Position numbers and translations under genes: made by a program. The notes under the pieces were generated by a model. That model made no database searches and was not told the DNA's origin. It saw nothing but the letters and a program-made list of their open reading frames with translations. A stretch of 64,000 nt of DNA, taken from assembly GCF_030269305.1 (NCBI RefSeq), contig NZ_BSTC01000011.1:1-64000 (forward strand). The letters run 5' to 3'. Source of the stretch: Kineosporia sp. NBRC 101731 (GTDB lineage Bacteria; Actinomycetota; Actinomycetes; Actinomycetales; Kineosporiaceae). The stretch's first letter is position 1. Every line of letters begins with the position of its first letter. This document shows positions 1 to 64,000 of this stretch, piece after piece.

Positions 1-573
1 CAAGCCCATGATCAAAGGAAGATCACGTACCAGCCCGACCGCGACACCGACCTCCACCGCCGCCGTCAGCGGATGCAGATTCAACTCCGGAGCAAGCCGG
101 GCCGAGAGCAACTGCTCAGCAGAGATCTTCGACCTCCGAACCTTCGTACCGTCCTCATCTTCGCCATGCTCCGGACGGCCCGTGTCATCCTCGTGGTCTC
201 GATGCGCGCCGGTGCCGGTCGCCGGATCGTGCAGGGGATCGCTCGCGGCAGCTCGCGCGGTGCGGTCACCTGCACGCCGCGCGTGAGATCGCCCGCTACG
301 TCGGGCCGGCTCGATCAGCGCCACCGCCTCGGCCACGGTCCGCATCTGCGCAGCCTGCGTTCGCCGGACCATCAGCTCCTGCGCCAGGATTCGCCCCACG
401 AACCGATAACCCGGTGGGCGAGCGCCTTCTGGCATCTCATCGGTCATGTGCCCGGAGCCACCCCCGGCAGGAGAATCGTCGATCGCCTGCAGTTCTTCCA
501 GCAACCAGTCGGCCACGTCGAGAAACTGGATCGGTAGTTCGCCTGTCAGGCGACCGTCACTGAGTCTTCCCAC
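1..573 (-). CDS. DUF222/13E12-type protein, N-terminal part (cut by window edge)
   Basis: This reading frame stays open from position 573 to the first base and continues outside the window, so only about 190 N-terminal residues are visible. The visible part has a helical segment (RRTQAAQMRTVAEAVALIE), an acidic low-complexity linker and then KISAEQLLSARLAPELNLHP, which resembles the start of the DUF222 domain of actinobacterial 13E12-repeat HNH endonucleases. The HNH motif would lie downstream and cannot be checked. I chose GTG at 573; GTG at 582 is an equally possible start. DUF222/HNH genes occur in many near-identical copies in actinobacteria, but one partial copy does not show a mobile element. 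The family call is by resemblance and moderate at best. Confidence 0.5.
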   Translation of the reverse strand, partial: MGRLSDGRLTGELPIQFLDVADWLLEELQAIDDSPAGGGSGHMTDEMPEGARPPGYRFVGRILAQELMVRRTQAAQMRTVAEAVALIEPARRSGRSHARRAGDRTARAAASDPLHDPATGTGAHRDHEDDTGRPEHGEDEDGTKVRRSKISAEQLLSARLAPELNLHPLTAAVEVGVAVGLVRDLPLIMGL

Positions 574-713
574 CCCGTACACCCCCCGATGGCAACGTAT
601 TTCACGACCCCCATCGCGACAAACCCATACTAAACGTCGCCACCGACAGAATGAGAAACAGTGGTCTGGCGCTCCCTGCGCAGGAGACTCCCCGGTCCGG
701 GTGCTGTTCGTCT

Positions 714-1292
714 TCACCCCGTCCGGGGCCGGGGATTTCTTCGTCGAGGCCGGGGAACCAGGAGCGCCGGGCCGGCCCATACCGGTCGCGACGACGGAAC
801 AGACGGCCCGCGCCGTCGACATCGTCCGGCGTCATCATCTGGTCGCTGCCGCGCCGCCGGGAGGGAACGCCGGCGGCGCAGCAGGGGGCCGGTGAGGGCC
901 AGCACGGCCAGTTCCGTCACCAGAGGAACAAGTACGGCGATTCCCTCGCTGTGCTCGTGTCCCTGAACCGGGGCCGCTTCCTGAACCGGGGCCGCTTCCT
1001 GAACCGGGATCACCACGACCTGATGGTGCCCCGTGGCGGTCGCGCCGAAGGGGGCCACGGTGGCGAACAGGTAACCCAGGTGCAGCACGATCATGGCGGC
1101 GGCCATAGCCGCCGTCATGATCAGACTGCGCGCCGATCCCGAACGGGCCAGGTGGGCGGCGCATCCCAGGCAGGTCAGGGACATGACCCCGAACAGTGCC
1201 GTGTGCGACGACCAGCCGGGGTGCTGCAGCAGCACGGCCAGGTGCGTCGCCGCACCGGCCGCCCCGAGCGCCGCGACCGTCCGGGCACCCAT
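714..1292 (-). CDS. Small polytopic membrane protein, unknown function
   Basis: A 192-residue protein with about three to four hydrophobic segments (near residues 8-25, 33-50, 58-82 and 116-138), followed by an Arg/Pro-rich cytoplasmic-looking tail. A short direct repeat, PVQEAAPVQEAAPVQ, precedes a His/Glu stretch (GHEHSEG) and comes from a repeated 15-bp DNA unit near 970-1010. Its ATG overlaps the stop of the upstream permease gene (TGATG), so translation is probably coupled and it is the third gene of the amine oxidase-permease operon. I do not recognise a family. The coupling is the main evidence that it is real and that it may work with amine uptake or oxidation. Confidence 0.6.
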   Translation of the reverse strand: MGARTVAALGAAGAATHLAVLLQHPGWSSHTALFGVMSLTCLGCAAHLARSGSARSLIMTAAMAAAMIVLHLGYLFATVAPFGATATGHHQVVVIPVQEAAPVQEAAPVQGHEHSEGIAVLVPLVTELAVLALTGPLLRRRRSLPAARQRPDDDAGRCRRRGPSVPSSRPVWAGPALLVPRPRRRNPRPRTG

Positions 1293-2725
1293 CAGCTGTC
1301 CTGCACCACCGGCAGAGCACCGGCCCCGGGCCGGACCGCGGCCAGCACCGGCCCGGCCACCAGCGACAACACCAGCACCGCGTCGATCCCCAGGGCGAGG
1401 GTCTGGGATCCGCCCACGAGCAGCGGCAGGTTCTGCACGGTGATCGCCAGGCAGGCCGCGAGCCCGACCAGGCCCAGGCCCGGCGCGATCCGGGTGTGCC
1501 AGAGGCGGGTGTCGGCCCGCGAACGGTGGAACCAGACCAGCACGGCCACGCTGGTCACCAGCATGAGCAGCAGGATGCCCGCCGTGGCGGCACCCGACAG
1601 CCAGGCGAAGACCTCGGCTACCGGATCCAGCCCGGCGCCCGCACAGACCACGAGGAGCGCCGTGGCGGTGGCGGTCTGGGCGAACGAACCGTTGTGCGGG
1701 GAGTGGTGCCGGGTGTGGCTGCGGCCCAGCGCCGACGGCAGCACGGCGGCGTTGCCCAGCGCGAAGAGGTAGCGCGAGAGCACGTTGTGGAACGAGAGCA
1801 CGCAGGCGAACAGACTGGAGACGAGCAGCACCTGTACGACGTGACCCGCGGCGGGACCGAGGTACTGCTCGGTGGTGGTGGCCACCATCGTCCCCGGGTC
1901 GGAGGTCGCCTCGGCCACGGCCGCGGTGTCGCCCCAGCCGCTGATGACGGCCCACGCCGACACCGAGTAGAAGATCCCGATCAGGGCCAGCGCGGCGTAG
2001 GTGGCCCGGGGGACGGTGCGGTCGGGATCGCGGGCCTCGTCCCGGAACACGGCGGTCGCCTCGAACCCGATGAAGCCCGCGATGGCCATCATCAGGCCGA
2101 TGCCCGGGGCGCCCGAGGTGATCGTGTCGAGGTGGAACACGCCGGTGGACAGCCCTTCCGCGTCACTGCCGCCGCGCACGACCACCGACGCGTCGAGCAG
2201 CAGCACGATGGCGATCTCGGCCACGAGCAACACCCCGAGCACCTTGCCGGAGAGATCGATGTGACGGTAACCGAGCAGGCCGGTGACGGCGATCGCCACG
2301 AGCGACCAGAGCCACCAGGGCAGCGACGGCGCCCCGTAGGTGACCAGCAGCTCGTTCAGCGCGAAGCCCAGGTAGCCGTAGACCGCGCCCTGTACCGCCG
2401 TGTACGTGATCAGGGCCAGGAAGGCCGCCCCGAGACCGGGCCCTCGTCCCAACCCTTGCTCGACGTAGCTGTAGAAGGCCCCGGCGCTGGGCACGTGCCG
2501 CGTCATCGCGACGAACCCGACGGCGAAGAGCATGAGGATCACGGCCGCGACCACGTACATCGCCGGGTAGCCGGCGCCGTTGCCGAGGCTCATCCCCAGC
2601 GGCACGCTGCCCGCGACGACGGTGAGGGGCGCCGCGGCGGCCACCACCATGAAGACGATGGCACCCGGCCCCAGCGTGCCCTGCAAGCGGTTCTCGGTGT
2701 GGTTGCGGGCGGCGGTCTCAGTCAT
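1292..2725 (-). CDS. APC-superfamily amino acid/amine permease
   Basis: A 477-residue integral membrane protein with roughly twelve hydrophobic helices. The first helices ([20 protein letters not shown], then [16 protein letters not shown]) are typical of the APC family, where the Gly-rich break in helix 1 binds the substrate amino group. It should import an amine or amino acid by proton symport. The ATG at 2725 overlaps the last codons of the copper amine oxidase gene by 8 bp, and the stop overlaps the next start, so the three genes form one translationally coupled operon. The context suggests a primary amine such as tyramine or phenylethylamine as substrate; that is inference from the neighbour. 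Confidence 0.88.
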
Positions 2726-4682
2726 GGCACGAACCTCCGGTGCTTGAGGACGAGGTGGCACAGTGCGCGCTCGTGGACGCGGGCACATCGAGAGTCGGGT
2801 TGCGCCCGAAGAAGCCCACCGGCTTGAGGGTGAATCCGGTGTAGTCGACGGGCATGATCGGCCAGTCCTCCGGCCGCGGGGTGTGGGTCAGGCCGAAGGT
2901 GTGCCAGAGCACCAGGTCCTGGCCGTCCAGGTCGCGGTCGCCCGCCACGTAGGCGGGAAGGCCCGCGTCCCCGGGGTGCTGATTGACGAAATCGCCCGCC
3001 GGGTAACGCTGTGACCGGTCGTACTGCGTCACCCAGAGGTGGTTGGTGGCGAAGGCGGCGCGGTGGGCCACGGAGGATTCCGGGTCGGCCAGCAGGGTGG
3101 GCAGGCCCTCGGGGATCAGGGCGTAGGCGACGGGCCGGCCCAGTCGGTTGAGCTGGTCCGGGTTGCTGATGTGCCACACCCGGTTCTTCGCCGGGTCGGC
3201 GTCGCGGCGCGCTGCGGCCTCGCTCGCGAGCACACTGGACTGCGTGCGGAAGGCGTTGCCGCGCGGGTTGTCCGGTCCCATCGGCACGCGGACCACGTCG
3301 ATCTCCTCGATCCGGTTGTTCACGCCGTCGACCGCCATGTCGAGGCGGGCGCTGAACAGGTGCTGGTGGAACGGCGCGCCGAGGCCGGGCGCGATCTCGG
3401 TGGCATAGGGGTAGTCGCCGCCCGGGTGGGCGCTGGTGAACACGACACCCGTGGCCTTGGCCTCGAACTCGATGGTGCCGTCGAGGCAGAGGTACCAGTA
3501 GAAACCGTAGTCGTAGTTACCGATCGTGGTGAAGAAGCTGACCACCAGACGGCGCTGGCGGCGGGTGTGGTGCGAGCCGGACCACAGGTCGGAGTGCTTC
3601 CAGAGAATGCCGAAGTCTTCCTCGTGAATGCAGACGGCGTTGGGAAGGCGCTTGGCCCGGCCCTTCTCGTCAGCGATGACCGCGTCCAGGTAGGTGATCT
3701 CACCCAGGCAGTCGCAGCCCAGCTCGAGGGCGTTCGCGTACCGCCCGACCAGGTACTCGCCGGTGTCGAAGTAGTTCTGCCAGGAACGTACCGGCGCCGG
3801 GTCGGCATAGGGCACGACCATCTCGGCGATAGAGGCGCGGTGGATGACCGGTCGCACCCCCTCGCCCTCGTCGAAACCGATCTGGTGCAGGACGAGTCCC
3901 TCACGGGCGTCGAAACCTACTCGTAGTGACCATTTCTCCCACGTCAGCAGGTTGTCCTCGTCGACGCTGAGGCTGGACCCCTGAGGTTGCGTGATCAGCA
4001 GCGGCTTCTGGGTGATGCGCGGCGGACCGCTGACCGCGGGGTCGTCGAAGTTGCCGGACTCGGCCGGTACCGGCACGATTCCGTAGTCGATGACCTGGTC
4101 GACCACGCGGTTCACGGTGTCGACGTAGGCCACCAGGTTGTCGATCGGGTGGGCCCAGGCCGAGTCGGCCGGGTGTTCCTGGTAGAACGCGAGCCCGCGC
4201 AGCACCCGGCGGCCCGACTCCTGGGGGTACTCGTCGGCGTAGACCCCGGCCGACAGCGGTGCCACGCGGACTTTTTCGATGTCCAGTCCGCGGACCGCGA
4301 CGGCTGCCAGCCAGCGTTCGTCCTGGGTCAGCAACTGCTCGACGAGCTCGAACTCCTCGTCCAGCACCGGCAGCTGACCGGTGGCGGCGACGTCCAATAC
4401 GGTGTCGGAAACCACTGTGCCGCAGCTAATGTCGATCACGACGTCACGGGATACCTGGCTGTTCAGGTCGAGCAGCAGGGCCCGGAACCGGCGCGCGGAC
4501 GGGGTGCCGGGGGTCCAGGCGAGAACGTCGGCCTTGTCCGGTTCTTCGAGGCCGATGTAGACGAAGCGGGTGCTGTCGGTGAGCAGTCCGGCCGTGTCGG
4601 CCAGGGCGCGCACGGCGTCGATCTCGGTCTCGGTCACCGGGCTCAGTGGATGCCGGTCATGAGGTGAAGTTGTCTGAATCAC
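2718..4682 (-). CDS. Copper-containing primary amine oxidase (TPQ-dependent)
   Basis: A 654-residue enzyme that oxidises primary amines to aldehyde, ammonia and hydrogen peroxide using copper and topaquinone. The cofactor motif is GNYDYGF, with Tyr390 (numbered from the GTG at 4682) the residue converted to topaquinone. The catalytic-base motif YFDTGEY (Asp306) and the copper ligand pair HQH are present, and the length fits bacterial enzymes such as Arthrobacter phenylethylamine oxidase. The GTG at 4682 is chosen because GAAGGA lies about 8 nt upstream and upstream codons are low-complexity. First gene of an operon with a permease and a membrane protein, divergent from a TetR gene. The exact substrate cannot be read from sequence. 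Confidence 0.92.
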
Positions 4683-4792
4683 AGCAGTTTTCCTTCGGGA
4701 GCGGGCTCCGGCCCGGACGGGAGCGCACAAGGGGCACGGAGGAGGCGCAGGAGTGCGAGGTGGCGGTGGCGACCCGACGGCCTCGGCGGCTG

Positions 4793-4856
4793 CGACATCA
4801 AGGTAAATCAACAGATGTACAAAATAAGATGTCGGCTCGTTACATCGAGGTAAACC
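4793..4856. promoter_or_regulatory. Cluster of four ACATC/GATGT boxes between amine oxidase and tetR
   Basis: This AT-richer stretch of the divergent intergenic region holds ACATC at 4795-4799 and 4842-4846 and its complement GATGT at 4814-4818 and 4828-4832. The outer two boxes are part of a longer direct repeat, ACATCRAGGTAAAYC (4795-4809 and 4842-4856). Position and symmetry fit the operator of the adjacent TetR regulator. Binding is inferred. Confidence 0.5.
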
Positions 4857-4946
4857 CGGGACTGGTGGCCGGGAGGGGACGGGCCAGAGGTCCCGTTCTG
4901 TCCCCTACTAGGCTGTGGGGACGCGCGTACCAGGGAGGCCGGCGAG

Positions 4947-5537
4947 GTGCCGAAGATCGTTGATCACGACGAACGGCGGCGGGAGATCGTCGAGACGGTG
5001 TGGCGGTTGGTCGCCGACGAGGGCATCCAGGCGGTGACCACGCGGCGCATCGCCGAGGTGTCCGGCACGTCCAACGGGGCCCTGCGCTACTACTTCCCTA
5101 GCAAGGAAGCCGCGCTGACCGCGGCCTTCGAGCACATCGTGGCCGCGACCAACCGGCGGGCCGACGCCGCCGATCCGCGCCGGCACGGGCAGGACGGCCT
5201 GCGCACGCTCTGCCGGGAGATCATGCCGCTGGACGCCGAGCGTCGGGCCGAGGCCCGGCTGGCGATCAACTTCTGGCAGCAGGCCCTGAACTCACCGGAC
5301 AAGGCCGAGCTCTACGCCGGCATCACCGGCCGGTGGCGGGTGGAGATGGCCGAGCGTCTGGCCGAGGCCGAGCGCGACGGTGACGTCGCGCCCGGCGCCG
5401 TCAGCCCGGCCACCGTCGACGGGCTGCTCTCCCTGCTCATGGGGCAGCAGATCGAGGCGGTGCTGGCCCCGGCACGCAGCACGCCGGAACGGATGCTGGC
5501 CCAGCTCGACGACTTCCTCGCCCGGTTGCGGGGCTGA
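4947..5537 (+). CDS. TetR-family transcriptional regulator
   Basis: A 196-residue regulator. The N-terminal HTH is clear (IQAVTTRRIAEVSGTSNGAL followed by RYYFPSKEAAL, residues about 25-55), and the C-terminal helical domain resembles the BetI-like TetR_C group. GTG at 4947 is preceded by GGGAGG with about 9 nt spacing. It is transcribed divergently from the amine oxidase operon, with repeated ACATC boxes between them, so it probably represses that operon and itself in response to an amine or its aldehyde. The HTH is visible; target and ligand are inferred from position. Confidence 0.88.
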   Translation: MPKIVDHDERRREIVETVWRLVADEGIQAVTTRRIAEVSGTSNGALRYYFPSKEAALTAAFEHIVAATNRRADAADPRRHGQDGLRTLCREIMPLDAERRAEARLAINFWQQALNSPDKAELYAGITGRWRVEMAERLAEAERDGDVAPGAVSPATVDGLLSLLMGQQIEAVLAPARSTPERMLAQLDDFLARLRG

Positions 5538-5545
5538 GCAGGGTT

Positions 5546-6772
5546 TCAGGCCCGGCGGGTGTCCAGGAACTCGGCGATCCGGCCGATCGCGTCTTTCAGC
5601 ACGTCGGCGGAGGGCAGCGTGACGATGCGGAAGTGATCGGGCGCCGACCAGTTGAAGCCCCGGCCGTGCACGACCATGACCTTCTGCTCGCGCAGCAGGT
5701 CGAGCACGAAGGCCTCGTCGTTCTCGATCGGGAAGACCTTCGGGTCGAGGCGAGGGAAGCAGTACAGGGCGCCCTGCGGTTTCACGCAGCTGACCCCGTC
5801 GATCTGCTGGAGCATCTCGTAGGTGACGTCGCGCTGCTCACGCAGGCGGCCGCCGGGCAGCAGCAGGTCGTTGATGCTGCCGTGGCCCGCCTCCAGCCGG
5901 TTGCCCAGCGCCGTGGCGATGATGTGCTGCGAGGGCACGTTGGCGCACAGCCGCAGGTTGGCCATGATCTGCAGGCCCTCGAGGTAGTCCTTCGCCTGGT
6001 GCCGGGGGCCGGACACCACCATCCAGCCGGCCCGGAAGCCCGCCACCCGGTAGGCCTTCGAGAGGCCGTTGAAGGTCAGGCAGAACACGTCGGGAGCCAG
6101 TGAGGCGGTGGCCACGTGCTGCGCGTCGTCGTACAGGATCTGGTCGTAGATCTCGTCGCTGAGCAGCATCAGCCCACGCCGGCGGGCGATCTCGACCAAG
6201 CCCTCGAGCACCTCGCGCGGGTAGACGGCGCCGGTCGGGTTGTTCGGGTTGATGATGACCATGCCGACGGTGCGGTCGGTGATCTTCGCCTCGATGTCGG
6301 CCAGGTCGGGCATCCAGCCCGAGGCCTCGTCGCAGCGGTAATGCACGGCCTGGCCGCCGGCCAGCGTGGTGGTGGCGGTCCACAGCGGGTAGTCGGGGCT
6401 CGGCACGAGCAGCTCGTCGCCGTCGTTCAGCAGGGCCTGCAACGACATGCTGATCAGTTCGGAGACGCCGTTGCCGAGCCAGACGTCGTCGATGTCGATG
6501 TCCTCGACGCCCTTGGCCCGGTGATACTGCACGACCGCGCGCCGGGCCGGGACGATGCCCTTGGCGTCGCTGTAGCCGTGGGCCGCCGGCAGTTGCTGGA
6601 TCATGTCGCGCAGGATGTCTTGCGGCGCGTCGAATCCGAAGGGTGCCGGGTTGCCGATGTTCAGCCGCAGGATCTGGTGGCCCTCGGCCTCCAGCCTCAT
6701 GGCCTCGTCGAGCACCGGCCCACGGACGTCGTAGGCGACATGATTCAGCTTCCGCGACTGCCTGATCTCCAC
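5546..6772 (-). CDS. alaA: Alanine aminotransferase AlaA (class I/II)
   Basis: A 408-residue PLP enzyme that interconverts pyruvate plus glutamate with alanine plus 2-oxoglutarate. It matches the E. coli AlaA (YfbQ) pattern almost along its whole length: NIGNPAPFGFDAP, GNGVSELISM, INPNNPTGAVYP, SDEIYDQILYDD and the PLP-lysine segment FNGLSKAYRVAGF. The likely start is GTG at 6772, giving MEIRQSRKLNHVAYD like the E. coli N-terminus. A TACTCT -10-like hexamer ends 7 nt upstream, so the mRNA may be leaderless. A GTG at 6796 would add eight residues. It converges with tetR (8 bp apart). Confidence 0.95.
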   Translation of the reverse strand: MEIRQSRKLNHVAYDVRGPVLDEAMRLEAEGHQILRLNIGNPAPFGFDAPQDILRDMIQQLPAAHGYSDAKGIVPARRAVVQYHRAKGVEDIDIDDVWLGNGVSELISMSLQALLNDGDELLVPSPDYPLWTATTTLAGGQAVHYRCDEASGWMPDLADIEAKITDRTVGMVIINPNNPTGAVYPREVLEGLVEIARRRGLMLLSDEIYDQILYDDAQHVATASLAPDVFCLTFNGLSKAYRVAGFRAGWMVVSGPRHQAKDYLEGLQIMANLRLCANVPSQHIIATALGNRLEAGHGSINDLLLPGGRLREQRDVTYEMLQQIDGVSCVKPQGALYCFPRLDPKVFPIENDEAFVLDLLREQKVMVVHGRGFNWSAPDHFRIVTLPSADVLKDAIGRIAEFLDTRRA

Positions 6773-6962
6773 GCCCGCCAGAGTAGACCGACCCACCGGG
6801 GCGCCGGGGCCGGGTGCCCGGTGTAGTTTCCGCCGGAGCGGCCCGTTCGTTTCAATTCGGTCCTCACTTCATTAATCGTGTCGTGCCTGCCGGAGTCGCC
6901 TGATAACTTCTGGTCAAGGAATTTGAGATATCAAGTTTCCGTCCTTGGGGGAGGGAATCGAT

Positions 6963-8690
6963 ATGGCGATCTCGTCGTCGGTGCCGGTTATTCAAGACCG
7001 GGGGAAATCACCTGACAATGACCCGGACTGGGCCAGTAGCGAGGCCACGCGATATCTCTGCGTAGGCGTCTACCTGGACCGCGACTTCCGCCGTCAGGTG
7101 CTGCACGAGGTGCTCGAGGCCGGGCACCGGGCGGTCGCGCCGTCGTACGGCATCGACATCGTTCCCGTTCTGCGGCATGCCATTCAGGCGCAACGGCGGG
7201 AGTTCCTGCGCAACCTGGCCTTCGTCGTCGTCCTGCTGGTGATGCTGTTCATCGACAGCACGGCGGTCATTGCCGGGCTGTTGCTGGCGCAGTCGCTGAG
7301 CCAGATCGTGCGGGCCTGGAAGGCCTTCGCCGCGGGGCGCATTCTCCGGGGGTTCATGCACGCGTTCGTTGCGATGCTGTTGAACTTCCTGACCCTGGTT
7401 TTCCTCAACGGCGACGCCCAGCTGGCCAATTCGACCGACGGTGTGCTCGGGTCCGGCCAGGGCACCGGAACCGAGGGCGCGCTCAAGGCCTCGGTATTCG
7501 TGTTTCTCGTGCTGTGGGGGCTGGCCTGGGCGGTGCGTCTGGTCGAGCTGCTGGTCAACCACCACACGATCCTGACCGAGCTGTCGCCGGGCCGCTTCGT
7601 GCCGCAGCTCGCGCCGCGCGAGCCCGAGCGTCACGCCGGCCGTGTCGCCTTCCTGGCCGACGCGCAGAAGGGCAATGTCACCTACTACTCGCGTTCGGTG
7701 GCCGACCGGCCGTTCGTCGGGTCGGGCTTCCTGGAGCAGCCGTGGCACCTGGCCATCCCCCTGCGACCGCGTTCCGAGGGCGGGCCGTCGGGAGACGAGC
7801 CGGCCGACACCCCCGCGCCTTCGCCCGGCGAGCTCTCCCCGCAGACCCTGTACCGCCGGATGCGCCTGGCCATGCTGTCGCTGGCCGACCCGAACACCCC
7901 GGCCGGGCGCCGCATCGTGGGTCTGTCCATGCAGCCCCGGCTGTTCGTGCCCGGCCTGCTGCGCCGCCAGGACGGATTGCTCGACGTGGCCCAGAGGTTG
8001 CCCCGGCACCATCTGAGCCGGGCCGAGCTGGACAGCTTCGAGCAGTACGACCGCAATCGCGCCACCGAGTACCTGACCATCCGGATCGGGGCCTGGGAGG
8101 GTGAACTCGAAGTCACGGTCTTCCTCTACTTCAGTGTCCGGGGCGAAACGCTCTACATGGAGTTCGTGGGCGCCCAGCTGCCCTCCATCCGCGAGCTCTA
8201 CCACAGCGCCGACAGCTACCAGCAGCTCGAACCGGCGGTGTACCTGCAGCTGGCCCGCAGCGCCCTGGGCGGCCTGCCGATGAAGCTGCTGCGCTCGCCG
8301 CTGGATTTCGTCCGCTCCACCCGCGACCGGGTGCGGGAGCAGCTGACCTACCGGGGCGAGATCCAGGAGATCGGCAACCGGCTGGCCTTCGACTACGGCG
8401 TGCGCACCAGCGTGCGGGAGCTCGGGGCCGAGAACACCTCGGAACAGTTCTTCCAGAGGCTCGACGGGCAGCGCTACATCTATCTGGTCGAGCGCCGCGT
8501 GCGGGACGCGGTGGCCGAGGTGCTCGAGGAGTTCGGTTACTCCAACGAGGAGTTCATCGAGCGCACCACCACGATCATCAACAACTCCACGCAGATCAGC
8601 GGCGGCACGTTCAACGCGTCGTCCCTGGCGGTGGGGGCGAACTCGGTGGCCGAGACCACGGCGCCGAACCGAGGGGGAGGAGCATCATGA
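6963..8690 (+). CDS. Polytopic membrane protein with large cytoplasmic domain, unknown function
   Basis: A 575-residue protein. After a soluble N-terminus of about 75 residues there are hydrophobic segments near residues 80-115 (two helices), 128-148 and 178-200, then a hydrophilic domain of roughly 370 residues containing a WHLAIPLRPR-like region and a well-ordered segment (YLTIRIGAWEGELEVTVFLY). It ends with INNSTQISGGTFNASSLAVG and a few more residues; this ending recurs at the N-terminus of the next protein. ATG at 6963 is chosen because GGGGGAGGGA lies 7 nt upstream. The stop overlaps the next ATG (ATGA). I do not recognise the family; the shared motif suggests that the first two products interact. 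Confidence 0.75.
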   Translation: MAISSSVPVIQDRGKSPDNDPDWASSEATRYLCVGVYLDRDFRRQVLHEVLEAGHRAVAPSYGIDIVPVLRHAIQAQRREFLRNLAFVVVLLVMLFIDSTAVIAGLLLAQSLSQIVRAWKAFAAGRILRGFMHAFVAMLLNFLTLVFLNGDAQLANSTDGVLGSGQGTGTEGALKASVFVFLVLWGLAWAVRLVELLVNHHTILTELSPGRFVPQLAPREPERHAGRVAFLADAQKGNVTYYSRSVADRPFVGSGFLEQPWHLAIPLRPRSEGGPSGDEPADTPAPSPGELSPQTLYRRMRLAMLSLADPNTPAGRRIVGLSMQPRLFVPGLLRRQDGLLDVAQRLPRHHLSRAELDSFEQYDRNRATEYLTIRIGAWEGELEVTVFLYFSVRGETLYMEFVGAQLPSIRELYHSADSYQQLEPAVYLQLARSALGGLPMKLLRSPLDFVRSTRDRVREQLTYRGEIQEIGNRLAFDYGVRTSVRELGAENTSEQFFQRLDGQRYIYLVERRVRDAVAEVLEEFGYSNEEFIERTTTIINNSTQISGGTFNASSLAVGANSVAETTAPNRGGGAS

Positions 8691-9070
8691 CATCGGACGA
8701 GCGGGTCACCATCAGTGGCGGTACGTTCACCACGCAGGGGGCCATGGCGGTCGGGGCGCACAGCCGCGCGACGGCGAACGTCACGGAATCCGGGCAGGAG
8801 TTGCCCGAGGTCCTGGCGGCCGACGAGATCCGTCTCCTACAGGGACATCTGGCCGACCTGCGAGGTCGGCTCGAGGCCCTCGACGACCAGGACACCGAGG
8901 CTGCGCAGCTGCAGATCGGCACCGTGGAACAGGCCCTGGCCGCCCCCGCGCCGAAGCGCCGCACCGTGCTGACGATCCTGACCGGGGCCGCGACCATGAC
9001 CGAACAGCTCACCGGCATCGGAGAGTTCGTGAAGCGACTGGTGAATCTGGTTTCCACGGGCGTTTTCTGA
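8687..9070 (+). CDS. Small soluble protein with N-terminal ISGGTF motif
   Basis: A 127-residue protein. Its N-terminus (VTISGGTFTTQGAMAVGAHS) repeats the C-terminal motif of the upstream membrane protein. The middle is a helical, probably coiled-coil stretch (EIRLLQGHLADLRGRLEALD), and the C-terminus is an amphipathic, partly hydrophobic helix (GIGEFVKRLVNLVSTGVF). The start overlaps the upstream stop as ATGA, and its stop overlaps the next ATG as TGATG, so all three genes are translationally coupled. Small actinobacterial proteins of the DUF5955 type look similar, but I cannot confirm membership. It may dock on the membrane protein through the shared motif. Confidence 0.7.
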   Translation: MTSDERVTISGGTFTTQGAMAVGAHSRATANVTESGQELPEVLAADEIRLLQGHLADLRGRLEALDDQDTEAAQLQIGTVEQALAAPAPKRRTVLTILTGAATMTEQLTGIGEFVKRLVNLVSTGVF

Positions 9071-9906
9071 TGGCAGTGCCACCGGTTGCGCCCTGCCCCG
9101 TGTGTGGCACCGCGCCGCGCGACGGAGACCGGCTCTGCCGTCTGTGCGGTGAGGAACTGGCGGGTGGGCAGGCCGTCACGGGTTCGTTCACGCCTCCCCC
9201 TCCTACGGTGGGGCCGGGAACCACCGCCGAGATCGACGTCCCCCCGTTGTCCCGGAACCGACCCTGGTACGCGCAGCGCCAGTTCCAGGCCGTGGGGGCG
9301 GGGCTGGTGCTGCTCGTGCTGGTGCTGTCGATCGGCCTGGCCCTGGGGCGGCGTGAGAACAGTGAGTCACCGGCGGAACCGGCTGCGGCACAGGACATCG
9401 ACGAACCGGCGACGCCGTCGTACGGGACCGACGACTTCTGGACCACCGACGACCCCGCCACGTACACCGCCACCCCGACTACACCGACCACGCCGGCACT
9501 CTCCGCCGACGAGCAGGCCAGGCTGGACCTCGACGCGCTCGCCGACGAAGGGCTGAACGGCGCCGGCGAGGTGTACGGCACCTGGCTGGCCCAGCTGTCG
9601 TCGAAGGCCCCGGGCGTACGGGACGCGTACCAGACCACGGCAGACGGCTCGCACGTCTTCGAGGCGGCCGACATCCTGGCGCAGGTGCAGGAACTGTCCG
9701 CCCGCCCGGACCTGGGCCGGATCATCGTGCTCCGCAGTACCGACTACGGTGAGCGGCAGACTTATCAGGGTCAGACCATGTGGGTCGTGTTCTCCGACAA
9801 CGGCTTCGGGTCGAAGAAGGAAGTTCGCGCCTGGTGCCGGGAGCATTTCGACGGCACCGGTGACGAGCTGGAGAACGCCTGCACCCCCCGTCGGCCCAGC
9901 CCGTAG
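9070..9906 (+). CDS. Zinc-ribbon, single-TM protein with SPOR-like extracytoplasmic domain
   Basis: A 278-residue protein. Residues 9-27 form a zinc ribbon (CPVCG...CRLCG); a Pro-rich linker leads to one transmembrane helix near residues 75-93, then an acidic/Thr-Pro linker. The C-terminal domain of about 100 residues (LAQLSSKAPG..., IIVLRSTDYGERQTYQGQ, MWVVFSDNGF, two Cys) resembles the SPOR-like extracellular domains of actinobacterial kinases and lipoproteins that contact the cell wall. Topology would put the ribbon inside and the SPOR-like domain outside. It is the last gene of a coupled three-gene operon and is followed by a strong palindromic terminator. Confidence 0.75.
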   Translation: MAVPPVAPCPVCGTAPRDGDRLCRLCGEELAGGQAVTGSFTPPPPTVGPGTTAEIDVPPLSRNRPWYAQRQFQAVGAGLVLLVLVLSIGLALGRRENSESPAEPAAAQDIDEPATPSYGTDDFWTTDDPATYTATPTTPTTPALSADEQARLDLDALADEGLNGAGEVYGTWLAQLSSKAPGVRDAYQTTADGSHVFEAADILAQVQELSARPDLGRIIVLRSTDYGERQTYQGQTMWVVFSDNGFGSKKEVRAWCREHFDGTGDELENACTPRRPSP

Positions 9907-9908
9907 AA

Positions 9909-9970
9909 GGCGACCCATGGTGGACGCCGACGGGCCCCCTGGGGGGCCAACGACGTCCACCATGGGTTGC
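9909..9970. terminator. Long hairpin, bidirectional terminator between convergent genes
   Basis: Near-perfect inverted repeat with 18-base arms: GGCGACCCATGGTGGACG at 9909-9926 and CGTCCACCATGGGTTGCC at 9953-9970. The loop contains a second G/C inverted repeat. It is followed by TTT on the plus strand and lies exactly between the convergent SPOR-like gene and the DUF397 gene, where transcripts from both sides must end. Confidence 0.75.
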
Positions 9971-9972
9971 CT

Positions 9973-10173
9973 TTAGATCAACTGGTCGAACTGGCCCGCC
10001 TTCGCGCCCTCGACCCAGGCCGCGAAGCCGCCGGGAGCCAGGCACAGAACGGCCCCCCGCTCGCCCTGCTTGGAGTCCCGTACCCGGACCTGCCCGTCGC
10101 CGGCCAGCATCTCCACGCAGTTGCCGGAGTCTGCGGACGCGGAGGCCTTCACCCACTGCTCACGCTGATTCAT
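9973..10173 (-). CDS. DUF397 domain protein
   Basis: A 66-residue protein with the standard DUF397 layout: QWVKASASADSGNCVEML, then VRVRDSKQGERGAVLCLAPGG and FAAWVEGAK. DUF397 proteins are small partners of XRE/DUF5753 regulators in Streptomyces and relatives (WhiJ-type and BldB-linked loci), where they act in developmental or antibiotic regulation. Its ATG overlaps the stop of the upstream XRE gene (ATGA), so both are made together. One of many such pairs expected in an actinomycete genome. Confidence 0.92.
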   Translation of the reverse strand: MNQREQWVKASASADSGNCVEMLAGDGQVRVRDSKQGERGAVLCLAPGGFAAWVEGAKAGQFDQLI

Positions 10174-10997
10174 GGTCCTAGATACTCCTCGAGAGGGACC
10201 GACATTGCCTTGAGCGAGGCATACCTCCACCTCAGCTCCTCCATAACTTTGGGCTTGCTGGAATACTGGCCGGACAGGTAGGTCTCGACGTACGCGACGT
10301 CCGGTTCCTCGTCGCTGTCGAACTCCAGCACGATGAACTCGCCCTTGCCACCGGCGTGCGCGCCGGCCTCCAGCGGCAGCACGTACACCTGCGTCCCGGT
10401 CCGCGAGGCGAGTTCACGCAGGTGCGCGACCTGCTCGGCCATGACCTCCTTGCTGCCCACGACCCGCTGCAGCGCCGACTCGTCGATGATCGCGGTGACC
10501 GCCACGTCGCGGTCGAACACCACGTCCTGCCGCCGGGCCCGCACCGCCACCTCGCGCTCGGCGTAGGCCTTGTCCGTGACGTAGCCGGGGTTCATCTGGA
10601 ACCAGGCCTTCGCATAGGCCGGTGTCTGCAGCAGGCCGGGTACCAGGGAGCCGCTGTACAGGTAGATGCGGTCGGCGACGCCCTCCAGATCGAGCAGCAG
10701 GGTGAACCAGTGCTGCACCGTTCCGTACGCCTCCCACCAGGTGTCGGTGTCGGCCTGGTCGGTCATCGCCAGCAGCCGGTCGGTGGTGGCCTGATCGGCC
10801 CCGTAGACCTGGCAGGCACTGCGGACGAAGGTGTGCTTCGGCCGGGCCTGTCCCGCCTCGATACGCTGCAGGTTCCGTACGCTGCCGAGGTGTGCGGCCT
10901 GGGAGTCGGCCAGGGACTTACCCGCGCTTTCGCGGAGCTGGCGCAGTTGCCGCCCGAGTGATCTACGCACGGTACTCGCGCTGCGCCTTTCGGTCAT
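10170..10997 (-). CDS. XRE-family regulator with DUF5753 domain
   Basis: About 275 residues. Residues 15-65 form the XRE helix-turn-helix (LRQLRESAGKSLADSQAAHL, then RIEAGQARPK). The rest is the DUF5753 sensor-like domain with its hallmark SGSLVPGLLQTPAYAKA and AIIDESALQRVVGS. It is coupled to the DUF397 gene, forming the classic actinobacterial pair. Two ATGs, at 11000 and 10997, are adjacent; a TAACCT -10-like hexamer 6 nt before the second suggests a leaderless start there. The opposite-strand gene at 11145 is a likely co-regulated neighbour. Confidence 0.9.
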   Translation of the reverse strand: MTERRSASTVRRSLGRQLRQLRESAGKSLADSQAAHLGSVRNLQRIEAGQARPKHTFVRSACQVYGADQATTDRLLAMTDQADTDTWWEAYGTVQHWFTLLLDLEGVADRIYLYSGSLVPGLLQTPAYAKAWFQMNPGYVTDKAYAEREVAVRARRQDVVFDRDVAVTAIIDESALQRVVGSKEVMAEQVAHLRELASRTGTQVYVLPLEAGAHAGGKGEFIVLEFDSDEEPDVAYVETYLSGQYSSKPKVMEELRWRYASLKAMSVPLEEYLGP

Positions 10998-11144
10998 CAT
11001 GGCAGGTTATGGGACACCCCACACATGTCGCCAGGGCCTGGACAAAATGGCCGCGCCAAAATGTCATGTAGTGATGGAGGTCGGCAGGCGCTGACAGTGG
11101 GACGTGGGAACCGGCACGGGGTCCGCCGCAACGGGGAGGGGACG

Positions 11145-11468
11145 ATGGACATGGGACTGGACAGCGGTCCGGAAGAAATCGACCTGGCGGTGATGACCAC
11201 GCACGGCGAGGCCTCACACGTGCGGGCCCGGGTGAAGGAACCGGATTCGGTCGAGTTCTGGTACGCGGAGATCCTCCACGGCGTGGTGCCCCGGCCCTGG
11301 CTGCACGCCTGGGCGACCTCCCGGCCGCCCCGCGCGGTGACCCGGTTCGACGGGGTGGTGCTCTCGTCGGGCCCGCTGGGGCAGGTGCTGCTGTCCATCC
11401 CGCCGGAGGTCGTCGACCATGCCCTGACCGACGACGAGGTGGGGTTGCTGTTGAAGGGACTCCCCTGA
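11145..11468 (+). CDS. Hypothetical protein divergent from the XRE/DUF397 pair
   Basis: A 107-residue soluble protein (MDMGLDSGPEEIDLAVMTTH...) with a mixed alpha/beta appearance, no signal peptide, no membrane helix and no motif I recognise. ATG at 11145 has GGGGAGGGG about 6 nt upstream. It is transcribed divergently from the XRE regulator; short genes in this position are common next to DUF397 systems and are often under control of the regulator. The strong ribosome-binding site and coding-like composition support it as real. No function can be stated. Confidence 0.65.
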   Translation: MDMGLDSGPEEIDLAVMTTHGEASHVRARVKEPDSVEFWYAEILHGVVPRPWLHAWATSRPPRAVTRFDGVVLSSGPLGQVLLSIPPEVVDHALTDDEVGLLLKGLP

Positions 11469-11555
11469 GCCCCTCGTAGTCGTTCGCCTGTTGTTCGCTC
11501 GCTGCCGCCCGTTCCGGTGGCGCTGCGTTCAGTCCCCCCTCCCCATGATTCCGCC

Positions 11556-12554
11556 ATGAAGCCACGGGAGTTCGTCGTTGCGCACCGGCGGGTGGTGCGC
11601 AACGGGTTGTTGCTGCTGTCGATCCCGGCCGTGCTCTGGCTCGTCGTGCGCACGGTCGCGGCGATGGGTGCCGGGTGGTCGCAGGTCGGGCAGACCGTGC
11701 TCGGCCTGGAACTGCTGTGGCTCCCGGTACTCCTCCTTCTCTGGTGGGCCGGGCACTGCGCCCGGGCCGGCCAGGTCTCCGCCTGCCTTCCCGGTCTCAG
11801 CGTGGGCCGCGCCCTGAGCCTGTGCTTCGCGGGGAGTGCCGTGGCCAACAGCCTGCCGCTCGGCGGGGCGCTCAGCTACGGGGTCAGCGCCGCGATGATC
11901 CGCTCGTGGGGGTTCGACGCCCGGGCCATGACCAGCTACTTCACCCTCAACCAGGTCAGCACGGTGCTGCTGCGGGTGGGCTTCGGCACCGTGTCCCTGA
12001 CCGGATTCCTGCTCTACGGCCCCGGTGCCGAGATCGCCTCGGCACCGGTGATGATCAGTGCCGGGGCCGGCGTGGTGCTGTTGGTGCTCTGTGGGATCCT
12101 GGCCCGCGGACGCGTGTCCCGCCGGGTCGGGGAACGCGCCGGTGCGGTGGTGGCCGCGTTGCGCGAGGACATGGGAAAAGCGTTGCGGCGCTCAGGAATC
12201 CAGTTGGTGCTCAGCGGTCTCGGCTACATGGTGCTGCTCGGGGTGCTGCTCGACACGTGCCTGCTCGGGCTCGGCGTGCACCAGCCCTTCCTGCTCATCC
12301 TGGCCGTCGTCGGCATCGAGCGCATGATCACCACCGTGCCCCTCACCCCCGGCGGGGCGGGTGCGGCCGAGCTGACCATCTTCAGCTGCCTGACCGCTGC
12401 CGCCGTCGCCCCCACGAGTGCGCTCGCGGGGGCCCTGCTGTACCGCTTCTTCACGTTCCTGCTGGAGATCCCGGTCGGGGCGGCGGTGATCGTGGGGTGG
12501 CGGTTGCGGCACCAGGCCACCCCAGCCTTCAGTGCTCCTGCCAGCCGTTCATGA
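11556..12554 (+). CDS. UPF0104/lysylphosphatidylglycerol synthase-like membrane protein
   Basis: A 332-residue polytopic protein with about eight hydrophobic helices. The family signature PLTPGGAGAAELTIF (near residue 265) and the earlier segment SLPLGGALSYGVSAAMIR match the UPF0104/AglD family, which includes the flippase half of MprF and putative lipid or polyprenyl transport proteins. There is no aminoacyl-transferase domain, so lipid aminoacylation is unlikely. The ATG at 11556 begins MKPREFVV; a longer frame upstream lacks support. The last 26 bp overlap the opposite-strand gene ending at 12529. Confidence 0.82.
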   Translation: MKPREFVVAHRRVVRNGLLLLSIPAVLWLVVRTVAAMGAGWSQVGQTVLGLELLWLPVLLLLWWAGHCARAGQVSACLPGLSVGRALSLCFAGSAVANSLPLGGALSYGVSAAMIRSWGFDARAMTSYFTLNQVSTVLLRVGFGTVSLTGFLLYGPGAEIASAPVMISAGAGVVLLVLCGILARGRVSRRVGERAGAVVAALREDMGKALRRSGIQLVLSGLGYMVLLGVLLDTCLLGLGVHQPFLLILAVVGIERMITTVPLTPGGAGAAELTIFSCLTAAAVAPTSALAGALLYRFFTFLLEIPVGAAVIVGWRLRHQATPAFSAPASRS

Positions 12555-12903
12555 CATCGGCGGGGGTCATGTCGGGGGTGAGGACGACGTGGCCGCTGTA
12601 ACCCTGGTCGACGAGCCAGAGCTCACCCGTTGCGGAGAAGGCCTGCATCGCCCAGACCGCGAACTCGGCGGCCTGCTCCTGGGTCCCGTCGGTCGAGAGC
12701 ATGTCGTCCCTGCGGTAGTGGATGACGAGAAAGCCTGGCTGCCCAGGCCGATTCACGTCGAGGTAGGCATCGGTACCGTGATCGTCCGGTGGCACGGAGA
12801 GCGTCGCGTCCGGGCCCCAGTAAGAAATGGCGGAACGGAACTGCTCCAGGGTGACCTGGAAACTCCCCGGTTCCGGTGACGTCACGATCCAGGAGCGGCT
12901 CAT
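12529..12903 (-). CDS. Hypothetical protein (immunity-protein-like size and style)
   Basis: A 124-residue acidic soluble protein starting MSRSWIVTSPEPGSFQVTLE, with alternating strands (TDAYLDVNRPGQPGFLVIHY) and a C-terminal helix. It looks like the small single-domain proteins often annotated as orphan immunity proteins in actinomycetes, but no toxin gene lies next to it and I cannot assign a family. Its 3' end overlaps the convergent UPF0104 gene by 26 bp. ATG at 12903 is the only convincing start. Confidence 0.6.
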   Translation of the reverse strand: MSRSWIVTSPEPGSFQVTLEQFRSAISYWGPDATLSVPPDDHGTDAYLDVNRPGQPGFLVIHYRRDDMLSTDGTQEQAAEFAVWAMQAFSATGELWLVDQGYSGHVVLTPDMTPADVMNGWQEH

Positions 12904-13095
12904 GGTCGGATGACGCCGTGCCAGCCGGAGATCCGGCACCGCGCGACCTGGCGCTCGGCCAGGGCCAGCCCGCTGCCGGCGCGTTCGCGGGAACGGCCGG
13001 CAGCGGCGGCGAGGGCCCGCAACACTTCCGGAATACCCTGCTGCTGATCTCCCCGGTACGCGGCATCCCGGCCCCTGTGCGTGCTGACCCCGGTG

Positions 13096-13115
13096 TGTGC
13101 TGATCGGACAGCACA
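13096..13115. terminator. Small hairpin downstream of oligopeptidase B
   Basis: TGTGCTG at 13096-13102 pairs with CAGCACA at 13109-13115 around a 6-nt loop, with TTT following on the plus strand. It lies in the 283-bp gap between the 3' end of ptrB and the start of the 124-residue gene, so it could end ptrB transcripts. The stem is short and the poly-U tract is on the wrong side for ptrB. I see nothing else in this gap. Confidence 0.3.
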
Positions 13116-13186
13116 TTTCAGCGGACGGCAGGTCGGGGCCGGTGGGAGGCGGCATCACGGGGGCCGGTTGTGGGAACCGTGTGGCG

Positions 13187-15265
13187 TCAGTTCTTCTTGA
13201 GGGCGCGCTCCAGGATCCAGGCGTAGACCAGGGCCTCGTCCTTCCAGGAGTCGTAACGCCCCGACGGACCGCCATGACCTGCGCCCATCTCGGTCTTCAG
13301 CACGATCTCGTTCGGGCCGGTGTTGTGCTCACGCAGCTTCTGCACCCATTTGGCCGGCTCCCAGTAACTCACCCGCGGGTCGTTCAGGCCCGCGGTCACC
13401 AGGACGGCCGGGTAGGCCGCGTCCACCACGTTGTCGTAGGGCGAGTAGCTCTTGAGAACGTCGTAGAACTTGGGCTCTTCGGGGCTGCCCCACTCCTCGT
13501 ACTCGTGCACCGTCAGCGGCAGCGACGGGTCGAGCATGGTGGTGAGCACATCGACGAAGGGCACCTCGGCGATGATCCCGGCGAACAGGTCGGGGCGCAG
13601 GTTGGTGACGGCGCCCATCAGCAGGCCGCCCGCGCTGCCGCCGCGCGCGATGAGCTGCGACGGTGAGGTGTAGCCGGCCTGCACCAGGTGGTCGGCCGCG
13701 GCGACGAAGTCGCTGAAGGTGTTGGGCTTCTTCTCGAACTTGCCGTCTTCGTACCAGAGCCGGCCCAGGTCACCGCCGCCGCGCACGTGCGCGATGGCGA
13801 ACACGAAGCCGCGGTCGAGCAGGCTGAGACGGAACGAGGAGAAGTACGGGTCGGTCGAGATCTCGTAGGCGCCGTAGCCGTAGATCAGGGCCGGGCCGCC
13901 GTCTTTCGCGCGGTCGGAACGGTAGACCAGGGAGATCGGGACCTCGACACCGTCGGGAGCCTTGGCCCAGACCCGCTCACTGGTGTACTGCGAGGAGTCG
14001 TAGTCACCCAGCACCGGCTGCTGCTTGAGCAGGGTGCGCTCGCCGGTGAGCAGGTCGTACTCGTACACCGAGCGCGGTGTCACCAGCGAGGTGTAGGTGT
14101 AGCGCACCACGTGGGTGTCGAACTCGGCGTTACCGCCGGCCCCGGCCGCGTAGACGGTCTCCGGCTGGTCCATCACCGAGTGCGTGCCGGTGGCCAGGTC
14201 GTACAGCGCGATGCGGGCCGTGCCCTCGGCACGTTCGGAGAGGATCAGGTGCCCGGCCATGGTCTCGGCGCCGTCGAGCTTCACGTCGGGGCGGTGGCCG
14301 ATGACCTCGCTCCAGTGCTCCCGGCCGGTTGTGGCGGCCGGGGTGACCATGAGCTTGAAGTTGGGGGAGTCTTCGTTGGTGACGACGTAGAACTCGTCGC
14401 GCTCGGCGTCCTTGTAGTGCGACAGGTGGTACTCCACCCCCTGCCGGCGGGGCTCGAACACGGTGAACTCGCCGGTCGGGTCGTCGGCCCGCAGCACCCA
14501 GCTCTCGCTGGTGAGCGAGCTGCCCAGTGAGATGACCAGATACTCCTCGGACTTGGAGCCGCCGACGCCGACGAAGAAACGCTCGTCGTCCTCCTGGAAC
14601 ACCAGTACGTCGTCGGCGGCGGGCGAGCCGATGACGTGCCGCCACACCTGGTAGGGGCGCTTGGCCTCGTCCTGACGGGTGTAGAAGAGCACGCTGCCGT
14701 CGCGGCTGAACGTGGCGCCGTAGTAGACGCCCTCGATCACGTCGTCGAGGTCGGTCAGCGTGCCGAGGTCGCGCACCCGCAGGGTGAAGGTCTCGCTGCC
14801 GGTCAGGTCGGTGGAGTAGGCCAGCCGGTTGCCCGTCGGCGCGACGGTGAAGGCGCCGAGCGCGAAGAACTCGGCGTCGCCGGCAACCTCGTTCTGGTCG
14901 AGCAGCACGATCTCGTCGGGGCCCGGCTCACCGTCGACATCAGCCTTGCGGCAGCTGATGCCGTACTGGCGGCCTTCCTCGGTGCGGCTGTAGTACCACC
15001 AGCCGTGCTTGCGGACCGGCACCGACAGGTCGGTCTCCTGGATGCGGGAGCGGAACTCCTCGAACAGGTCGCTCTGGAGCTGGCCGGTGCCCTCCAGCTG
15101 GGCGGCCAGGTACTCGTTCTCCGCCTCGAGCAGCGCGATGACCTCAGGGTCGGTCTTCTCCCGCAGCCAGTACCAGTCGTCGGTGCGATCGTCGCCGTGC
15201 TTGCTGAGGACAGTGGGGCGCTTGGGCGCCACCGGGGCGCTGGTCTGAGGGGTCTGCGAAGTCAC
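13187..15265 (-). CDS. ptrB: Oligopeptidase B (S9A prolyl oligopeptidase family)
   Basis: A 692-residue cytosolic serine peptidase that cleaves short peptides after Arg or Lys. It has the N-terminal beta-propeller region (DDWYWLREKTDPEVIALLEA at the start is a family hallmark) and a C-terminal alpha/beta-hydrolase domain. The nucleophile is Ser544 in ARGGSAGGLLMG, the Asp lies in AGLNDPRVSYWEP and the catalytic His in GAGHGGPSGRYD. YGYGAYE and AHVRGGGDLGR are further S9A signatures. Length is normal. ATG at 15265 gives MTSQTPQTSAP. It stands alone, with repeat-rich DNA upstream. Confidence 0.95.
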   Translation of the reverse strand: MTSQTPQTSAPVAPKRPTVLSKHGDDRTDDWYWLREKTDPEVIALLEAENEYLAAQLEGTGQLQSDLFEEFRSRIQETDLSVPVRKHGWWYYSRTEEGRQYGISCRKADVDGEPGPDEIVLLDQNEVAGDAEFFALGAFTVAPTGNRLAYSTDLTGSETFTLRVRDLGTLTDLDDVIEGVYYGATFSRDGSVLFYTRQDEAKRPYQVWRHVIGSPAADDVLVFQEDDERFFVGVGGSKSEEYLVISLGSSLTSESWVLRADDPTGEFTVFEPRRQGVEYHLSHYKDAERDEFYVVTNEDSPNFKLMVTPAATTGREHWSEVIGHRPDVKLDGAETMAGHLILSERAEGTARIALYDLATGTHSVMDQPETVYAAGAGGNAEFDTHVVRYTYTSLVTPRSVYEYDLLTGERTLLKQQPVLGDYDSSQYTSERVWAKAPDGVEVPISLVYRSDRAKDGGPALIYGYGAYEISTDPYFSSFRLSLLDRGFVFAIAHVRGGGDLGRLWYEDGKFEKKPNTFSDFVAAADHLVQAGYTSPSQLIARGGSAGGLLMGAVTNLRPDLFAGIIAEVPFVDVLTTMLDPSLPLTVHEYEEWGSPEEPKFYDVLKSYSPYDNVVDAAYPAVLVTAGLNDPRVSYWEPAKWVQKLREHNTGPNEIVLKTEMGAGHGGPSGRYDSWKDEALVYAWILERALKKN

Positions 15266-15376
15266 GGCAACAGCTTGCCGTAAGCCCCCGACAGTCTTCG
15301 AGCCTGTTCAGCTCTCAGCCGATCCGCTCGCGGTGGAAGAGCCGGGCGGTTCCTGGGCAGCGAACGGCCGGATCTT

Positions 15377-15453
15377 GACCTGGAGCGGACCTGGAGCGGA
15401 CCTGGACCGGACCTGGACCGGACCTGGACCGGTCCTGGACCGGGCCTGGAGCG
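15377..15453. repeat. Seven tandem copies of an 11-bp unit (GACCTGGASCG)
   Basis: Seven back-to-back units of 11 bp: GACCTGGAGCG twice, GACCTGGACCG three times, then GTCCTGGACCG and GGCCTGGAGCG. An inverted copy of the first units (GGTCCGCTCCAGGTC) occurs at 15488-15502, so the region can fold back on itself. It lies in the 340-bp gap between ptrB and the GH42 gene, which otherwise holds only the palindrome at 15514-15572. Confidence 0.85.
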
Positions 15454-15513
15454 GGCCCACCGCCGACGATGCCCAGGTCACGGCTCTGGTCCGCTCCAGG
15501 TCTTCCCGGATGA

Positions 15514-15572
15514 CCGGGGAGGTTTGCCTGATCACGGCAGAAATGGTGGATGATCAGGCAAGCCTTCCTCGG
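15514..15572. repeat. Dispersed palindromic element, diverged copy (copy 1 of 5)
   Basis: Left arm CCGGGGAGGTTTGCCTGATCA at 15514-15534 and right arm TGATCAGGCAAGCCTTCCTCGG at 15551-15572 pair with a few mismatches. The GGGGAGGTTT and TGATCA portions match the family GTGATCATGCAAAACCTCCCC. It sits just downstream of the GH42 stop (minus strand), so it could also act as a terminator. Confidence 0.6.
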
Positions 15573-15605
15573 CCGGCCCGATGGACCAGGGGGACGAGCG
15601 AGGGA

Positions 15606-17618
15606 TCAGCGGCGGAACACCCGCACGGCCCCCGCGGGGATCTTCGTGCTGCCGGTGCAGGGTTCGCCGGTCAGCAGGTCGACACCCTCGACCGGCAGAT
15701 CGGCCGGGGCCCCGGCGTGGTTGATCGCGAACACGTACTCGCTGCCGTCGGCACCGTGGCGGGACACGATCTCCAGGTCCCACGGCAGGTCGCGGTCGAT
15801 CGTGACGCCCGCCCGTTCCAGCACCGGGTCGAGCACCACGGTCAGGGCGTGGTGGTCGAGCACGGTGGACACGTACGTCGCCGTACCGCCGCCCAGGGCC
15901 CGCCGGGTCACGGCCGGGCGCCCGGCGGCCGGGCCGTCGGTGTACTCCAGCACGGTCTCGGCGTTCTGAGGGGCCAGATCCTCGGCCCAGACACCGGCGC
16001 GGGTGCCGCCGGTCAGGGTGACGGCGCCGTTCTCCGGCAGGGGCAGGACCTCCTCGACGCTGACCTGGAGCAGGTCGCGCAGCACACCGTTCCAGCCGCC
16101 CGGGTGCACGGCGTCGTCCTGGTCCACGACCCCGGAGAACGGCCCGACCACCAGATGGCCGCCCGCCTCGACGTAGGCCGTCAGGTTGGCCGCGGCCTCG
16201 CCGGTCAGCAGGTACGACGCCGGTGCCAGCACCACCGCGTACCGGCTGAGATCGGCCGTGGGATGGGCGAAGTCGACGGTGACCTTGTCGTGCCAGAGAC
16301 GCTCGTAGTACTCCCGCACCTGCCGGCGCGGCTCCAGGTCGACGCTCGGGCGCCAGTCCAGATCCTGGGCCCACAGCGACTCCCAGTCCCAGAGAATGGC
16401 CACCGGCGCCTGCACCCGGGAATCGAGGACGTCGGTGAGGCTCCCGAGAGTGGCCCCCAGTTCGGTGACCTCCCGGAACACCCGGCTGTTCTCCCCGGCG
16501 TGCGGGAGCATCGCGGAGTGGAACTTCTCGGCACCCCGCCGGGAGGCCCGCCACTGGAAGAAGAGAATCGCGTCGGCCCCCCGGGCCAGGTGGCTGAGGG
16601 AGTTGCGGGCCAGCTCGCCCGGGCGCTTGGCCAGGTTGCGCGGCTGCCAGTTCACGGCCGACGACGAGTGCTCCATGAGCATCCACGGACGCCCGTCCGC
16701 CAGCGACCGGGTCAGGTCCGCGTCCAGCGCCAGCCCGACCTGGCTGCGTGGGTCGGCGGCGGTCAGGTAGTGGTCGTTGGCCACCACGTCCACCTCGCGC
16801 GACCACTTCCACAGGTCCATCGACGGGCAGTTCGTGGCCATGAAGTTCGTCGTCACCGGGACACCGGGCGACTTCTCGTGCAGCACGTCGCGCTCGCGGG
16901 TGAAGCAGCCCAGGAGCTCGTCGCTGGAGAACCGGGCGAAGTCCAGGCGGTGCGCGGGGTTGGACATGCTGGCCGACTGCGCGGGCGTGCCGACCTGGGC
17001 CCAGTCGCCGTAGGTCTGCCCCCAGAAGGCCGTTCCCCAAGCGGTGTTCAGTGCATCAAGGGTGCCGTAGCGAGCCTGCAGCCAGACCCGGAAGGCGGCC
17101 GCGCTGACCTCGCAGTAGCACTCGGAGATCGGGGCGCCGTACTCGTTGTGCACGTGCCACAGCACCACAGCCGGGTGCTTCCCGTAGCGCTGTGCCAGCT
17201 CGGTGGTGATCCGCAGGGAGGCCTGGGCGTACTCGGGCGAGGAGGGGCAGCAGATCCCCCGGGAACCGGGCGCGAGGACCGTGCCGTCGCGCAGCACCGG
17301 CCGCACGTGCGGGTTCTGCTGCCAGAACCACTGCGGGGGAACGGTCGTGGGAGTGCCCAGATCGACCCGGATGCCGGCCTCGTGCAGGCCCTCGATGACC
17401 GCATCGAGCCAGGCGAAGTCGAACTCGCCGGGCCGGGGCTCCAGCAGGCCCCAGGAGAAGATGCCGATGCTGACGATGTTCACGCCCGCCCGGCGCATCA
17501 GGTCCAGGTCCTGTGCCCAGATCTCCTGCGGCCACTGCTCGGGGTTGTAGTCACCGCCGAAGCTCAGTTCCCGCACCCCGGGCAGCCAGCCGTCGCGCAG
17601 CAGGCTCTGGTCGCTCAT
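15606..17618 (-). CDS. Glycoside hydrolase family 42 beta-galactosidase
   Basis: A 670-residue GH42 enzyme that releases terminal beta-galactose from short galactosides. The GH42 start FGGDYNPEQWP is clear. The acid/base Glu159 lies in LWHVHNEYGAP and the nucleophile Glu316 in MLMEHSSSAVNWQ. A Cys-containing segment (GICCPSSPEY, SECYCE) fits the zinc-site region of some GH42 enzymes. No signal peptide, so it acts in the cytosol on imported sugar. ATG at 17618 has GAGGGTGG upstream; longer frames run into promoter DNA. It is divergent from the sugar ABC importer, which should deliver its substrate. Confidence 0.95.
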   Translation of the reverse strand: MSDQSLLRDGWLPGVRELSFGGDYNPEQWPQEIWAQDLDLMRRAGVNIVSIGIFSWGLLEPRPGEFDFAWLDAVIEGLHEAGIRVDLGTPTTVPPQWFWQQNPHVRPVLRDGTVLAPGSRGICCPSSPEYAQASLRITTELAQRYGKHPAVVLWHVHNEYGAPISECYCEVSAAAFRVWLQARYGTLDALNTAWGTAFWGQTYGDWAQVGTPAQSASMSNPAHRLDFARFSSDELLGCFTRERDVLHEKSPGVPVTTNFMATNCPSMDLWKWSREVDVVANDHYLTAADPRSQVGLALDADLTRSLADGRPWMLMEHSSSAVNWQPRNLAKRPGELARNSLSHLARGADAILFFQWRASRRGAEKFHSAMLPHAGENSRVFREVTELGATLGSLTDVLDSRVQAPVAILWDWESLWAQDLDWRPSVDLEPRRQVREYYERLWHDKVTVDFAHPTADLSRYAVVLAPASYLLTGEAAANLTAYVEAGGHLVVGPFSGVVDQDDAVHPGGWNGVLRDLLQVSVEEVLPLPENGAVTLTGGTRAGVWAEDLAPQNAETVLEYTDGPAAGRPAVTRRALGGGTATYVSTVLDHHALTVVLDPVLERAGVTIDRDLPWDLEIVSRHGADGSEYVFAINHAGAPADLPVEGVDLLTGEPCTGSTKIPAGAVRVFRR

Positions 17619-17749
17619 GGATCCACCCTCGTTCGCAGATGACGTCGTTGTGCACCAGGCACGGGCGCCGACCGGTCCGGAAGGGCCTGATCGACGAGAT
17701 GTGTGTGCACGGTCCCACACCTGTCGAGATTCGCCAAGACCGGGCTGTA

Positions 17750-17809
17750 GTCGACGAATAAGATTCTTGTTTTCGTTGACAAGTGCGTGTGTGGCTGTCA
17801 CGTTGTGAC
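17750..17809. promoter_or_regulatory. Divergent promoter/operator region of the galactoside locus
   Basis: Two inverted repeats lie between the GH42 gene and the ABC operon: GTCGACGAA (17750-17758) facing TTCGTTGAC (17772-17780), and GTCAC-GTT-GTGAC (17797-17809). TTGACA at 17776-17781 could be a -35 box toward the ABC operon. LacI-family operators are usually 14-20 bp palindromes at promoters, so one or both are candidates for the LacI protein encoded at 21062. Nothing else is visible in the 265-bp gap. Confidence 0.45.
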
Positions 17810-17883
17810 CGGTCCCATGCGGCGCAGCACGGCGGCGCCGCCACGCTTCAACGACGAAGCTGATGCTTCGCAAGGAGGACGTC

Positions 17884-19212
17884 ATGCGGCGAACGCTGCG
17901 CGGCAGTCTGGTTGCACTCTCTGTCTCGGCCCTCTTCCTCACCGCCTGTTCGGGCGGCTCGTCGGACGGCGCGAGCGGATCGCAGGACGAGGCCACCAAG
18001 CCCGGTGAGAAGGTCGAGCTGAACTTCTGGGCCTGGGCCCCGGAGATGGATAAGACCGTCGAGGTCTGGAACGAGAGCCATCCCGACATCCACGTCACGG
18101 TGAACAAGCAGGACGGGGGCGACCCGGCCGTGACCAAGCTGCTCACCGCGACCAAGGCGGGCAGCGGTGCTCCCGACCTGATGCAGGCCGAGTACCAGGC
18201 CCTGCCGACCATGGTCGCGGCCGGTGCACTGGCCGACATCAAGGGTGAGCTGTCCGGCGAGGCCCAGGGTCACTTCTCGGACGGGGTCTGGAACGCCGTG
18301 ACCCTCGGCACCGACGCGGTCTACGCGGTACCCCAGGACGCGGCGCCGCTGATGTTCTTCTACCGCAGCGACGTGTTCGACAAGCTCAAGATCAAGGTGC
18401 CGACGACCTGGGACGAGTACGCCCAGGCCGCGCGCACGATCCACCAGGACGACAAGAAGAAGTACCTCGGCACGTTCTCCTCGAACGACGCCGGCCTGTT
18501 CGCGGGTCTCACCCAGCAGAACGGGGCCAGTTGGTGGGGCATCGACGGTGACGCGTGGAGCGTGAACATCGACTCCGACGCCTCACGCAAGGTGGCGCAG
18601 TACTGGGGCGGGCTGGTCGAGGAGGGTGTCATCGACAACACCCCGATGTACACGCCCGGCTGGAACTCGGCCCTGAACAAGGGCACCCAGGTCGGCTGGG
18701 TCAGCGCGGTCTGGGCCCCCGGCGTGCTGGCCGGCAACGCCGCCGACACGAAGGGCAAGTGGAAGGTCGCCCCGATGCCGCAGTGGACGGCCGGTGCGAA
18801 CGTCAGCGGTTCGTGGGGTGGTTCGTCCACCGCCGTGACCTCGCAGTCCAAGCACAAGGCGGCCGCGGCCCAGTTCGCCGAGTGGCTGAACACCAGCGCT
18901 GACGGCGTCAAGGCCCTGGCCACCATCTCCAACGTCTACCCGGCCGACCAGACGAACTCCGCGGCCGCGCTGAGCGAGCCGCCGGCGTTCTTCGAGAACC
19001 AGCCCGACTTCTACGAGGTGGCCGCGAAGATCGCGGGCACCACGGCTCCCTTCACCTACGGCCCGAACACCAACGTCGCCTACAGTGCCTTCAACGACGC
19101 CTTCGGCAAGGCGGCCCAGTCGAAGTCGGCCGCGGCGTTCACCCAGGCGCTGACCAGCATGCAGACGCAGACGGTCGAAGACCTGAAGTCCAGCGGGTTC
19201 ACCACCAAGTAG
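17884..19212 (+). CDS. Sugar ABC transporter substrate-binding lipoprotein
   Basis: A 442-residue type-1 extracellular solute-binding protein. Residues 1-22 are a lipoprotein signal peptide with lipobox LTAC (Cys22), followed by a Gly/Ser linker. The mature part begins VELNFWAWAPEMDKTVEVWN, typical of MalE-like sugar binders. ATG at 17884 has AAGGAGG 6 nt upstream, which decides against the earlier start. It is the first gene of a three-gene importer operon followed by lacI. With the divergent GH42 enzyme, the likely cargo is a galactoside or galacto-oligosaccharide; the sugar is inferred. Confidence 0.93.
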   Translation: MRRTLRGSLVALSVSALFLTACSGGSSDGASGSQDEATKPGEKVELNFWAWAPEMDKTVEVWNESHPDIHVTVNKQDGGDPAVTKLLTATKAGSGAPDLMQAEYQALPTMVAAGALADIKGELSGEAQGHFSDGVWNAVTLGTDAVYAVPQDAAPLMFFYRSDVFDKLKIKVPTTWDEYAQAARTIHQDDKKKYLGTFSSNDAGLFAGLTQQNGASWWGIDGDAWSVNIDSDASRKVAQYWGGLVEEGVIDNTPMYTPGWNSALNKGTQVGWVSAVWAPGVLAGNAADTKGKWKVAPMPQWTAGANVSGSWGGSSTAVTSQSKHKAAAAQFAEWLNTSADGVKALATISNVYPADQTNSAAALSEPPAFFENQPDFYEVAAKIAGTTAPFTYGPNTNVAYSAFNDAFGKAAQSKSAAAFTQALTSMQTQTVEDLKSSGFTTK

Positions 19213-19229
19213 CCCGGGAGCGACCGAAG

Positions 19230-20204
19230 ATGACCAGCCTCACGAACGACCGTGTCTCGTCCCCACCGGAGAAGCTTCCGGACCCGTCGCCGGGCAGTCG
19301 GCGGGTCCGGAATCCCCGGGCGCCCTACGTGTTCATGCTGCCCGCCGTGGTCCTGTACGTCTTCTCGATCGCGGTACCGATCGGGTACACGGCCTTTCTC
19401 AGTCTGCGCACCGTCAAGGTGCAGGGGCTGGGTCTCGGGCCGGGTTCCCGGACCGAGGTCTGGGCAGGACTGTCCAACTACGGGGGCACCCTGAGTGACG
19501 CGGACTTCCTGTCCAGCGTGCTGCGGGTGCTCGGCTACGGTCTGGTCGTCATCCCGGTGATGCTCGGCCTGGCCCTGCTGTTCGCCCTGCTGCTGGACTC
19601 CGTGCGGGTGCGGGCGAGGCGCTTCGCCCGGCTGGTCATCTTCATGCCCTACGCCGTTCCGGCCGTGATCTCCTCGCTGCTGTGGGGTTTCCTCTACCTG
19701 CCGGCCGTCAGCCCGTTCACCTACGCGGCCGACCAGGTGGGGGTCACCCTGCCGCAGCCGATGGCGCCGGGCCTGGTGCTGTTCGCCATCGCCAACATCG
19801 CGGTCTGGGGAGGCGTCGGCTTCAACATGATCGTGCTCTACACCGCGCTGCGCTCGATCCCGTCCGAGCTGTACGAGGCCGCGCGTATCGACGGTTGCAA
19901 CGAGCTCCAGATTGCCTGGCGGATCAAGATTCCGGTGATCCTGCCGTCGCTGATCATGACCAGCGTGTTCGGCATGATCACCACGCTTCAGGTGTTCGCC
20001 GAGCCGACCGTGCTGCGCCCGCTGACCAACAACATCTCCACCAGCTGGAGCCCGCTGATGATGATCTACCGGGATGCGTTCACCCGCAACGACATCTACT
20101 CGGCCTCGGCCACCTCGGTCGTGCTGGCCGTGGCGACCTTCTTGCTGTCCTTCGGATTCCTGCGCCTGGTGCAGAACCGAGCCTTCGCCCAGGAGAACCG
20201 ATGA
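19230..20204 (+). CDS. Sugar ABC transporter permease (MalF-like)
   Basis: A 324-residue inner-membrane permease with about six helices after a Pro-rich N-terminus. The EAA loop that docks the ATPase is clear: YEAARIDGCNELQIAWRIKI. GGGAG precedes the ATG at 19230. It pairs with the next permease, whose start overlaps its stop (ATGA). No ATPase gene is present in the operon, so a shared MsiK-type ATPase elsewhere is probably used, as is common in actinomycetes. Confidence 0.93.
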   Translation: MTSLTNDRVSSPPEKLPDPSPGSRRVRNPRAPYVFMLPAVVLYVFSIAVPIGYTAFLSLRTVKVQGLGLGPGSRTEVWAGLSNYGGTLSDADFLSSVLRVLGYGLVVIPVMLGLALLFALLLDSVRVRARRFARLVIFMPYAVPAVISSLLWGFLYLPAVSPFTYAADQVGVTLPQPMAPGLVLFAIANIAVWGGVGFNMIVLYTALRSIPSELYEAARIDGCNELQIAWRIKIPVILPSLIMTSVFGMITTLQVFAEPTVLRPLTNNISTSWSPLMMIYRDAFTRNDIYSASATSVVLAVATFLLSFGFLRLVQNRAFAQENR

Positions 20205-21046
20205 GCACCTCCACCCGTGAGAAGCCCAGCATCGTGGGCTCGGGGATCCTCGTGATCGGCGCGATCTACTGCCTGGTCCCAGTGGTCTGGGTGTTCATGG
20301 CCTCGTCCAAGAGCCCCAGTGACCTGTTCTCCACCTTCACCTACGCTCCCGGTGGCAGCCTGTTCGACAACATCGCCGAACTGACCGACTACCGCGACGG
20401 CCTGTTCTGGCGCTGGATGCTCAACACCGGTCTCTACGCCGGGGTCGGCGCGGCCCTGTCCACCCTGGTCTCGGCGATGGCCGGCTACGCGATGGCGAAG
20501 TACCGGTTCCGCGGCCGCACGGCGATCTTCAACATCCTGCTCGCCGGGGTGCTGGTGCCCGGTGTGGTGCTGGCCGTGCCGCAGTACCTGCTGTTCGCCA
20601 AGCTCGGAATGACGAACACCTACTGGTCGGTCCTGCTGCCCAGCCTGATCAGTCCGTACGGCATCTACCTGGCACGGATCTACGTGTCGGCGGCGGTGCC
20701 GGACGAGGTGATCGAGGCCGCCCGCACCGACGGGGCCAGGGACGCACGGGTTTTCCGCTCGGTGGTGATGCCGATGATGGTGCCCGGCCTGGTGACGATC
20801 TTCCTGTTCCAGTTCGTCGCCATCTGGAACAACTTCCTGTTGCCCTACGTGATGCTGGGCGACGACCGGTTGTTCCCGGTCACGGTCGGGCTCTCCAGCC
20901 TGCTGAACCAGGGCGCGCAGCAACCGGCGTTGTACTCCATCGTCGTGACCGGCGCTCTCTTGTCCATCCTGCCCCTGCTGGCGCTGTTCCTTCTGCTCCA
21001 GAGGTTCTGGCAGGTCGATCTGGCCGCCGGGGCGGTCAAGAGCTGA
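20201..21046 (+). CDS. Sugar ABC transporter permease (MalG-like)
   Basis: A 281-residue permease, the second half of the membrane channel. It has about six helices, the conserved YAMAKYRFRGR segment and the EAA loop IEAARTDGARDARVFRSVVM. Its ATG lies inside the stop of the upstream permease gene (ATGA overlap), indicating coupled translation and one-to-one assembly. LacI follows 15 bp downstream in the same orientation. Confidence 0.93.
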   Translation: MSTSTREKPSIVGSGILVIGAIYCLVPVVWVFMASSKSPSDLFSTFTYAPGGSLFDNIAELTDYRDGLFWRWMLNTGLYAGVGAALSTLVSAMAGYAMAKYRFRGRTAIFNILLAGVLVPGVVLAVPQYLLFAKLGMTNTYWSVLLPSLISPYGIYLARIYVSAAVPDEVIEAARTDGARDARVFRSVVMPMMVPGLVTIFLFQFVAIWNNFLLPYVMLGDDRLFPVTVGLSSLLNQGAQQPALYSIVVTGALLSILPLLALFLLLQRFWQVDLAAGAVKS

Positions 21047-21061
21047 GAGTAACCTTCCGCC

Positions 21062-22084
21062 GTGCACCATCAACCGGGCGATAAGCGCCCCACCATCCGT
21101 GACGTGGCGAGTGTCGCGGGCGTGTCCCGCGGCACCGTCTCGAGGGTGCTCAACGGGGGCGACCGGGTCAGCCCGGAGGCACAGGACGCCGTCACCCGGG
21201 CGATCGCCGAGACCGGGTACACCGCGAACCATGCGGCGCGCACCCTGGCCCTGGGTCGCTCGAACACGATCGCCTTCCTGCTCAGCGAGCCGCAGCACAT
21301 CCTGTTCGAGGACCCGACCTTCGCCCGGCTGATGGGCGGTTGCACCCGGGCCCTGGCCGAGCACGGTCTGCTGCTCACCCTGGTCACTGCCGGCACCCCG
21401 GCCGACCGGGAACGCGCCGTCGGCTACGTCGCGGCCCGGCACGTCGACGGGGTGCTGCTGGTCTCCAGTCACGACGTCGACCCGGTGGCGGGAGAACTCA
21501 TCGCCACCGGGGTGCCGACGGTGGTGTGTGGACGATTTCCCGGCCTGGAGTCGCGGATCAGCATGGTGGGTGCCGACGACCTCGACGGCGGCCGTCAGAT
21601 GACCAGCCACCTGATTGACCGGGGTGCGGGGAAGATCGCGCACATCACCGGCCAGATGGACACCCCCGGTGGGTTCGCCCGGCTGGAGGGCTACAAGCAG
21701 GCCCTGGTCGCCGCCGGGCTCCCGGTGCGACCGGAACTCATTGTGCACGGCGACTACTCGCGGGAGAGCGGCGAGGCCGGCATGCGGGCCCTGCTGGAGA
21801 CGACGCCCGATCTGGACGGCGTGTTCGTGGCCTCCGACCTGATGGCGGCCGGGGCCTGCGCGGTGCTGCAGGAGACCGGGCGCCGCATTCCCGACGACGT
21901 GCGGGTGGGTGGCTTCGACGACGCCGGGGTGGCCGAGCACCTCACGCCGTCACTGACCACGATGCGTCAGCCGTTCGACCGGATCAGCCGGGAGATGGTG
22001 CGCCTGCTGCTGGCCCGGATCGACGGCGACTCGGACGCCTCGGTGTTCCTGCCCTCCACCCTGATCCAGCGAGCCTCCACCTGA
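21062..22084 (+). CDS. LacI-family transcriptional regulator of the galactoside locus
   Basis: A 340-residue LacI repressor. The HTH and hinge are standard: TIRDVASVAGVSRGTVSRVL, then RTLALGRSNTIAFL. The C-terminal periplasmic-binding-like core carries the usual DGVFVASDLMAAGA and GGFDDAGVAEHLTPSLTTMR segments. GTG at 21062 follows the last permease by 15 bp, so it is probably co-transcribed and autoregulated with the importer. It should release DNA on binding a galactoside-derived sugar. Its operators are proposed at 17750-17809. A long perfect hairpin follows the stop. Confidence 0.92.
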   Translation: MHHQPGDKRPTIRDVASVAGVSRGTVSRVLNGGDRVSPEAQDAVTRAIAETGYTANHAARTLALGRSNTIAFLLSEPQHILFEDPTFARLMGGCTRALAEHGLLLTLVTAGTPADRERAVGYVAARHVDGVLLVSSHDVDPVAGELIATGVPTVVCGRFPGLESRISMVGADDLDGGRQMTSHLIDRGAGKIAHITGQMDTPGGFARLEGYKQALVAAGLPVRPELIVHGDYSRESGEAGMRALLETTPDLDGVFVASDLMAAGACAVLQETGRRIPDDVRVGGFDDAGVAEHLTPSLTTMRQPFDRISREMVRLLLARIDGDSDASVFLPSTLIQRAST

Positions 22085-22098
22085 AAACAAAACCCTCC

Positions 22099-22179
22099 GT
22101 GATCATGCAAAACCTCCCTGGAGTTCTAGAACTGCCAGCGCTGGAGTTCTAGAACTCTGGGGAGGTTTTGCATGATCAC
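22099..22179. repeat. Dispersed palindromic element, longest copy (copy 2 of 5); probable bidirectional terminator
   Basis: An 81-bp hairpin. The outer arms are a perfect 19-base inverted repeat, GTGATCATGCAAAACCTCC (22099-22117) and its complement at 22161-22179. Inside lie two direct copies of TGGAGTTCTAGAACT (22119-22133 and 22142-22156), themselves palindromic, around a CCAGCGCTGG centre. It sits between convergent lacI and the DUF885 gene, so it may end transcription both ways. Confidence 0.85.
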
Positions 22180-22205
22180 GAACAAAGGGGGGTTGGGGGA
22201 GGGGC

Positions 22206-23840
22206 TCAGCGCAGGACGACGTCGGCCAGCACCGTCATCGGCAGCGAGCCGTGGCCCAGGACGCGGCGGTGGAACTCGGTCAGGTCCAGGCCCGAGGCCT
22301 CGCGTAGACGCAGGATCTCCTGGCGGCCGGTGGCGTAGCCGAGCGCCTGGCCGGGCCAGCCGATGTAGCGGGTGATCTCCTGCTGGATCTCGGTCTCGGT
22401 GGCCGTGGTGTTGTCGCGCATGTATTGCACGGCCCGCTCGCGCGACCAGCGGTGTGCGTGCATACCGGTGTCGACCACCAGCCGGGCGGCCCGCAGGGCG
22501 GACAGCGAGAGCATGCCGAGTAACTGCAGGTCGTCGGAGTACAGCCCCAGGTCGTCGGCCAGCCGCTCGGCGTACAGGCCCCAGCCCTCGGTGTAGGCGC
22601 CCAGCTCGATGTCGATGTGCCGCCGCCAATAGGGGATCTCGAGCTGCTGCAGGCCGGCCAGCTGCAGGTGGTGGCCGGGCACCGACTCGTGGAAGGTCAG
22701 GGCCTCGCAGTCGTAGCGCGGGGTCTGCGGGGCGCCGGCGGTGCTGAGGAAGAACACCCCGGGCCGGGATCCGTCGAGAGCGGCGGGCCGGTAGTAGGCC
22801 GTGGCCGCACCGTCGGCGTCCGCCCCGCTGATGGACTCGATCGTGCAGGGCGGGATCGACCCCAGGTCGAAGGCCCGGCCGGCGGCGGCCTCGGCCTTGG
22901 CCAGGGCGGCCTGGCTGCTGGCGATCATGTCGTGCGCCGAGGTGTACCGCAGCGCCGGATCCTCGCGCAGCCGTGCGGCGATCGTCGGCAGGTCACGCAG
23001 ACCGAAGGCCCGGGAACCGATCTGCGCCCAGCGACCGTTCAGTTCGTCGATCAGCTGCAGGCCCAGGTCGTGCAGTTCCTGGGCGCTGTGCGTGCTGGTG
23101 GTGTGACGGCGCACCGCGTCGTCGTACCCCGCCTCGCCGCCGTCCACCCAGCTGATGCCGACGGCATCGTCGTGACGGGCGTCTTCAAGCAGTGATCGAT
23201 GGGCCGCCGCGAGCTCGGCGAGAGCCGGGCGGATCTGCCCGCGCACCACGTCCACCGCCCGGTCCCGCACGGCCTGACCGGCGACGGAACCCGTGGGCGC
23301 GAGCAGCGCGTCCTGGGCGAGATCGGTGCCCAGCGACGTCTCGATCTGGGTGAGAGCCTGTTCCAGGCCCACCCGGGTGGAACGTCGGCCCCGGGCGGCC
23401 TCGGCCGCGCCGCGCCCGGCCAGGGCCCGTAAAACTCCCGGAATGCCCTGCAACCGCTGCAGATACCGGTCGGCACCGGCGGAATCGGTGATGGTCATGG
23501 CCGGCACGGCCTGGAAGATCAGGCCCTGCCGCGAGACGTAGCCGCCCGCCGAGGTGCTCGCCGCCCACAGGGCGTGCGTGGCGTCACCGTGGGCACCCCG
23601 CACCAGTTCATGAAGGACGCCGTGGTCGACGCGCTCGTCAGCGCTCAGTCGCGTGGTGTCGAGGGTCTCCAGCTCGGTGAGGATCCCGGCGAACACCGAG
23701 GCCGCCTCGGCCCCGGCCTCGATCGACGGATCGCCCGCCAGGTGGTCGAACTCGGACAGCCCCAGCATCGTCGAGTTGAACGGCTCCAGCGTGTGCTGGG
23801 TGCGGAAGTACCTCTCGCCCAGTTCGTTCAGCGTGCTCAT
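22206..23840 (-). CDS. DUF885 family protein, putative zinc peptidase
   Basis: A 544-residue protein of the DUF885 family. The C-terminal half holds the family motif CEALTFHESVPGHHLQLAGL, an HExxxxHH variant of a metallopeptidase site, followed by the third ligand region YTEGWGLYAERLADDLG. The N-terminal half is helical. No signal peptide, so it is cytosolic. Its ATG overlaps the stop of the proline iminopeptidase gene (ATGA), suggesting both work on peptides. Biochemical activity of the family is poorly defined; the metal site is visible, the substrate is not. Confidence 0.88.
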   Translation of the reverse strand: MSTLNELGERYFRTQHTLEPFNSTMLGLSEFDHLAGDPSIEAGAEAASVFAGILTELETLDTTRLSADERVDHGVLHELVRGAHGDATHALWAASTSAGGYVSRQGLIFQAVPAMTITDSAGADRYLQRLQGIPGVLRALAGRGAAEAARGRRSTRVGLEQALTQIETSLGTDLAQDALLAPTGSVAGQAVRDRAVDVVRGQIRPALAELAAAHRSLLEDARHDDAVGISWVDGGEAGYDDAVRRHTTSTHSAQELHDLGLQLIDELNGRWAQIGSRAFGLRDLPTIAARLREDPALRYTSAHDMIASSQAALAKAEAAAGRAFDLGSIPPCTIESISGADADGAATAYYRPAALDGSRPGVFFLSTAGAPQTPRYDCEALTFHESVPGHHLQLAGLQQLEIPYWRRHIDIELGAYTEGWGLYAERLADDLGLYSDDLQLLGMLSLSALRAARLVVDTGMHAHRWSRERAVQYMRDNTTATETEIQQEITRYIGWPGQALGYATGRQEILRLREASGLDLTEFHRRVLGHGSLPMTVLADVVLR

Positions 23841-24805
23841 CGCAGGTTCGCGAACGTGTCGGTGGCCGTGATCAGCGCGTCGAGGATGCTCGGCTCGTCG
23901 TAGGCGTGGCCGGCGTCTTCCAGCAGGACGAACTGCGCCGAGGGCAGGGCCTGGTGCAGGTCCCAGGCGGTGATCGCGGGGGTACAGACGTCGTAACGCC
24001 CCTGCACGATGACGGTCGGGATGTTGGCCAGGCGCGGTGCGTCGGCGATCAGCTGACCCGGTGTGAACCAGCCGTCGTGACGGAAATAATGGTTCTCGAT
24101 GCGCGCGAACGCGGTGGCCCCCAGCGGTTCCTGGGCGCTCTCGATCAGGTCGGGCCGTGGCTGCACCGTCAGGTTGGAGAACTCCCAGGTGGCCCAGGCG
24201 ACGGCGGCGGGCTGGTGCACGGCCGGGTCCGGGTCGAACAGCACCTTGCCGTAGTTCTCGATGAGACGGCCCGGAACCCGCTCGCTCTCGGGCAGGCCCC
24301 CGACGAAACCGGCCCAGGTGTCCGGCGCGATGTTCGACGCCGGTCCCTCGTAGAACCAGTCCAGCTCACCCCGGCGCAGCGTGAAGATGCCGCGCAGCAC
24401 CAGCTCGCTCACCCGGTCGGTGTGCTTCTGGGCGTAGGCCAGGGCCAGCGCCGAGCCCCAGGAACCGCCGAACACCTGCCACTTCTCGATCCCGCGCTGC
24501 GTACGCAGCAGCTCGAGGTCGGCGACCAGGTGCCAGGTGGTGTTCGCGCCCATGTCGGCGTCCGGCGTGCTCGCGTGCGGGGTGCTGCGCCCGCAACCGC
24601 GCTGGTCCATCAGCAGGATGCGGTACTTCGCCGGGTCGAACAGCCGACGGTGCGAGGGGGTGCATCCGCCGCCCGGCCCGCCGTGCAGGAAAACGACGGG
24701 CTTGCCGTCCGGATTGCCGCACTCCTCCCAGTAGACCGAGTGTCCGTCCCCGGCCTCCAGCAGGCCGTCGGCGTAGGGTTCGATCGATGGGTAGAGCTCG
24801 CGCAC
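23837..24805 (-). CDS. pip: Proline iminopeptidase
   Basis: A 322-residue S33 peptidase (alpha/beta-hydrolase) that removes N-terminal proline. The oxyanion motif is VFLHGGPGGGCTPSHRRLFD, the nucleophile Ser115 in FGGSWGSALALAYAQ, and the catalytic His in EDAGHAYDEPS; DQRGCGRSTPH is a Pip hallmark. Length is normal. The stop overlaps the start of the DUF885 gene, giving a two-gene peptidase operon probably used for peptide turnover. Confidence 0.95.
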   Translation of the reverse strand: MRELYPSIEPYADGLLEAGDGHSVYWEECGNPDGKPVVFLHGGPGGGCTPSHRRLFDPAKYRILLMDQRGCGRSTPHASTPDADMGANTTWHLVADLELLRTQRGIEKWQVFGGSWGSALALAYAQKHTDRVSELVLRGIFTLRRGELDWFYEGPASNIAPDTWAGFVGGLPESERVPGRLIENYGKVLFDPDPAVHQPAAVAWATWEFSNLTVQPRPDLIESAQEPLGATAFARIENHYFRHDGWFTPGQLIADAPRLANIPTVIVQGRYDVCTPAITAWDLHQALPSAQFVLLEDAGHAYDEPSILDALITATDTFANLR

Positions 24806-24879
24806 TTCAGTCCTTCGGGTTGATCGGCGGGTCTGTCGTCACTGTAGCCAACCCGTTGGCGAACCCGTTGGAATGAGTG

Positions 24880-25782
24880 TCAGGACAGGGGCTCGACCCA
24901 GAAGAGAGCCTCGACGGCGCCGGCCACCGAGGCGTCGCGGGCGACCCGGTACAGGCCCTCGGCCAGCACGGGCAGATGCACCTGGAACGAGGTCTCCTCC
25001 GAGCTGAGGTCGCTGTCGATCGTGCGGATGGTGGCGGACGGCACCGCGACCCAGCGCTCGCCGTCGTGTCGCTCCACCCGGGCCGTCGAGGTGTAGCGGC
25101 CCAGGTGCTCGTCCTGGTCGAAGTTCCGGCCCACCGGATCGCGCAGCTGGGCCTCGAGGGTGAGTACCGCCGCGGACCCGGCCTCGACCACGGTGGTGCC
25201 GTCGAACGTGACCTCCGTGGTGGGGCGCTCCACCGTGAATCCGTCCGGCCCTCCGACCTGCACGATGCCTGTCGCACTGCCCAGGGTGAGCCGGTACCAG
25301 CCCGCGTCGACGCCCTGCAGACTGGTCCAGACCGGATCGGCGAACGAGCCGGGCCGGGCGACCAGGGCGATCGCGGGCACCATGATCTCGTCGTCCAGGG
25401 CCTTCACCCCGCCGGCGGGCCGAAGCGGCCCCAGGCCGGTGGTGATCTGGCGGAATTCCTGCCACCCGGTGCCGTCCCAGCGGTCCAGACGGCCCAGCGG
25501 ACCGAACGTCACGTCGGTCGTGCCGGGATTGGCCAGAATCAGCGCGATGTCGGCCTCCGGAGCGACCGAGGCAGGACTCACGATCAGGTGCGGACCGCTG
25601 GTGTCGCCCGGCGGAGGGCCGGGTTCCGACAGGGCAGGATTCGTCGTTGCATCGGACATCGGCTCTCCTCGCCAGGGGCCTACCACCACGGTCACGATGG
25701 CCACGATCGCGGTCACGGCCATCGCCGTTGCCATTATGTGCTGTCGCCTGGTCGTGTCCATGTCGTCCGTCATGCCCTTCAT
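24880..25782 (-). CDS. Membrane-anchored protein with Ig-like beta domains, unknown function
   Basis: A 300-residue protein with one N-terminal transmembrane helix (IMATAMAVTAIVAIVTVVVG, about residues 16-35) and an extracytoplasmic part of about 260 residues. The latter has alternating strands and conserved-looking Trp/Gly positions (VTFGPLGRLDRWDGTGWQEF; VDAGWYRLTLGS), typical of bacterial Ig-like or intracellular-proteinase-inhibitor-like folds. ATG at 25782 has GAGGGGG upstream. It has no operon partner; the zinc-ribbon gene starts 220 bp away in the opposite direction. I cannot name a function. Confidence 0.65.
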   Translation of the reverse strand: MKGMTDDMDTTRRQHIMATAMAVTAIVAIVTVVVGPWRGEPMSDATTNPALSEPGPPPGDTSGPHLIVSPASVAPEADIALILANPGTTDVTFGPLGRLDRWDGTGWQEFRQITTGLGPLRPAGGVKALDDEIMVPAIALVARPGSFADPVWTSLQGVDAGWYRLTLGSATGIVQVGGPDGFTVERPTTEVTFDGTTVVEAGSAAVLTLEAQLRDPVGRNFDQDEHLGRYTSTARVERHDGERWVAVPSATIRTIDSDLSSEETSFQVHLPVLAEGLYRVARDASVAGAVEALFWVEPLS

Positions 25783-26002
25783 GGCTGATCGCCCCCTCCG
25801 GCAGACCGGTGCGGGCCGGTGTCGTCCCACCGCCCTGGACGTAGGACGCGCTGTACGGCGGTCGCGTTCCCGGTTGCGGCGCGCCCTTCGCCCGGCGGGG
25901 CGAACCGCGCCGGGCGGTGCGAATGTCCGCCCCGGCCGTGTCGATCAGAAAGGACGAAGTGACCGGCGGATGTCCGGCCCGTCCGGGTGCGGAGGTGGAC
26001 CG

Positions 26003-27316
26003 GTGCCGACAGAGGAATCGTCTCCCTGGTTGCGGGCCCCCTGGGACCAGCTCGCGGCGCAGGTGAAGTGCCCCACCTGTGATCTTCTCGTGCAGGACGA
26101 CTGGGACTTCTGCGAATACTGCGGCACCGAGATCGATCACGCGGCGCTGTCGGAGGACGGTGAAGGCCGTGGTCCCGCTCCCTCGACGCCGGGCCGCTCC
26201 GTGCGCGACCAGGCCCCGGCCGCCCATCTCGACCAGACCCCGTCCCCCCTGGCCGTGCTCCAGACGACCCAGCAGCAGGGCCATTCCGCCGTTCAGCCGC
26301 ACCTCCAGGCGGCCCCCGCGCCCGGGCCGGGCCTGTCGCAGACGCCGGGCCTGTCACAGACGCTGGGCCAGATCGGCGCCGACCTGGCCCGGTTGACGGC
26401 CGGTCTGTCGGCCCAGGCCGGTGCTCAGCCGGGGCAGTTCGGCGCTCACTCGGGGCAGGCCGGTGCTCAGCCGGGGCAGGCCGGTCCGCCGGACGGGACA
26501 TCGGTGCCGGGCCTGGCGAACCTGCTGCGCGCCGAGTTGCTTTCGGCGTACGAGGGCAGGTCGGTCGGGGCGGTCGGGCATCACGCCTCGTTCGGGCCGG
26601 GATCGACCGGATGGCCCGGGCCGACCGGTGGCACCGGTCCGGGTGCGGCGCCCGGTGTCGGAGGTGTGCCGGGGGCGGGGCATCTCGGGGGAGTTGGAGC
26701 CGTTCCGGGGGCCGGGACGATACCGGGCGGGGGAGTGGGCGCCGGTCATGGTGTGGGAGCCGTCCCGGGTGTGGGAGCGGCGCCGGGTGCTGGTGTCGTT
26801 CCGGGCGCGGGTGCGGGCGCCATGCCGGGCGCCGGAGCTGTGCCGGGGGCCGGAAGTTTTCCGGGAGTCGGAGGTTTTCCGGGAGTCGGAGGGTTGCCCG
26901 GCGGTGGGCTGCCGGGCGCCGGAGTGTCCGGATCCGGGGTGCCCGGGGGAGTGCCCGGTGCTGGGACGGTACCTGGCCTGGGCGGGGCCTCAGGGCCCGG
27001 AGCTGTCTCTGGTCCGGGCGGTACCGGCCCGGCGGTGATCCCGGCCCCGGGTATCAGCGGTTCCCCCGGAAGGCCCTCCGCGGCCAGCAGTCCACCACCG
27101 GCCGTCGGTACGGCGGGCAGTATTCCGCGGGTGGCCCAGCCCCCCGCGCTGGGGGGACCGACAGTGCCGGCGCGTTCCTCGTCCTCCATCGGTGAGACGA
27201 AAACCCCAGCACCGCCAACGCCCCCTCCACCGAAGGCCCCCGAACGCCCCGCCCCCACCTACCAGGTGGGCCCCCGCAGCTACACGAACCCGGTCTCCGG
27301 CCCCGGCCGCATCTGA
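26003..27316 (+). CDS. Zinc-ribbon protein with elastin-like Gly/Pro/Val/Ala-rich tail
   Basis: About 437 residues. A zinc ribbon lies near residues 17-37 (KCPTCD...FCEYCG). After a Gln/Pro linker and a short helical segment (LGQIGADLARLTAGLSAQAG) comes a roughly 170-residue low-complexity stretch of (G)(V/A/F)(P)G(A/V)G units, such as GAVPGVGAAPGAGVVPGAG, resembling elastin- or collagen-like repeats. The tail ends PTYQVGPRSYTNPVSGPGRI with no membrane anchor. GTG at 26003 is preferred because a perfect GGAGGTGG lies 7 nt upstream; ATG at 25970 is possible. Low-complexity GC-rich coding raises some doubt, but the ribbon and ribosome-binding site support a real gene. Confidence 0.65.
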   Translation: MPTEESSPWLRAPWDQLAAQVKCPTCDLLVQDDWDFCEYCGTEIDHAALSEDGEGRGPAPSTPGRSVRDQAPAAHLDQTPSPLAVLQTTQQQGHSAVQPHLQAAPAPGPGLSQTPGLSQTLGQIGADLARLTAGLSAQAGAQPGQFGAHSGQAGAQPGQAGPPDGTSVPGLANLLRAELLSAYEGRSVGAVGHHASFGPGSTGWPGPTGGTGPGAAPGVGGVPGAGHLGGVGAVPGAGTIPGGGVGAGHGVGAVPGVGAAPGAGVVPGAGAGAMPGAGAVPGAGSFPGVGGFPGVGGLPGGGLPGAGVSGSGVPGGVPGAGTVPGLGGASGPGAVSGPGGTGPAVIPAPGISGSPGRPSAASSPPPAVGTAGSIPRVAQPPALGGPTVPARSSSSIGETKTPAPPTPPPPKAPERPAPTYQVGPRSYTNPVSGPGRI

Positions 27317-27404
27317 CACGAGCCGACCCGACGTCGAGCGACATCCAGCGCAACCGGGCGAGGGGGTGCGGTGCCCCAGCCTTCGGCCGGAAGGTGCCCC
27401 ACGT

Positions 27405-27432
27405 CCCCGGGAAGGTTTGCATGATCACGAAC
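27405..27432. repeat. Dispersed palindromic element, half copy (copy 3 of 5)
   Basis: A single arm of the element, CCCCGGGAAGGTTTGCATGA followed by TCACGAAC, without the matching second arm. It lies in the 219-bp gap between the zinc-ribbon gene and the START-like gene. A half-site suggests decay or partial insertion. I see no other structure in this gap. Confidence 0.6.
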
Positions 27433-27535
27433 AGAAGAAGGGGTTGCGGTCGATAGGCCCGAATTTCACATCCGCGATAACAGGCTTTCGTGTGGTTAAC
27501 GGGCCGAACGGGTCCCCGTGCACCAGACTGGCGCC

Positions 27536-28000
27536 ATGACCAGTGAGGTTGAAGAGCGCGTCGTACGGGTCGTCCGGGACATTGCCGCGACGCCCGGGAG
27601 GATCTTCGAGTTGATCGCCGATCCACGCCTGCAGCCGGTCTGGGACGGTAACGACAATCTGGCCCGGGCGGAGTCGGGTCAGCGGGTGCGGGCCCTGGGC
27701 GAGGTGTTTGTCATGGCCCTGACCCGGGGCGGGATCCGGGAGAACCGGGTGGTGGAGTTCGAGGAGGGCCGGCTGATCGCCTGGAACCCGTCCGAGCCCG
27801 GCTCGACGGCGCCCGGCCATCTGTGGCGCTGGGAACTGGAGCCCTTGGACGATGCGAACACCCAGGTCACGCACACCTACGACTGGTCGCAGCTGACGGA
27901 CGAACGGCGCTTCGAGCGGGCTCGCGCCAACACCGAGGAAGCCCTGGCGTCATCACTGCGCAGGCTGGCTGTGGCGGCCGAGGCTCCCAATCGGTCCTAG
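27536..28000 (+). CDS. SRPBCC/START-like (polyketide cyclase/dehydrase family) protein
   Basis: A 154-residue single-domain protein with the SRPBCC pattern: VVRDIAATPGRIFELIADPR at the start, a central sheet ending in LIAWNPSEPGSTAPGHLWRW, and a long C-terminal helix (RFERARANTEEALASSLRRL). The fold forms a hydrophobic cavity and is used for lipid or polyketide binding or simple cyclase reactions; the substrate cannot be told. ATG at 27536 gives MTSEVEERVVRV; GTG at 27518 would add six residues. It is monocistronic, with an alcohol dehydrogenase 130 bp downstream. Confidence 0.85.
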   Translation: MTSEVEERVVRVVRDIAATPGRIFELIADPRLQPVWDGNDNLARAESGQRVRALGEVFVMALTRGGIRENRVVEFEEGRLIAWNPSEPGSTAPGHLWRWELEPLDDANTQVTHTYDWSQLTDERRFERARANTEEALASSLRRLAVAAEAPNRS

Positions 28001-28132
28001 GGTCCGCCGACCTTGGTCCTCCCGGGTGAGGCCCTCCGCCGCTAGCCGACAGGTGTCGCTTATCCTGGTGTGGTCGGCCACCGCGGGTCGTCATCCCGGA
28101 TGGCCCGCGCCCGTTAGCACGAGGAAGTTCGG

Positions 28133-29086
28133 ATGATTACCGCCTGGCAGTTCACCAACACGCACGAGCCGCTCCGTCGCGTCGAGCTCGACGACCCGAT
28201 CGCCGCCGCCGGCGGGGTTGTCGTCGACGTCAAGGCGTCCGGCATCTGTCACTCTGACGTCGGCATGCTCGAGGATGAGGGCTGGCTGAAGATCCTCGCC
28301 AAGCGCCCGATCACCATGGGCCACGAGGTCGCCGGCGTGATCTCGGCCGTCGGTGCGGGCGTCACCGAGTGGAAGATCGGCGACCGCGTCGGCCTCTGCC
28401 CGACCACCAGCGCCGGTACTCCCGGTTACACCTTCGACGGTGGGTACGCCGACAAGGTGGCCATCGGCCAGGAGGCCCTGGTCCGGATCCCGGACGGCGT
28501 CAGCTTCACCGACGGCGCGTACGCCACCGACGCCGGGATGACGAGCCACCATGCGGTGGTCGCGCTCGGCGGCGCCACCACGGGGATGAAGGTCGGCATC
28601 ATCGGGCTCGGGGGCCTCGGTCAGATCGGTGCCCGGGCGGCGGTGCTGAACGGGGCGAGCGTTGTCGCCGCGGAACCGAACGAGAAGGTCTGGGAGATCG
28701 GCCGCTCGCTCGGAGTGGGCGACATCCGCAAGGACATCAGTGATTTCGACGGCGATGATCTCGATCTGATCGTCGACTTCGCCGGTTTCGGGAGTACCAC
28801 GGCCGGTGCGATCGACGTCGTCAGGCCCGGTGGCACCGTCGTTCTCGTCGGCATGGGCCGGCTCACCTCGGAGATCAACACCTACAACCTCATTGTGAAC
28901 CGGATCCGGTTGCTCGGTTCGGCGGGCGGCGACCCGTCCGACATCGCGAAGATCTACGGGTACATGGCGGACGGCTCGCTCACCACGACGACCACCACCG
29001 TCTCCTTCGACGAGATCCCCGACGGGCTCGGTCGTCTCGCGCGCGGTGAGGTCGTCGGTCGCCTGGTGGCCTCGTTCGGGGACTGA
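28133..29086 (+). CDS. Zinc-type alcohol dehydrogenase lacking the structural-zinc lobe
   Basis: A 317-residue medium-chain dehydrogenase. Catalytic-zinc residues are present (ASGICHSDVGMLED, MGHEVAGVI), and the NAD(P)-binding site is IGLGGLGQIGARAA. The four-Cys structural-zinc lobe usual after the GHE motif is absent, replaced by VGLCPTTSAGTPGYTFDGG, which makes the protein about 25 residues short. ATG at 28133 follows GAGGAAG. The alcohol substrate is unknown. It converges with the GntR gene, 4 bp away. Confidence 0.9.
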   Translation: MITAWQFTNTHEPLRRVELDDPIAAAGGVVVDVKASGICHSDVGMLEDEGWLKILAKRPITMGHEVAGVISAVGAGVTEWKIGDRVGLCPTTSAGTPGYTFDGGYADKVAIGQEALVRIPDGVSFTDGAYATDAGMTSHHAVVALGGATTGMKVGIIGLGGLGQIGARAAVLNGASVVAAEPNEKVWEIGRSLGVGDIRKDISDFDGDDLDLIVDFAGFGSTTAGAIDVVRPGGTVVLVGMGRLTSEINTYNLIVNRIRLLGSAGGDPSDIAKIYGYMADGSLTTTTTTVSFDEIPDGLGRLARGEVVGRLVASFGD

Positions 29087-29090
29087 AACC

Positions 29091-29816
29091 CTAGGTGCCC
29101 CACACTGCCACGCTGCGCCGCACGGGCACGGCGTTCGGATCGGCGGCGAAGAGCTCGGGGGAGCGGCGGCGCACGCGCTCGATGTCTTCGAACACCGCGC
29201 GCAGATGGCCGCGTAGCGTGGCGCGGGCTGCTTCGGTGTCGCCCGACAGCACCACGCCGAGCACGTCGGCGTGCTGGTCGATGAAGGGCCGGGGTGAGGC
29301 GGCGTCGTAGAGGCCGAGGCGGCGGGCCCGGTCGAGGTGCCCCTTGGCGGAAGCCACTGCGGACCAGGAGTTCCCGTGCCCGCTGAGGCTCATCAGGTGA
29401 TGGTGGAACTCTTCGTCGAGGCGGAAGAACTCTTCCCGGTCGATGTCCGGGACCTGTTGCTGCGCCAGGTTCTCGCGCAGGGCGGCGACAATGTCCGGGT
29501 CGGGTGAGGCGGGTACGTCGTCCAGGGCACTCAGTTCCACGGCCTCGCGCAGGAACTGGGCGTCGGCGACGCGACCGGCGTCGACCCGGGAGACGAACGT
29601 GCCCACCTTCGGGAAGACCTGCACCAGGCCCTCTTCCGAGAGCAGAATCATGCTCTCGCGCACCGGTGTGCGAGAGACCCCCATCTCGGCGGCCAGGTCG
29701 TTCTCCGACAGCGCGGTGCCCGGGGCCAGCTCGAGGCCGAGGATGCGGCGGCGCAGTGAGTCGTAGACGGCCTGCCGGCTGCTGCCACCAGCTTTTCGGG
29801 GGGACATGCCCGCCAT
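29091..29816 (-). CDS. GntR-family regulator (FCD subgroup) of the sugar-acid operon
   Basis: A 241-residue regulator. The winged HTH occupies about residues 10-75 (AVYDSLRRRILGLELAPGTA, LSENDLAAEMGVSRTPVRES), and the C-terminal FCD domain carries metal/ligand positions in DEEFHHHLMSLSGHGN and FIDQHADVLGVVLSGD. FCD-type GntR proteins typically respond to sugar acids. It is divergent from manD and shares its control region, so it most likely represses the manD-kdgK-eda operon. ATG at 29816 or 29807 could be the start. Confidence 0.9.
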   Translation of the reverse strand: MAGMSPRKAGGSSRQAVYDSLRRRILGLELAPGTALSENDLAAEMGVSRTPVRESMILLSEEGLVQVFPKVGTFVSRVDAGRVADAQFLREAVELSALDDVPASPDPDIVAALRENLAQQQVPDIDREEFFRLDEEFHHHLMSLSGHGNSWSAVASAKGHLDRARRLGLYDAASPRPFIDQHADVLGVVLSGDTEAARATLRGHLRAVFEDIERVRRRSPELFAADPNAVPVRRSVAVWGT

Positions 29817-29853
29817 CGTAGGGGACCGCCCTTCTGTGGCCCAGTTCTGATGA

Positions 29854-29871
29854 ACAAGTTCTTGTATACTA
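29854..29871. promoter_or_regulatory. Candidate GntR operator upstream of manD
   Basis: ACAAG-TT-CTTGT (29854-29865) overlaps TTGTATACTA (29862-29871), whose GTATAC core matches the TTGTATACAA-type sites bound by many FCD-subgroup GntR regulators. It is centred between the divergent gntR and manD starts and overlaps the expected -10 region. Binding is inferred from motif and position. Confidence 0.55.
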
Positions 29872-29911
29872 GGGCTGCATCGCACGGTGGCCGCCGAAGG
29901 AGATGGGTCAA

Positions 29912-31120
29912 ATGAGCACGATCGAACGTGCGGAGGTCTTCGTCGCCTCCCCGGGACGGAACTTTGTCACCCTGAGGATCACCACGTCGGACGGGGTGAC
30001 CGGTCTGGGTGACGCCACCCTCAACGGTCGGGAGCTCGCGGTGGCGAGCTATCTGAAGGACCACCTCGTCCCCCTGCTCATCGGTCGTGACCCCGCCCGC
30101 ATCGAGGACATCTGGCAGTACCTCTACAAGGGTGCCTACTGGCGGCGCGGCCCGGTCACCATGACGGCGATCGCGGCCGTGGACATGGCCCTGTGGGACA
30201 TCAAGGGCAAGGTCGCGAACCTGCCCGTCTACCAGCTGCTGGGCGGGCGCTCGCGAGAGGGCGTGATGGTCTACTCGCACGCCTCCGGCACCGACGTGCC
30301 CTCGCTGCTCGACGACGTGGCCCGCTTCCGTGACCTGGGCTATCAGGCCATCCGCGCGCAGGCGGCGGTGCCCGGCATCGGCGGTTCCTACGGGGTGCGC
30401 AAGGGTGTGGTCTACGAGCCGGCCAGCACGAGTCTGCCCGACGAGCAGCCCTGGTCGACCGAGGCCTACCTCGACTTCGCCCCCACCTACCTGACCCAGG
30501 TCCGGGAGAAGTTCGGGTTCGGGTTCCACCTGCTCCACGACGTCCACCATCGGCTCACCCCGATCGAGGCCGCACGCTTCGGCAAGGCGGTCGAGGACGT
30601 TCGCCTGTTCTGGATGGAAGATCCGACGCCGGCCGAGAACCAGGACGCGTTCCGGCTGATCCGGCAGCACACCACCACGCCGATCGCGACCGGTGAGATC
30701 CTCAACTCGATCTGGGACGTCAAGGACCTGATCACCGGGCAGCTCATCGACTACGTGCGCACGACCGTCACCCATGCCGGCGGGATCACCCACCTGCGGC
30801 GTATTTTCGACCTGGCCGCGCTGTACCAGGTGCGCACCGGGTCGCACGGCGCCACCGACCTGTCACCCGTGAGTCTGGCCGCCGCGGTGCATGTCGACCT
30901 GACCGTGCCGAACTTCGGTATCCAGGAGTACATGCCGCACGTGGCCGAGACGATGGAGGTCTTCCGCACCGGCGTCACGCTCGAGAAGGGCATGCTGAAC
31001 CTCTCCGACGCACCGGGTCTCGGCGTCGAGTACGACGAGAAGGCCGCCGAGCGGTACCCCTACGACCCGAAATATCTGCCGGTGGCGCGTCGTCTCGACG
31101 GGTCGGTGCACGACTGGTGA
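29912..31120 (+). CDS. manD: Mannonate dehydratase-family enzyme (enolase superfamily, ManD/RspA)
   Basis: A 402-residue enolase-superfamily dehydratase converting D-mannonate (some members D-gluconate) to 2-keto-3-deoxygluconate. ManD hallmarks are visible: [40 protein letters not shown], the metal-ligand strand [41 protein letters not shown] and [14 protein letters not shown] at 29912 follows GAAGGAG by 9 nt, so the ATG at 29903 is too close to be used. It begins the pathway completed by kdgK and eda. Members of the family differ in substrate and efficiency, so mannonate is likely but not certain. Confidence 0.92.
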
Positions 31121-31124
31121 ATGA

Positions 31125-31274
31125 CGAAAATCCCCTGAGGGACGCGGGTGGGCCCCGACCGTCGTATCGCCGCTGATCACCCACACCTTCGAGCTCGACC
31201 AGGCGGCCGAGGCGATGAACGTGGCCCTCGACCCGGACAGCGGTAGCAGTAAGGTCATGCTGCACATTGGCTGA
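31125..31274 (+). pseudogene. 3' remnant of a medium-chain sugar-acid dehydrogenase
   Basis: An open frame without a start codon runs 31125-31274 and, from 31152, encodes APTVVSPLITHTFELDQAAE, then AMNVALDPDSGSSKVMLHIG and a stop. This is the conserved C-terminus of zinc-type L-idonate/threonine-dehydrogenase-like enzymes (ISHTFPLEEAAEAF...SKVML pattern). Roughly 300 N-terminal residues are missing. It lies between manD and kdgK in the same orientation, so a complete oxidoreductase gene probably once belonged to this operon and was lost by deletion. It cannot be functional. Confidence 0.75.
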
Positions 31275-31298
31275 CAACCGCGACGATCGGAACTTCAC

Positions 31299-32282
31299 GT
31301 GGCTCTGACGGGTAACGGAGTGGTCACCCTCGGCGAGACCATGGCGCTCCTGACGCCTCCGGCGGCCCCCCGGCTGCGGGACGGCACCCAGATGCAGCTG
31401 GGTATCGGGGGCGCCGAGTCGAATGTCGCGATCGGCCTGGCCCGGCTGGGTTTTCCGAGCGCCTGGATCAGCCGGGTCGGCGACGACGACTTCGGCACCC
31501 TGATCGTGCGGGAGATCCGGGCCGAGGGCGTCAGGGTGCTCGCCGATCGCGACGCCGGGGCCCCGACCGGGCTGATGGTCAAGGAAGGGCGGGCCGGGCG
31601 CACCACCCGGGTGCGCTACTACCGGGCCGGGAGTGCGGCGTCGCGTCTGGACGCTGCCGATGTCGGCCGGCACGCCGGGGCGATTGCCGAGGCTGCGATC
31701 CTGCACGTCACCGGGATCAGCCCGGCGCTGGGCGCCGGTCCGGGCCAGGCTGTGCTGGCGGCGGTCGAGATCGCCCGGAAGAACGGCACCTTCGTCTCTT
31801 TCGATGTCAATCACCGTGCGGCGCTGTGGTCGTCCGAGCAGGCCCGTCCGGCGCTGGCCGATCTGGCCCGGCGGTCCGACCTGACCTTCGCGGGCCCGGA
31901 GGAGGCGTGCCTCCTGCTCGGTGAGGAGCCGCGAGCGGTGGCTTCTTTCGAGGAGGGCGAGACGCTGGCCCGGCTGCTCGCCGCGGCGGTGGGTGGCATG
32001 GTGGTGCTCAAGCTGGGGGCGCTGGGCGCTATCGCCCTGACCGGGGAAGACGCGCACCACGGCCCGACCACCCCGATCGTGGCGACCGACCCGGTCGGTG
32101 CGGGGGACGCGTTCGTCGGCGGGTACCTGGCCGCCCTGCTCGAGTCCGGCTCGCCGCAGCAGTGTCTGGCTCTCGCCAACCGCGTCGGCGGGGCGGTGTG
32201 CCAGGCCCCCGGTGACTGGGAGGCCCTGCCGACCCGTGCCGAACTGGACGCTCTCGACGCGTCCACCGACGTCGTCCGTTAA
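31299..32282 (+). CDS. kdgK: 2-keto-3-deoxygluconate kinase (PfkB family)
   Basis: A 327-residue PfkB kinase that phosphorylates KDG to KDPG. Typical features are TLGETMALLTP at the start, GGAESNVAIGLARLGF, the KDG-kinase-type YYRAGSAASRL and the anion-hole/catalytic motif DPVGAGDAFVGGYLAALLES with the catalytic Asp. GTG at 31299 has only a weak ribosome-binding site. It stands between manD (with a dehydrogenase remnant) and eda, so the KDG assignment is well supported by context; ribokinase-like alternatives are less likely. Confidence 0.92.
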   Translation: MALTGNGVVTLGETMALLTPPAAPRLRDGTQMQLGIGGAESNVAIGLARLGFPSAWISRVGDDDFGTLIVREIRAEGVRVLADRDAGAPTGLMVKEGRAGRTTRVRYYRAGSAASRLDAADVGRHAGAIAEAAILHVTGISPALGAGPGQAVLAAVEIARKNGTFVSFDVNHRAALWSSEQARPALADLARRSDLTFAGPEEACLLLGEEPRAVASFEEGETLARLLAAAVGGMVVLKLGALGAIALTGEDAHHGPTTPIVATDPVGAGDAFVGGYLAALLESGSPQQCLALANRVGGAVCQAPGDWEALPTRAELDALDASTDVVR

Positions 32283-32321
32283 TTTTCGCTCTGACCCCCT
32301 GAACTCATTGGAGTCGTCCCC

Positions 32322-32951
32322 ATGACCGCCCCGTTGCTCGCCGCCCACCCGGTCGTCCCCGTCGTCGTGATCGACGCCGCCGACCAGGCCGTACCCCTCG
32401 GTGAGGCCCTGCTGGCCGGGGGGATCGCGGTGATGGAGGTGACGCTGCGCACCGCCGCCGGGCTGGAGGGTATCCGCCGGCTCTCCGCGCTGGAAGGCAT
32501 GACGGTGGGCGCGGGTTCGGTGCTGACGGTCGAGCAGGTGGACGAGGTGGTGGACGCCGGGGCCACGTTCGTGGTCAGCCCGGGCATCTCACCCGAGGTG
32601 GTGCGACGGGCACAGGCCCGGGGAGTTCCGGCGCTGCCGGGCATCTCGAGCTCCACCGACCTGATGACCGCGGTGTCGCTCGGCCTGGAAGAGGTCAAGT
32701 TCTTCCCGGCCGGCCTGCTCGGCGGCCCGGCCATGATCAAGGCCCTGTCGGCCCCGTTCGGTGGCCTCACCTTCATGCCGTCCGGTGGCGTCGGCCTGGG
32801 CAACCTGCACGAGTACCTGGCGCTGCCCTGCGTGCCGGCGGTCAGTGGCTCCTGGATGGTGGAGAGGTCGCTGGTGAACGCCGGGAAGTGGGACGAGATC
32901 AGCGCTCTCGCCGCCGAGGCGGTCGCGGCGGCGAGAGCTGCCCTGGCCTGA
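32322..32951 (+). CDS. eda: KDPG aldolase
   Basis: A 209-residue class I aldolase cleaving KDPG to pyruvate and glyceraldehyde 3-phosphate. The Schiff-base Lys126 is in EEVKFFPAGLLGG, the acid/base Glu39 in GGIAVMEVTLRT, and the phosphate loop in MPSGGVGLGNLHEYL. ATG at 32322 has TTGGAG upstream. It is the last gene of the manD-kdgK-eda operon and feeds sugar-acid carbon into central metabolism. Confidence 0.95.
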   Translation: MTAPLLAAHPVVPVVVIDAADQAVPLGEALLAGGIAVMEVTLRTAAGLEGIRRLSALEGMTVGAGSVLTVEQVDEVVDAGATFVVSPGISPEVVRRAQARGVPALPGISSSTDLMTAVSLGLEEVKFFPAGLLGGPAMIKALSAPFGGLTFMPSGGVGLGNLHEYLALPCVPAVSGSWMVERSLVNAGKWDEISALAAEAVAAARAALA

Positions 32952-33078
32952 TCCGCGGTAGGCACTCAACGGTAGGCACGCGGGTCTGCGTTCGAGCGCC
33001 CGAGGACGGCAAGATGTGCGACAACTGTCGAACCGATCTCGACGGGTCGGGAGTGTCCGCCCGCCGTATCGTCAACTC

Positions 33079-34389
33079 GTGCCACGTCATACCGTCGTAC
33101 CTGTGAACCGCACGGACGTACCCGGCCGGCAGCGGGAGGGGTCCGGGCGCCCGGACCTGGCGACGGCGTGCCGTCAGGCCTCGCGCCAGTCGCTGGCGGC
33201 GGTCGAGCAACTCGCCAGCGGTCTGAGCACCGCGACGGTGGCGTTCTTCGTCCTCTTCCTCGTGATCGTCACGGCCGTGCTGTGCCTCGTCGGCGTGGGG
33301 CTCCTCCTGGCCCCGGCCGTGTTGTACCTGGTACACGGTGCGGCCTCCCGCGAGCGCGACCGGCTCTCCCGCTGGGGTGATCCGGTGCTCGGTCCGCCGC
33401 GGCGCATCACGGATCTGCGGGCGGCGCTGGCTGATCCGACGACGCGACGTGAGCTGGTGTGGCTCGCCGTGCACGCCTGCGCCGGTTCGCTGCTCGGCCT
33501 GATCGGGGTGCTGCTGCCGTTGATGGCGGTGCGGGACGCCTCGTTCCCGCTGTGGTACCCGTTCCTGCCGCCGGGGTGGGGTAGCGCGTCGATCGGGTTG
33601 TGGACCGTGGACACCTGGCCCGGGGTGCTGGTGGTGTTCCTGATGGGTGTCGGCTGGACCGCGATCCTGCTCGGCCTCACCCCCGGAATGGCCCGGCTGC
33701 AGGGGCGTGCCGGCCGTCGGCTGCTGGCCCCGCCGCCGGGGACCGACCTGACCGGGCGCATCGCCGAGCTGACGTCGTCCCGTGCTAACGCCCTGGACGC
33801 GCACGCGACGGAGTTGCGGCGGATCGAGCGCTCGTTGCACGACGGTACGCAGAACCGGATGGTGGCGGTCACGATGCTGCTGGGTACGGCGCGGCGGGCG
33901 CTGGCCCGGGAGGACCGGGAGCTGGCCGACCGGATCATCGCGCAGGCCCAGGACGCCGCCGAGGACGCGCTGAAGGAGTTGCGCGGGGTGGTGCGCAGCA
34001 TCCTGCCGCCGGTGATCGAGGACCGGGGCCTGGCGGGGGCGTTGTCGGGTCTGGCCGCGAACTGCGGGGTGCCGACCGCGGTCGATGTCGAGGTGCCCGG
34101 CCGGTGTGCCGCATCGGTCGAGGCCACAGCGTATTTCGTGGTCGCGGAGGCGTTGACGAACGTGGCGCGGCACGCGGGGGCGGGTGCGGCCGCTGTTAGG
34201 CTGCGCCGCCGTGACGAGCGTCTCCTGGTCGAGATCGAGGACGACGGTCACGGCGGCGCGGACGAGGCCGGCGGTTCGGGTCTGGTCGGGCTGCGCCGCC
34301 GGGTCGAGGCGCACGACGGCGTCGTCACGATCGACAGTCCCGTGGGTGGGCCGACAGTGCTGAAGGTGGAGTTGCCGTGCGGATCGTGA
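33079..34389 (+). CDS. NarL-type sensor histidine kinase
   Basis: About 436 residues. Four or so transmembrane helices occupy residues 45-210 (VAFFVLFLVIVTAVLCLVGV; GSLLGLIGVLLPLMAV). The HisKA_3 motif is IERSLHDGTQNRMVAV with phospho-acceptor His254, and the HATPase domain has AEALTNVARHAGA and DDGHGGADEAGGSGLVGLRR. The GTG at 33079 lies 7 nt after a TATCGT -10-like box (33067-33072), suggesting a leaderless start; GTG at 33016 or 33103 is possible. The 3' end overlaps its response-regulator gene by 13 bp. The signal is unknown. Confidence 0.9.
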   Translation: MPRHTVVPVNRTDVPGRQREGSGRPDLATACRQASRQSLAAVEQLASGLSTATVAFFVLFLVIVTAVLCLVGVGLLLAPAVLYLVHGAASRERDRLSRWGDPVLGPPRRITDLRAALADPTTRRELVWLAVHACAGSLLGLIGVLLPLMAVRDASFPLWYPFLPPGWGSASIGLWTVDTWPGVLVVFLMGVGWTAILLGLTPGMARLQGRAGRRLLAPPPGTDLTGRIAELTSSRANALDAHATELRRIERSLHDGTQNRMVAVTMLLGTARRALAREDRELADRIIAQAQDAAEDALKELRGVVRSILPPVIEDRGLAGALSGLAANCGVPTAVDVEVPGRCAASVEATAYFVVAEALTNVARHAGAGAAAVRLRRRDERLLVEIEDDGHGGADEAGGSGLVGLRRRVEAHDGVVTIDSPVGGPTVLKVELPCGS

Positions 34390-35033
34390 TCGCCGAGGAC
34401 GACGCCCTGCTGCGGGAGGGGCTGGCCTCGCTGCTGCGGGCGGAGGGGCTTGACGTGGTGGCGACGGCGAGCGGGCCGGAGTTGTTCCTGGAGGCGGTGG
34501 ACGAGCAGACGCCGGATGTGGCGATCGTGGATGTCCGGATGCCGCCGACGCACACCGACGAGGGCATCGTGGCGGCGGTCGAGGCGCGCCGGCGGCATCC
34601 GGGGCTGGCGGTGCTGGTGCTGTCGGCTTACGTCGAGCGGTCTTTCGCCACGGACCTGTTGGCCGGTGGGGCCGACGGGCTGGGGTACCTGCTGAAGGAG
34701 CGGGTGGGGCGGGTCGAGGAATTCCTGGTGGCGCTGAACCGGGTGGCCGGAGGCGGGACGGCGATCGATCCGGAGGTGGTGGCGCAGCTGATGACGCGTC
34801 ATCGCCCGGACGCGGGGATGGAACGACTGAGCCCGCGGGAGCGGGACGTGCTGGCGCTGATGGCCGAGGGGCTCGGTAACACGGCGATCGCGGAGAAGCT
34901 GGTGGTGACGGAAGGTGCCGTGCACAAGCACATCCGCAGCATCTTCGCCAAGCTCGACCTGGCACCGGCCGACCACACCGACCGGCGCGTGGTCGCCGTC
35001 CTCAAATACCTCGACGAGAACCGGACGTCCTAA
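34377..35033 (+). CDS. NarL/LuxR-type response regulator
   Basis: A 218-residue regulator. The receiver domain has the acidic pair EDD at residues 7-9, the phosphorylated Asp52 in AIVDVRMPP, and Lys in YLLKERVG. The C-terminal GerE HTH (SPRERDVLALMAEGLGNTAI, VVTEGAVHKHIRSIFAKLDL) binds DNA as a dimer. GTG at 34377 lies inside the kinase gene, so they are translationally coupled and form one two-component pair. The following TPR gene starts 16 bp downstream and may be co-transcribed. Targets are unknown. Confidence 0.93.
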   Translation: MRIVIAEDDALLREGLASLLRAEGLDVVATASGPELFLEAVDEQTPDVAIVDVRMPPTHTDEGIVAAVEARRRHPGLAVLVLSAYVERSFATDLLAGGADGLGYLLKERVGRVEEFLVALNRVAGGGTAIDPEVVAQLMTRHRPDAGMERLSPRERDVLALMAEGLGNTAIAEKLVVTEGAVHKHIRSIFAKLDLAPADHTDRRVVAVLKYLDENRTS

Positions 35034-35048
35034 TGGTTCACTGGGCGG

Positions 35049-35939
35049 ATGGGAGACACGGCTGAGATCCTGAGCCTGTATCAGCGCGGCGAGTCCACGC
35101 TGCCGCGGGCGGTCGCGGTGCTGATGCTGGATGTGTGGGACGTGTCCGACGACCGGCCCCTGAGTGCGCGGGTGCTGGTCGAGGTGCACGAGCCCGGTCT
35201 GCCCGCGCATCCGCGGGTGGTGCTGCGCGGTAATGGGGTGGCGTTCGCCATGTTCCTGCGGCAGGACGGTTTACGGGTGCGGTCGCTGGCGGCCCGGGCG
35301 GTGGCGCTGACGGAACAGTCGGTGGGTGCCGATCATCCCTACGCGGCCACGCAGCTGGGGCATCTGGCGGTCGCGCTGACCCGGGTCGGGGAGTGGAGTC
35401 AGGCCGCTGACCTGCTGGAGCGGGCGCTGGGGGTGACGGTCGCCGCGGTGGGGCGCTCGGACCTGCGGGTGGCCCGGCACATGAACAACCTGGGTCTGGT
35501 GCGCCTGCGGCTGGACGACGTCGATGCGGGCCTGGCGATGCTCGAGCGGGCCCGGTCGATCGCCGAGCAGGAGGGGTCGGCGGGGCCGGAACTGGCCGCG
35601 GTGGCGAGCAACCTGGCCCGGGCGCGGCTGATGGCCGGTGACGGCGAAGGGGCCCGGCAGGCGCTGGCGGAGGCCACGCAGCTGGCCGAGCGGCTCAGCC
35701 GGGTGCGCCGCCCGGAGGCCGCGGCCTACGCGAACAATCTCGCGGTGATGCTGTCGGCGCACCTGGGTCTGCCGATTGCCGCCCGGCCCCTGGCCCGGCA
35801 GGCGCTCACGCTGGGCGAGAGCAGCGGGCACGGCACGATCGACACCTACCTGCGCAACCTGGCCGCGGTGATGCGGGGGCTGGGCGAGGAGGAGACCGCG
35901 CGCGACCTGGAAGCCCGGGCGGTACGGCTCATTTCCTAG
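35049..35939 (+). CDS. TPR-repeat protein downstream of the two-component system
   Basis: A 296-residue protein. After about 80 residues without clear fold, residues 85-290 form several TPR-like helix pairs with regular spacing (YAATQLGHLAVALTRVGEWS; ARHMNNLGLVRLRLDDVDAG; AAYANNLAVMLSAHLGLPIA; LRNLAAVMRGLGEEE), as in kinesin-light-chain-type TPR domains. These serve as protein-interaction scaffolds. It lies 16 bp after the response regulator in the same orientation, so it may be part of that signalling unit. No enzyme motif is present. Confidence 0.8.
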   Translation: MGDTAEILSLYQRGESTLPRAVAVLMLDVWDVSDDRPLSARVLVEVHEPGLPAHPRVVLRGNGVAFAMFLRQDGLRVRSLAARAVALTEQSVGADHPYAATQLGHLAVALTRVGEWSQAADLLERALGVTVAAVGRSDLRVARHMNNLGLVRLRLDDVDAGLAMLERARSIAEQEGSAGPELAAVASNLARARLMAGDGEGARQALAEATQLAERLSRVRRPEAAAYANNLAVMLSAHLGLPIAARPLARQALTLGESSGHGTIDTYLRNLAAVMRGLGEEETARDLEARAVRLIS

Positions 35940-35952
35940 GGGTAGCGGTTTC

Positions 35953-36381
35953 CTAGGGGTAGCGGCGGAAGTCGCGGCCGGCGGCCAGGCGCCGGTCGAG
36001 GAGTTCGCGCAGGGACATGGACTCGCCGTCGCGGGCGCCGCGGCCGACGGCCAGGGGCGGGTCGCCCGGGGCCAGGTGGACCCCGCGCAGCCGGGCGATC
36101 AGGCCCGCGGGCGCGATGAGGGTGTAGAACCCGCCCTCCTGGTCGATGGCCAGGGATCCGCTGGGCTGTAGGTACCAGCCGATCAGTCCGGTGCGGTAGG
36201 TGGCGCTGCCGCTGTAGGCGCGCGCCCGCAGCGGCTGGGTGGGAAGGCCCAGTGCGCGGGCCCGGGTCACGAAGTCGGCAACGATCTGCCGGGCCTGCTC
36301 CGCCTCGGCCTGTTCGGCCCGCTGCCGGGCCCGGTCGTGGGCCTCGAACGCCTCGCGTCGTCGCGAGGGCCAGTCATCCAT
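35953..36381 (-). CDS. Hypothetical protein with N-terminal charged helix
   Basis: A 142-residue protein. Residues 1-45 form a long charged helix (RREAFEAHDRARQRAEQAEA), and the remainder looks like a small beta-rich domain (TGLIGWYLQPSGSLAIDQEG, FYTLIAPAGLIARLRG). No membrane helix, signal peptide or known motif. ATG at 36381 is the natural start. It converges with the TPR gene. Proteins of this style are common orphans in actinobacteria. Coding looks real; function unknown. Confidence 0.6.
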   Translation of the reverse strand: MDDWPSRRREAFEAHDRARQRAEQAEAEQARQIVADFVTRARALGLPTQPLRARAYSGSATYRTGLIGWYLQPSGSLAIDQEGGFYTLIAPAGLIARLRGVHLAPGDPPLAVGRGARDGESMSLRELLDRRLAAGRDFRRYP

Positions 36382-36417
36382 GAGGTGGACGTTACGCCAC
36401 GGACAGTTCTAGAACAC

Positions 36418-36475
36418 GGGGGAGGTTTTGCATGATCACGACCAAAGATTTTTTGTGATCATGCAGAACCTCCCC
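36418..36475. repeat. Dispersed palindromic element (copy 4 of 5)
   Basis: Left arm GGGGAGGTTTTGCATGATCAC ends at 36439; right arm GTGATCATGCAGAACCTCCCC spans 36455-36475; one mismatch separates them, and an A/T-rich loop (GACCAAAGATTTTTT) lies between. A loose AGTTCTAGAAC just outside (36405-36415) echoes the inner repeat of the copy at 22099. The right arm supplies the last codons and the stop of the HAD-like gene. Confidence 0.8.
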
Positions 36476-36977
36476 GGAGTTGCCGGGTGATGGCGGCCTC
36501 GGTCTCGGCCCAGTTCGCCACCCGGGTCGCGTCGCCGGAGACGCACGGGCGCTGGGGGCCGAAGAGGTAGCGGTGGGGCACGACGTCGGCGATGGCGGCG
36601 TGCACGTCGGGGCGGTCGTCGACGACGTGGGTCAGGCCCAGGTCGAGGCAGTGGATGCGCTTGTCGCGGCGTTCCCGGCAGAACCGTAGGTGCTCGGGCG
36701 GGATGCCGGTGCGGGCGTGGAAGTCGTGGGCGGCCAGCCAGCGCCGGCTGCGCTGCTGCACGCGCTCGCCGCACTTGGAGACGAGCCAGGCCCGTCCCTC
36801 GAAAAGCTCGGTCAGGCGGGCGATCGCCGCGAAGGCGCCGGCCATCTCGGGGGTGGCGAGCATGATCTGCTCGGTCCCGCTGAAGAAGGCGGTGTCGCCG
36901 CCGCCGGGGTGGGCCGATCCGTCGATGATGACCCGGCCGATGTCGATGCCGAGCCGGGGCTGATGTTGTCTGTGCAT
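36459..36977 (-). CDS. HAD-superfamily-like hydrolase/phosphatase
   Basis: A 172-residue protein with a HAD-like start, RLGIDIGRVIIDGSA (first Asp in GIDIG), and a late acidic motif, THVVDDRPDVHAAI, near residue 118. Between them a helical cap-like segment contains WLVSKCGERVQQRSRRWLAA. The second Asp of the classical DxD pair is replaced (D-I-G), so catalysis is uncertain. The last five or six codons and the stop come from a dispersed palindromic repeat. It is divergent from the LysR gene; with kptA nearby it may belong to RNA or nucleotide repair, but that is speculation. Confidence 0.7.
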   Translation of the reverse strand: MHRQHQPRLGIDIGRVIIDGSAHPGGGDTAFFSGTEQIMLATPEMAGAFAAIARLTELFEGRAWLVSKCGERVQQRSRRWLAAHDFHARTGIPPEHLRFCRERRDKRIHCLDLGLTHVVDDRPDVHAAIADVVPHRYLFGPQRPCVSGDATRVANWAETEAAITRQLRGGSA

Positions 36978-37058
36978 GATCCCCAGCCTGGAACCGGCGA
37001 GGCTAGGGCGGAACTATTCGTTCGTGGCCTGGAAATAGGTGCAGGCTATAGTTGAGAT

Positions 37059-37898
37059 ATGGACTCGGACGGGCTGCGGGCCTTCGCGGTGTTCGCCCGG
37101 CACCTCAATCTCACGGCCGCGGCCGCGGAGCTGCACATCGCCCAGCCATCGCTGCACGCCAAGATCCGCAAGCTCGGGCGCACGCTCGGCGTGGAGCTGT
37201 ACGAGCGGGAGGGCAGAGGGCTGCGCCTGACTCCGGCGGGTCTGAACCTGGCCCGTTTTGCCGCCGAGAACACCCGCCGCATGAACGATTTCGTCGCCGA
37301 GATACAGGGCCGGCCGACCTCGGTGACGATCGCGGCCGGGCAGGGCGCGTTCCGCTGGGTGATCGGCCCGGGGATGCGGCGCATCGTGGGCGGCCGCCGG
37401 ACCCTGCAGGTACGCACCCAGAACCGGGAAGGCAGCCTGCGTGACGTGCGCTCCGGCCGGGCGGATGTCGCCGTGTTCGCCGGGGACCCGCCGCCGGGTG
37501 GCTTCGCCCGGAGCGAGATCGCCCGCTATCCGCAGGTTCTCATGGTGCCTGCCGGTCATCGTCTGGCGGCCCGGACCACGGTGACGGTGCGCGACCTGGC
37601 GGCGCAACCCCTGGTGCTGCCACCGGCCGAGCGACCGCACCGACGGCGCCTGGACCGGGCCCTGCTCGATGCCGGGGTCGACGTCACGGTGGCGGCGGAG
37701 GTGGACGGCTGGGACCTGATGACCCATTTCGTGGCCCTGGGTCTGGGGGCCGCCGTGGTGAACGGCTGCGTGCTGCCGCCCGAGGCAGTGGCCGCCGTTC
37801 CTGTCCGCGACCTGCCGGAGGTGCCGTACTGGGCGGCGTGGCGTCCGGAACGCGACGACCTGCCCGCCGACGTCGTCGAGCACCTGGTGGCCGGGTGA
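37059..37898 (+). CDS. LysR-family transcriptional regulator
   Basis: A 279-residue LysR regulator. The N-terminal HTH is typical (LRAFAVFARHLNLTAAAAEL, IAQPSLHAKIRKLGRTLGVE), followed by a shortish effector domain (VTIAAGQGAFRWVIGPGMRR; GFARSEIARYPQVLMVPAGH). A TATAGT box ends 6 nt before the ATG, so the transcript is probably leaderless. AACTAT (37012-37017) and ATAGTT (37048-37053) form a loose inverted repeat in the divergent promoter. The stop overlaps the kptA start (GTGA), tying this regulator to an RNA-repair-type enzyme, an unusual pairing. Confidence 0.9.
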   Translation: MDSDGLRAFAVFARHLNLTAAAAELHIAQPSLHAKIRKLGRTLGVELYEREGRGLRLTPAGLNLARFAAENTRRMNDFVAEIQGRPTSVTIAAGQGAFRWVIGPGMRRIVGGRRTLQVRTQNREGSLRDVRSGRADVAVFAGDPPPGGFARSEIARYPQVLMVPAGHRLAARTTVTVRDLAAQPLVLPPAERPHRRRLDRALLDAGVDVTVAAEVDGWDLMTHFVALGLGAAVVNGCVLPPEAVAAVPVRDLPEVPYWAAWRPERDDLPADVVEHLVAG

Positions 37899-38422
37899 AC
37901 CACAGTCGCTTCCTCAGCTACGTGCTGAGGCACCGTCCGGAGGTGATCGGGTTGCACCTGGACCCGGCGGGCTGGGCCGACGTCGGCGAGCTGCGGCAGG
38001 CCCTGGCCTCACACGGGCGGGTGCTGACGCGGCTCGACCTGGAGGCGCTGGTCGCGGCCTCGGACAAGCAGCGCTTCCAGCTGGAAGACGGCCGGATCCG
38101 GGCGGCCCAGGGGCACTCGATCGATGTGGACCTGCACCTGGAGCCCCGGGTGCCGCCGGAGATCCTGTTCCACGGCACCCACCCGGGCGCCCTCGACCTG
38201 ATCGCCGCCGGGGGACTGCTGCCGATGGGCCGCCGGCTGGTGCACCTGTCGGCCGATGAGCAGACCGCCCGAACGGTGGGCGCGCGCCGGGGCCGCCCGG
38301 TGGTCCTGCGGGTGCTCGCCCTCGCGGCCCACGAGAGCGGTCACCCCTACTACCGCGCGGCCAACGGCGTCTGGCTCACCGATCGGGTGCCGTCCCGGTT
38401 CCTGCCCGCCCTACCGTCGTGA
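37895..38422 (+). CDS. kptA: RNA 2'-phosphotransferase (Tpt1/KptA family)
   Basis: A 175-residue KptA protein. Tpt1 enzymes transfer an internal RNA 2'-phosphate to NAD+, forming ADP-ribose 1",2"-cyclic phosphate. The family motifs are present: SRFLSYVLRHRPEVIGLHLD with the catalytic Arg-His pair (residues 12-13), SDKQRFQ, RIRAAQGHSIDVDL, LFHGTHPGALDLI, VHLSADEQTA and RRGRPVVLRVLA. GTG at 37895 overlaps the LysR stop. Bacteria lack the fungal tRNA-splicing pathway, so the natural substrate is unknown; repair of damaged RNA or ADP-ribosylation of RNA ends has been proposed for the family. Confidence 0.93.
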   Translation: MNHSRFLSYVLRHRPEVIGLHLDPAGWADVGELRQALASHGRVLTRLDLEALVAASDKQRFQLEDGRIRAAQGHSIDVDLHLEPRVPPEILFHGTHPGALDLIAAGGLLPMGRRLVHLSADEQTARTVGARRGRPVVLRVLALAAHESGHPYYRAANGVWLTDRVPSRFLPALPS

Positions 38423-38443
38423 CGGGCGTCCTTACTCGTTGCG

Positions 38444-38821
38444 TTACTTGTTGCGTTCCTCCCAGGTGTGCAGGTCCACGTAGTCGCGCACCTGGCTGAT
38501 CAGCCCGTCCTCGAGCTCGATCACCCCGACGCACTCGATGAAGATCTCCCGGTCGTCATGGGTGAAGAACCGGTCGAGACGCTCCACCCAGACCCGGTCA
38601 CCGTCCACCGCGGACTCGGTGACCTCCCAGCTGATGCGTTTGTACATGGTGGCCTGGCCGGAGAACATGCCCCGGATGTGGTCACGCCCCTGCACCGGCG
38701 GATGCGGCATCGCGTAGTAATAGACGGCGTCTTCGGTGAAGCACTCGGCGGCACCGATCGCATCGCGATTGCTGATCCGCTCCAGCCACTGGGTGACGAT
38801 CGGCGGCAGGACTTGGCTCAT
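38444..38821 (-). CDS. SnoaL-like / NTF2-fold protein
   Basis: A 125-residue protein of the NTF2-like superfamily, close in style to limonene-1,2-epoxide-hydrolase-type or SnoaL-like proteins: a start helix VTQWLERISNRDAIGAAECF, then FTEDAVYYYAMPHPPVQGRD and strands RVWVERLDRFFTHDDREIFI, ending VRDYVDLHTWEERN. Acidic residues line the pocket region. Substrate unknown. ATG at 38821 is the only start with a coding-like context. It converges with kptA and is divergent from the D-aminoacylase gene. Confidence 0.82.
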   Translation of the reverse strand: MSQVLPPIVTQWLERISNRDAIGAAECFTEDAVYYYAMPHPPVQGRDHIRGMFSGQATMYKRISWEVTESAVDGDRVWVERLDRFFTHDDREIFIECVGVIELEDGLISQVRDYVDLHTWEERNK

Positions 38822-38939
38822 GACGAAAGATATTACTGCGCGTGGCGACGCGATAACGGAATCGACACATTGATCACCGCGTCGGCGCAGTCGTGGCCGG
38901 CCATCAGGGTGAACTTCGCCGTGTGCTTGACTGCGGCCT

Positions 38940-40511
38940 GTGCTGGACGTGCTGCTGACAGGTGGTCGGATCGCCGACGGTACCGGGGCCGAGCCCCGGA
39001 GAGCTGACGTCGGTGTGCTCGACGGCCGGATCGTGTCGGTCGGATCAGCGGGTCCGGTCGAGGCCCGGCGGCTGGTGGACGTCAGTGGTCGCCTGTTGCT
39101 GCCCGGCCTCGTGGACGCCCACTCACACGCCGAGACGCTGGTCGGCACGCCCGACCTGGAGCTCGCCTGCCTGCGGCAGGGGGTCACCACGGTGATCATC
39201 GGCCAGGACGGCGTCTCGATGGCCCCCACGGCCGGTGCGGTCGCGACCGAGACCTCCCTGTACTTCGCGGCGGTCAACGGGCCGTTCGGGCGGGGGTTCA
39301 CGGTGGCGGAGCTGCTGGACCACTACGACCGGCGCGGCGCCCTGAACGTGGCCTACCTGGTGCCCGGAGGCACCCTGCGGGCGTCGGTGCGCGGGTTCGG
39401 TGCGAGCCCTCCGGGCCCAGCGGGAAAGGAGGACGAGGACCTGGCCCGCGAGGTCACCCTCCTGGAGAGCGGGCTGGCGGCGGGGGCCGTGGGACTGTCC
39501 ACCGGTCTGGAGTACGTGCCCGGCGGCCTGGCCGGGATCCCTGAGCTCATGCGGTTGTGCCAGGTGGTGCGGGAGGCCGGCGGGGTCCACGTCTCGCACA
39601 TCCGCGGCTACGAGCAGGACGCCCCGGCCGGGATGGCCGAGTTCCTCGCGATCGGTGCGCAGTCCGGGGTGCGCTCGCACGTCTCGCACTTCCACGGGCC
39701 GGCCTCACTGCTGCTGCCCGAGGTCGCCCGGGCCCACGACCTGGGCGTCGACCTGACCTACGACACCTATCCCTACCGCCGCGGCAACACCATCCTGGCG
39801 ATGCTGGCCCTGCCTCGTTCCCTGCAGGACGCGGCTCCTTCACAGACCCTGGCCCGGCTGCGCTCGCCCGCGGTGCGCGAGCAGCTGCGGGCCGACTGGT
39901 TCCCCGGCCTGGCCGATCTCTTCCCCCGTGTCACCCTCTCGCACGTGCCCGCACCGTCATGGAACTGGGCCGAGGGGCTCTCGCTGACCGAGGCGGCCGA
40001 CCGGGCCGGCCGGGAGGTCGGCGACCTGGTCTGCGACCTGGTGCTCGCCTGCGACCTGGCCGTCGGCTGCGTGGTGCGCCAGCCCGCCGCGAACACCCCC
40101 GACGACATCCGTACCCTGCTGAAACAGCCCGAGCAGATGGGCAGCTCGGACGGCATCCTGATCGGCGGCCACCCGCACCCGCGCGGGCGCGGGGCGTTCG
40201 CCCGGATGCTGGCCCGTCATACCCGCGACCTGGGCGACTGGACCTGGGGCCAGGCCGCCGTGCACCTGTCCGCCCGGGCCTGCGAGCGCTTCGGCCTGGC
40301 CGGGCGCGGGCAGATCCGGGAGGGTTACGCGGCCGACATCGCGGTGATCGACGTGCCCGCGCTGGCCGACACCGCGACCTACGAGCAGCCGCTGAACCTG
40401 GCCCGGGGCGTCGACACGGTCTTGGTGAACGGCGAGATCGTGCTGGAGAACGGGCAACTCACGGGCGCGACGTGCGGCCGGGCCCTGCGGCGAGGGGAGA
40501 TCATGCGGTGA
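38940..40511 (+). CDS. D-aminoacylase (N-acyl-D-amino-acid deacylase, amidohydrolase)
   Basis: A 523-residue amidohydrolase of the D-aminoacylase group. The metal-binding HxH is LPGLVDAHSHAET, and further motifs are QGVTTVIIGQDGVSMAP, GAVGLSTGLEYVPGGLA, VHVSHIRGYE and SHVSHFHGPA, with SSDGILIGGHPHPRGRGAFA near the C-terminus, as in the D-aminoacylase/N-acyl-D-Glu deacylase family. It should free D-amino acids from N-acyl forms. Start taken as GTG at 38940. The stop overlaps the start of a D-serine-deaminase-like gene, so products are likely passed to that enzyme. Confidence 0.92.
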   Translation: MLDVLLTGGRIADGTGAEPRRADVGVLDGRIVSVGSAGPVEARRLVDVSGRLLLPGLVDAHSHAETLVGTPDLELACLRQGVTTVIIGQDGVSMAPTAGAVATETSLYFAAVNGPFGRGFTVAELLDHYDRRGALNVAYLVPGGTLRASVRGFGASPPGPAGKEDEDLAREVTLLESGLAAGAVGLSTGLEYVPGGLAGIPELMRLCQVVREAGGVHVSHIRGYEQDAPAGMAEFLAIGAQSGVRSHVSHFHGPASLLLPEVARAHDLGVDLTYDTYPYRRGNTILAMLALPRSLQDAAPSQTLARLRSPAVREQLRADWFPGLADLFPRVTLSHVPAPSWNWAEGLSLTEAADRAGREVGDLVCDLVLACDLAVGCVVRQPAANTPDDIRTLLKQPEQMGSSDGILIGGHPHPRGRGAFARMLARHTRDLGDWTWGQAAVHLSARACERFGLAGRGQIREGYAADIAVIDVPALADTATYEQPLNLARGVDTVLVNGEIVLENGQLTGATCGRALRRGEIMR

Positions 40512-41755
40512 GCACTCTGGAGGATCTTCCGGTCGCACCGACGGAGAAGGGCTGGGGGCCTCTGGCGGCGCGGGGCGAGGTGAGCGCGCGCTCGCTGCGG
40601 GCGGCGCCGATTGCCCTGCACGGCGGTGATTTCAGTTTCCCGCTGGCGGTGCTGGAGCGTGCGGCCCTGGCGGGGAACATCGCGGCCATGGCGACCTGGT
40701 GTGCGGCGCAGGGTGTCGAACTGGCCCCGCACGGCAAGACCTACATGTCGCCCGAGATCGCGCACCAGCAGATCGCCGCCGGGGCGTGGGCGATCACCGT
40801 GGCGAGCGTGGCGCAGTTGCAGGCGTATCACGCCCACGGGGTGCGCCGGTTCATCGTGGCGAACCAGCTCGCCGACCGGGCCTCGATCGCCTGGCTGGCC
40901 GGGGTGGCGGATGCGCAGGTGTGGGTGAACGTCGACTCCGTCGAGGGGGTCGGTTTCCTGGCGGACGAGCTGGCGCGCGCCGGTGGGTCGGTGAACGTCT
41001 TCGTGGAGCTGGGGCATCCGGGTGGGCGCACCGGGGCCCGGTCGGTGGCGGTGGCGCTGGAGGTGGCGCAGGCGGCGGCTGCCCGGCCTCAGCTGCGGGT
41101 GGCCGGGGTCAGCGGGTACGAGGGCACGCTGGGCCATCACGGGCTGCCGGAGGAGAACGCGCGGGTCGCGCAGTGGGCGCAGGAACTGGCGTCGCTGGGG
41201 GCCACGCTGTACGGGAAGGGGCTCCTGCCGGACGGTTACGTGGTGACGGCCGGTGGCAGTGCCTTCCCGGACGTGGTGGCTGCGACGCTGAAGGGTTCGG
41301 TGGGTCCCGGTGATCCGGTGGTGGTGCTGCGCAGCGGTGCCTACGCCGTTCACGACGACGGCTACTACGCCTGCGTGACCCCGCACGACCGGGGGGCCGA
41401 CGGGCCGGCGCTGCGCCCGGCTCTGTCGTTGTGGGTGCCGGTGCTCTCGCGCCCGGAGCCGGACCTGGCCCTGCTGCTGCTGGGTCGCCGTGACGCCGGG
41501 TTCGACGAGGGGCTGCCGATCCCGCGGGAGGTGCTGCACCGCGACGGGCGCCGGGTGGCGGCGCCGGGCCTGACCGTCACGGCGCTCAACGACCAGCACG
41601 CCTTCCTGTCCCTGCCCGCCGGCTTCGACCTCGGGCCGGGAGACCTGGTGCACGTGGGCATCTCGCACCCGTGCACCACGCTCGACAAGTGGCGCGTGAT
41701 CCCGGTGATCGACGAGGACGAGCGCGTGGTGGACCTGGTGCACACTCTGTTCTGA
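40508..41755 (+). CDS. D-serine deaminase-like PLP enzyme (fold type III)
   Basis: A 415-residue PLP enzyme of the DSD1/D-threonine-aldolase-like group. The PLP lysine is in APHGKTYMSPEI near residue 78, and the zinc-ligand pair His-Cys of this group is visible as GISHPCTTLDKWR near the C-terminus. FVELGHPGGRTGAR and VSGYEGTLGHHG fit the fold. GTG at 40508 overlaps the stop of the D-aminoacylase gene. Together they would release and then deaminate D-amino acids; an aldolase or racemase activity cannot be excluded. Confidence 0.88.
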   Translation: MSTLEDLPVAPTEKGWGPLAARGEVSARSLRAAPIALHGGDFSFPLAVLERAALAGNIAAMATWCAAQGVELAPHGKTYMSPEIAHQQIAAGAWAITVASVAQLQAYHAHGVRRFIVANQLADRASIAWLAGVADAQVWVNVDSVEGVGFLADELARAGGSVNVFVELGHPGGRTGARSVAVALEVAQAAAARPQLRVAGVSGYEGTLGHHGLPEENARVAQWAQELASLGATLYGKGLLPDGYVVTAGGSAFPDVVAATLKGSVGPGDPVVVLRSGAYAVHDDGYYACVTPHDRGADGPALRPALSLWVPVLSRPEPDLALLLLGRRDAGFDEGLPIPREVLHRDGRRVAAPGLTVTALNDQHAFLSLPAGFDLGPGDLVHVGISHPCTTLDKWRVIPVIDEDERVVDLVHTLF

Positions 41756-41776
41756 GCTGTTCCGAGCTGTTCCGAG

Positions 41777-42991
41777 CTATTTCTGGGTGCTCAGCGAGCG
41801 CACGTCGGGGTCCAGCGCCAGCCGGGCCCCGACGGCGAGCACGGGCAGCGCCGCGATCGCGAAACCCCAGGGCAGGCTGCGGCTGAGCAGGACCCCGAGC
41901 ACGGCGATCGAGACCGGTTCGAGCACCACCCGCGGGAGGTTCATGACGCTGCTGACCCGGCCCAGGACGTCCACCGGTGTGCGGGTCTGGATGATCGTGG
42001 GCAGGGCGACGTCGCTGGAGTAGGCGACGCCGGCCCCGAGCAGCGCGAGCACGGGCACGGCGACCTGGACGCTGGTGGTGATCCCGATGGTCAGGAAGGC
42101 TGCTCCCTCGAGCAGGCTCATGCCGACGATCAGCAGCCCCCAGCGCTGCGGGAGCCCGGTGACGGCGGCGGCCAGCGTGCCCACGAGCTGCCCCAGGCCC
42201 CAGGCGGACAGCAGCAGTCCCAGGACGATCGGGCCGTCGGGGTAGGTCTGTGCCAGGGCCGGCAGCCCGACCGAGAACAGGCCGCTGTAGGTCAGGGTGG
42301 CGGCGCTGATCAGCAGCAGGGCCGTGCGCAGCGGTTTGCTGCGCCGGGCGTGACGCAGGCCCTCGGCGATCTGTGGGAAAACGCTGCTCCGGGGCAGTTC
42401 TGGGGTGGCGGTCCGGGGTGCTCCGGCGACGGTGGCCGCCGCGACGAAGAAGCTCACCGCGTTGATCGCGCAGGCCCAGGCCGGCCCGGCCGAGGCGACC
42501 AGCACACCACCCAGCACCGGCCCCAGCAGGCGGGCGATCTGCTCGCCGAGACCGGTGAGGGCGTTGCCCCGGGGCAGGAGCGGTTCGGGCAGGAGGCTGG
42601 GCAGCAGGCTGTCGGACGCCGGCCAGAAGAAGGCCTCGGCCACACCGGTGACCACGCCCAGCGCCACGAGATACGTCAGATGTGCCGGACCGGCGGCGAG
42701 CAGGACCGCGAGAAGCCCCACCGCGCAACCCCGCACCAGGTGCGAGGCCAGCATCACGGTGCGCGGTGAGAGCCGGTCGGTCACCGCGCCACCCAGCAGC
42801 AGGAGCAGCCCTCGGGGCACGGCCTGGGCCAGCAGCACGACCGCGAGCGTCGACGGCGACCCGGTGGTCTCCAGCACCAGCCAGATGAAGGCGGTCTCGA
42901 AGCTCAGATCACCGACGACCGAAACCGTCTCCCCGAACCACACCCGCCGGAAGGCACGGTGGCGCAGGGGCTGGAAGACGGGGCTGGACAT
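41777..42991 (-). CDS. Major facilitator superfamily transporter
   Basis: A 404-residue MFS protein with about twelve helices, of the enterobactin-exporter/MFS_3 type: FQPLRHRAFRRVWFGETVSVV at the start, a DRLSPRTVMLASHLVRG loop after helix 2 and a second-half repeat. Such proteins often export drugs or siderophores, but no substrate can be inferred. Its start lies 184 bp from a small HTH gene transcribed the other way, with tandem 16-bp palindromes between them, so it may be regulated by that protein. Confidence 0.88.
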   Translation of the reverse strand: MSSPVFQPLRHRAFRRVWFGETVSVVGDLSFETAFIWLVLETTGSPSTLAVVLLAQAVPRGLLLLLGGAVTDRLSPRTVMLASHLVRGCAVGLLAVLLAAGPAHLTYLVALGVVTGVAEAFFWPASDSLLPSLLPEPLLPRGNALTGLGEQIARLLGPVLGGVLVASAGPAWACAINAVSFFVAAATVAGAPRTATPELPRSSVFPQIAEGLRHARRSKPLRTALLLISAATLTYSGLFSVGLPALAQTYPDGPIVLGLLLSAWGLGQLVGTLAAAVTGLPQRWGLLIVGMSLLEGAAFLTIGITTSVQVAVPVLALLGAGVAYSSDVALPTIIQTRTPVDVLGRVSSVMNLPRVVLEPVSIAVLGVLLSRSLPWGFAIAALPVLAVGARLALDPDVRSLSTQK

Positions 42992-43128
42992 CGGGACACA
43001 TCATTGAGTGCCGCGGATTCGATGTGCCAGCGATTTACCTACCCCCTCAGTTCTTGCCGTGATCACGAGGGGTGTGGGGCGCTCTTCCGGCAACCAACTG
43101 CCTCATCGTGCTCACCGGCCTCTGCAGC

Positions 43129-43172
43129 GTCAATGTGCGTTGACAGGTCCACCGGCGTCAACAAGCATTGAC
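43129..43172. promoter_or_regulatory. Two tandem 16-bp palindromes, GTCAA-N6-TTGAC
   Basis: GTCAATGTGCGTTGAC (43129-43144) and GTCAACAAGCATTGAC (43157-43172) are two copies of the same palindrome, 28 bp centre to centre (almost three helical turns apart, on roughly the same face). The second ends 2 bp before the ATG at 43175. Reading one copy on the opposite strand, 13 of 16 positions agree. This is a strong operator candidate for the divergent MFS/HTH intergenic region. Confidence 0.65.
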
Positions 43173-43174
43173 GG

Positions 43175-43411
43175 ATGGACAGTGCCCATCTCGTCGACCT
43201 GGCGCGTGACGCCCAGGCCCCCGACCCGCTGAGCGCCCTGAGTGCCACGGCCGAGCTGGCCCGGGGCCTCGAGCAGCGCCAGGCCACGCTGGTGTGTCGC
43301 GCCCGCCACGACGGGGTGACCTGGGCGCAGATCGCGCAGGCCCTCGGCGTGACCAAGCAGGCCGTGCACCGCCGGTACGGCGGCGATCGACTGCTGGGGG
43401 CGCATTCGTGA
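43175..43411 (+). CDS. Small helix-turn-helix protein
   Basis: A 78-residue protein. Residues 1-40 are helical (LVDLARDAQAPDPLSALSAT), and residues 45-70 form a clear HTH, DGVTWAQIAQALGVTKQAVH followed by RRYGG, like the small DNA-binding modules often placed beside other domains in actinobacteria. The stop overlaps the start of the beta-lactamase-fold gene (GTGA), so the two are translationally coupled, and tandem palindromes lie directly before its ATG. It may be a minimal regulator controlling itself, its partner and the divergent MFS gene. Confidence 0.78.
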   Translation: MDSAHLVDLARDAQAPDPLSALSATAELARGLEQRQATLVCRARHDGVTWAQIAQALGVTKQAVHRRYGGDRLLGAHS

Positions 43412-44361
43412 ACACCTTCTGGGGGGACCCGGCGCTGGCCGAGAGGGCGCAGGGCCTGCTGGGCGCGCGGCACCCGGTGGCCGCGGTGGCGACCGTGACG
43501 CGTAGCGGTGTGGTGACGGCGGGCTGGGGCTGCGCGCCCGAGGCCGACTTCGAGATCGGTTCCATCAGTCAGGGAATCACCGGTCTGCTGTACCGCGACG
43601 CGGTCGAGCGGCAGGTGGTGCGGGCCGACACGGCACTCGGCGAGCTGCTGCCGCTGGACGACGGCCCGGTGGCCGGGATCGGGCTGGGCGCGATCAGCCA
43701 GCACCGTTCCGGGCTGCCGAGCATCCCCTCGTCGCTGCGGCGGTTGCTGAAATACCGTGTCCGGGGCGAGAATCCGTACGGCGATACGCTCGATGAGCTG
43801 CTGGCCCAGGCCCGGCGGACCATTCCCGGACCGTCCCGGCCGCGGTCCTCCCCCTTCGCCTTCGAGTTGCTCGGCCACGCGCTGGCGGGCGCGGCGGGCA
43901 CCACCTATCCGGAGCTGGTGGCCGATCGCCTGGCCGGGCGGCTCGGGCTGAAGTCCTGGTACGCGCCGTCGTTGCCGGTGGAGCTGCGGGCCATGTCGCT
44001 GACCGGGCGTGACCGGCGGGGCCGGCCCCGCCAGGTCTGGACCGGTGAGGCGCTGGCGCCGGCGGCGGGAGTGCGCTCGAGCGTGGGCGACCTCGCCGAC
44101 CTGGCGAAGGCGCTGCTGGAGGAGCGGGCCGTGGGGCACTCGGCACTGGATCCGGTGGCCCGGTTCGGTGGCGGCGGCGTGATGATCGGGGCCGCCTGGA
44201 TGACGCAGGAGCACAAGGGCCGGGCCGTGACCTGGCACAACGGGGGCACCGGGGGGTTCCGTAGCTGGCTCGGGCTGGACCGGGAGGCCGGTACCGGCGC
44301 GGTGGTGCTGTCGGCGACCTCGGCCTCCGTCGACCGAGCCGGGTTCCGGCTGCTGCCCTAG
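43408..44361 (+). CDS. Beta-lactamase/PBP-fold protein lacking catalytic residues (pseudoenzyme)
   Basis: A 317-residue serine-hydrolase-fold protein of the class C beta-lactamase/PBP4* type. The usual SxxK motif (xIGSxSK) reads FEIGSISQGITGLL, so the Ser is present but the Lys is Gln. The YxN motif region before LLG reads SSPFAFELLGHALAG, with neither Tyr nor Asn. The third motif, TWHNGGTGGFRSWLGL (HxG), is intact. There is no signal peptide. GTG at 43408 overlaps the small HTH gene. Loss of two of three motifs suggests a binding rather than catalytic role. It should not be read as an antibiotic-resistance gene. Confidence 0.8.
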   Translation: MNTFWGDPALAERAQGLLGARHPVAAVATVTRSGVVTAGWGCAPEADFEIGSISQGITGLLYRDAVERQVVRADTALGELLPLDDGPVAGIGLGAISQHRSGLPSIPSSLRRLLKYRVRGENPYGDTLDELLAQARRTIPGPSRPRSSPFAFELLGHALAGAAGTTYPELVADRLAGRLGLKSWYAPSLPVELRAMSLTGRDRRGRPRQVWTGEALAPAAGVRSSVGDLADLAKALLEERAVGHSALDPVARFGGGGVMIGAAWMTQEHKGRAVTWHNGGTGGFRSWLGLDREAGTGAVVLSATSASVDRAGFRLLP

Positions 44362-45044
44362 CCCTGAAGACCAGGCAGTCCTGAGGACCGGGACTCGCGG
44401 GCGTTGAACCGCAGCCCGTCGATCAGGAGCCGGACCATGCGCAGCGTGTGGTCCGGGTCTTCGGCGGAGGGCAGTGACAGGTTCGCGACGGCCCGCAGCA
44501 GGTCGATGGGCTCCACGTCGGCCGCGTTGATCTCACCGGCCTCCTCGGCGGCGTACAGCAGACGGCCGAGGACGGGGGAGAAACGGGTGTCGAAGTAGCC
44601 GGGCAGCTGCTCGAACGCCGGGTCACCGGACTGCAGGGCACCGGCCAGGCCCCGCTTGGTGATGATGAACCGGGTGAAGCGCATCAGCCAGCGGATCAAG
44701 GCCTCGAGCGGATCGTGCTCGGTCGCCAGCACCGGCGCGACCTGCGCGCAGGCGTCCACCTCGGTCTTGAAGACCGCCACGATCAGGTCGGAACGCTGCG
44801 GGAAGTGCCGGTAGAGCGTGCCGACCCCGACACCGGCCCGGACAGCGATCTCCCGCACCGGTGCGTCCACCCCCGACTCGGCGAATACCGCCGTGGCCGC
44901 CTCCAGCAGGAGATCGACATTGCGCTGCGCATCGGCGCGCACCCGTCGAGACGGTGCTGTGCCCATGTGCGGCGGCCCGGGTGATGTCGGCCCGGGTGAT
45001 GTCGGCCCGGGTGATGCAGGCTCGGGCGCGGCTGGCTCGGACAT
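44358..45044 (-). CDS. TetR-family transcriptional regulator with Pro-rich N-terminal extension
   Basis: A 228-residue TetR regulator. The first 25 residues are a Pro-Gly-Ser/Thr repeat (SPGPTSPGPTSPGP) encoded by three copies of a 15-bp unit near 44977-45015. Then comes a normal HTH (VDAPVREIAVRAGVGVGTLY, RHFPQRSDLIVAVF) and a TetR_C domain (ITKRGLAGALQSGDPAFEQL). ATG at 45044 is chosen because GGGAG lies upstream; ATG at 44966 would remove the repeat. Its 3' end overlaps the convergent pseudoenzyme gene by 4 bp. A palindrome at 45092-45108 may be its operator. Confidence 0.86.
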   Translation of the reverse strand: MSEPAAPEPASPGPTSPGPTSPGPPHMGTAPSRRVRADAQRNVDLLLEAATAVFAESGVDAPVREIAVRAGVGVGTLYRHFPQRSDLIVAVFKTEVDACAQVAPVLATEHDPLEALIRWLMRFTRFIITKRGLAGALQSGDPAFEQLPGYFDTRFSPVLGRLLYAAEEAGEINAADVEPIDLLRAVANLSLPSAEDPDHTLRMVRLLIDGLRFNARESRSSGLPGLQG

Positions 45045-45091
45045 GCGGTGGTACTCCCAGGAAGACCGGACAGAGGTGACCGCGAAGTTTA

Positions 45092-45108
45092 CCGGAATGC
45101 TGTTCCGG
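45092..45108. promoter_or_regulatory. CCGGAA-N5-TTCCGG palindrome upstream of tetR
   Basis: CCGGAATGCTGTTCCGG at 45092-45108 is a perfect 6+6 inverted repeat centred about 56 bp upstream of the TetR ATG at 45044. Size and position suit autoregulation by that protein. Binding is inferred. Confidence 0.5.
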
Positions 45109-45173
45109 CTCATCCGCCGAGCTTGCGGAGTACATCGCGGAAGCCCCAGGGCCCGGAGCGAAAGCCGTGCGTT

Positions 45174-45226
45174 GTGTACACCTGGTACATCCGGTACACC
45201 CGGTACCAGGTGGACCGTGTGTACAC
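45174..45226. repeat. 53-bp interrupted palindrome with GGTAC repeats
   Basis: CACCTGGTAC (45179-45188) faces GTACCAGGTG (45203-45212), and outer GTGTACAC sequences (45174-45181, 45219-45226) extend the symmetry. Within it, GGTAC recurs at 9-bp spacing (GGTACATCC, GGTACACCC, GGTACC). It lies in the 343-bp gap between the TetR gene and the CBM-like gene; apart from this and the 45092 palindrome the gap shows nothing. Confidence 0.55.
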
Positions 45227-45387
45227 GAAGCTCGCGCCTCGTTCGGGCATAGATCGCCGGGGAGAGTGGGGTGCCCGCCGGCGCGGGTTCTCACCGGGGC
45301 GGGGTGCCTGCCGGAGCCTGGTTATGCCGATCCGGGTGATTCCGGAGGTGGGCGCCGAACGGTGGTGCGGTCCGTGACGGCGGTTCG

Positions 45388-46200
45388 TCACCTGATGCTG
45401 AACTGGTCCAGGTCCGGTGCCGGGCCGACGGGGTTGTGGAACAGGAGGGTGTTGCTGCCCTTCTTCAGGTTGATGCGCAGCGTGGTGCCGGCCGGGGTCT
45501 CCCAGTCGCCCCGCCCGGGCAGGCCGGCCAGGTGCTGGTCGGCGCCGCCGTTCACGCTGACGTACAGGTCGCGGGGGCCGTCGCTCTCGTAGAGGATCGT
45601 CAGGGTGCGGGTGCCCGCGACCGCCACCCCGGTCACCGGCACGGTGAGACCGGCGGCCCCGGCCAGGTAGGCGATGCGGCTGCCCGCCGCACACGTGGGG
45701 CAGGCCACGGCCTGGACGTCGGTGCGGGTGTTACCGCCGTCGGTGGCGTTGATGGTCACCGGGGCGAACGTCGGGGACGGTGGCGTGCTGGTCGAGGTTG
45801 TCCGTTCGGGCGCGGCGGTTCTCGGGGCACCTGCGGTAGTGGTGGACGAAGCGGCCGGCTGGGTGGTGGACGCCGAGGGGGCCGGTGGTGTGCTCGCGGC
45901 GGCCCGGGACGTCCCGGCGGCCTTGGCGGCCTCGGCGGCCTCGGTCGCCCGGGTGGCCTCGGTCGTCTGCGTCATCGCCGCCGGGACGCTGGGCTCGTTC
46001 GTGGGGGCCTGTGCCCTGACGGCGGAGGGCGTGGCCGGGGGTGACCCGGCCTCGGCGAGCACCGGCGGCAGGAACGGCACGGCCAGCGCGGCCAGGCCTC
46101 CGGACAGACCGATGAGGCTGATCAGCCAGACCGGGCGCCCGGAGGGCCACAACGAGGTGGTGGGCGAGGCGACCAGGGAACGGCGGGAGGTGGCGCTCAT
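45388..46200 (-). CDS. Membrane-anchored CBM6/35-like protein (module copy 1)
   Basis: A 270-residue protein with one N-terminal hydrophobic helix (PVWLISLIGLSGGLAALAVP, about residues 23-43), a long Ala/Thr/Ser/Pro linker and a C-terminal beta-sandwich of about 120 residues. The sandwich shows the CBM6/35 pattern: CPTCAAGSRIAYL, TLTILYESDGPRDLYVSVNG, GDWETPAGTTLRINLKKGSN, TLLFHNPVGPAPDLDQFSI. It would sit outside the cell and bind sugar or another ligand. The ATG overlaps the stop of the upstream kinase-like gene (ATGA). The protein at 47430-48272 has the same architecture. Confidence 0.75.
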   Translation of the reverse strand: MSATSRRSLVASPTTSLWPSGRPVWLISLIGLSGGLAALAVPFLPPVLAEAGSPPATPSAVRAQAPTNEPSVPAAMTQTTEATRATEAAEAAKAAGTSRAAASTPPAPSASTTQPAASSTTTAGAPRTAAPERTTSTSTPPSPTFAPVTINATDGGNTRTDVQAVACPTCAAGSRIAYLAGAAGLTVPVTGVAVAGTRTLTILYESDGPRDLYVSVNGGADQHLAGLPGRGDWETPAGTTLRINLKKGSNTLLFHNPVGPAPDLDQFSIR

Positions 46201-47348
46201 GCCGGCAGCCGTACGCTGATCGTGGTGCCGGAGTACAGCTCGGACGTGACGGTCAGCGTCGCGCCGATCCCGGTCGCGTGGGCGGTCATGAGCCTCAGTC
46301 CCTCGTAGCGGCCGGTGTTCAGGACCTCGTCGTGGCTGGGGACGGTGAACCCCCGGCCGTTGTCCTGGATGGTCAGTTCCACGTGCTGTCCCTGTCCGCG
46401 CAGTTCCAGGCCGGCCCGGGTGGCGTGGGCGTGGCGCAGGACGTTCTCCAGGGCCTCGTCGAGGATCACCGCCAGGGCGTGACGCACGGGCGGGGAGGGC
46501 GCGAGCGGGGCGAGTTCGGTGCGCACCCGGATCGGCCGGCCGGTCGCCCATTCCCGCGACATCCGGCCGACCAGATCGGCGAAGTCCGTCCGGGGGTCGT
46601 CGAAGCGCAGCCCCCGCACCGGCGTGCGCGCCAGTTGCCGGGCGGTCGAGGCGTCGTCGACGAGGACCTGGGCGAGCCGGTCGGCGAGGACGGGCCGGCT
46701 CCCGGCCCGCACCACCGAGAGCGAGGCCGAGCGCAGCAGGCTCCGGACCCGATCGGCCGCCGGGGCGTCGTCCTGCTCGAGTTCCTCCTGGAGCCGGGCG
46801 AGCAGCCGGCCGGTGGCGCCGGAGGCCGCGGCACCAGCCAGGAACACCAGGGTGGGCACGACCAGCACGAAAGCCACCCCGGCCGGTGAGGTGGCGCTCT
46901 CGCCGAGCACGACCCCTTCGGTGGCGGCCGCGAGCAGGGCCTGCCCGACCCAGACCGGCATGGCCATCCGGCCCAGCAGGGCGCCGGCCAGGGCGGAGGT
47001 GCCGACCTGGTAGATCAGGCAGACCGGGTCGCCGATGCCCAGGAGCAGGACGCCCAGTCCGATCACGGTGTCGGCGGCGATCAGGGCGACGCGGGGCCGG
47101 CCGGGCCCCAGCCGGTCCAGCACCCGCTCCTGGACCAGCGTGATGGCCAGGACCAGGGCCAGGGGGAGCAGGAACCGGGCCCAGGTCTGCGGGCCGTGGA
47201 CGGCCAGCCCGGTCAGGGCCGCCATCAGGCAGCCGACCAGCCGCAGGACCAGGACCGCGCGGGCCAGGGTGAGGGCCGCCGCGGCCTGGGCACCGGGACG
47301 GCCGGTGCGGACGATCCCGGGCCGGGCGGGGAGGGTGCGCTGGACCAA
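46197..47348 (-). CDS. Membrane HATPase sensor lacking phospho-acceptor His (module copy 1)
   Basis: A 383-residue protein. About five transmembrane helices fill residues 22-175; the C-terminal HATPase domain has the N-box LDEALENVLRHAHA and the G1 box DNGRGFTVP. Where the sister protein reads VHDRATRTLRAVSL, this one reads AADRVRSLLRSASL, so the His of the HisKA_3-type motif is Ala198. The start is TTG at 47348, with GGAGG about 7 nt upstream; the sister gene also starts TTG-GTC-CAG. No response regulator lies nearby. It may modulate the sister kinase or act as a pure ATPase switch. Confidence 0.78.
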   Translation of the reverse strand: MVQRTLPARPGIVRTGRPGAQAAAALTLARAVLVLRLVGCLMAALTGLAVHGPQTWARFLLPLALVLAITLVQERVLDRLGPGRPRVALIAADTVIGLGVLLLGIGDPVCLIYQVGTSALAGALLGRMAMPVWVGQALLAAATEGVVLGESATSPAGVAFVLVVPTLVFLAGAAASGATGRLLARLQEELEQDDAPAADRVRSLLRSASLSVVRAGSRPVLADRLAQVLVDDASTARQLARTPVRGLRFDDPRTDFADLVGRMSREWATGRPIRVRTELAPLAPSPPVRHALAVILDEALENVLRHAHATRAGLELRGQGQHVELTIQDNGRGFTVPSHDEVLNTGRYEGLRLMTAHATGIGATLTVTSELYSGTTISVRLPA

Positions 47349-47370
47349 CGTGCTGCCTCCGGGGGAGGGG

Positions 47371-47406
47371 ATGCAGGACCGGTGCAGCCCTGCACCTGTC
47401 CTGCAT
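47371..47406. promoter_or_regulatory. 36-bp hairpin between the two sensor/CBM modules
   Basis: ATGCAGGACCGGTGCAG (47371-47387) and CTGCACCTGTCCTGCAT (47390-47406) pair over 17 bases with one mismatch and a 2-nt loop. It lies in the 81-bp gap between module copy 2 and the TTG start of module copy 1. It could be an operator, an attenuator or a terminator without a U-tract. Confidence 0.6.
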
Positions 47407-47429
47407 CACGTGCGCATCCCGGGCGGGGT

Positions 47430-48272
47430 TCAGCTCAGCGTGATCTGGTCCAGGTCAGGGGCCAGGCCGAGCGGGTTGTGGAACTTGATCTGGTTCTTTC
47501 CCGGCTTCAGCTCGACCGTGACGCTGGTCCAGCCCGGGGTCTCCCAGCCGCCGGTGCCCGCCACGGTGATCTTCTGCGACGAGCCGCCGTTGACGCTCAC
47601 GTACAGGTCGCGCTCTCGGAGGGTCTCGTACGCGATGGTCAGCTGCCGGCTGCCGGCTGTGTCCACCTCGACGGGCACGGTGAGCGTGGCGAGCAGCCCG
47701 ATGCCGATGACCCGGCTGCCCGAGGCGCAGGTCGGGCAGCCGGTGCTGCTGGCCAGGAACCGCTGGTTGCCCGGGTCGGACGCGGCGAGGGTGACCGGCT
47801 GGGTGGCCGGGTCGGTGGCGGGGTCGTCGATGAGGGGCGGTGTGGTCGCCGGGGTGCCGTCGGTCGCGGTCGGTGTGGGGACGCCGGTGGCGGCCGGTCC
47901 GGCGGTCGGCGTGGCGGTCGGGGTGGCCCGGGGGTCCTGCGACGGGGTCGCCCCTGACGTCTGCGACGGGGTCACCGCGGTGACGGTGGGCACGGAGGCC
48001 GGGTCGGTACCGGGGGAACCCGCGGAACCGTTCCCTCCGGACACCGTGCCCTCGATCCGGCCGCTGTCGTCGGTCACCGGGGCGGCCTGGGTGTGCGCCG
48101 GGGCGGGCTTGTCGGGCAGCACCGTGGGCAGGGCCGGTACGGCCACAGAGGTCAGCGCCACGGCGGCACCGAGCGTCGAGATCTGCCAGATCGGCGGCCC
48201 GGCCGGCCACAGCCACGAGGTGGGCAGCGCGGTGAAGGTCCGGCTGACGGGGGCCTTGAGCTTCGTTCTCAT
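47430..48272 (-). CDS. Membrane-anchored CBM6/35-like protein (module copy 2)
   Basis: A 280-residue paralogue of the protein at 45388. It has one N-terminal helix (PIWQISTLGAAVALTSVAVP), a Thr/Pro/Asp-rich linker (TPTATPTAGPAATGVPTPTA) and a C-terminal beta-sandwich: CPTCASGSRVIGIGLLATLT, LTIAYETLRERDLYVSVNGG, WETPGWTSVTVELKPGKNQI, KFHNPLGLAPDLDQITL. The domains are clearly homologous while the linkers differ completely, as expected for old duplicates under selection on the ends. The ATG overlaps the stop of the upstream kinase (ATGA). The likely role is an extracytoplasmic ligand-binding partner of that kinase. Confidence 0.75.
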   Translation of the reverse strand: MRTKLKAPVSRTFTALPTSWLWPAGPPIWQISTLGAAVALTSVAVPALPTVLPDKPAPAHTQAAPVTDDSGRIEGTVSGGNGSAGSPGTDPASVPTVTAVTPSQTSGATPSQDPRATPTATPTAGPAATGVPTPTATDGTPATTPPLIDDPATDPATQPVTLAASDPGNQRFLASSTGCPTCASGSRVIGIGLLATLTVPVEVDTAGSRQLTIAYETLRERDLYVSVNGGSSQKITVAGTGGWETPGWTSVTVELKPGKNQIKFHNPLGLAPDLDQITLS

Positions 48273-49444
48273 AGCGACATCCGGACCTTGATCTCGGTGC
48301 CGGAGTACGGCGCGGTGGTGATGGTCAGATCGGCGCCCAGGTAGGAGGAGCGCGAGATCATCCGGCAGATTCCCGCGTACTCCCCGCCCCGCAGCTGGGC
48401 GGGGTCGGTCGGGACGGTGAACCCCTGGCCGTTGTCCTTGACGATGAGCGTCACGACCTGCTTCCGTTCGGTGATCTCCACCTGGGCGCGGCTGGAGCGG
48501 GCGTGATCGGCGACATTGGCCAGCGCGTCGTCGACGATCAGGGCGAGCTGGTGGCGCACCGGGATCCGTAGCCAGACCGGCCGCAGGTCGGTGCGCAGGT
48601 TCAGGTGGGCCGTGTCGTCCCACTCCTGGCACAGCAGGGCCAGGGCGTCGGCGAACTCCTTGCCCGGGTAGTCGAAACGTACCCCGCCGACCGGCCGGCG
48701 GGCCTGTTCCAGGGCGATCATCGTGTCCTGGGTGAGGCGGCCGGCCAGGGCGTCGGCGAGAGACGCGCGGGCGCCGAGCGCGGCCAGGGAGACCGCGCGC
48801 AGGGTGCGGGTGGCGCGGTCGTGCACGACGTGGGCGGGCTGTGCCGGGTCCAGGTCGTGGTTGAGCCGGTCCCGGACGAGCTGGCTCAGGGTGACCGCCG
48901 TGGCCCCCGCGGCCACGATCAGGGCGGGAGCGGTGACGAGCAGCACCGTGGTGGGCAGCGGGGCGACCTTGTCGGCCAGCACCACCCAGCAGGTGACGCC
49001 GGCCTGGACGGCCTGACCGATCCACAGCGGGGTGCCGTTCAGCCCGAGCAGTGCCCCGGCCAGGGCCGCGGCCCCGACCTGGAAGATCACGTAGACCGGG
49101 TCGGCCGTCCACAGCAGGAAGATCACGAGTGCGACCGCGCTGTCGCCGAGAACCAGGAGCACCCGCGGGGGTCCGGACGAGACCCGCGGCAGGGCGCGCA
49201 GTTCGATGATCGTGACGACGGCGATGATCACGAACGGGACGGCGTAACGCATCAGGGAATCGGTGTCGGCGCCGCTGAGAAGCACCGAGACAGCTGCATA
49301 GACGACAGCGGTGGACATCCGGGCGATCAGGATCGCCCGGCCCAGCGCGAGCACGGAGGCGGCCTGCACCCCCGGCTGTCCGGGCGGGATCAGCCCCGGG
49401 GCCGCACCGTGCACAACGGTGTCCCCGACGACGGTCTGGACCAA
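48269..49444 (-). CDS. Membrane histidine kinase with HisKA_3-like motif (module copy 2)
   Basis: A 391-residue protein, paralogue of the one at 46197. About five helices cover residues 28-190. A motif AHVVHDRATRTLRAVSLAAL places His208 where HisKA_3 kinases have their phospho-acceptor, followed by the N-box VDDALANVADHARS and G1 box KDNGQGFTVP. TTG at 49444 follows GGAGGG closely and matches the sister start (LVQ). The frame is open further upstream, but that segment is not coding-like. There is no response regulator in the window next to it. It could signal to an orphan regulator. Confidence 0.8.
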   Translation of the reverse strand: MVQTVVGDTVVHGAAPGLIPPGQPGVQAASVLALGRAILIARMSTAVVYAAVSVLLSGADTDSLMRYAVPFVIIAVVTIIELRALPRVSSGPPRVLLVLGDSAVALVIFLLWTADPVYVIFQVGAAALAGALLGLNGTPLWIGQAVQAGVTCWVVLADKVAPLPTTVLLVTAPALIVAAGATAVTLSQLVRDRLNHDLDPAQPAHVVHDRATRTLRAVSLAALGARASLADALAGRLTQDTMIALEQARRPVGGVRFDYPGKEFADALALLCQEWDDTAHLNLRTDLRPVWLRIPVRHQLALIVDDALANVADHARSSRAQVEITERKQVVTLIVKDNGQGFTVPTDPAQLRGGEYAGICRMISRSSYLGADLTITTAPYSGTEIKVRMSL

Positions 49445-49485
49445 CGAGCCCTCCGGGCAAGAGAAAAGGACGATCAGGTGTGAAC

Positions 49486-49525
49486 CATGTCCGCCGTGAC
49501 ATGCCGGAGTGTAATAGTTGCAACT
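49486..49525. promoter_or_regulatory. Inverted repeats upstream of the sensor/CBM operon
   Basis: CATGTC-N6-GACATG (49486-49503) and the perfect palindrome AGTTGCAACT (49516-49525) lie within 85 bp of the TTG start at 49444, in an AT-richer patch between marR and the first kinase. On the minus strand TTGCAA followed by TATTAC could contribute to a promoter. The roles are inferred. Confidence 0.4.
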
Positions 49526-49621
49526 GGAGTTCACCGAAGGGGTCCGGAATCCGGGCCGGGATCAACAACTTTCAGGCTGTTTCTGTGAGCTTCCGTGACC
49601 CAGCGTGTAGTTGGCCGCGGG

Positions 49622-50140
49622 TCAGGACTCGGTGTGGATATCGGCCCGGGCCGCTCCGGTGGCCGCTGACGCGTCTTCGAGAAACTGTGCGATCACAGCC
49701 AGTTCGCCGGCGCTCCGGGAGGCCAGGACCGGTGCCATCCGGGCTCCGACGCGTCCGAACATCGACGCTCCCACGGTGTGGGCGTGATCGGTGGCGACCA
49801 CCACGATCGAGCGCCGGTCGTGCGGATGTGGGCGCCGCGTCACGTGGCCCAGTCGTTCCAGCCGGTCGAGCATGGCCGAGGTCGCCGGGGCGCTCAGTTG
49901 CAGCGCCTCGCTCAGCCGCCGCGGGGTGACGGGCTCGTCACCGGCCGACATCACCACGCGCAGGCCGTTGAGGTCGGTGCGGTGCAGGGCCTCGTCGCGC
50001 CCGGTCGCGGCGAGGTACATCTCCGACTCGGTCGCGAACGCCGCCATCGCCCGCACGGCCCGCACCGCCTCCGGCCTCCGGTCGCCGTGGGCGGGGGAAC
50101 GGGGGGTGGCCTCGGCGTGTGTCGAATTGTGGTCCTGCAC
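49622..50140 (-). CDS. MarR-family transcriptional regulator
   Basis: A 172-residue MarR protein: winged HTH in EPVTPRRLSEALQLSAPATS, then AMLDRLERLGHVTRRPHPHDRR, with the typical wing Asp-Arg-Arg. It is divergent from the MMPL transporter gene, with two perfect-length 16-bp direct repeats covering the shared promoter and the transporter start. The natural reading is a repressor of the MMPL exporter and itself, relieved by a small aromatic or lipophilic ligand. Confidence 0.9.
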   Translation of the reverse strand: MQDHNSTHAEATPRSPAHGDRRPEAVRAVRAMAAFATESEMYLAATGRDEALHRTDLNGLRVVMSAGDEPVTPRRLSEALQLSAPATSAMLDRLERLGHVTRRPHPHDRRSIVVVATDHAHTVGASMFGRVGARMAPVLASRSAGELAVIAQFLEDASAATGAARADIHTES

Positions 50141-50156
50141 GTCATCATTCTACTCT

Positions 50157-50188
50157 TTCGACTGTGGAACTATTCGACGGTGGAACTA
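50157..50188. promoter_or_regulatory. Tandem 16-bp direct repeats at the marR/MMPL promoter
   Basis: TTCGACTGTGGAACTA (50157-50172) and TTCGACGGTGGAACTA (50173-50188) are adjacent, differing at one base. They overlap the likely GTG start of the MMPL gene at 50164 and lie 17 bp from the marR ATG. A related TGTCGAATTGTGG occurs just upstream (50119-50131). Candidate MarR operator; MarR sites are more often inverted repeats, so the direct arrangement is unusual. Confidence 0.5.
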
Positions 50189-52299
50189 AGCGCCGATTGC
50201 CGCATCTGGTGGGCCCGCGACTGAGCTGGCTGGTCGTACTCGTCGCCGTGGTGTTCTCCGGTCTCGCCCTCGCCCTGCCGATCACCGCGCAGGAGTCGGA
50301 CGCCGGGGTGGCCAACGTGCCCACCAGCGCCGAGTCCCGGCAGGCCGAGCAGGTGCGCGACGACCTCGGGGGCAGCGAGATCGTCCCCGCGATCGTGGTG
50401 ATCGATCGCACCGGCCAGGGGGGCCCGAAGCTCACCGACGACGACCGCGCTACGGTCGAGACCCTGGTCAAGAGTCTCCAGCGCTACGCCGTCGAGGGTT
50501 CGTCGGTGTTCCAGCAGTACTCCGACGACGGGGCGGCCGCGATCGTCGGGGTGCCGCTGTCGGCCCGGGCCTCCAACGACGAACTGGTCGCGACGGTCGG
50601 CGACATGCGCACCTACCTGGGCCAGGAGCTGACCGGCGGCCTGCGCGCCCAGGTGACCGGCGGCCCGGCCTTCACCGTCGACCTGGCCGGAGTGTTCGAC
50701 GGCGCCGACACCCGGCTGCTGATGGTCACCGCCCTGGTCGTCGCCGTGCTCCTGCTCCTGACCTACCGCAGCCCCTGGCTGTGGCTGGTGCCCCTGATCG
50801 TGGTCGGGGTCGCCGATCAGGTGGCCGTCTCCGTCGTGGCCATCGGCACGAAGGTGCTGCCGTTCACCACCGACGGCGCCTCGGTCGGCATCACCTCGGT
50901 GCTGGTGTTCGGCGCCGGCACGAACTACGCCCTGCTGCTCATCGCCCGTTACCGCGAGGAGCTGCGGCGTCACGAGAACCGCTACGAGGCCATGCGGATC
51001 GCCGTCGACCGGGCCGCCCCGGCGATCCTGGCCAGCTCCGGCACGGTCGTACTCGCGCTGCTGTGCCTGGGCTTCGCGCAGAGCCCTTCCAGCCGCAACA
51101 TCGGCCTGGGCGGCGCGCTCGGCATCGTCACCGCCGTCCTGTACGCCCTGCTCGTGCTGCCCGCCGCCATGACCGTGCCCGGCCGGCGACTGTTCTGGCC
51201 GTTCGTGCCGCGAGCCGGGCAGGAGGTGGCCGAGCGCTCCGGGTTCTGGTGGCGCGTGGCCGAGGGCGTCACCCGGCGTCCCGTGCTGGTGGGTTCCGCG
51301 AGCCTGGTCCTGCTCGCCGTCCTGATGATCCCCCTGGTCGGCCTGCGCACCGGCCTCTCACAGACCGAGCAGTTCCGGGCCACCCCGGAGTCGGTCACCG
51401 GCCAGGAGACCCTGGGCGAGCACTTCCCCGCCGGATCGTCCCAGCCCACGATCGTGGTGGTCGCCCGGGACGCCGCCGAGAAGGCGCAGACCGCGCTCGC
51501 GGACCTCGACGGGGTGCGCTCGGCCCGGCCCGAGCAGAGCACCTCCGCCACCGCCGACCGCACCGTCATCGACGTGGTGCTCGACGCGGCCCCGGCCTCC
51601 GACGCCGCGTTCGGCACGATCGAGCGGATCCGCACCACCGTGGACGGGATCGATCCGCAGGCACTGGTGGGTGGCTCCGACGCCCAGGCCCTGGACGCCG
51701 ACCGGATCGCCGACCGCGACCGCCGCATCGTCATCCCGCTGGTGCTGCTCGTCGTGCTGGCCGTGCTGCTGGTCCTGCTGCGCTCCCTGGTCGCGGCGGT
51801 GCTGCTGGTGCTGACCGTGGTGGCCACCTACGCCGCCGCGATGGGCGCCGCCTGGTTCGCGTTCGACCGCTGGTTCGGCTTCCCCGCGCTCGACCTGATC
51901 GTGCCCCTCATGGCCTTCCTGTTCCTGGTGGCCCTGGGCGTCGACTACAACATCTTCCTCACCACCAGGGCCCGGGAGGAAGCCGCGAAATCGCCGGAAG
52001 ACGTGGCCCGTGGCCCGATCTCGCTAGCCCTGGCGGTGACCGGAGGGGTGATCACCAGCGCCGGCATCCTGCTCGCGGCGGTGTTCGCGGTGCTCGGGGT
52101 GCTGCCCCTGATCACCCTCACCCAGATCGGCGTGATCGTCGGGTTCGGCGTGCTGCTCGACACCCTGCTGGTGCGCAGCGTGCTGGTCCCGGCCCTGGTC
52201 ACCCTGCTCGGGCGCTGGTTCTGGTGGCCGGGCGAACTGTCCCGCCGGCCCGCCGAGCAGGAAGAACCGGAGAAGACCCCGGTGCAGCCCATGCGGTGA
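50164..52299 (+). CDS. MMPL/RND-family membrane transporter
   Basis: A 711-residue MMPL protein with the duplicated layout of one helix, a large extracytoplasmic loop, then a block of five helices, twice. Signatures are VFGAGTNYALLLIARYREEL in the first half and LMAFLFLVALGVDYNIFLTT, RAREE in the second; the Asp-Tyr/Asn-Tyr pairs are the proton-relay positions. Such proteins export lipids, siderophores or antibiotics in actinomycetes. Start taken as GTG at 50164; a start slightly downstream is possible. Controlled by the divergent MarR, most likely. Cargo unknown. Confidence 0.93.
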   Translation: MELFDGGTKRRLPHLVGPRLSWLVVLVAVVFSGLALALPITAQESDAGVANVPTSAESRQAEQVRDDLGGSEIVPAIVVIDRTGQGGPKLTDDDRATVETLVKSLQRYAVEGSSVFQQYSDDGAAAIVGVPLSARASNDELVATVGDMRTYLGQELTGGLRAQVTGGPAFTVDLAGVFDGADTRLLMVTALVVAVLLLLTYRSPWLWLVPLIVVGVADQVAVSVVAIGTKVLPFTTDGASVGITSVLVFGAGTNYALLLIARYREELRRHENRYEAMRIAVDRAAPAILASSGTVVLALLCLGFAQSPSSRNIGLGGALGIVTAVLYALLVLPAAMTVPGRRLFWPFVPRAGQEVAERSGFWWRVAEGVTRRPVLVGSASLVLLAVLMIPLVGLRTGLSQTEQFRATPESVTGQETLGEHFPAGSSQPTIVVVARDAAEKAQTALADLDGVRSARPEQSTSATADRTVIDVVLDAAPASDAAFGTIERIRTTVDGIDPQALVGGSDAQALDADRIADRDRRIVIPLVLLVVLAVLLVLLRSLVAAVLLVLTVVATYAAAMGAAWFAFDRWFGFPALDLIVPLMAFLFLVALGVDYNIFLTTRAREEAAKSPEDVARGPISLALAVTGGVITSAGILLAAVFAVLGVLPLITLTQIGVIVGFGVLLDTLLVRSVLVPALVTLLGRWFWWPGELSRRPAEQEEPEKTPVQPMR

Positions 52300-52350
52300 C
52301 CACGAACGTTCGCCACCCCCGCACGGGGCCAGGCGTTAGGCTCGGGCGTC

Positions 52351-52917
52351 ATGCGGGAGCTGACCTACTACGTGGCAACGAGTCTCGACGGCCGGATCGC
52401 CGCCCCCGACGGGGACTGGAGCGCCTTCCCGGCCGAGGGCGACCACCTGGAGGCCATCGTCCGCGAGTACGCCGACACCCTGCCCAGCCACGTGCACGAG
52501 GCGCTGGGAGCCCACGCCGACACCTCGCGGTTCGACACGGTCTTCATGGGCTGGGGCACCTACACACCCGCCCGGGAGGCCGGGATCGACAGCCCGTACG
52601 CGCACCTGCGGCAGGTCGTCGCCTCCCGGCAGCCCCGGCCGGTCCCGGGGAGTATCGAACTCACAGCCGATCCCGCCGGCCGGATCGCGGAACTGAAGCA
52701 GGAGCGGGGCTCCGGCATCTGGCTGGCCGGCGGAGGCACCCTGGCCGGTGCCCTGATCGACCAGATCGACCGGCTCGTGCTGAAGATCAACCCGGTCGTG
52801 CTCGGCGCGGGTATCCCGCTGTTCGGTGGGATTCCCTACCTTCCAACGCGTTTCGAACGGATCGGCTGGCGCCCGTTCGAGTCCGGAGTGGTTTTCGCCG
52901 AATATGCCCGGCGCTGA
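52351..52917 (+). CDS. Dihydrofolate reductase-like (RibD C-terminal domain) protein
   Basis: A 188-residue stand-alone RibD_C/DHFR-like protein: YYVATSLDGRIAAPDGDWSA at the start, FMGWGTYTPAREAG, SGIWLAGGGTLAGALIDQID with the NADPH-binding Gly-Gly-Gly, and INPVVLGAGIPLFGG. These are usually general flavin- or pterin-type reductases; no deaminase domain is present, so it is not a riboflavin-pathway RibD. TAGGCT ends 7 nt before the ATG (52338-52343), a typical leaderless arrangement. The hairpin at 52942 follows. Confidence 0.9.
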   Translation: MRELTYYVATSLDGRIAAPDGDWSAFPAEGDHLEAIVREYADTLPSHVHEALGAHADTSRFDTVFMGWGTYTPAREAGIDSPYAHLRQVVASRQPRPVPGSIELTADPAGRIAELKQERGSGIWLAGGGTLAGALIDQIDRLVLKINPVVLGAGIPLFGGIPYLPTRFERIGWRPFESGVVFAEYARR

Positions 52918-52941
52918 TCACCCAGAATGGTGGACGCGGAT

Positions 52942-52960
52942 CACGACGGTCGCCGTCGTG
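52942..52960. terminator. Short hairpin between convergent genes
   Basis: CACGACGG (52942-52949) and CCGTCGTG (52953-52960) form a perfect 8-bp stem with a TCG loop between the DHFR-like gene and the convergent LuxR-type gene. It lacks a U-tract, as is common for high-GC actinobacterial terminators. Confidence 0.5.
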
Positions 52961-52976
52961 GCGGCCACGGGTCTGC

Positions 52977-53369
52977 TCACGGGATGAAGCGCTGCTGACG
53001 TGCCGACTGAACGGCGCTGTACCGGTTCGTCGCCTGGAGTTTGTGCATCGCGGTGCGCAGATAGCCCTTGACCGTCTCGGTGGTCACCCCCAGGCGCTCG
53101 GCCGCCTCGCTGTTGGTGGCGCCCACCCCGACCACGGCCAGCACGTCGACCTCCCGCCCGGTCAGGTGCTGGGGATAGACGACCCGGCTACGCCGGGGCC
53201 GGCTGGTCGACGAGGAGGACAGCCCGGACGGGGACAGGCCCTCCAGCAGCAAGGACGCCTTCTGCTGCAGATGCCGTTTCGCCTCCGGATCGCTCGTGGC
53301 ACCGGCCAGGCAGCGCAGCTGCGCGAACATGCGCCGGGTGTCGTCGAGCTGCGACGCCGTGACGGTCAT
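52977..53369 (-). CDS. Stand-alone LuxR-type HTH protein
   Basis: A 130-residue protein. The C-terminal 65 residues form a GerE HTH (PQHLTGREVDVLAVVGVGAT, NSEAAERLGVTTETVKGYLR, TAMHKLQATNRYSAVQSA). The N-terminal part is a short helical stretch followed by a Ser-rich linker; there is no receiver domain. Its ATG overlaps the stop of the preceding HTH gene (ATGA). Such receiver-less LuxR proteins can act as ligand-independent or partner-controlled regulators. Targets are unknown. Confidence 0.85.
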   Translation of the reverse strand: MTVTASQLDDTRRMFAQLRCLAGATSDPEAKRHLQQKASLLLEGLSPSGLSSSSTSRPRRSRVVYPQHLTGREVDVLAVVGVGATNSEAAERLGVTTETVKGYLRTAMHKLQATNRYSAVQSARQQRFIP

Positions 53370-53674
53370 GACAGCACGCCGAACCGCTCGCTGACACCCA
53401 GTTCCTCGCGGGCCCGGCGCACCCGCTGCGCGGCCACCCCCGAGGTGGTGGCGGTCAGGCGGGCGATCTGGCTGGCGGAGTATCCCTGGGCGCTCAGGGC
53501 CAGGGCGTGGCGCGCGGGGGTGGTCAGGCGCAGCACGGTCGCGGCTGCCACGCCGGAGTGCAATCCACTGAACCAGCCGCTGCGCCCGGCAACCGTCGGC
53601 GGTGTGCTCTCGCCAGGGAAATCCATTGCCAAACGGCGGATCTCGGCAATGATGCAGGCGACGTCGTCGTGCAT
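53366..53674 (-). CDS. Small HTH protein (sigma-70 region 4/LuxR-like), coupled to the next gene
   Basis: A 102-residue protein. Residues 52-90 read LTTPARHALALSAQGYSASQ, IARLTATTSGVAAQRVRRAR, a sigma-region-4/LuxR-type HTH; the N-terminal half is short and without known motif. ATG at 53674 has GGGAGG about 10 nt upstream. Its stop overlaps the start of a second, also receiver-less HTH gene. Two DNA-binding proteins made in equal amounts suggest a heteromeric regulator. Confidence 0.72.
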   Translation of the reverse strand: MHDDVACIIAEIRRLAMDFPGESTPPTVAGRSGWFSGLHSGVAAATVLRLTTPARHALALSAQGYSASQIARLTATTSGVAAQRVRRAREELGVSERFGVLS

Positions 53675-53885
53675 GTGGGCTCATCCTCCCGTGGCCGTAC
53701 GCACCCCATTACAGGCAGCCACCTAACGGGAAGTCAACGGCCTTAAGCTCCCGATATGCCCCTTTCTCGTCGAGCGGTTCCCGGCATCATCGGCTGCGCA
53801 CCCGGTTTGGGCTGACCATCAGGGATTTTCGCGAGAGCCGATAGCCTGGGCCGACCACGAGGACGTCTGATCAAGAAGGAGCACC

Positions 53886-54779
53886 GTGAAGCACGGCGTC
53901 ACCATTCTCACCGACCAGCCATGGGCGCAGTCACGCCCGATGTGGGCCGCGACGGAAGAGATGGGGTTCGACCACGCCTGGACCTACGACCACCTGATCT
54001 GGGGCGGCCTGCCGGACTCACCCTGGCTGGGGGGCATCCCGACCCTCACCGCCGCGGCCACCCTCACCTCCCGCATCCGGCTCGGCACGGCGGTGTGCGC
54101 GCCGAACTTCCGCCACCCCTTCGCCCTGCTGCGCGAGGCCCAGGCCGTGCACGACATCTCCGGCGGCCGGTTCGTGCTGGGCGTCGGCACCGGCGGTGAC
54201 CTCGACTCGCGCGTGCTCGGCCAGGCCCCGATGACCACGAAGGAGCGCGTCGACCGGTTCCAGGAGTTCACCGGTCAGCTGCTGCGCCTGCGCAGCGAGG
54301 ACCACGTCACCGAGCGGGGCCGCTGGTTCTCCACCGACGACGCGCGCACCCTCCCGCCGGTGCCGGACCTGCCCGTGGTGATCTCGGCCAACGGCCCGCG
54401 CAGCGTGCGGTACGCGGCCCGGGCCGGCGACGGCTGGATGACACTCGGCCCGGCCGCCACGACCCTCGAGGAGTGGTACACCGGGCTGGCCGGTCAGCAG
54501 AAGCTCCTGGACGAGGCCCTGGCCCTGGCCGGTCGCGAGGGGGCGACCTTCCCCCGCTACCTCATGCTCGACGCGCCGGGCTCCCGCCCCGACGTGCCGT
54601 TCTCACTGTCCAGCGCCGACCTCTACGAGGAGATCACCGGCCGGGCCGGCGAACTCGGCTTCACCGACGTGATCAGCCACTGGCCGCGCCCCTCCGGTCC
54701 GTACCGGGGAGAGGTGAAGGTGCTCGAAGAGGTCGCCTCCCGTCTGGCGACCCGGGCGACCCTGACGACGCGCGCCTGA
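53886..54779 (+). CDS. LLM-class flavin/F420-dependent oxidoreductase
   Basis: A 297-residue luciferase-like monooxygenase-fold enzyme. Hallmarks are MWAATEEMGFDHAWTYDHLI, TLTSRIRLGTAVCAPNFRHP, LREAQAVHDISGGRFVLGVG, TGG and VVISANGPRSVRYAARAGDG. In actinomycetes many such enzymes use coenzyme F420 rather than FMN; the sequence alone does not decide. GTG at 53886 has AAGGAG upstream. Its last 107 bp overlap, antisense, the C-terminal extension of the mannosidase remnant, suggesting that frame runs past its original end. Confidence 0.92.
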   Translation: MKHGVTILTDQPWAQSRPMWAATEEMGFDHAWTYDHLIWGGLPDSPWLGGIPTLTAAATLTSRIRLGTAVCAPNFRHPFALLREAQAVHDISGGRFVLGVGTGGDLDSRVLGQAPMTTKERVDRFQEFTGQLLRLRSEDHVTERGRWFSTDDARTLPPVPDLPVVISANGPRSVRYAARAGDGWMTLGPAATTLEEWYTGLAGQQKLLDEALALAGREGATFPRYLMLDAPGSRPDVPFSLSSADLYEEITGRAGELGFTDVISHWPRPSGPYRGEVKVLEEVASRLATRATLTTRA

Positions 54780-56268
54780 CCTCGTTCGCGCTGCGTACTA
54801 CCGGCGGGCCGGTCAGGCTCGAGAGCGCAACCGGCTCCGGCGTCCGGACCCGGAACGTGTGCGACTCGCCGGCGAGGAGCGAGACCAGCGCCTCGTCGGC
54901 GGCCGCGTCCGGGTGGGCACGACCGGCCAGCAGCGTGACGTCCCGGGTGAACGACTGAGCGGTCACGGTCACCGCGTAGCCGTCCCGGGTTCGCCGGGCC
55001 GACGTGAGCACCGGCGCGGGCGCATAGGAAAGATCCCGGTCCCGGGCGAAAAGGTGCGTGGCGCGGAGGTTTCCGGCCTCAGCCACCAGGGTCTCGCCGA
55101 CCGGGTCGCCGGGGGTGGCCAGCACCCGTGGCACCGTCAGCACCTGGGTCGACCAGGCCGCCACGTCGTGGGCCACCGACGCACCGGCCAGCACCGCCCC
55201 GCCGAACGTGATCCGGCGCAGAGTGAGATGGCCCCGGAACGGTTCGTCGCTGTCGTTGACCACCGCCACCCGCAGGCCCCCGGCGCCATCCGGCCGCAGA
55301 CTCAGCAGGCGCGGCGCGTAGGCCCGGCGCAACGCGAACCAGGCCGGGAGCGGCCGGTTCTCGCCGTCCACCAGGGCCCAGGACGTGCCCGGGGCATCAC
55401 CGGCCGGCCCGATCACACAGCCACCCGGGCGGGGCACCCGGGCGCGGGCCTGGTCAACGGCGAACATCGTGGCCCGTGCCTGCCGGAGCTGGCTCTCCCA
55501 CTGCCGATCAGCGTGCCGATCAGCGTGCCGATCAACCTGCCGGTCTCCGGAGCTCTCCGGGCCGGGCACCTCACCCACCGGCGTGTGCCGGCTGCCGCAC
55601 ACCACCAGCGAGGGGTGCGGGTCGGGCCGGGGCGTGTCCTGCCACACCAGCACCCCCTGCTCGTCGCACGCCTCGTAGAACTCGCGACTCTCCCCGCGCC
55701 CCTGGCCCCGGATCCGCAGCAGGTTGACGTTGGCCGCGACCACCCGGCCTACCACCGCATCCCGATCGCGCCGGGTAAGACGCTGGGGCAGCGTGGCTCC
55801 CGGAGACCAGACGACCCCTTTGACGAACACCGCGCGTCCGTTGACCGTGAGCCCGCAAACCTCACCGTCCGCGTCCACCGGCTCCTGGACCCGCACCGAG
55901 CGGAACCCGATCCGTCGCTGGTACCGGTCTAGTTCGTCGTGCTCGTTGGGCTCGTCGTGCTCGTTCTGAGCGGCGAGAGTGACCACCAAGGTGGCCAGTG
56001 GTTGCTCCCCGTAGCCCACCGGCCACCACACGGGGGCGTCCGGCACGGTGAGGGCGAGGGTCGCGGTGGTGTCGCCGGCATCAATGACGGACGTCGTGGA
56101 GCCCCGGTCTCCCGGGTCACCGAGCGGGTCGCTGACTGCGAGGCGAACCTTCAGCGGCCCGGCGCTGCCGGGCGTGCGCCCGATCGTCACGTGCACCTCG
56201 ACCCGGCCGGTGCCGTCCTCGTCCAGCGTCACCAGCGGACGCACCTCAACCAGCCTGGCCACGACCAC
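54673..56268 (-). pseudogene. Beta-mannosidase (GH2) remnant without catalytic domain
   Basis: A 531-residue open frame that matches actinobacterial GH2 beta-mannosidases in pieces. It begins at the Ig-like domain (RLVEVRPLVTLDEDGTGRVE), lacking about 190 N-terminal residues; continues GFRSVRVQEPVDADGEVCGL, VNLLRIRGQGRGESREFYEA and CDEQGVLVWQDTPRP; then the barrel is missing. LVVCGSRHT stands where LWCGNNE (acid/base Glu) should be, a 12-bp repeat follows, and the sequence resumes at GTSWALVDGENRPLPAWFAL through to ALSSLTGPPVVRSANE. Both catalytic Glu are gone. The tail then runs on to overlap the LLM gene antisense. GTG at 56268 still has AAGGAGG upstream, so it could be translated. Confidence 0.75.
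55502..55537. repeat. 12-bp tandem repeat at the deletion point of the mannosidase remnant
   Basis: TGCCGATCAGCG occurs at 55502-55513 and 55514-55525, and a third, variant copy TGCCGATCAACC follows at 55526-55537. In frame on the minus strand it encodes VDRHADRHADRQ. It lies exactly where the catalytic barrel is absent, so slippage or repair at the deletion may have produced it. Confidence 0.8.
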
Positions 56269-56401
56269 GCGCCCTCCTTGGCGATCACGGGCCGGTAGCG
56301 CGCCCGAGATGCCATCTTCACCTCAGCAGCGATGAAAGTCCGCTGAGAGATGGCGGTCCGTGCCGGAAAAGTGGCGATCGCCGGTGATGTGCGGTGAACG
56401 G

Positions 56402-57436
56402 TCAGCTCTCGCGGACCACCAGATGGCCCGCCACCACGTGCTGGCCCGGCGCCGGCGATCCGGCGATGGCCTCGAGCAGCAGTTCGCCCGCGCGGCGCCC
56501 GATCTCCTGAAGGCCCAGGTCCACCGTCGTCAGCGGCGGGCGCGCCGCCTCGGCCACCACGCCCCAGTTGTCCACCCCGACCACCCCGACCTGAAGGGGC
56601 AGGGAGGCGCCGGACTCGCGCAGCGCGTCCGTCGCCCCGCGCGCGATCACATCGGCACCGCAGAACACCCCGTCGACGTCCGGGTGTGCGCGTAGCAACT
56701 GGGTCACCGCGAACCGCCCCCACGCCTCGGTCCAGCCCCCGAACCACGGCTCACCGACCAGCTCCAGACCATGGTCCGTGAGCGCTTCGATCGTGGCCGA
56801 CGCGCGCTCGCGGGCCGAGGCGTGCGAGTGCGGCCCGGTGATGTGGGCGATGCGCCGGCGCCCGGTGCGCACCAGGTGCTCGATGGCCAGCCGGGCCGCC
56901 CCGCCCTCGTCGCTGGTGACGCTGATGTCGCCCTCGTCGGCGCTGGGGGCCAGGGCGTAGACCACGGGCACGGGCAGGTGCGTGCCGATCGGGGGCCGGG
57001 CGTCGGTGCGGCGTCCGGCCACGATGATGCCGTCCACCCGGCGTTCCAGAAGTCGCCGCAGGTGATGCTGTTCGCGAATCGGGTCGTCGCGGCTGTCGCA
57101 CAGGAAGGCCAGCATCTCGCCCAGGCCCAGGGCGTCCTCGGCCCCACGCATGATCGGGATGCTGAAGCGGCCGTAGCTGTCGGAGGTGATGATCCCGACG
57201 GTGAACGTGCGCCCGGTCAGCAGGCTGCGCGCGACCGTGCTGGGGGCGAACTCCAGCTCCTGGGCCGCGGCGCGCACCCGGGCCCGGGTCTCCTCCTTCA
57301 GGGTGCCGCGCCCGTTCAGCGCCTTGGAGGCGGTGCCCACCGAGACTCCCGCCCGCGCGGCGACATCGGCGATCCCGGCCCGGCGGGGGGAAGCGGGGTT
57401 GGTCGGGGGCACAGAGCTGGGGTCGGTGTCGCTCAT
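56402..57436 (-). CDS. LacI-family regulator of the hemicellulose island
   Basis: A 344-residue LacI repressor: HTH GIADVAARAGVSVGTASKAL, hinge EFAPSTVARSLLTGRTFTVG and a periplasmic-binding-like core (LFVDGVFCGADVIARG-type segment read here as VDGVFCGADVIARGATDALR; GVDNWGVVAEAARPPLTTVD). It lies between the mannosidase remnant, in the same direction, and the divergent GH127 gene. Two inverted copies of CAAACGGTTTCC flank the GH127 promoter and are its probable operators. The inducer is probably an arabinose- or mannose-containing oligosaccharide; inferred from neighbours. Confidence 0.9.
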   Translation of the reverse strand: MSDTDPSSVPPTNPASPRRAGIADVAARAGVSVGTASKALNGRGTLKEETRARVRAAAQELEFAPSTVARSLLTGRTFTVGIITSDSYGRFSIPIMRGAEDALGLGEMLAFLCDSRDDPIREQHHLRRLLERRVDGIIVAGRRTDARPPIGTHLPVPVVYALAPSADEGDISVTSDEGGAARLAIEHLVRTGRRRIAHITGPHSHASARERASATIEALTDHGLELVGEPWFGGWTEAWGRFAVTQLLRAHPDVDGVFCGADVIARGATDALRESGASLPLQVGVVGVDNWGVVAEAARPPLTTVDLGLQEIGRRAGELLLEAIAGSPAPGQHVVAGHLVVRES

Positions 57437-57469
57437 GGTCGTCGGGGGTCCGTTCCTGGTCGACGTACC

Positions 57470-57528
57470 CCCTGTTCGTGATCATGCACAACCTCCCCCG
57501 GGGAGGTTGTGCATGATCACGAACAGGG
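57470..57528. repeat. Dispersed palindromic element, perfect copy (copy 5 of 5)
   Basis: A 59-bp perfect palindrome: 29-base arms (57470-57498 and 57500-57528) around one C. The arm begins CCCTGTTCGTGATCATGC and ends ACAACCTCCCC. It lies between the divergent lacI and GH127 genes, 34 bp upstream of the lacI ATG, so here it cannot simply be a terminator. It could influence lacI expression as a cruciform or in the 5' leader. Confidence 0.85.
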
Positions 57529-57549
57529 ATGAGAGGAACCAGGTAAGCA

Positions 57550-57663
57550 GGAAACCGTTTGCCTAGCAACTCGCCGTTCCCCGACGTCCATCAATCGGTG
57601 GCTTTTGAGGTCTTGACCGGTCTAAACCAGCGACTTACGTTATGTCACGGACAAACGGTTTCC
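57550..57663 (+). promoter_or_regulatory. GH127 promoter flanked by two inverted LacI-type operators
   Basis: GGAAACCGTTTG (57550-57561) and CAAACGGTTTCC (57652-57663) are exact inverted copies 90 bp apart; each contains the AAACCGTTT/AAACGGTTT core typical of LacI/CcpA-type operators. Between them TTGACC (57613-57618) and TACGTT (57636-57641) with 17-bp spacing form a good promoter for the GH127 gene, with the second operator near +1. DNA looping by a LacI tetramer or dimer pair is plausible. Confidence 0.65.
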
Positions 57664-57723
57664 TCAGTTTTCCGGCAGTGGGGCGACGGGCTCCGGGCCG
57701 GCCCGCGAACGAGAGGGCGACAC

Positions 57724-59604
57724 GTGAGCCTCGAAACCGATCTCCGGGCCCCGGGACCGGCCGCACCTCGCCGGCCGACCGCTCTGAGCCCGCTGCCGTT
57801 GCGGGGCGCGACCCTGGACCCGGCGTCGATGCTCGGCGACTGGCAGCGGCGCAACGGTGTGGCGACCATTGCGCACTGCGTCACGCATCTCGAATCCTCC
57901 GGTGTCGTGCAGAATTTCCGTCGTCTGGCCGAGGCCGGGGCGGACGGTCCGGCGGGGGAGTTCGCCGGGTTCTGGTTCGCCGACACCGATCTGTACAAGA
58001 CCCTCGAGGCGATCGGCTGGGAGATCGGGCGCACCGGCACCGACCGGTGGAACGACTGGCTGGTCGACCTGGCCGGGCTGCTCGAGAAGGCGCAGGCCGA
58101 CGACGGGTACCTGAACACGTTCGTGCAGGGCGTGGAGGGGGAAGAGCGCTTCGCCCAGCCCGAGCGCACGCACGAGCTGTACACGGCCGGGCACCTGATC
58201 CAGGCGGCGGTGGCCCTGCACCGGGGCAGTGGTGACGACCGTTTCCTGGGTATCGCCCGGCGCGTCGCCGACCTGGTGGTGACGCTGGACGACGGGCAGG
58301 GCAACCCGATCCTCGACGGGCATCCCGAGGTGGAGACCGCGCTGGTCGAGCTGTACCGCGAGACGGGGGAGGCGGACTACCTCACCACGGCGCAGCGGCA
58401 CATCGATCACCGGGGGCGTCATGCCTTGCCCCGTGGGCATTTCGGATCGATCTACCTCCAGGACCATCTGCCGGTGCGGGAGAACACCGAGGCGATCGGG
58501 CACTCGGTGCGGCAGCTGTACCTCGCGGCCGGAGCCACCGACGTGTACCTGGAGAACGGTGACGAGACGCTGCTGCGGGCCATGGAAGGGCTCTGGCGCA
58601 GCGCCTTCGGCACCAAGATGTACATCACCGGTGGGCACGGCTCGCGGCACCGTGACGAGGCGTACGGTGACCCGTTCGAACTGCCGCCCGACCGCGCCTA
58701 CGCCGAGACCTGTGCGGCCATAGCAGCTTTCCAGTGGTGCTGGCGGATGCTGCTGGCCACCGGGCAGGCGCAGTACGCCGAGGAGATGGAACGCGCCCTC
58801 TACAACACCATCGCCGCCTCGACCTCGCACAGCGGCACGGCGTTCTTCTACTCCAACCCGCTGCAACTGCGCACCGGGCACGAGGGCTCGGACGAGGACT
58901 CGCCGAGCGAGCGCCTGCCCTGGTACCGCTGTGCCTGCTGCCCGCCGAACATCGCCCGGCTCCTGGCCTCGTTGCAGGCGTACGTGGCCACCGGCGCCGA
59001 CCGGGCTCTTCAGCTGCACCTCCTGCACGCCGGAACCTACGCCACTGAGGGCTTCTCGGTGACCGTGGAGACGGGTTACCCGTACGCCGGAGAGCTGGTC
59101 GTCACCGCGGCCGGCTCCGGTGAGCTGAGTGTGCGCATCCCGTCCTGGGCCGGTGGGGCAGTGGCGCGGATCGGTGACACGCCGGTGGACGCGGTCGCCG
59201 GGCACTACCTGAGAACCTCGCTGACGGACGGACAGGAGCTGCGGATCAGCCTGCCCCTGCTGGCGACGCCGGTGCGGGCGGACGAACGGGTGGATGCCGT
59301 GCGCGGCTGCGCGGCCATCACCTACGGGCCGCTGGTGTTCTGTCTGGAACAGGCCGACCTGCCCGAGGGCGTGCTGGTGGAGCAGGTGCGCCTGGACCCG
59401 GCCGCGGCCATCGTGGTCGGGGCCGGGGACATCGCACCGGTCCGGCTGCGGCTCTCGGGTGCGGTGAAGGCCCCGGAGCCGGCGCTCTACACCTCCGGTG
59501 CATCGGTGAAACCCGTTCAGGAGATCGATTTCACCATGATTCCGTACCATGCCTGGGCCAACCGTGGTCCGGGCGCCATGCGAGTGTGGCTCCCCCTGCT
59601 CTGA
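57724..59604 (+). CDS. GH127 beta-L-arabinofuranosidase
   Basis: A 626-residue GH127 enzyme. Its zinc/cysteine active site is complete: Glu328 and Cys330 in YAETCAAIAAFQW, and the Cys pair in WYRCACCPPNIARLL (Cys405-Cys406), matching the Glu-Cys-Cys-Cys site with a Cys nucleophile known from Bifidobacterium HypBA1. MYITGGHGSRHRDEAYGDPF carries the proposed acid/base Glu. No signal peptide, so it acts on imported beta-L-arabinofuranosides. GTG at 57724 has GAGAGGG upstream and lies after the operators; earlier in-frame starts fall within the promoter. It appears intact although its transporter genes downstream are broken. Confidence 0.93.
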   Translation: MSLETDLRAPGPAAPRRPTALSPLPLRGATLDPASMLGDWQRRNGVATIAHCVTHLESSGVVQNFRRLAEAGADGPAGEFAGFWFADTDLYKTLEAIGWEIGRTGTDRWNDWLVDLAGLLEKAQADDGYLNTFVQGVEGEERFAQPERTHELYTAGHLIQAAVALHRGSGDDRFLGIARRVADLVVTLDDGQGNPILDGHPEVETALVELYRETGEADYLTTAQRHIDHRGRHALPRGHFGSIYLQDHLPVRENTEAIGHSVRQLYLAAGATDVYLENGDETLLRAMEGLWRSAFGTKMYITGGHGSRHRDEAYGDPFELPPDRAYAETCAAIAAFQWCWRMLLATGQAQYAEEMERALYNTIAASTSHSGTAFFYSNPLQLRTGHEGSDEDSPSERLPWYRCACCPPNIARLLASLQAYVATGADRALQLHLLHAGTYATEGFSVTVETGYPYAGELVVTAAGSGELSVRIPSWAGGAVARIGDTPVDAVAGHYLRTSLTDGQELRISLPLLATPVRADERVDAVRGCAAITYGPLVFCLEQADLPEGVLVEQVRLDPAAAIVVGAGDIAPVRLRLSGAVKAPEPALYTSGASVKPVQEIDFTMIPYHAWANRGPGAMRVWLPLL

Positions 59605-59677
59605 GCTCTTTCCCATCATCGCTGAATCCGGCAGCCCGCTGTGCCAAGGACGGACGCGGGCGGAAAGCGAAGTCGTC

Positions 59678-59808
59678 ATGCGCAGAACGGTCAGGACAAC
59701 GAGGTTCGTGGCAGTTGCCGCCGCTGTCGCTCGGCCCAGCTGATGATCGTGCTGGGCGCGGTGAGCGCCGTCCAGATGCTCCTGCTGCGGAAGACGGACT
59801 TCTCATGA
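59678..59808 (+). pseudogene. Deletion fusion: solute-binding-protein signal peptide joined to permease tail
   Basis: ATG at 59678 starts MRRTVRTTRFVAVAAAVA, a typical N-terminus of an ABC solute-binding protein; it then stops after RPS at 59743. Overlapping in another frame from 59731, SAQLMIVLGAVSAVQMLLLR, KTDFS and a stop (59806-59808) is the typical C-terminal tail of a MalF-like permease. A deletion of roughly 2 kb with endpoints near 59725-59733 would explain this: it removed the rest of the binding protein and nearly all of the first permease. The next permease gene still overlaps the tail's stop (ATGA). Confidence 0.65.
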
Positions 59809-60657
59809 GAACTCTCACCGACGTGCGCCAGAGTCTGCCCCGGGCTGCCTGGTGGGCCGCCTGCCTGTGTGTCAGCGTGATCGTGCTGTACCCCCTGTGG
59901 ATCATGCTGAGCCAGTCGCTGAAGAGCTCGGCGGAGGCCACGCAGAACCCGCCCACCCTTTACCCGCACGGGATCTCGCTGGACAACTACCAGGCCCTGG
60001 GAAGCACCGGGGCCGTGAGCATCTGGACCCATGTCGGCAACAGCGTGCTGGTCTCGGCCGGTGCCACCCTGCTGACCGTCGTTCGCCACGCTCGCCGGGT
60101 ACGGTTTCGCCCGCCTACGGTTTGTCGGCAGCGGGGGGTTGTTCTTCCTGATCCTGGCCACCTTCATGATCCCGTTCCAGGCGGTGATCACCCCGCTGTT
60201 CTCGATCCTGCACACCCTGGGCCTGAACAACAGCCTGCTCGGTCTGGTGCTGGTCTACACCACGTTCCAGCTGCCGTTCGGGATCTTCCTGATGCGCAAC
60301 AGCTTTGCCGCCCTCCCGGCCGGCATCGAAGAAGCGGCCCTGATCGACGGCTGCGGCTACCTCTCGGCCCTGTACCGGGTGATGCTGCCCATCGCGATCC
60401 CCGGCCTGATCAGCACCGCCTTGTTCACGTTCTTCACCTGCTGGAACGAGTTCTTCGCGGCCCTGGTCCTGGTGACCGACGAGGCCAAGTTCACCCTGCC
60501 GGTCACCCTGACCGTGCTCGCGTCCAACCAGCTCGGCGCGCTGAACTGGGGCATCATGCAGGCCGGGGTCGCGGTGACGGCCATCCCCTGCGTCGTGCTG
60601 TACCTGCTGCTCCAGCGGTACTACGTGGCCGGGCTGGTGGCCGGGGCGGTGAAATAG
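59805..60657 (+). pseudogene. Frameshifted sugar ABC permease (MalG-like)
   Basis: The first part (59805 to about 60083) encodes SLPRAAWWAACLCVSVIVLY and HGISLDNYQALGSTGAVSIW, and ends in frame at TLLTVV. From 60085 the expected continuation ATLAGYGFARLRFVGSGG, then LFFLILATFMIPFQAVITPL, the EAA loop EEAALIDGCGYLSALYRVML and RYYVAGLVAGAVK, lies in the next frame. One surplus base near 60081-60084 accounts for the shift. Otherwise the protein would be a full MalG-type permease of about 283 residues. Either a pseudogene or a sequencing error; the neighbouring deletion favours real decay. Confidence 0.8.
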
Positions 60658-60690
60658 GCTTAGTGACAGGCTAAATGATGGACGAGAGGG

Positions 60691-61290
60691 TCAGGTCCCG
60701 AGGAATCCCGGCCCCAGGGCGGTGACCAGAGGACGCAGCCGGTCGGCGACGTAGGCGTCGAGGTCGCCGGGTGGGTCGGTGTGGGTGGCCCATTCCTGGG
60801 TGGCGCGGGCCGCCACCGCCATCAGGGCGTGGGTCAGGTCGCTGATCAGGGTGGCGCCGGCGTGCGGGGCGCGCTCGAGCACGAACGTGACGATCTCGCC
60901 GGCGAGATCGGTGGTGCTCAGAGTGGTGTAGGCCCGCAGCTCCTCGGAGCTCTCCATGATGCGCAGGCGGCGGGTGAACTGCTCCTGTTCGTCCGCCCGG
61001 TACTGGGCGAGGACACAGATCGAGCCGGCCACGACGTCCACCATCGACCCCGGCGGCTCATCGGCCAGATACGCGCGCAGGCGGGTAGCGCGGTCGTCGA
61101 ACTCCTGCCAGAGCAGGTCCCGCTTGGCCGGGAAGTAGGAGAAGAGGGTGGTGCGGCTGATGCCGGCGGCCCGGGCGATCCCGGCCAGCGAGGTCTGGTC
61201 GTAGCCGTGCTCCTCGAACAGGGTCAGGGCCAGGGCCCGGATCTGGGCGTGGGTCGTCTGCCGGGGCCGGCCCGGTGGGCGTGAGCTCAC
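60691..61290 (-). CDS. TetR-family transcriptional regulator
   Basis: A 199-residue TetR protein. HTH: TSLAGIARAAGISRTTLFSY, FPAKRDLLWQEFDD. The C-terminal domain (EELRAYTTLSTTDLAGEIVT; AVAARATQEWATHTDPPGDL) resembles the MftR-like group of actinobacteria. GTG at 61290. It is divergent from the dehydrogenase/esterase operon, 81 bp away, and is the probable repressor of that pair. I saw no convincing palindrome in the short intergenic space. Confidence 0.9.
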   Translation of the reverse strand: MSSRPPGRPRQTTHAQIRALALTLFEEHGYDQTSLAGIARAAGISRTTLFSYFPAKRDLLWQEFDDRATRLRAYLADEPPGSMVDVVAGSICVLAQYRADEQEQFTRRLRIMESSEELRAYTTLSTTDLAGEIVTFVLERAPHAGATLISDLTHALMAVAARATQEWATHTDPPGDLDAYVADRLRPLVTALGPGFLGT

Positions 61291-61371
61291 GGATCATCCT
61301 CCCACGGGGTTTCCGAACACTGTTAGGTTATTGCCTGGCATCTGTATTCTCCCCGAGAGAGGGAAGCCCTC

Positions 61372-62388
61372 ATGAGGTCCATCCGCGTCACCGGCCCGGG
61401 TACGAACGAGTTCGTCGAGATCGACCGGCCGCCGGTCGGCCCCCACGACGTTCTGCTGCGGATCCGGGCGTGCGGCATCTGTGGATCCGACGCCCTGTAC
61501 TCCCAGGTCGGGGGCATTCCCCCGCGACAGGGAGCGACCCCGCTGGGCCACGAACCGGCGGCCGAGGTGGTCGAGGTGGGCGAGCAGGCCGAGGGGGTGC
61601 GGGTCGGCGACCACGTCGTCATCGACACCATGGCGTTCACCGACGGGCTGCTCGGCTCCGGTGGCGCCCAGGGGGCCCTGTCGGAGTTCGTCGTGGTCCG
61701 CGACCACGTGCCGGGCCGGCAGCTGAGGGTCATCCCGCCGGAGATCCCGTGGACGGTGGCGGCCCTGAACGAGCCCATGGCGGTGGCGCACCATGCCGTC
61801 AACCGTTCCGGCGCGAAGCCCGGGGACAAGGCCGTCGTGTTCGGCGCCGGGCCGATCGGGCTCGGGGCCGCGATCAGTCTGCTGTCCCAGGGCGTGGCCC
61901 ACCTGGTGGTGGTGGACATTCAGCCCTCCCGGCTCGAGATCGCCCGGCAGATCGGGGCGCACGAGGTGATCAACTCGGCCGAGGACGACGTGGTGCAGCG
62001 CCTGATCGAGCTGCACGGCCCGGCCACCGACGGCCTGGGCCGACCCGGTTTCGCCGGGACAGACGTCTACATCGACGCCGCCGGGGTCGGGGCTGTCGTC
62101 CAGACGGTGCTCAAGGTCGCAAAACACCGCGCCGTGCTGACCATCCCGGCGGTGCACAAGAAGCCGGTGGAGGTGGACTTCGGGGCGATCCTGGGCGCGG
62201 AGCTCGACATCCGCACCGCGATGGGCTACCCGAGCGAGATCTTCGAGGTGACGGACGCGATCATCGCCAACGTGGAGAAGTACGAGAAGATCATCAGCCA
62301 CACCTTCCCGTTCGGCCAGGCCCTGGAGGCCCTCGAGCTGGCCCGCACACCCGGGGCGGCGGACAAGGTCGTGGTGACCTTCGACTGA
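61372..62388 (+). CDS. Zinc-type medium-chain dehydrogenase (threonine/sorbitol-dehydrogenase-like)
   Basis: A 338-residue MDR enzyme: catalytic-zinc Cys in RACGICGSDALYSQVGG, GHEPAAEVVEVG, and the nucleotide site VFGAGPIGLGAAISLLSQGV followed by VVDIQPSRLEIARQIGAHEV. The C-terminus KIISHTFPFGQALEALELAR resembles the remnant at 31125. Likely an alcohol or sugar-alcohol dehydrogenase; some of the structural-zinc Cys residues are absent (the segment after GHE has none). GAGAGGGAAGCCCTC precedes the ATG. Its stop overlaps the esterase start (TGATG), and a TetR gene is divergent. Confidence 0.9.
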   Translation: MRSIRVTGPGTNEFVEIDRPPVGPHDVLLRIRACGICGSDALYSQVGGIPPRQGATPLGHEPAAEVVEVGEQAEGVRVGDHVVIDTMAFTDGLLGSGGAQGALSEFVVVRDHVPGRQLRVIPPEIPWTVAALNEPMAVAHHAVNRSGAKPGDKAVVFGAGPIGLGAAISLLSQGVAHLVVVDIQPSRLEIARQIGAHEVINSAEDDVVQRLIELHGPATDGLGRPGFAGTDVYIDAAGVGAVVQTVLKVAKHRAVLTIPAVHKKPVEVDFGAILGAELDIRTAMGYPSEIFEVTDAIIANVEKYEKIISHTFPFGQALEALELARTPGAADKVVVTFD

Positions 62389-63287
62389 TGCCGTTCCTGA
62401 CGAATCCCACGGTGGCCCGGGCGATCACGGGTCTGCTGTCGCGAGGGCCGGGCCCCCGCGTGCCCGCCGAGATCGCCTTCGCGGAGATCCCGGCCACGAC
62501 CGAGAGCACCCGGATCCCGACCCGGCACGGCGAGATCGGTGCCACCGTCTATCACCCGCCCACCGGTGTGGCGGGCGCTCCGGTCTACCTGAACTTTCAC
62601 GGTGGCGGGTTCGTCATCCGTCATCCCGAGCAGGACGACGCGCTGTGCCGCTACCTCGCCGCGAAAGCCGGTGTGGTGGTGCTGAACGTCGACTACGACG
62701 TGGCACCCCGTCACCCCTTCCCTATCCCCGTCGAGCAGGGCTACGACGCGGCGGTCTGGGCAGCCGACGAGGGCCGCCCGTGGGACGGCACCCACCTCGT
62801 GGTGGGCGGCCAGAGTGCGGGCGGCGCGATCGCCGCCGCCATCGCCCGGCAGGCCCTGGACCAGCACGGCCCTGACATCCAGCTGCAGGTGCTGCACTAT
62901 CCGCCCCTCGATCTCGCCACCCCCGGCGAGCAGAAGCGGGCGGCCGGCAAGAGCATCATCTCGATCCCGATGACCCACCTGTTCGACACCGCCTACATTC
63001 CCGACCCCCAGGCCAGGCATCACCCCCTGGCCTCCCCGGCCTGGGGCGGCAACGCCGAATGCATCGAGGGCATCGCCCCGGCCCTCGTGGTGAGCTGCGA
63101 GTACGACCGCCTGCACGACGAGAGCGTCCGGTACGCGGAAAGTCTCCGGGCGGCAGGGGCTCTCGTCGAGCATCTCGACCTGCTCGGGGTCGACCACGGC
63201 TACAACCTCATGGGCGCACCCCGGGAGCTCGTCGAGCGGGTCTACGCGACGATCGCCGATCGGGTCCGGGAGACGACAGGCCCGTGA
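62388..63287 (+). CDS. HSL-type alpha/beta-hydrolase (esterase)
   Basis: A 299-residue hormone-sensitive-lipase-family esterase. The oxyanion motif HGGGF is in YLNFHGGGFVIRHPEQDD, the nucleophile Ser in VVGGQSAGGAIAAAIARQ (GxSxG), the catalytic Asp in CEYDRLHDESVRYAE and the His in LLGVDHGYNLMG. No signal peptide. Translationally coupled to the dehydrogenase upstream, so ester cleavage followed by alcohol oxidation is a natural pathway; the substrate is unknown. Confidence 0.92.
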   Translation: MPFLTNPTVARAITGLLSRGPGPRVPAEIAFAEIPATTESTRIPTRHGEIGATVYHPPTGVAGAPVYLNFHGGGFVIRHPEQDDALCRYLAAKAGVVVLNVDYDVAPRHPFPIPVEQGYDAAVWAADEGRPWDGTHLVVGGQSAGGAIAAAIARQALDQHGPDIQLQVLHYPPLDLATPGEQKRAAGKSIISIPMTHLFDTAYIPDPQARHHPLASPAWGGNAECIEGIAPALVVSCEYDRLHDESVRYAESLRAAGALVEHLDLLGVDHGYNLMGAPRELVERVYATIADRVRETTGP

Positions 63288-63298
63288 CGATCGCGTGA

Positions 63299-64000
63299 TC
63301 AGGCCGGGCTGCGCAGCTCGTCGACCAGCGCCGCGAGGGCCGGGTGGAACTGCGGGAAGGTCTTTTTCACGCAACCGGGGTCGTCCAGCGTGATGCCCGG
63401 GGTGCGGAGGCCGGTGACGCTGAACGCCATCGCGATGCGGTGGTCGCCGTAACAGGTGATCTGCGCCGGTACGGGCTCGCCGGGCCAGATCTCGATCCAG
63501 TCGCGGCCGGTCTCCACCTGGATCCCCAGCGCCCGCAGGTTGGTGGCGCAGGCCTCCAGCCGGTCGCACTCCTTCACCCGGGTGTTGTACACGTCGATGA
63601 TGCGGGTGGGCCCGTCCGCGAACGGGGCGATCGCGGCGAGGGTCGGCATCGTGTCGGAGATGTCGCGCATGTTCACGGTGATGCCGTGAAGCTGCCCGTT
63701 GCCGGTGACCGTGGTCGCGTGCTCGTCCTTGCTCACCGTCGCGCCCATCCGGGCCAGCACGTCCACGAAGCCCAGATCTCCCTGCAACGAAGAAGAACCC
63801 AGGCGCGGCACCGTGATGGTCTCGCCGAGCAGTGCGGCGGTGGCGAAGAAGTAACTCGCGGACGAGGCGTCGGGTTCGATCGGGTAGGTCCGCGCGATGT
63901 ACGGTTGCGGGGCAACGCGGTAGGACCGGTTGCTGACCTCGACGGTGACCCCGAAGGATGCCATCATCGCGATGGTCATCTCCACGTAGGGCACGGAGAC
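63299..64000 (-). CDS. aroA: 3-phosphoshikimate 1-carboxyvinyltransferase (EPSP synthase), C-terminal part
   Basis: The last 233 or so residues of AroA, the shikimate-pathway enzyme that joins PEP to shikimate 3-phosphate; the N-terminal half lies beyond the window end. Visible hallmarks are SVPYVEMTIAMMASFGVTVE, IEPDASSASYFFATAALLGE, the catalytic Asp/Lys region RDISDTMPTLAAIAPFADGP, NTRVKECDRLEACATNLRAL and YGDHRIAMAFSVTGLR. No frameshift is seen. It converges with the esterase gene, 11 bp apart. Confidence 0.96.
   Translation of the reverse strand, partial: VSVPYVEMTIAMMASFGVTVEVSNRSYRVAPQPYIARTYPIEPDASSASYFFATAALLGETITVPRLGSSSLQGDLGFVDVLARMGATVSKDEHATTVTGNGQLHGITVNMRDISDTMPTLAAIAPFADGPTRIIDVYNTRVKECDRLEACATNLRALGIQVETGRDWIEIWPGEPVPAQITCYGDHRIAMAFSVTGLRTPGITLDDPGCVKKTFPQFHPALAALVDELRSPA

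Follow-up and report, generated by a model that had tools for sequence, protein, structure and literature searches.

Two tandem gene pairs of Kineosporia sp. NBRC 101731, a member of a genus of soil bacteria, are paralogues, lacking a response regulator (RR), of a complete histidine kinase (HK)-RR-partner module, HK3-RR3-partner, found on contig C10 of the same genome. The four genes lie on the minus strand (49444-45388) of the 64,000-nucleotide stretch analysed here, hereafter the window, and each pair encodes an HK-like membrane protein followed by a partner protein with a CBM35-like domain. Our preferred reading, held tentatively and a little short of even confidence, is that they are two paralogous pseudo-HK co-receptor units that act on HK3-RR3, with the partner serving as sensor. 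The initial annotation had proposed a cell-surface ligand-sensing system; the dedicated unit and the CBM35-like fold stand, and the free-standing kinase system gives way to an RR-less branch of the HK-RR-partner module.

The tandem two-gene arrangement is borne out by similarity beyond chance between the pairs: HK1 and HK2 share 39% identity across 378 aligned positions (E 2e-74), and partners 1 and 2 share 38% (E 3e-48). Both kinase genes begin with TTG-GTC-CAG after a GGAGG, a 4-nt ATGA overlap couples each HK gene to its partner gene, and the CPTCA(A/S)GSR stretch of the partners and the FD(D/Y)P segment of the kinases are present as first described. That no RR is adjacent was likewise correct: upstream of HK2 lies a co-directional MarR-type gene, and the RR gene in the window (34377-35033) belongs to another HK (33016-34389), which it follows. 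MarR-type-like genes occupy the same site in other genomes. Our promoter and terminator scan found neither a sigma-70 promoter nor an intrinsic terminator. An inverted repeat and a conserved element precede HK1 and HK2, respectively (Table 1); a similar repeat precedes HK1 of genome G007, and a degenerate one occurs in G009. As a possible output we weighed a pair of LuxR-type genes near 53 kb and dismissed it, since similar genes were seen in no stretch other than those of G006 and G007, within the limited flank available.

Table 1. Features of the two RR-less modules and their upstream regions (window coordinates).
Feature	Position	Strand	Remarks
HK2, membrane pseudo-histidine kinase, 391 aa, TTG start	48269..49444	-	His208-Asp kept, preceding box not; N-box Asn and G1 kept
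Partner 2, 280 aa, P/T/S/A-rich linker, CBM35-like domain	47430..48272	-	one membrane span, about residues 34-52
Partner 2 CBM35-like domain (residues 159-280)	47433..47798	-	from model; pLDDT means of 10-residue blocks 161-280 are 87-98
HK1, membrane pseudo-histidine kinase, 383 aa, TTG start	46197..47348	-	phosphoacceptor position is Ala198
Partner 1, 270 aa, linker, CBM35-like domain	45388..46200	-	one membrane span, about residues 26-44
Partner 1 CBM35-like domain (residues 147-270)	45391..45762	-	assigned by alignment to partner 2
Inverted repeat upstream of HK1	47370..47407		two 18-nt arms (94% complementary) separated by 2 nt
Element ATTACACTCCGGCATGTCA upstream of HK2	49497..49515	-	core TTACACTCC in 5/5 HK2 orthologues

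Five transmembrane helices had been assigned to each kinase. Hydropathy gives five spans over threshold in both HK1 and HK2 (six, at the same threshold, in the paralogue HK4), and the HK2 model contains five long helices ahead of the DHp-like part; one of these (116-157) is 42 residues long and could be two spans, so that the true number is possibly six. A count of six would place both termini on one side of the membrane, whereas five would not. The loops joining the helices in the model are short, which makes a sensor supplied by the partner plausible. Beyond the membrane part, the HK2 model shows DHp-like helices (204-219 and 227-248), in which the His is kept, and a CA fold. The fold search returned the DivL structure 4q20 together with many other HK structures, and we claim no close relation to it.

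HATPase_c was detected at E 1 in all 17 HKs and exceeded the Pfam cut-off in HK1 and HK2, the HK2 of G009 falling marginally under it (26.3 against 26.4 bits). HisKA_3 was found both in HK3 and in HK4 of this genome and in 7/17 HKs of alignment set A2, a set with seven canonical HKs; it was undetected at E 1 in all ten RR-less HKs. The phosphoacceptor column holds His in 13/13 canonical HKs and in only three of the ten RR-less ones; the other seven have Ala (in HK1), Leu, Tyr (two proteins), Gln or Val. The Arg at position -3 of this column is missing from 10/10, and the L-R-x-x-S-L stretch that follows it is kept (L 10/10, R 9/10, S 9/10). All ten preserve the N-box Asn and the G1 motif DNG-x-GF, and all ten have altered the G2 box, GHxGxxGM in the canonical paralogues, by replacement of its His with Tyr and loss of its last Gly; they share instead a clade-specific lid pattern, G-x-Y-x-G-[IL]-x-x-M. 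Because the phosphoacceptor region and the G2 glycines are lost, pseudo-histidine kinase is the better name for HK1 and HK2. An active, self-contained two-component system was discarded as first choice on the missing HisKA_3 match and the changed G2 box in all ten proteins. It is improbable, too, that these proteins remain active kinases that use a phosphoacceptor which is unusual or has moved, and an orphan RR encoded elsewhere: the universal HATPase_c match and the His-Asp retained in the HK2 proteins of G000 and G006 speak for activity, and the seven non-His residues and the universal loss of the -3 Arg and the last G2 Gly speak against it. HK2 of the window, to judge from its His208-Asp, may still accept phosphate.

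The MacS model NF047322 was matched along most of its length by HK2 and HK3, and HK3 is accompanied by a NarL-type RR, both points of likeness to the MacRS system of Streptomyces. Identity with MacS was rejected, as the scores (HK2 30.7, HK3 69.6 and HK4 51.8 bits) are far under the equivalog cut-off of 300; HK1 did not match this model at E 1, and the available part of the MacRS report (PMC10345050) does not mention a CBM partner.

The predicted CBM-like fold of the partners was confirmed for partner 2, whose C-terminal domain is confidently modelled as a CBM35-like beta-sandwich and, in a Foldseek search, ranks the CBM35 structure 2wz8 first (E 8.2e-12, TMt 0.82). At the Pfam gathering scores neither CBM_35 nor CBM_6 was hit by the window partners, and partner 3 reached 18.7 for CBM_6, below the gathering score of 28.9. 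A CxxC is invariant in 17/17 partners. Domains of the same CBM35 type occur in secreted enzymes (GH27, GH97), with profile E-values down to 2.7e-24, and several of them also have the C-x-x-C stretch; they differ in context, since the partner domain is membrane-anchored and encoded beside an HK. As the initial annotation had indicated, the linkers are variable, being rich in P/T/S/A and poorly conserved. Constraint is concentrated at the other end of the protein, where dN/dS is 0.14 and 0.17 in the N-terminus plus span versus 0.66 and 0.88 in the linker. An LW motif ahead of the span is present in 10/10 RR-less partners and in none of the seven RR-linked ones.

Kinase and partner genes co-occur as a dedicated unit: in six Kineosporia genomes and one related genome, each of the 17 partner genes found immediately follows an HK or HK-RR. 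The relative searches scored at most 13 and at most six first-look candidates per genome, such that weak relatives may be missed. The junction overlap in the RR-less pairs is ATGA in 9/10 and GTGA in 1/10. Tandem repetition is seen in two of the six Kineosporia genomes. The HK3-RR3-partner module is present in 6/6 Kineosporia genomes and also in G012, and the RR3 orthologue of G009 has Response_reg and GerE domains; all six genomes with RR-less modules also carry HK3-RR3. A tree rooted on HK4 places all ten RR-less HKs in a single clade (100/100), with which the partner groups are compatible; the trees carry long-branch warnings, and support for the partner 1 group is weak (53/34). Distant HK relatives occur in four further loci (L144-L147), where no partner was recognised and where the neighbouring genes resemble what we take to be Tad/Flp pilus genes.

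Could the window modules be copies of the HK3 module that are decaying and now functionless? In K. mesophila HK2 and most of partner 2 are gone, a degraded piece of the upstream partner being left, and dN/dS of RR-less HKs exceeds that of HK3 in matching genome pairs (0.32 vs 0.07, about 4.6-fold; 0.29 vs 0.16, about 1.8-fold), reaching 0.64, a sign of weak constraint, for HK1 between G000 and G009. Yet the reading frames of all ten RR-less HKs are open, the 4-nt overlap persists in every pair, upstream elements are conserved, and whole-gene dN/dS is below 1 in every comparison made, with CA-domain values of 0.16-0.48 (for HK1 between G000 and G007, 0.32 for the gene and 0.16 for the CA domain). 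We therefore judge decay to be quite improbable.

Under the preferred co-receptor reading, a long flexible linker would display the CBM35-like domain of the single-span partner extracellularly, and the partner would contact the polytopic HK-like protein through its conserved span and juxtamembrane region. The latter would have no sensor domain of its own; it has retained part of the ATP-binding site and, it appears, the dimerisation helices, and has lost the classical phosphoacceptor motif, the G2 glycines and any cognate RR. Most likely it would act through mixed dimers with canonical HK3, or alternatively by binding RR3, and occupancy of the glycan site of each partner, the ligand being presumably a carbohydrate, would tune one HK3-RR3 pathway. 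A purely structural use of sugar binding, in wall or exopolysaccharide attachment, with the HK-like protein controlling only export or assembly of the partner, would suit the single span, the long linker and the CBM35-like domain, and no signalling output was identified for the window modules; the HK3-RR3-partner arrangement, however, places the partner with a signalling pair, and we consider this alternative very improbable.

A rare, conserved 16-bp box precedes the HK3 operon and is found again ahead of a second DUF1996 gene. Four further sites have three mismatches to it; a C13 site with two was set aside because it seems to fall within an unrelated gene or at its start. We infer that RR3 binds the box. 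A more specific scenario, possible and on balance doubtful, is that an HK-RR-lectin operon was duplicated and that the copies became signalling-dead co-receptors with their own lectins, all converging on a single HK3-RR3 output, by which DUF1996 surface proteins are controlled. Searching the window at up to four mismatches did not reveal the box, and shared transcription with the HK3 operon thus gains no support. The absence of the box near the RR-less HKs of the window also fits a different role, in which these proteins are ATP-controlled scaffolds acting on an unrelated protein (anti-sigma-like, a regulator or a wall protein) independently of HK3-RR3. The universal N-box Asn and G1 and the clade-specific lid pattern agree with such scaffolds, and the MarR-type gene upstream of HK2, with its counterparts in other genomes, makes a local regulator conceivable. 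Nevertheless, the kept L-R-x-x-S-L stretch favours an HK- or RR-type contact, HK3-RR3 is present in each genome with RR-less modules, and the pairs of G005 and G006 lie at other sites, with no MarR-type neighbour within the stretch seen. We regard the scaffold role as unlikely.

The available portions of the literature offer partial precedents for the co-receptor reading. RetS of Pseudomonas aeruginosa is an HK co-receptor whose periplasmic sensor is CBM-like; it suppresses the canonical kinase GacS by forming a heterodimer, and at least one study found the phosphorelay residues of RetS to be dispensable (PMC4866733, PMC7695008). The likeness lies in a co-receptor with a CBM-like sensor acting on a canonical kinase, mixed dimers being our supposition for Kineosporia; the difference is that the CBM-like domain of RetS is within the kinase, whereas that of Kineosporia is a separate anchored protein and the kinases are of HisKA_3 type by descent. 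LadS has a similar sensor domain, yet is described there as forming no heterodimer with GacS (PMC4866733). In DivL of Caulobacter a Tyr replaces the phosphoacceptor and the kinase core has become a regulatory contact; the remaining HK boxes are reportedly intact, and the sensors are PAS domains (PMC4211667). Seven of the ten RR-less Kineosporia HKs resemble DivL in the replaced phosphoacceptor, two of them likewise with Tyr; unlike DivL, all ten have a changed G2 box and, as presumed sensor, a separate CBM35-like protein. The paralogous kinases ChrS and HrrS of Corynebacterium glutamicum heterodimerise, and an inactive kinase still shapes the output (PMC9491836). These are likewise actinobacterial, without a CBM partner in the text available; the ChrS pseudokinase is a laboratory-evolved mutant, and the precedent is mixed, since truncated ChrS gave no significant heterodimerisation in the assay. 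Membrane-bound RsgI anti-sigma factors of Clostridium thermocellum are proposed to sense extracellular polysaccharide via carbohydrate-binding modules (PMC4711584), their output being a sigma factor, unlike the Kineosporia modules. In RsgI the carbohydrate-binding module belongs to the same protein.

Among the matches listed, the literature does not describe the arrangement of the Kineosporia modules, and that on DUF1996 is mostly fungal. If the duplication scenario outlined above is true, these modules would represent a family of co-receptors made of two separate proteins, a lectin and a pseudokinase, that are translationally coupled and at some sites repeated in tandem. In the sources available, the natural pseudo-histidine kinase precedent is DivL, from the alphaproteobacteria, and the actinobacterial one (ChrS) is a laboratory mutant; here one actinobacterial genus provides ten degenerate kinases, with an active paralogue in all six genomes as a control for the change from kinase to co-receptor. 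The modules also suggest a function, open to testing, for CBM35-like domains anchored in the membrane, and the 16-bp box gives a first entry point for learning when bacteria make DUF1996 proteins.

The initial annotation had described two consecutive modules of a histidine kinase (HK) and a partner protein, and this arrangement was borne out: an ATGA overlap joins HK and partner in both pairs, both HK1 and HK2 start with TTG-GTC-CAG behind GGAGG, and identities reach 39% between the HKs (E 2e-74) and 38% between the partners (E 3e-48). HATPase_c was detected by Pfam in both HKs, and neither partner gave a significant Pfam match. Each partner combines one membrane span and a CBM35-like sandwich with a linker that, cut by our own criterion, has 65-118 residues, 76-95% of them P/T/S/A/G/E/D/K. 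The CBM-like fold proposed earlier was recovered in the predicted model of partner 2, which is confident from roughly residue 161 to residue 280 and has low confidence N-terminal of this part, and whose top Foldseek matches are CBM35 modules and enzymes bearing them.

Beyond the window, this genome (G000; 8.26 Mb, 88 contigs) contains one further clearly scoring partner gene, another (fourth) match at E 0.024, and two more full-length HK relatives. One of these, HK3, in which HisKA_3 (50.8 bits) and HATPase_c were detected, belongs to a complete module with a response regulator (RR), RR3, whose orthologue in the Kineosporia genome G009 has Response_reg and GerE domains. The other, HK4, forms a canonical pair with RR4, and two DUF1996-type genes flank this pair in 6/6 Kineosporia.

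Among 13 genomes of the family, partner genes were found in seven, namely all six Kineosporia and G012, one of the three genomes of another genus. HK3-RR3-partner is present in 7/7 partner-bearing genomes, HK2-partner 2 in 5/6 Kineosporia (G000, G005, G006, G008, G009) and HK1-partner 1 in G000, G007 and G009; with one additional pair each in G005 and G006, the RR-less pairs number 10. Constant co-occurrence of HK and partner, a question raised by the initial annotation, held for every partner gene in the seven genomes, an HK or HK-RR immediately preceding 17/17, and tandem repetition was seen in G000 and G009 (2/6 Kineosporia) and not in the other four. The single module of G007 (K. mesophila) looks like the result of loss, since a decayed 3' remnant of partner 2 precedes HK1 and HK2 has no match in that genome; the remnant is itself evidence for a tandem once present there. 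A CxxC motif is invariant across 17/17 partners. Ahead of the span, 10/10 RR-less and 0/7 RR-linked partners carry an LW motif, a change that accompanies RR loss.

The RR-less HKs differ from the canonical ones in their signalling core. The phosphoacceptor column reads A, H, L, Y, Y, H, H, Q, V, A in the 10 RR-less HKs and H in 13/13 canonical HKs (seven HK3, six HK4); the alignment before this column is gappy and was anchored by the L-R-x-x-S-L segment behind it. Within the gappy stretch, Arg at -3 is found in 0/10 RR-less versus 13/13 canonical HKs, and HisKA_3 was not detected in any of the 10. All 10 retain the N-box Asn and the G1 DNG-x-GF, five have the N-box Glu replaced by Asp, and in the G2 box all have His replaced by Tyr, have lost the last Gly and share G-x-Y-x-G-[IL]-x-x-M. 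Residual kinase activity of HK1/HK2 is one of the chief alternatives to a role without phosphotransfer, His208 being retained in HK2. The predicted model of HK2 (mean pLDDT 80.1) has the VraS ATP-binding domain, EL346 and DesK as best Foldseek matches; only short gaps separate the membrane helices, so the HK itself has no sensor domain.

In a tree rooted on HK4 the 10 RR-less HKs form one clade (support 100/100, with long-branch warnings), and the groups of the partner tree are compatible with it, that of partner 1 being weak (53/34). The dN/dS values (NG86) bear on slow decay of the window modules, another chief alternative. For HK1 these are 0.32 (G000/G007; ATP-binding part, CA, 0.16) and 0.64 (G000/G009; CA 0.48), and for HK2 0.29 (G000/G009; CA 0.23); the canonical HKs gave 0.07 and 0.16 (HK3) and 0.13 (HK4). 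Partner values are 0.14 and 0.17 for N-terminus plus span, 0.66 and 0.88 for linkers, and 0.38 and 0.45 for CBM domains. The window genes are constrained, though less so than canonical ones.

Wider searches with the partner domain covered 198 genomes of the order and 394 of the class, G000 and others being in both sets. Outside the family, matches were obtained in four order and 24 class genomes (G103 in both), at 31 loci in open frames of 441-1331 aa; at each of the 13 loci inspected the domain is part of a longer protein that contains additional sequence, and Pfam, applied to four of these, gave GH97 (two), GH27 (Melibiase_2; one) and only a weak DUF4832/DUF4874 (one). A named-genome scan returned 15 loci, seven in Kineosporia and eight in other bacteria; in these eight and in stretches L076-L078 the domain lies within proteins of 348-1131 aa frames, and these 11 stretches, whose flanks differ in length, yielded no HK-like neighbour. 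One of them, L126, contains a frame resembling a response regulator close by. HK relatives at E 1e-25 occur in 4/394 class genomes besides G000. The canonical phosphoacceptor motif is intact at 5/5 distant HK loci (L143-L146 and the family locus L147), and no CBM35 partner was recognised at these loci. L143 carries a gene for a 262 aa one-span protein with a P/T-rich linker and no Pfam match; genes for a canonical HK and a NarL-type RR and a DUF1996 gene follow immediately downstream, and this may be an equivalent design built on a different sensor domain.

Between HK3 and a divergent DUF1996 gene stands TAGGCCCAAAGTCCTA, a rare dyad-like box of 16 bp, which is found upstream of HK3 in 6/6 Kineosporia (five exact, one with two mismatches); the G006 stretch L062 showed no recognisable DUF1996 gene on the far side of the box, which there is simply upstream of HK3. 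Exact copies in the whole G000 genome number two, both upstream of DUF1996 genes. At <=3 mismatches there are seven genome sites versus 41 for a reversed control pattern, and the case for the box therefore depends on the exact copies and not on enrichment. Before a second, putatively orthologous DUF1996 gene in each of the other five genomes, the box has 0 mismatches in G007, 1 in G006 and G009, 3 in G005 and 4 in G008; shuffled stretches gave 11.8 matches per pass at <=4 mismatches and 0.0 at <=3, and this box is therefore supported in 5/6 genomes. It is absent from two more DUF1996 gene stretches (L184, L186), the HK4 stretch L014 and the window. G012 carries TAGAGCCAAAGCTCTA beside its HK and DUF1996 gene, with four mismatches and perfect 6-nt arms. 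We suggest putative RR3 binding at TAGGCCCAAAGTCCTA, the box-bearing genes being a candidate regulon of the canonical HK3 module. The box also resembles DosR-type sites.

Coordinates of the modules, boxes and neighbouring features (C, contigs of G000; L, DNA stretches; other G-numbers, compared genomes)
Feature	Location	Strand	Remark
HK2, partner 2, HK1, partner 1 (in that order)	window 49444-45388	minus	four genes end to end
HK3, NarL/LuxR-type RR3, partner 3 (in that order)	C10 (L013)		
HK4-RR4	C4, L014 3088-7644		second canonical pair; no CBM35-like partner; DUF1996-type gene on each side
TAGGCCCAAAGTCCTA copy 1	L013 7253-7268 = C10:139252-139267		shared with HK3-RR3-partner operon
TAGGCCCAAAGTCCTA copy 2	L183 1188-1203 = C7:168187-168202		some 70 bp upstream of a different DUF1996 gene
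Box versions with 4 mismatches	L052 6660 (G009); L059 4613 (G005)		chance level; before HK4-locus DUF1996 gene
Near-perfect inverted repeat	window 47370-47407		upstream of HK1; also one in K. mesophila; could be operator or RNA hairpin
TTACACTCC-type element	window 49497-49515		upstream of HK2; conserved in 5/5 HK2 orthologues
Match to TTACACTCC-type element, 3 mismatches	window 53546-53564		
MarR-type gene, then divergent MMPL-family transporter	window 49622-52299		MarR-type gene upstream of HK2, same direction; proteins with same start as transporter at this site in G006, G007, G008
HK-RR pair	window 33016-35033		HK with His-Asp motif; apparently unrelated to RR-less modules
Partner 2 remnant (G007)	L064 about 4563-4706		before HK1
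262 aa protein, HK, RR, DUF1996 gene (G448, same class)	L143 5126-8866		

Precedents for kinases acting through other kinases or regulators exist. The RetS periplasmic domain has a carbohydrate-binding-module fold and RetS blocks GacS autophosphorylation through heterodimer formation (PMC7695008, PMC4866733); DivL is described as lacking kinase activity and binding a phosphorylated regulator (PMC4211667), and ChrS and HrrS are reported to heterodimerise, truncated ChrS not significantly so (PMC9491836). HK1 and HK2, read as pseudo-histidine kinases, would be co-receptors without phosphotransfer, each bringing its own lectin-like partner and acting on HK3-RR3. The third chief alternative would place them in a scaffold role unrelated to HK3. 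The RR-less modules are real and conserved within one genus, and their function is what we infer here. Their interest exceeds that of a duplicated kinase pair, since the active paralogue persists alongside the rewritten signalling core.
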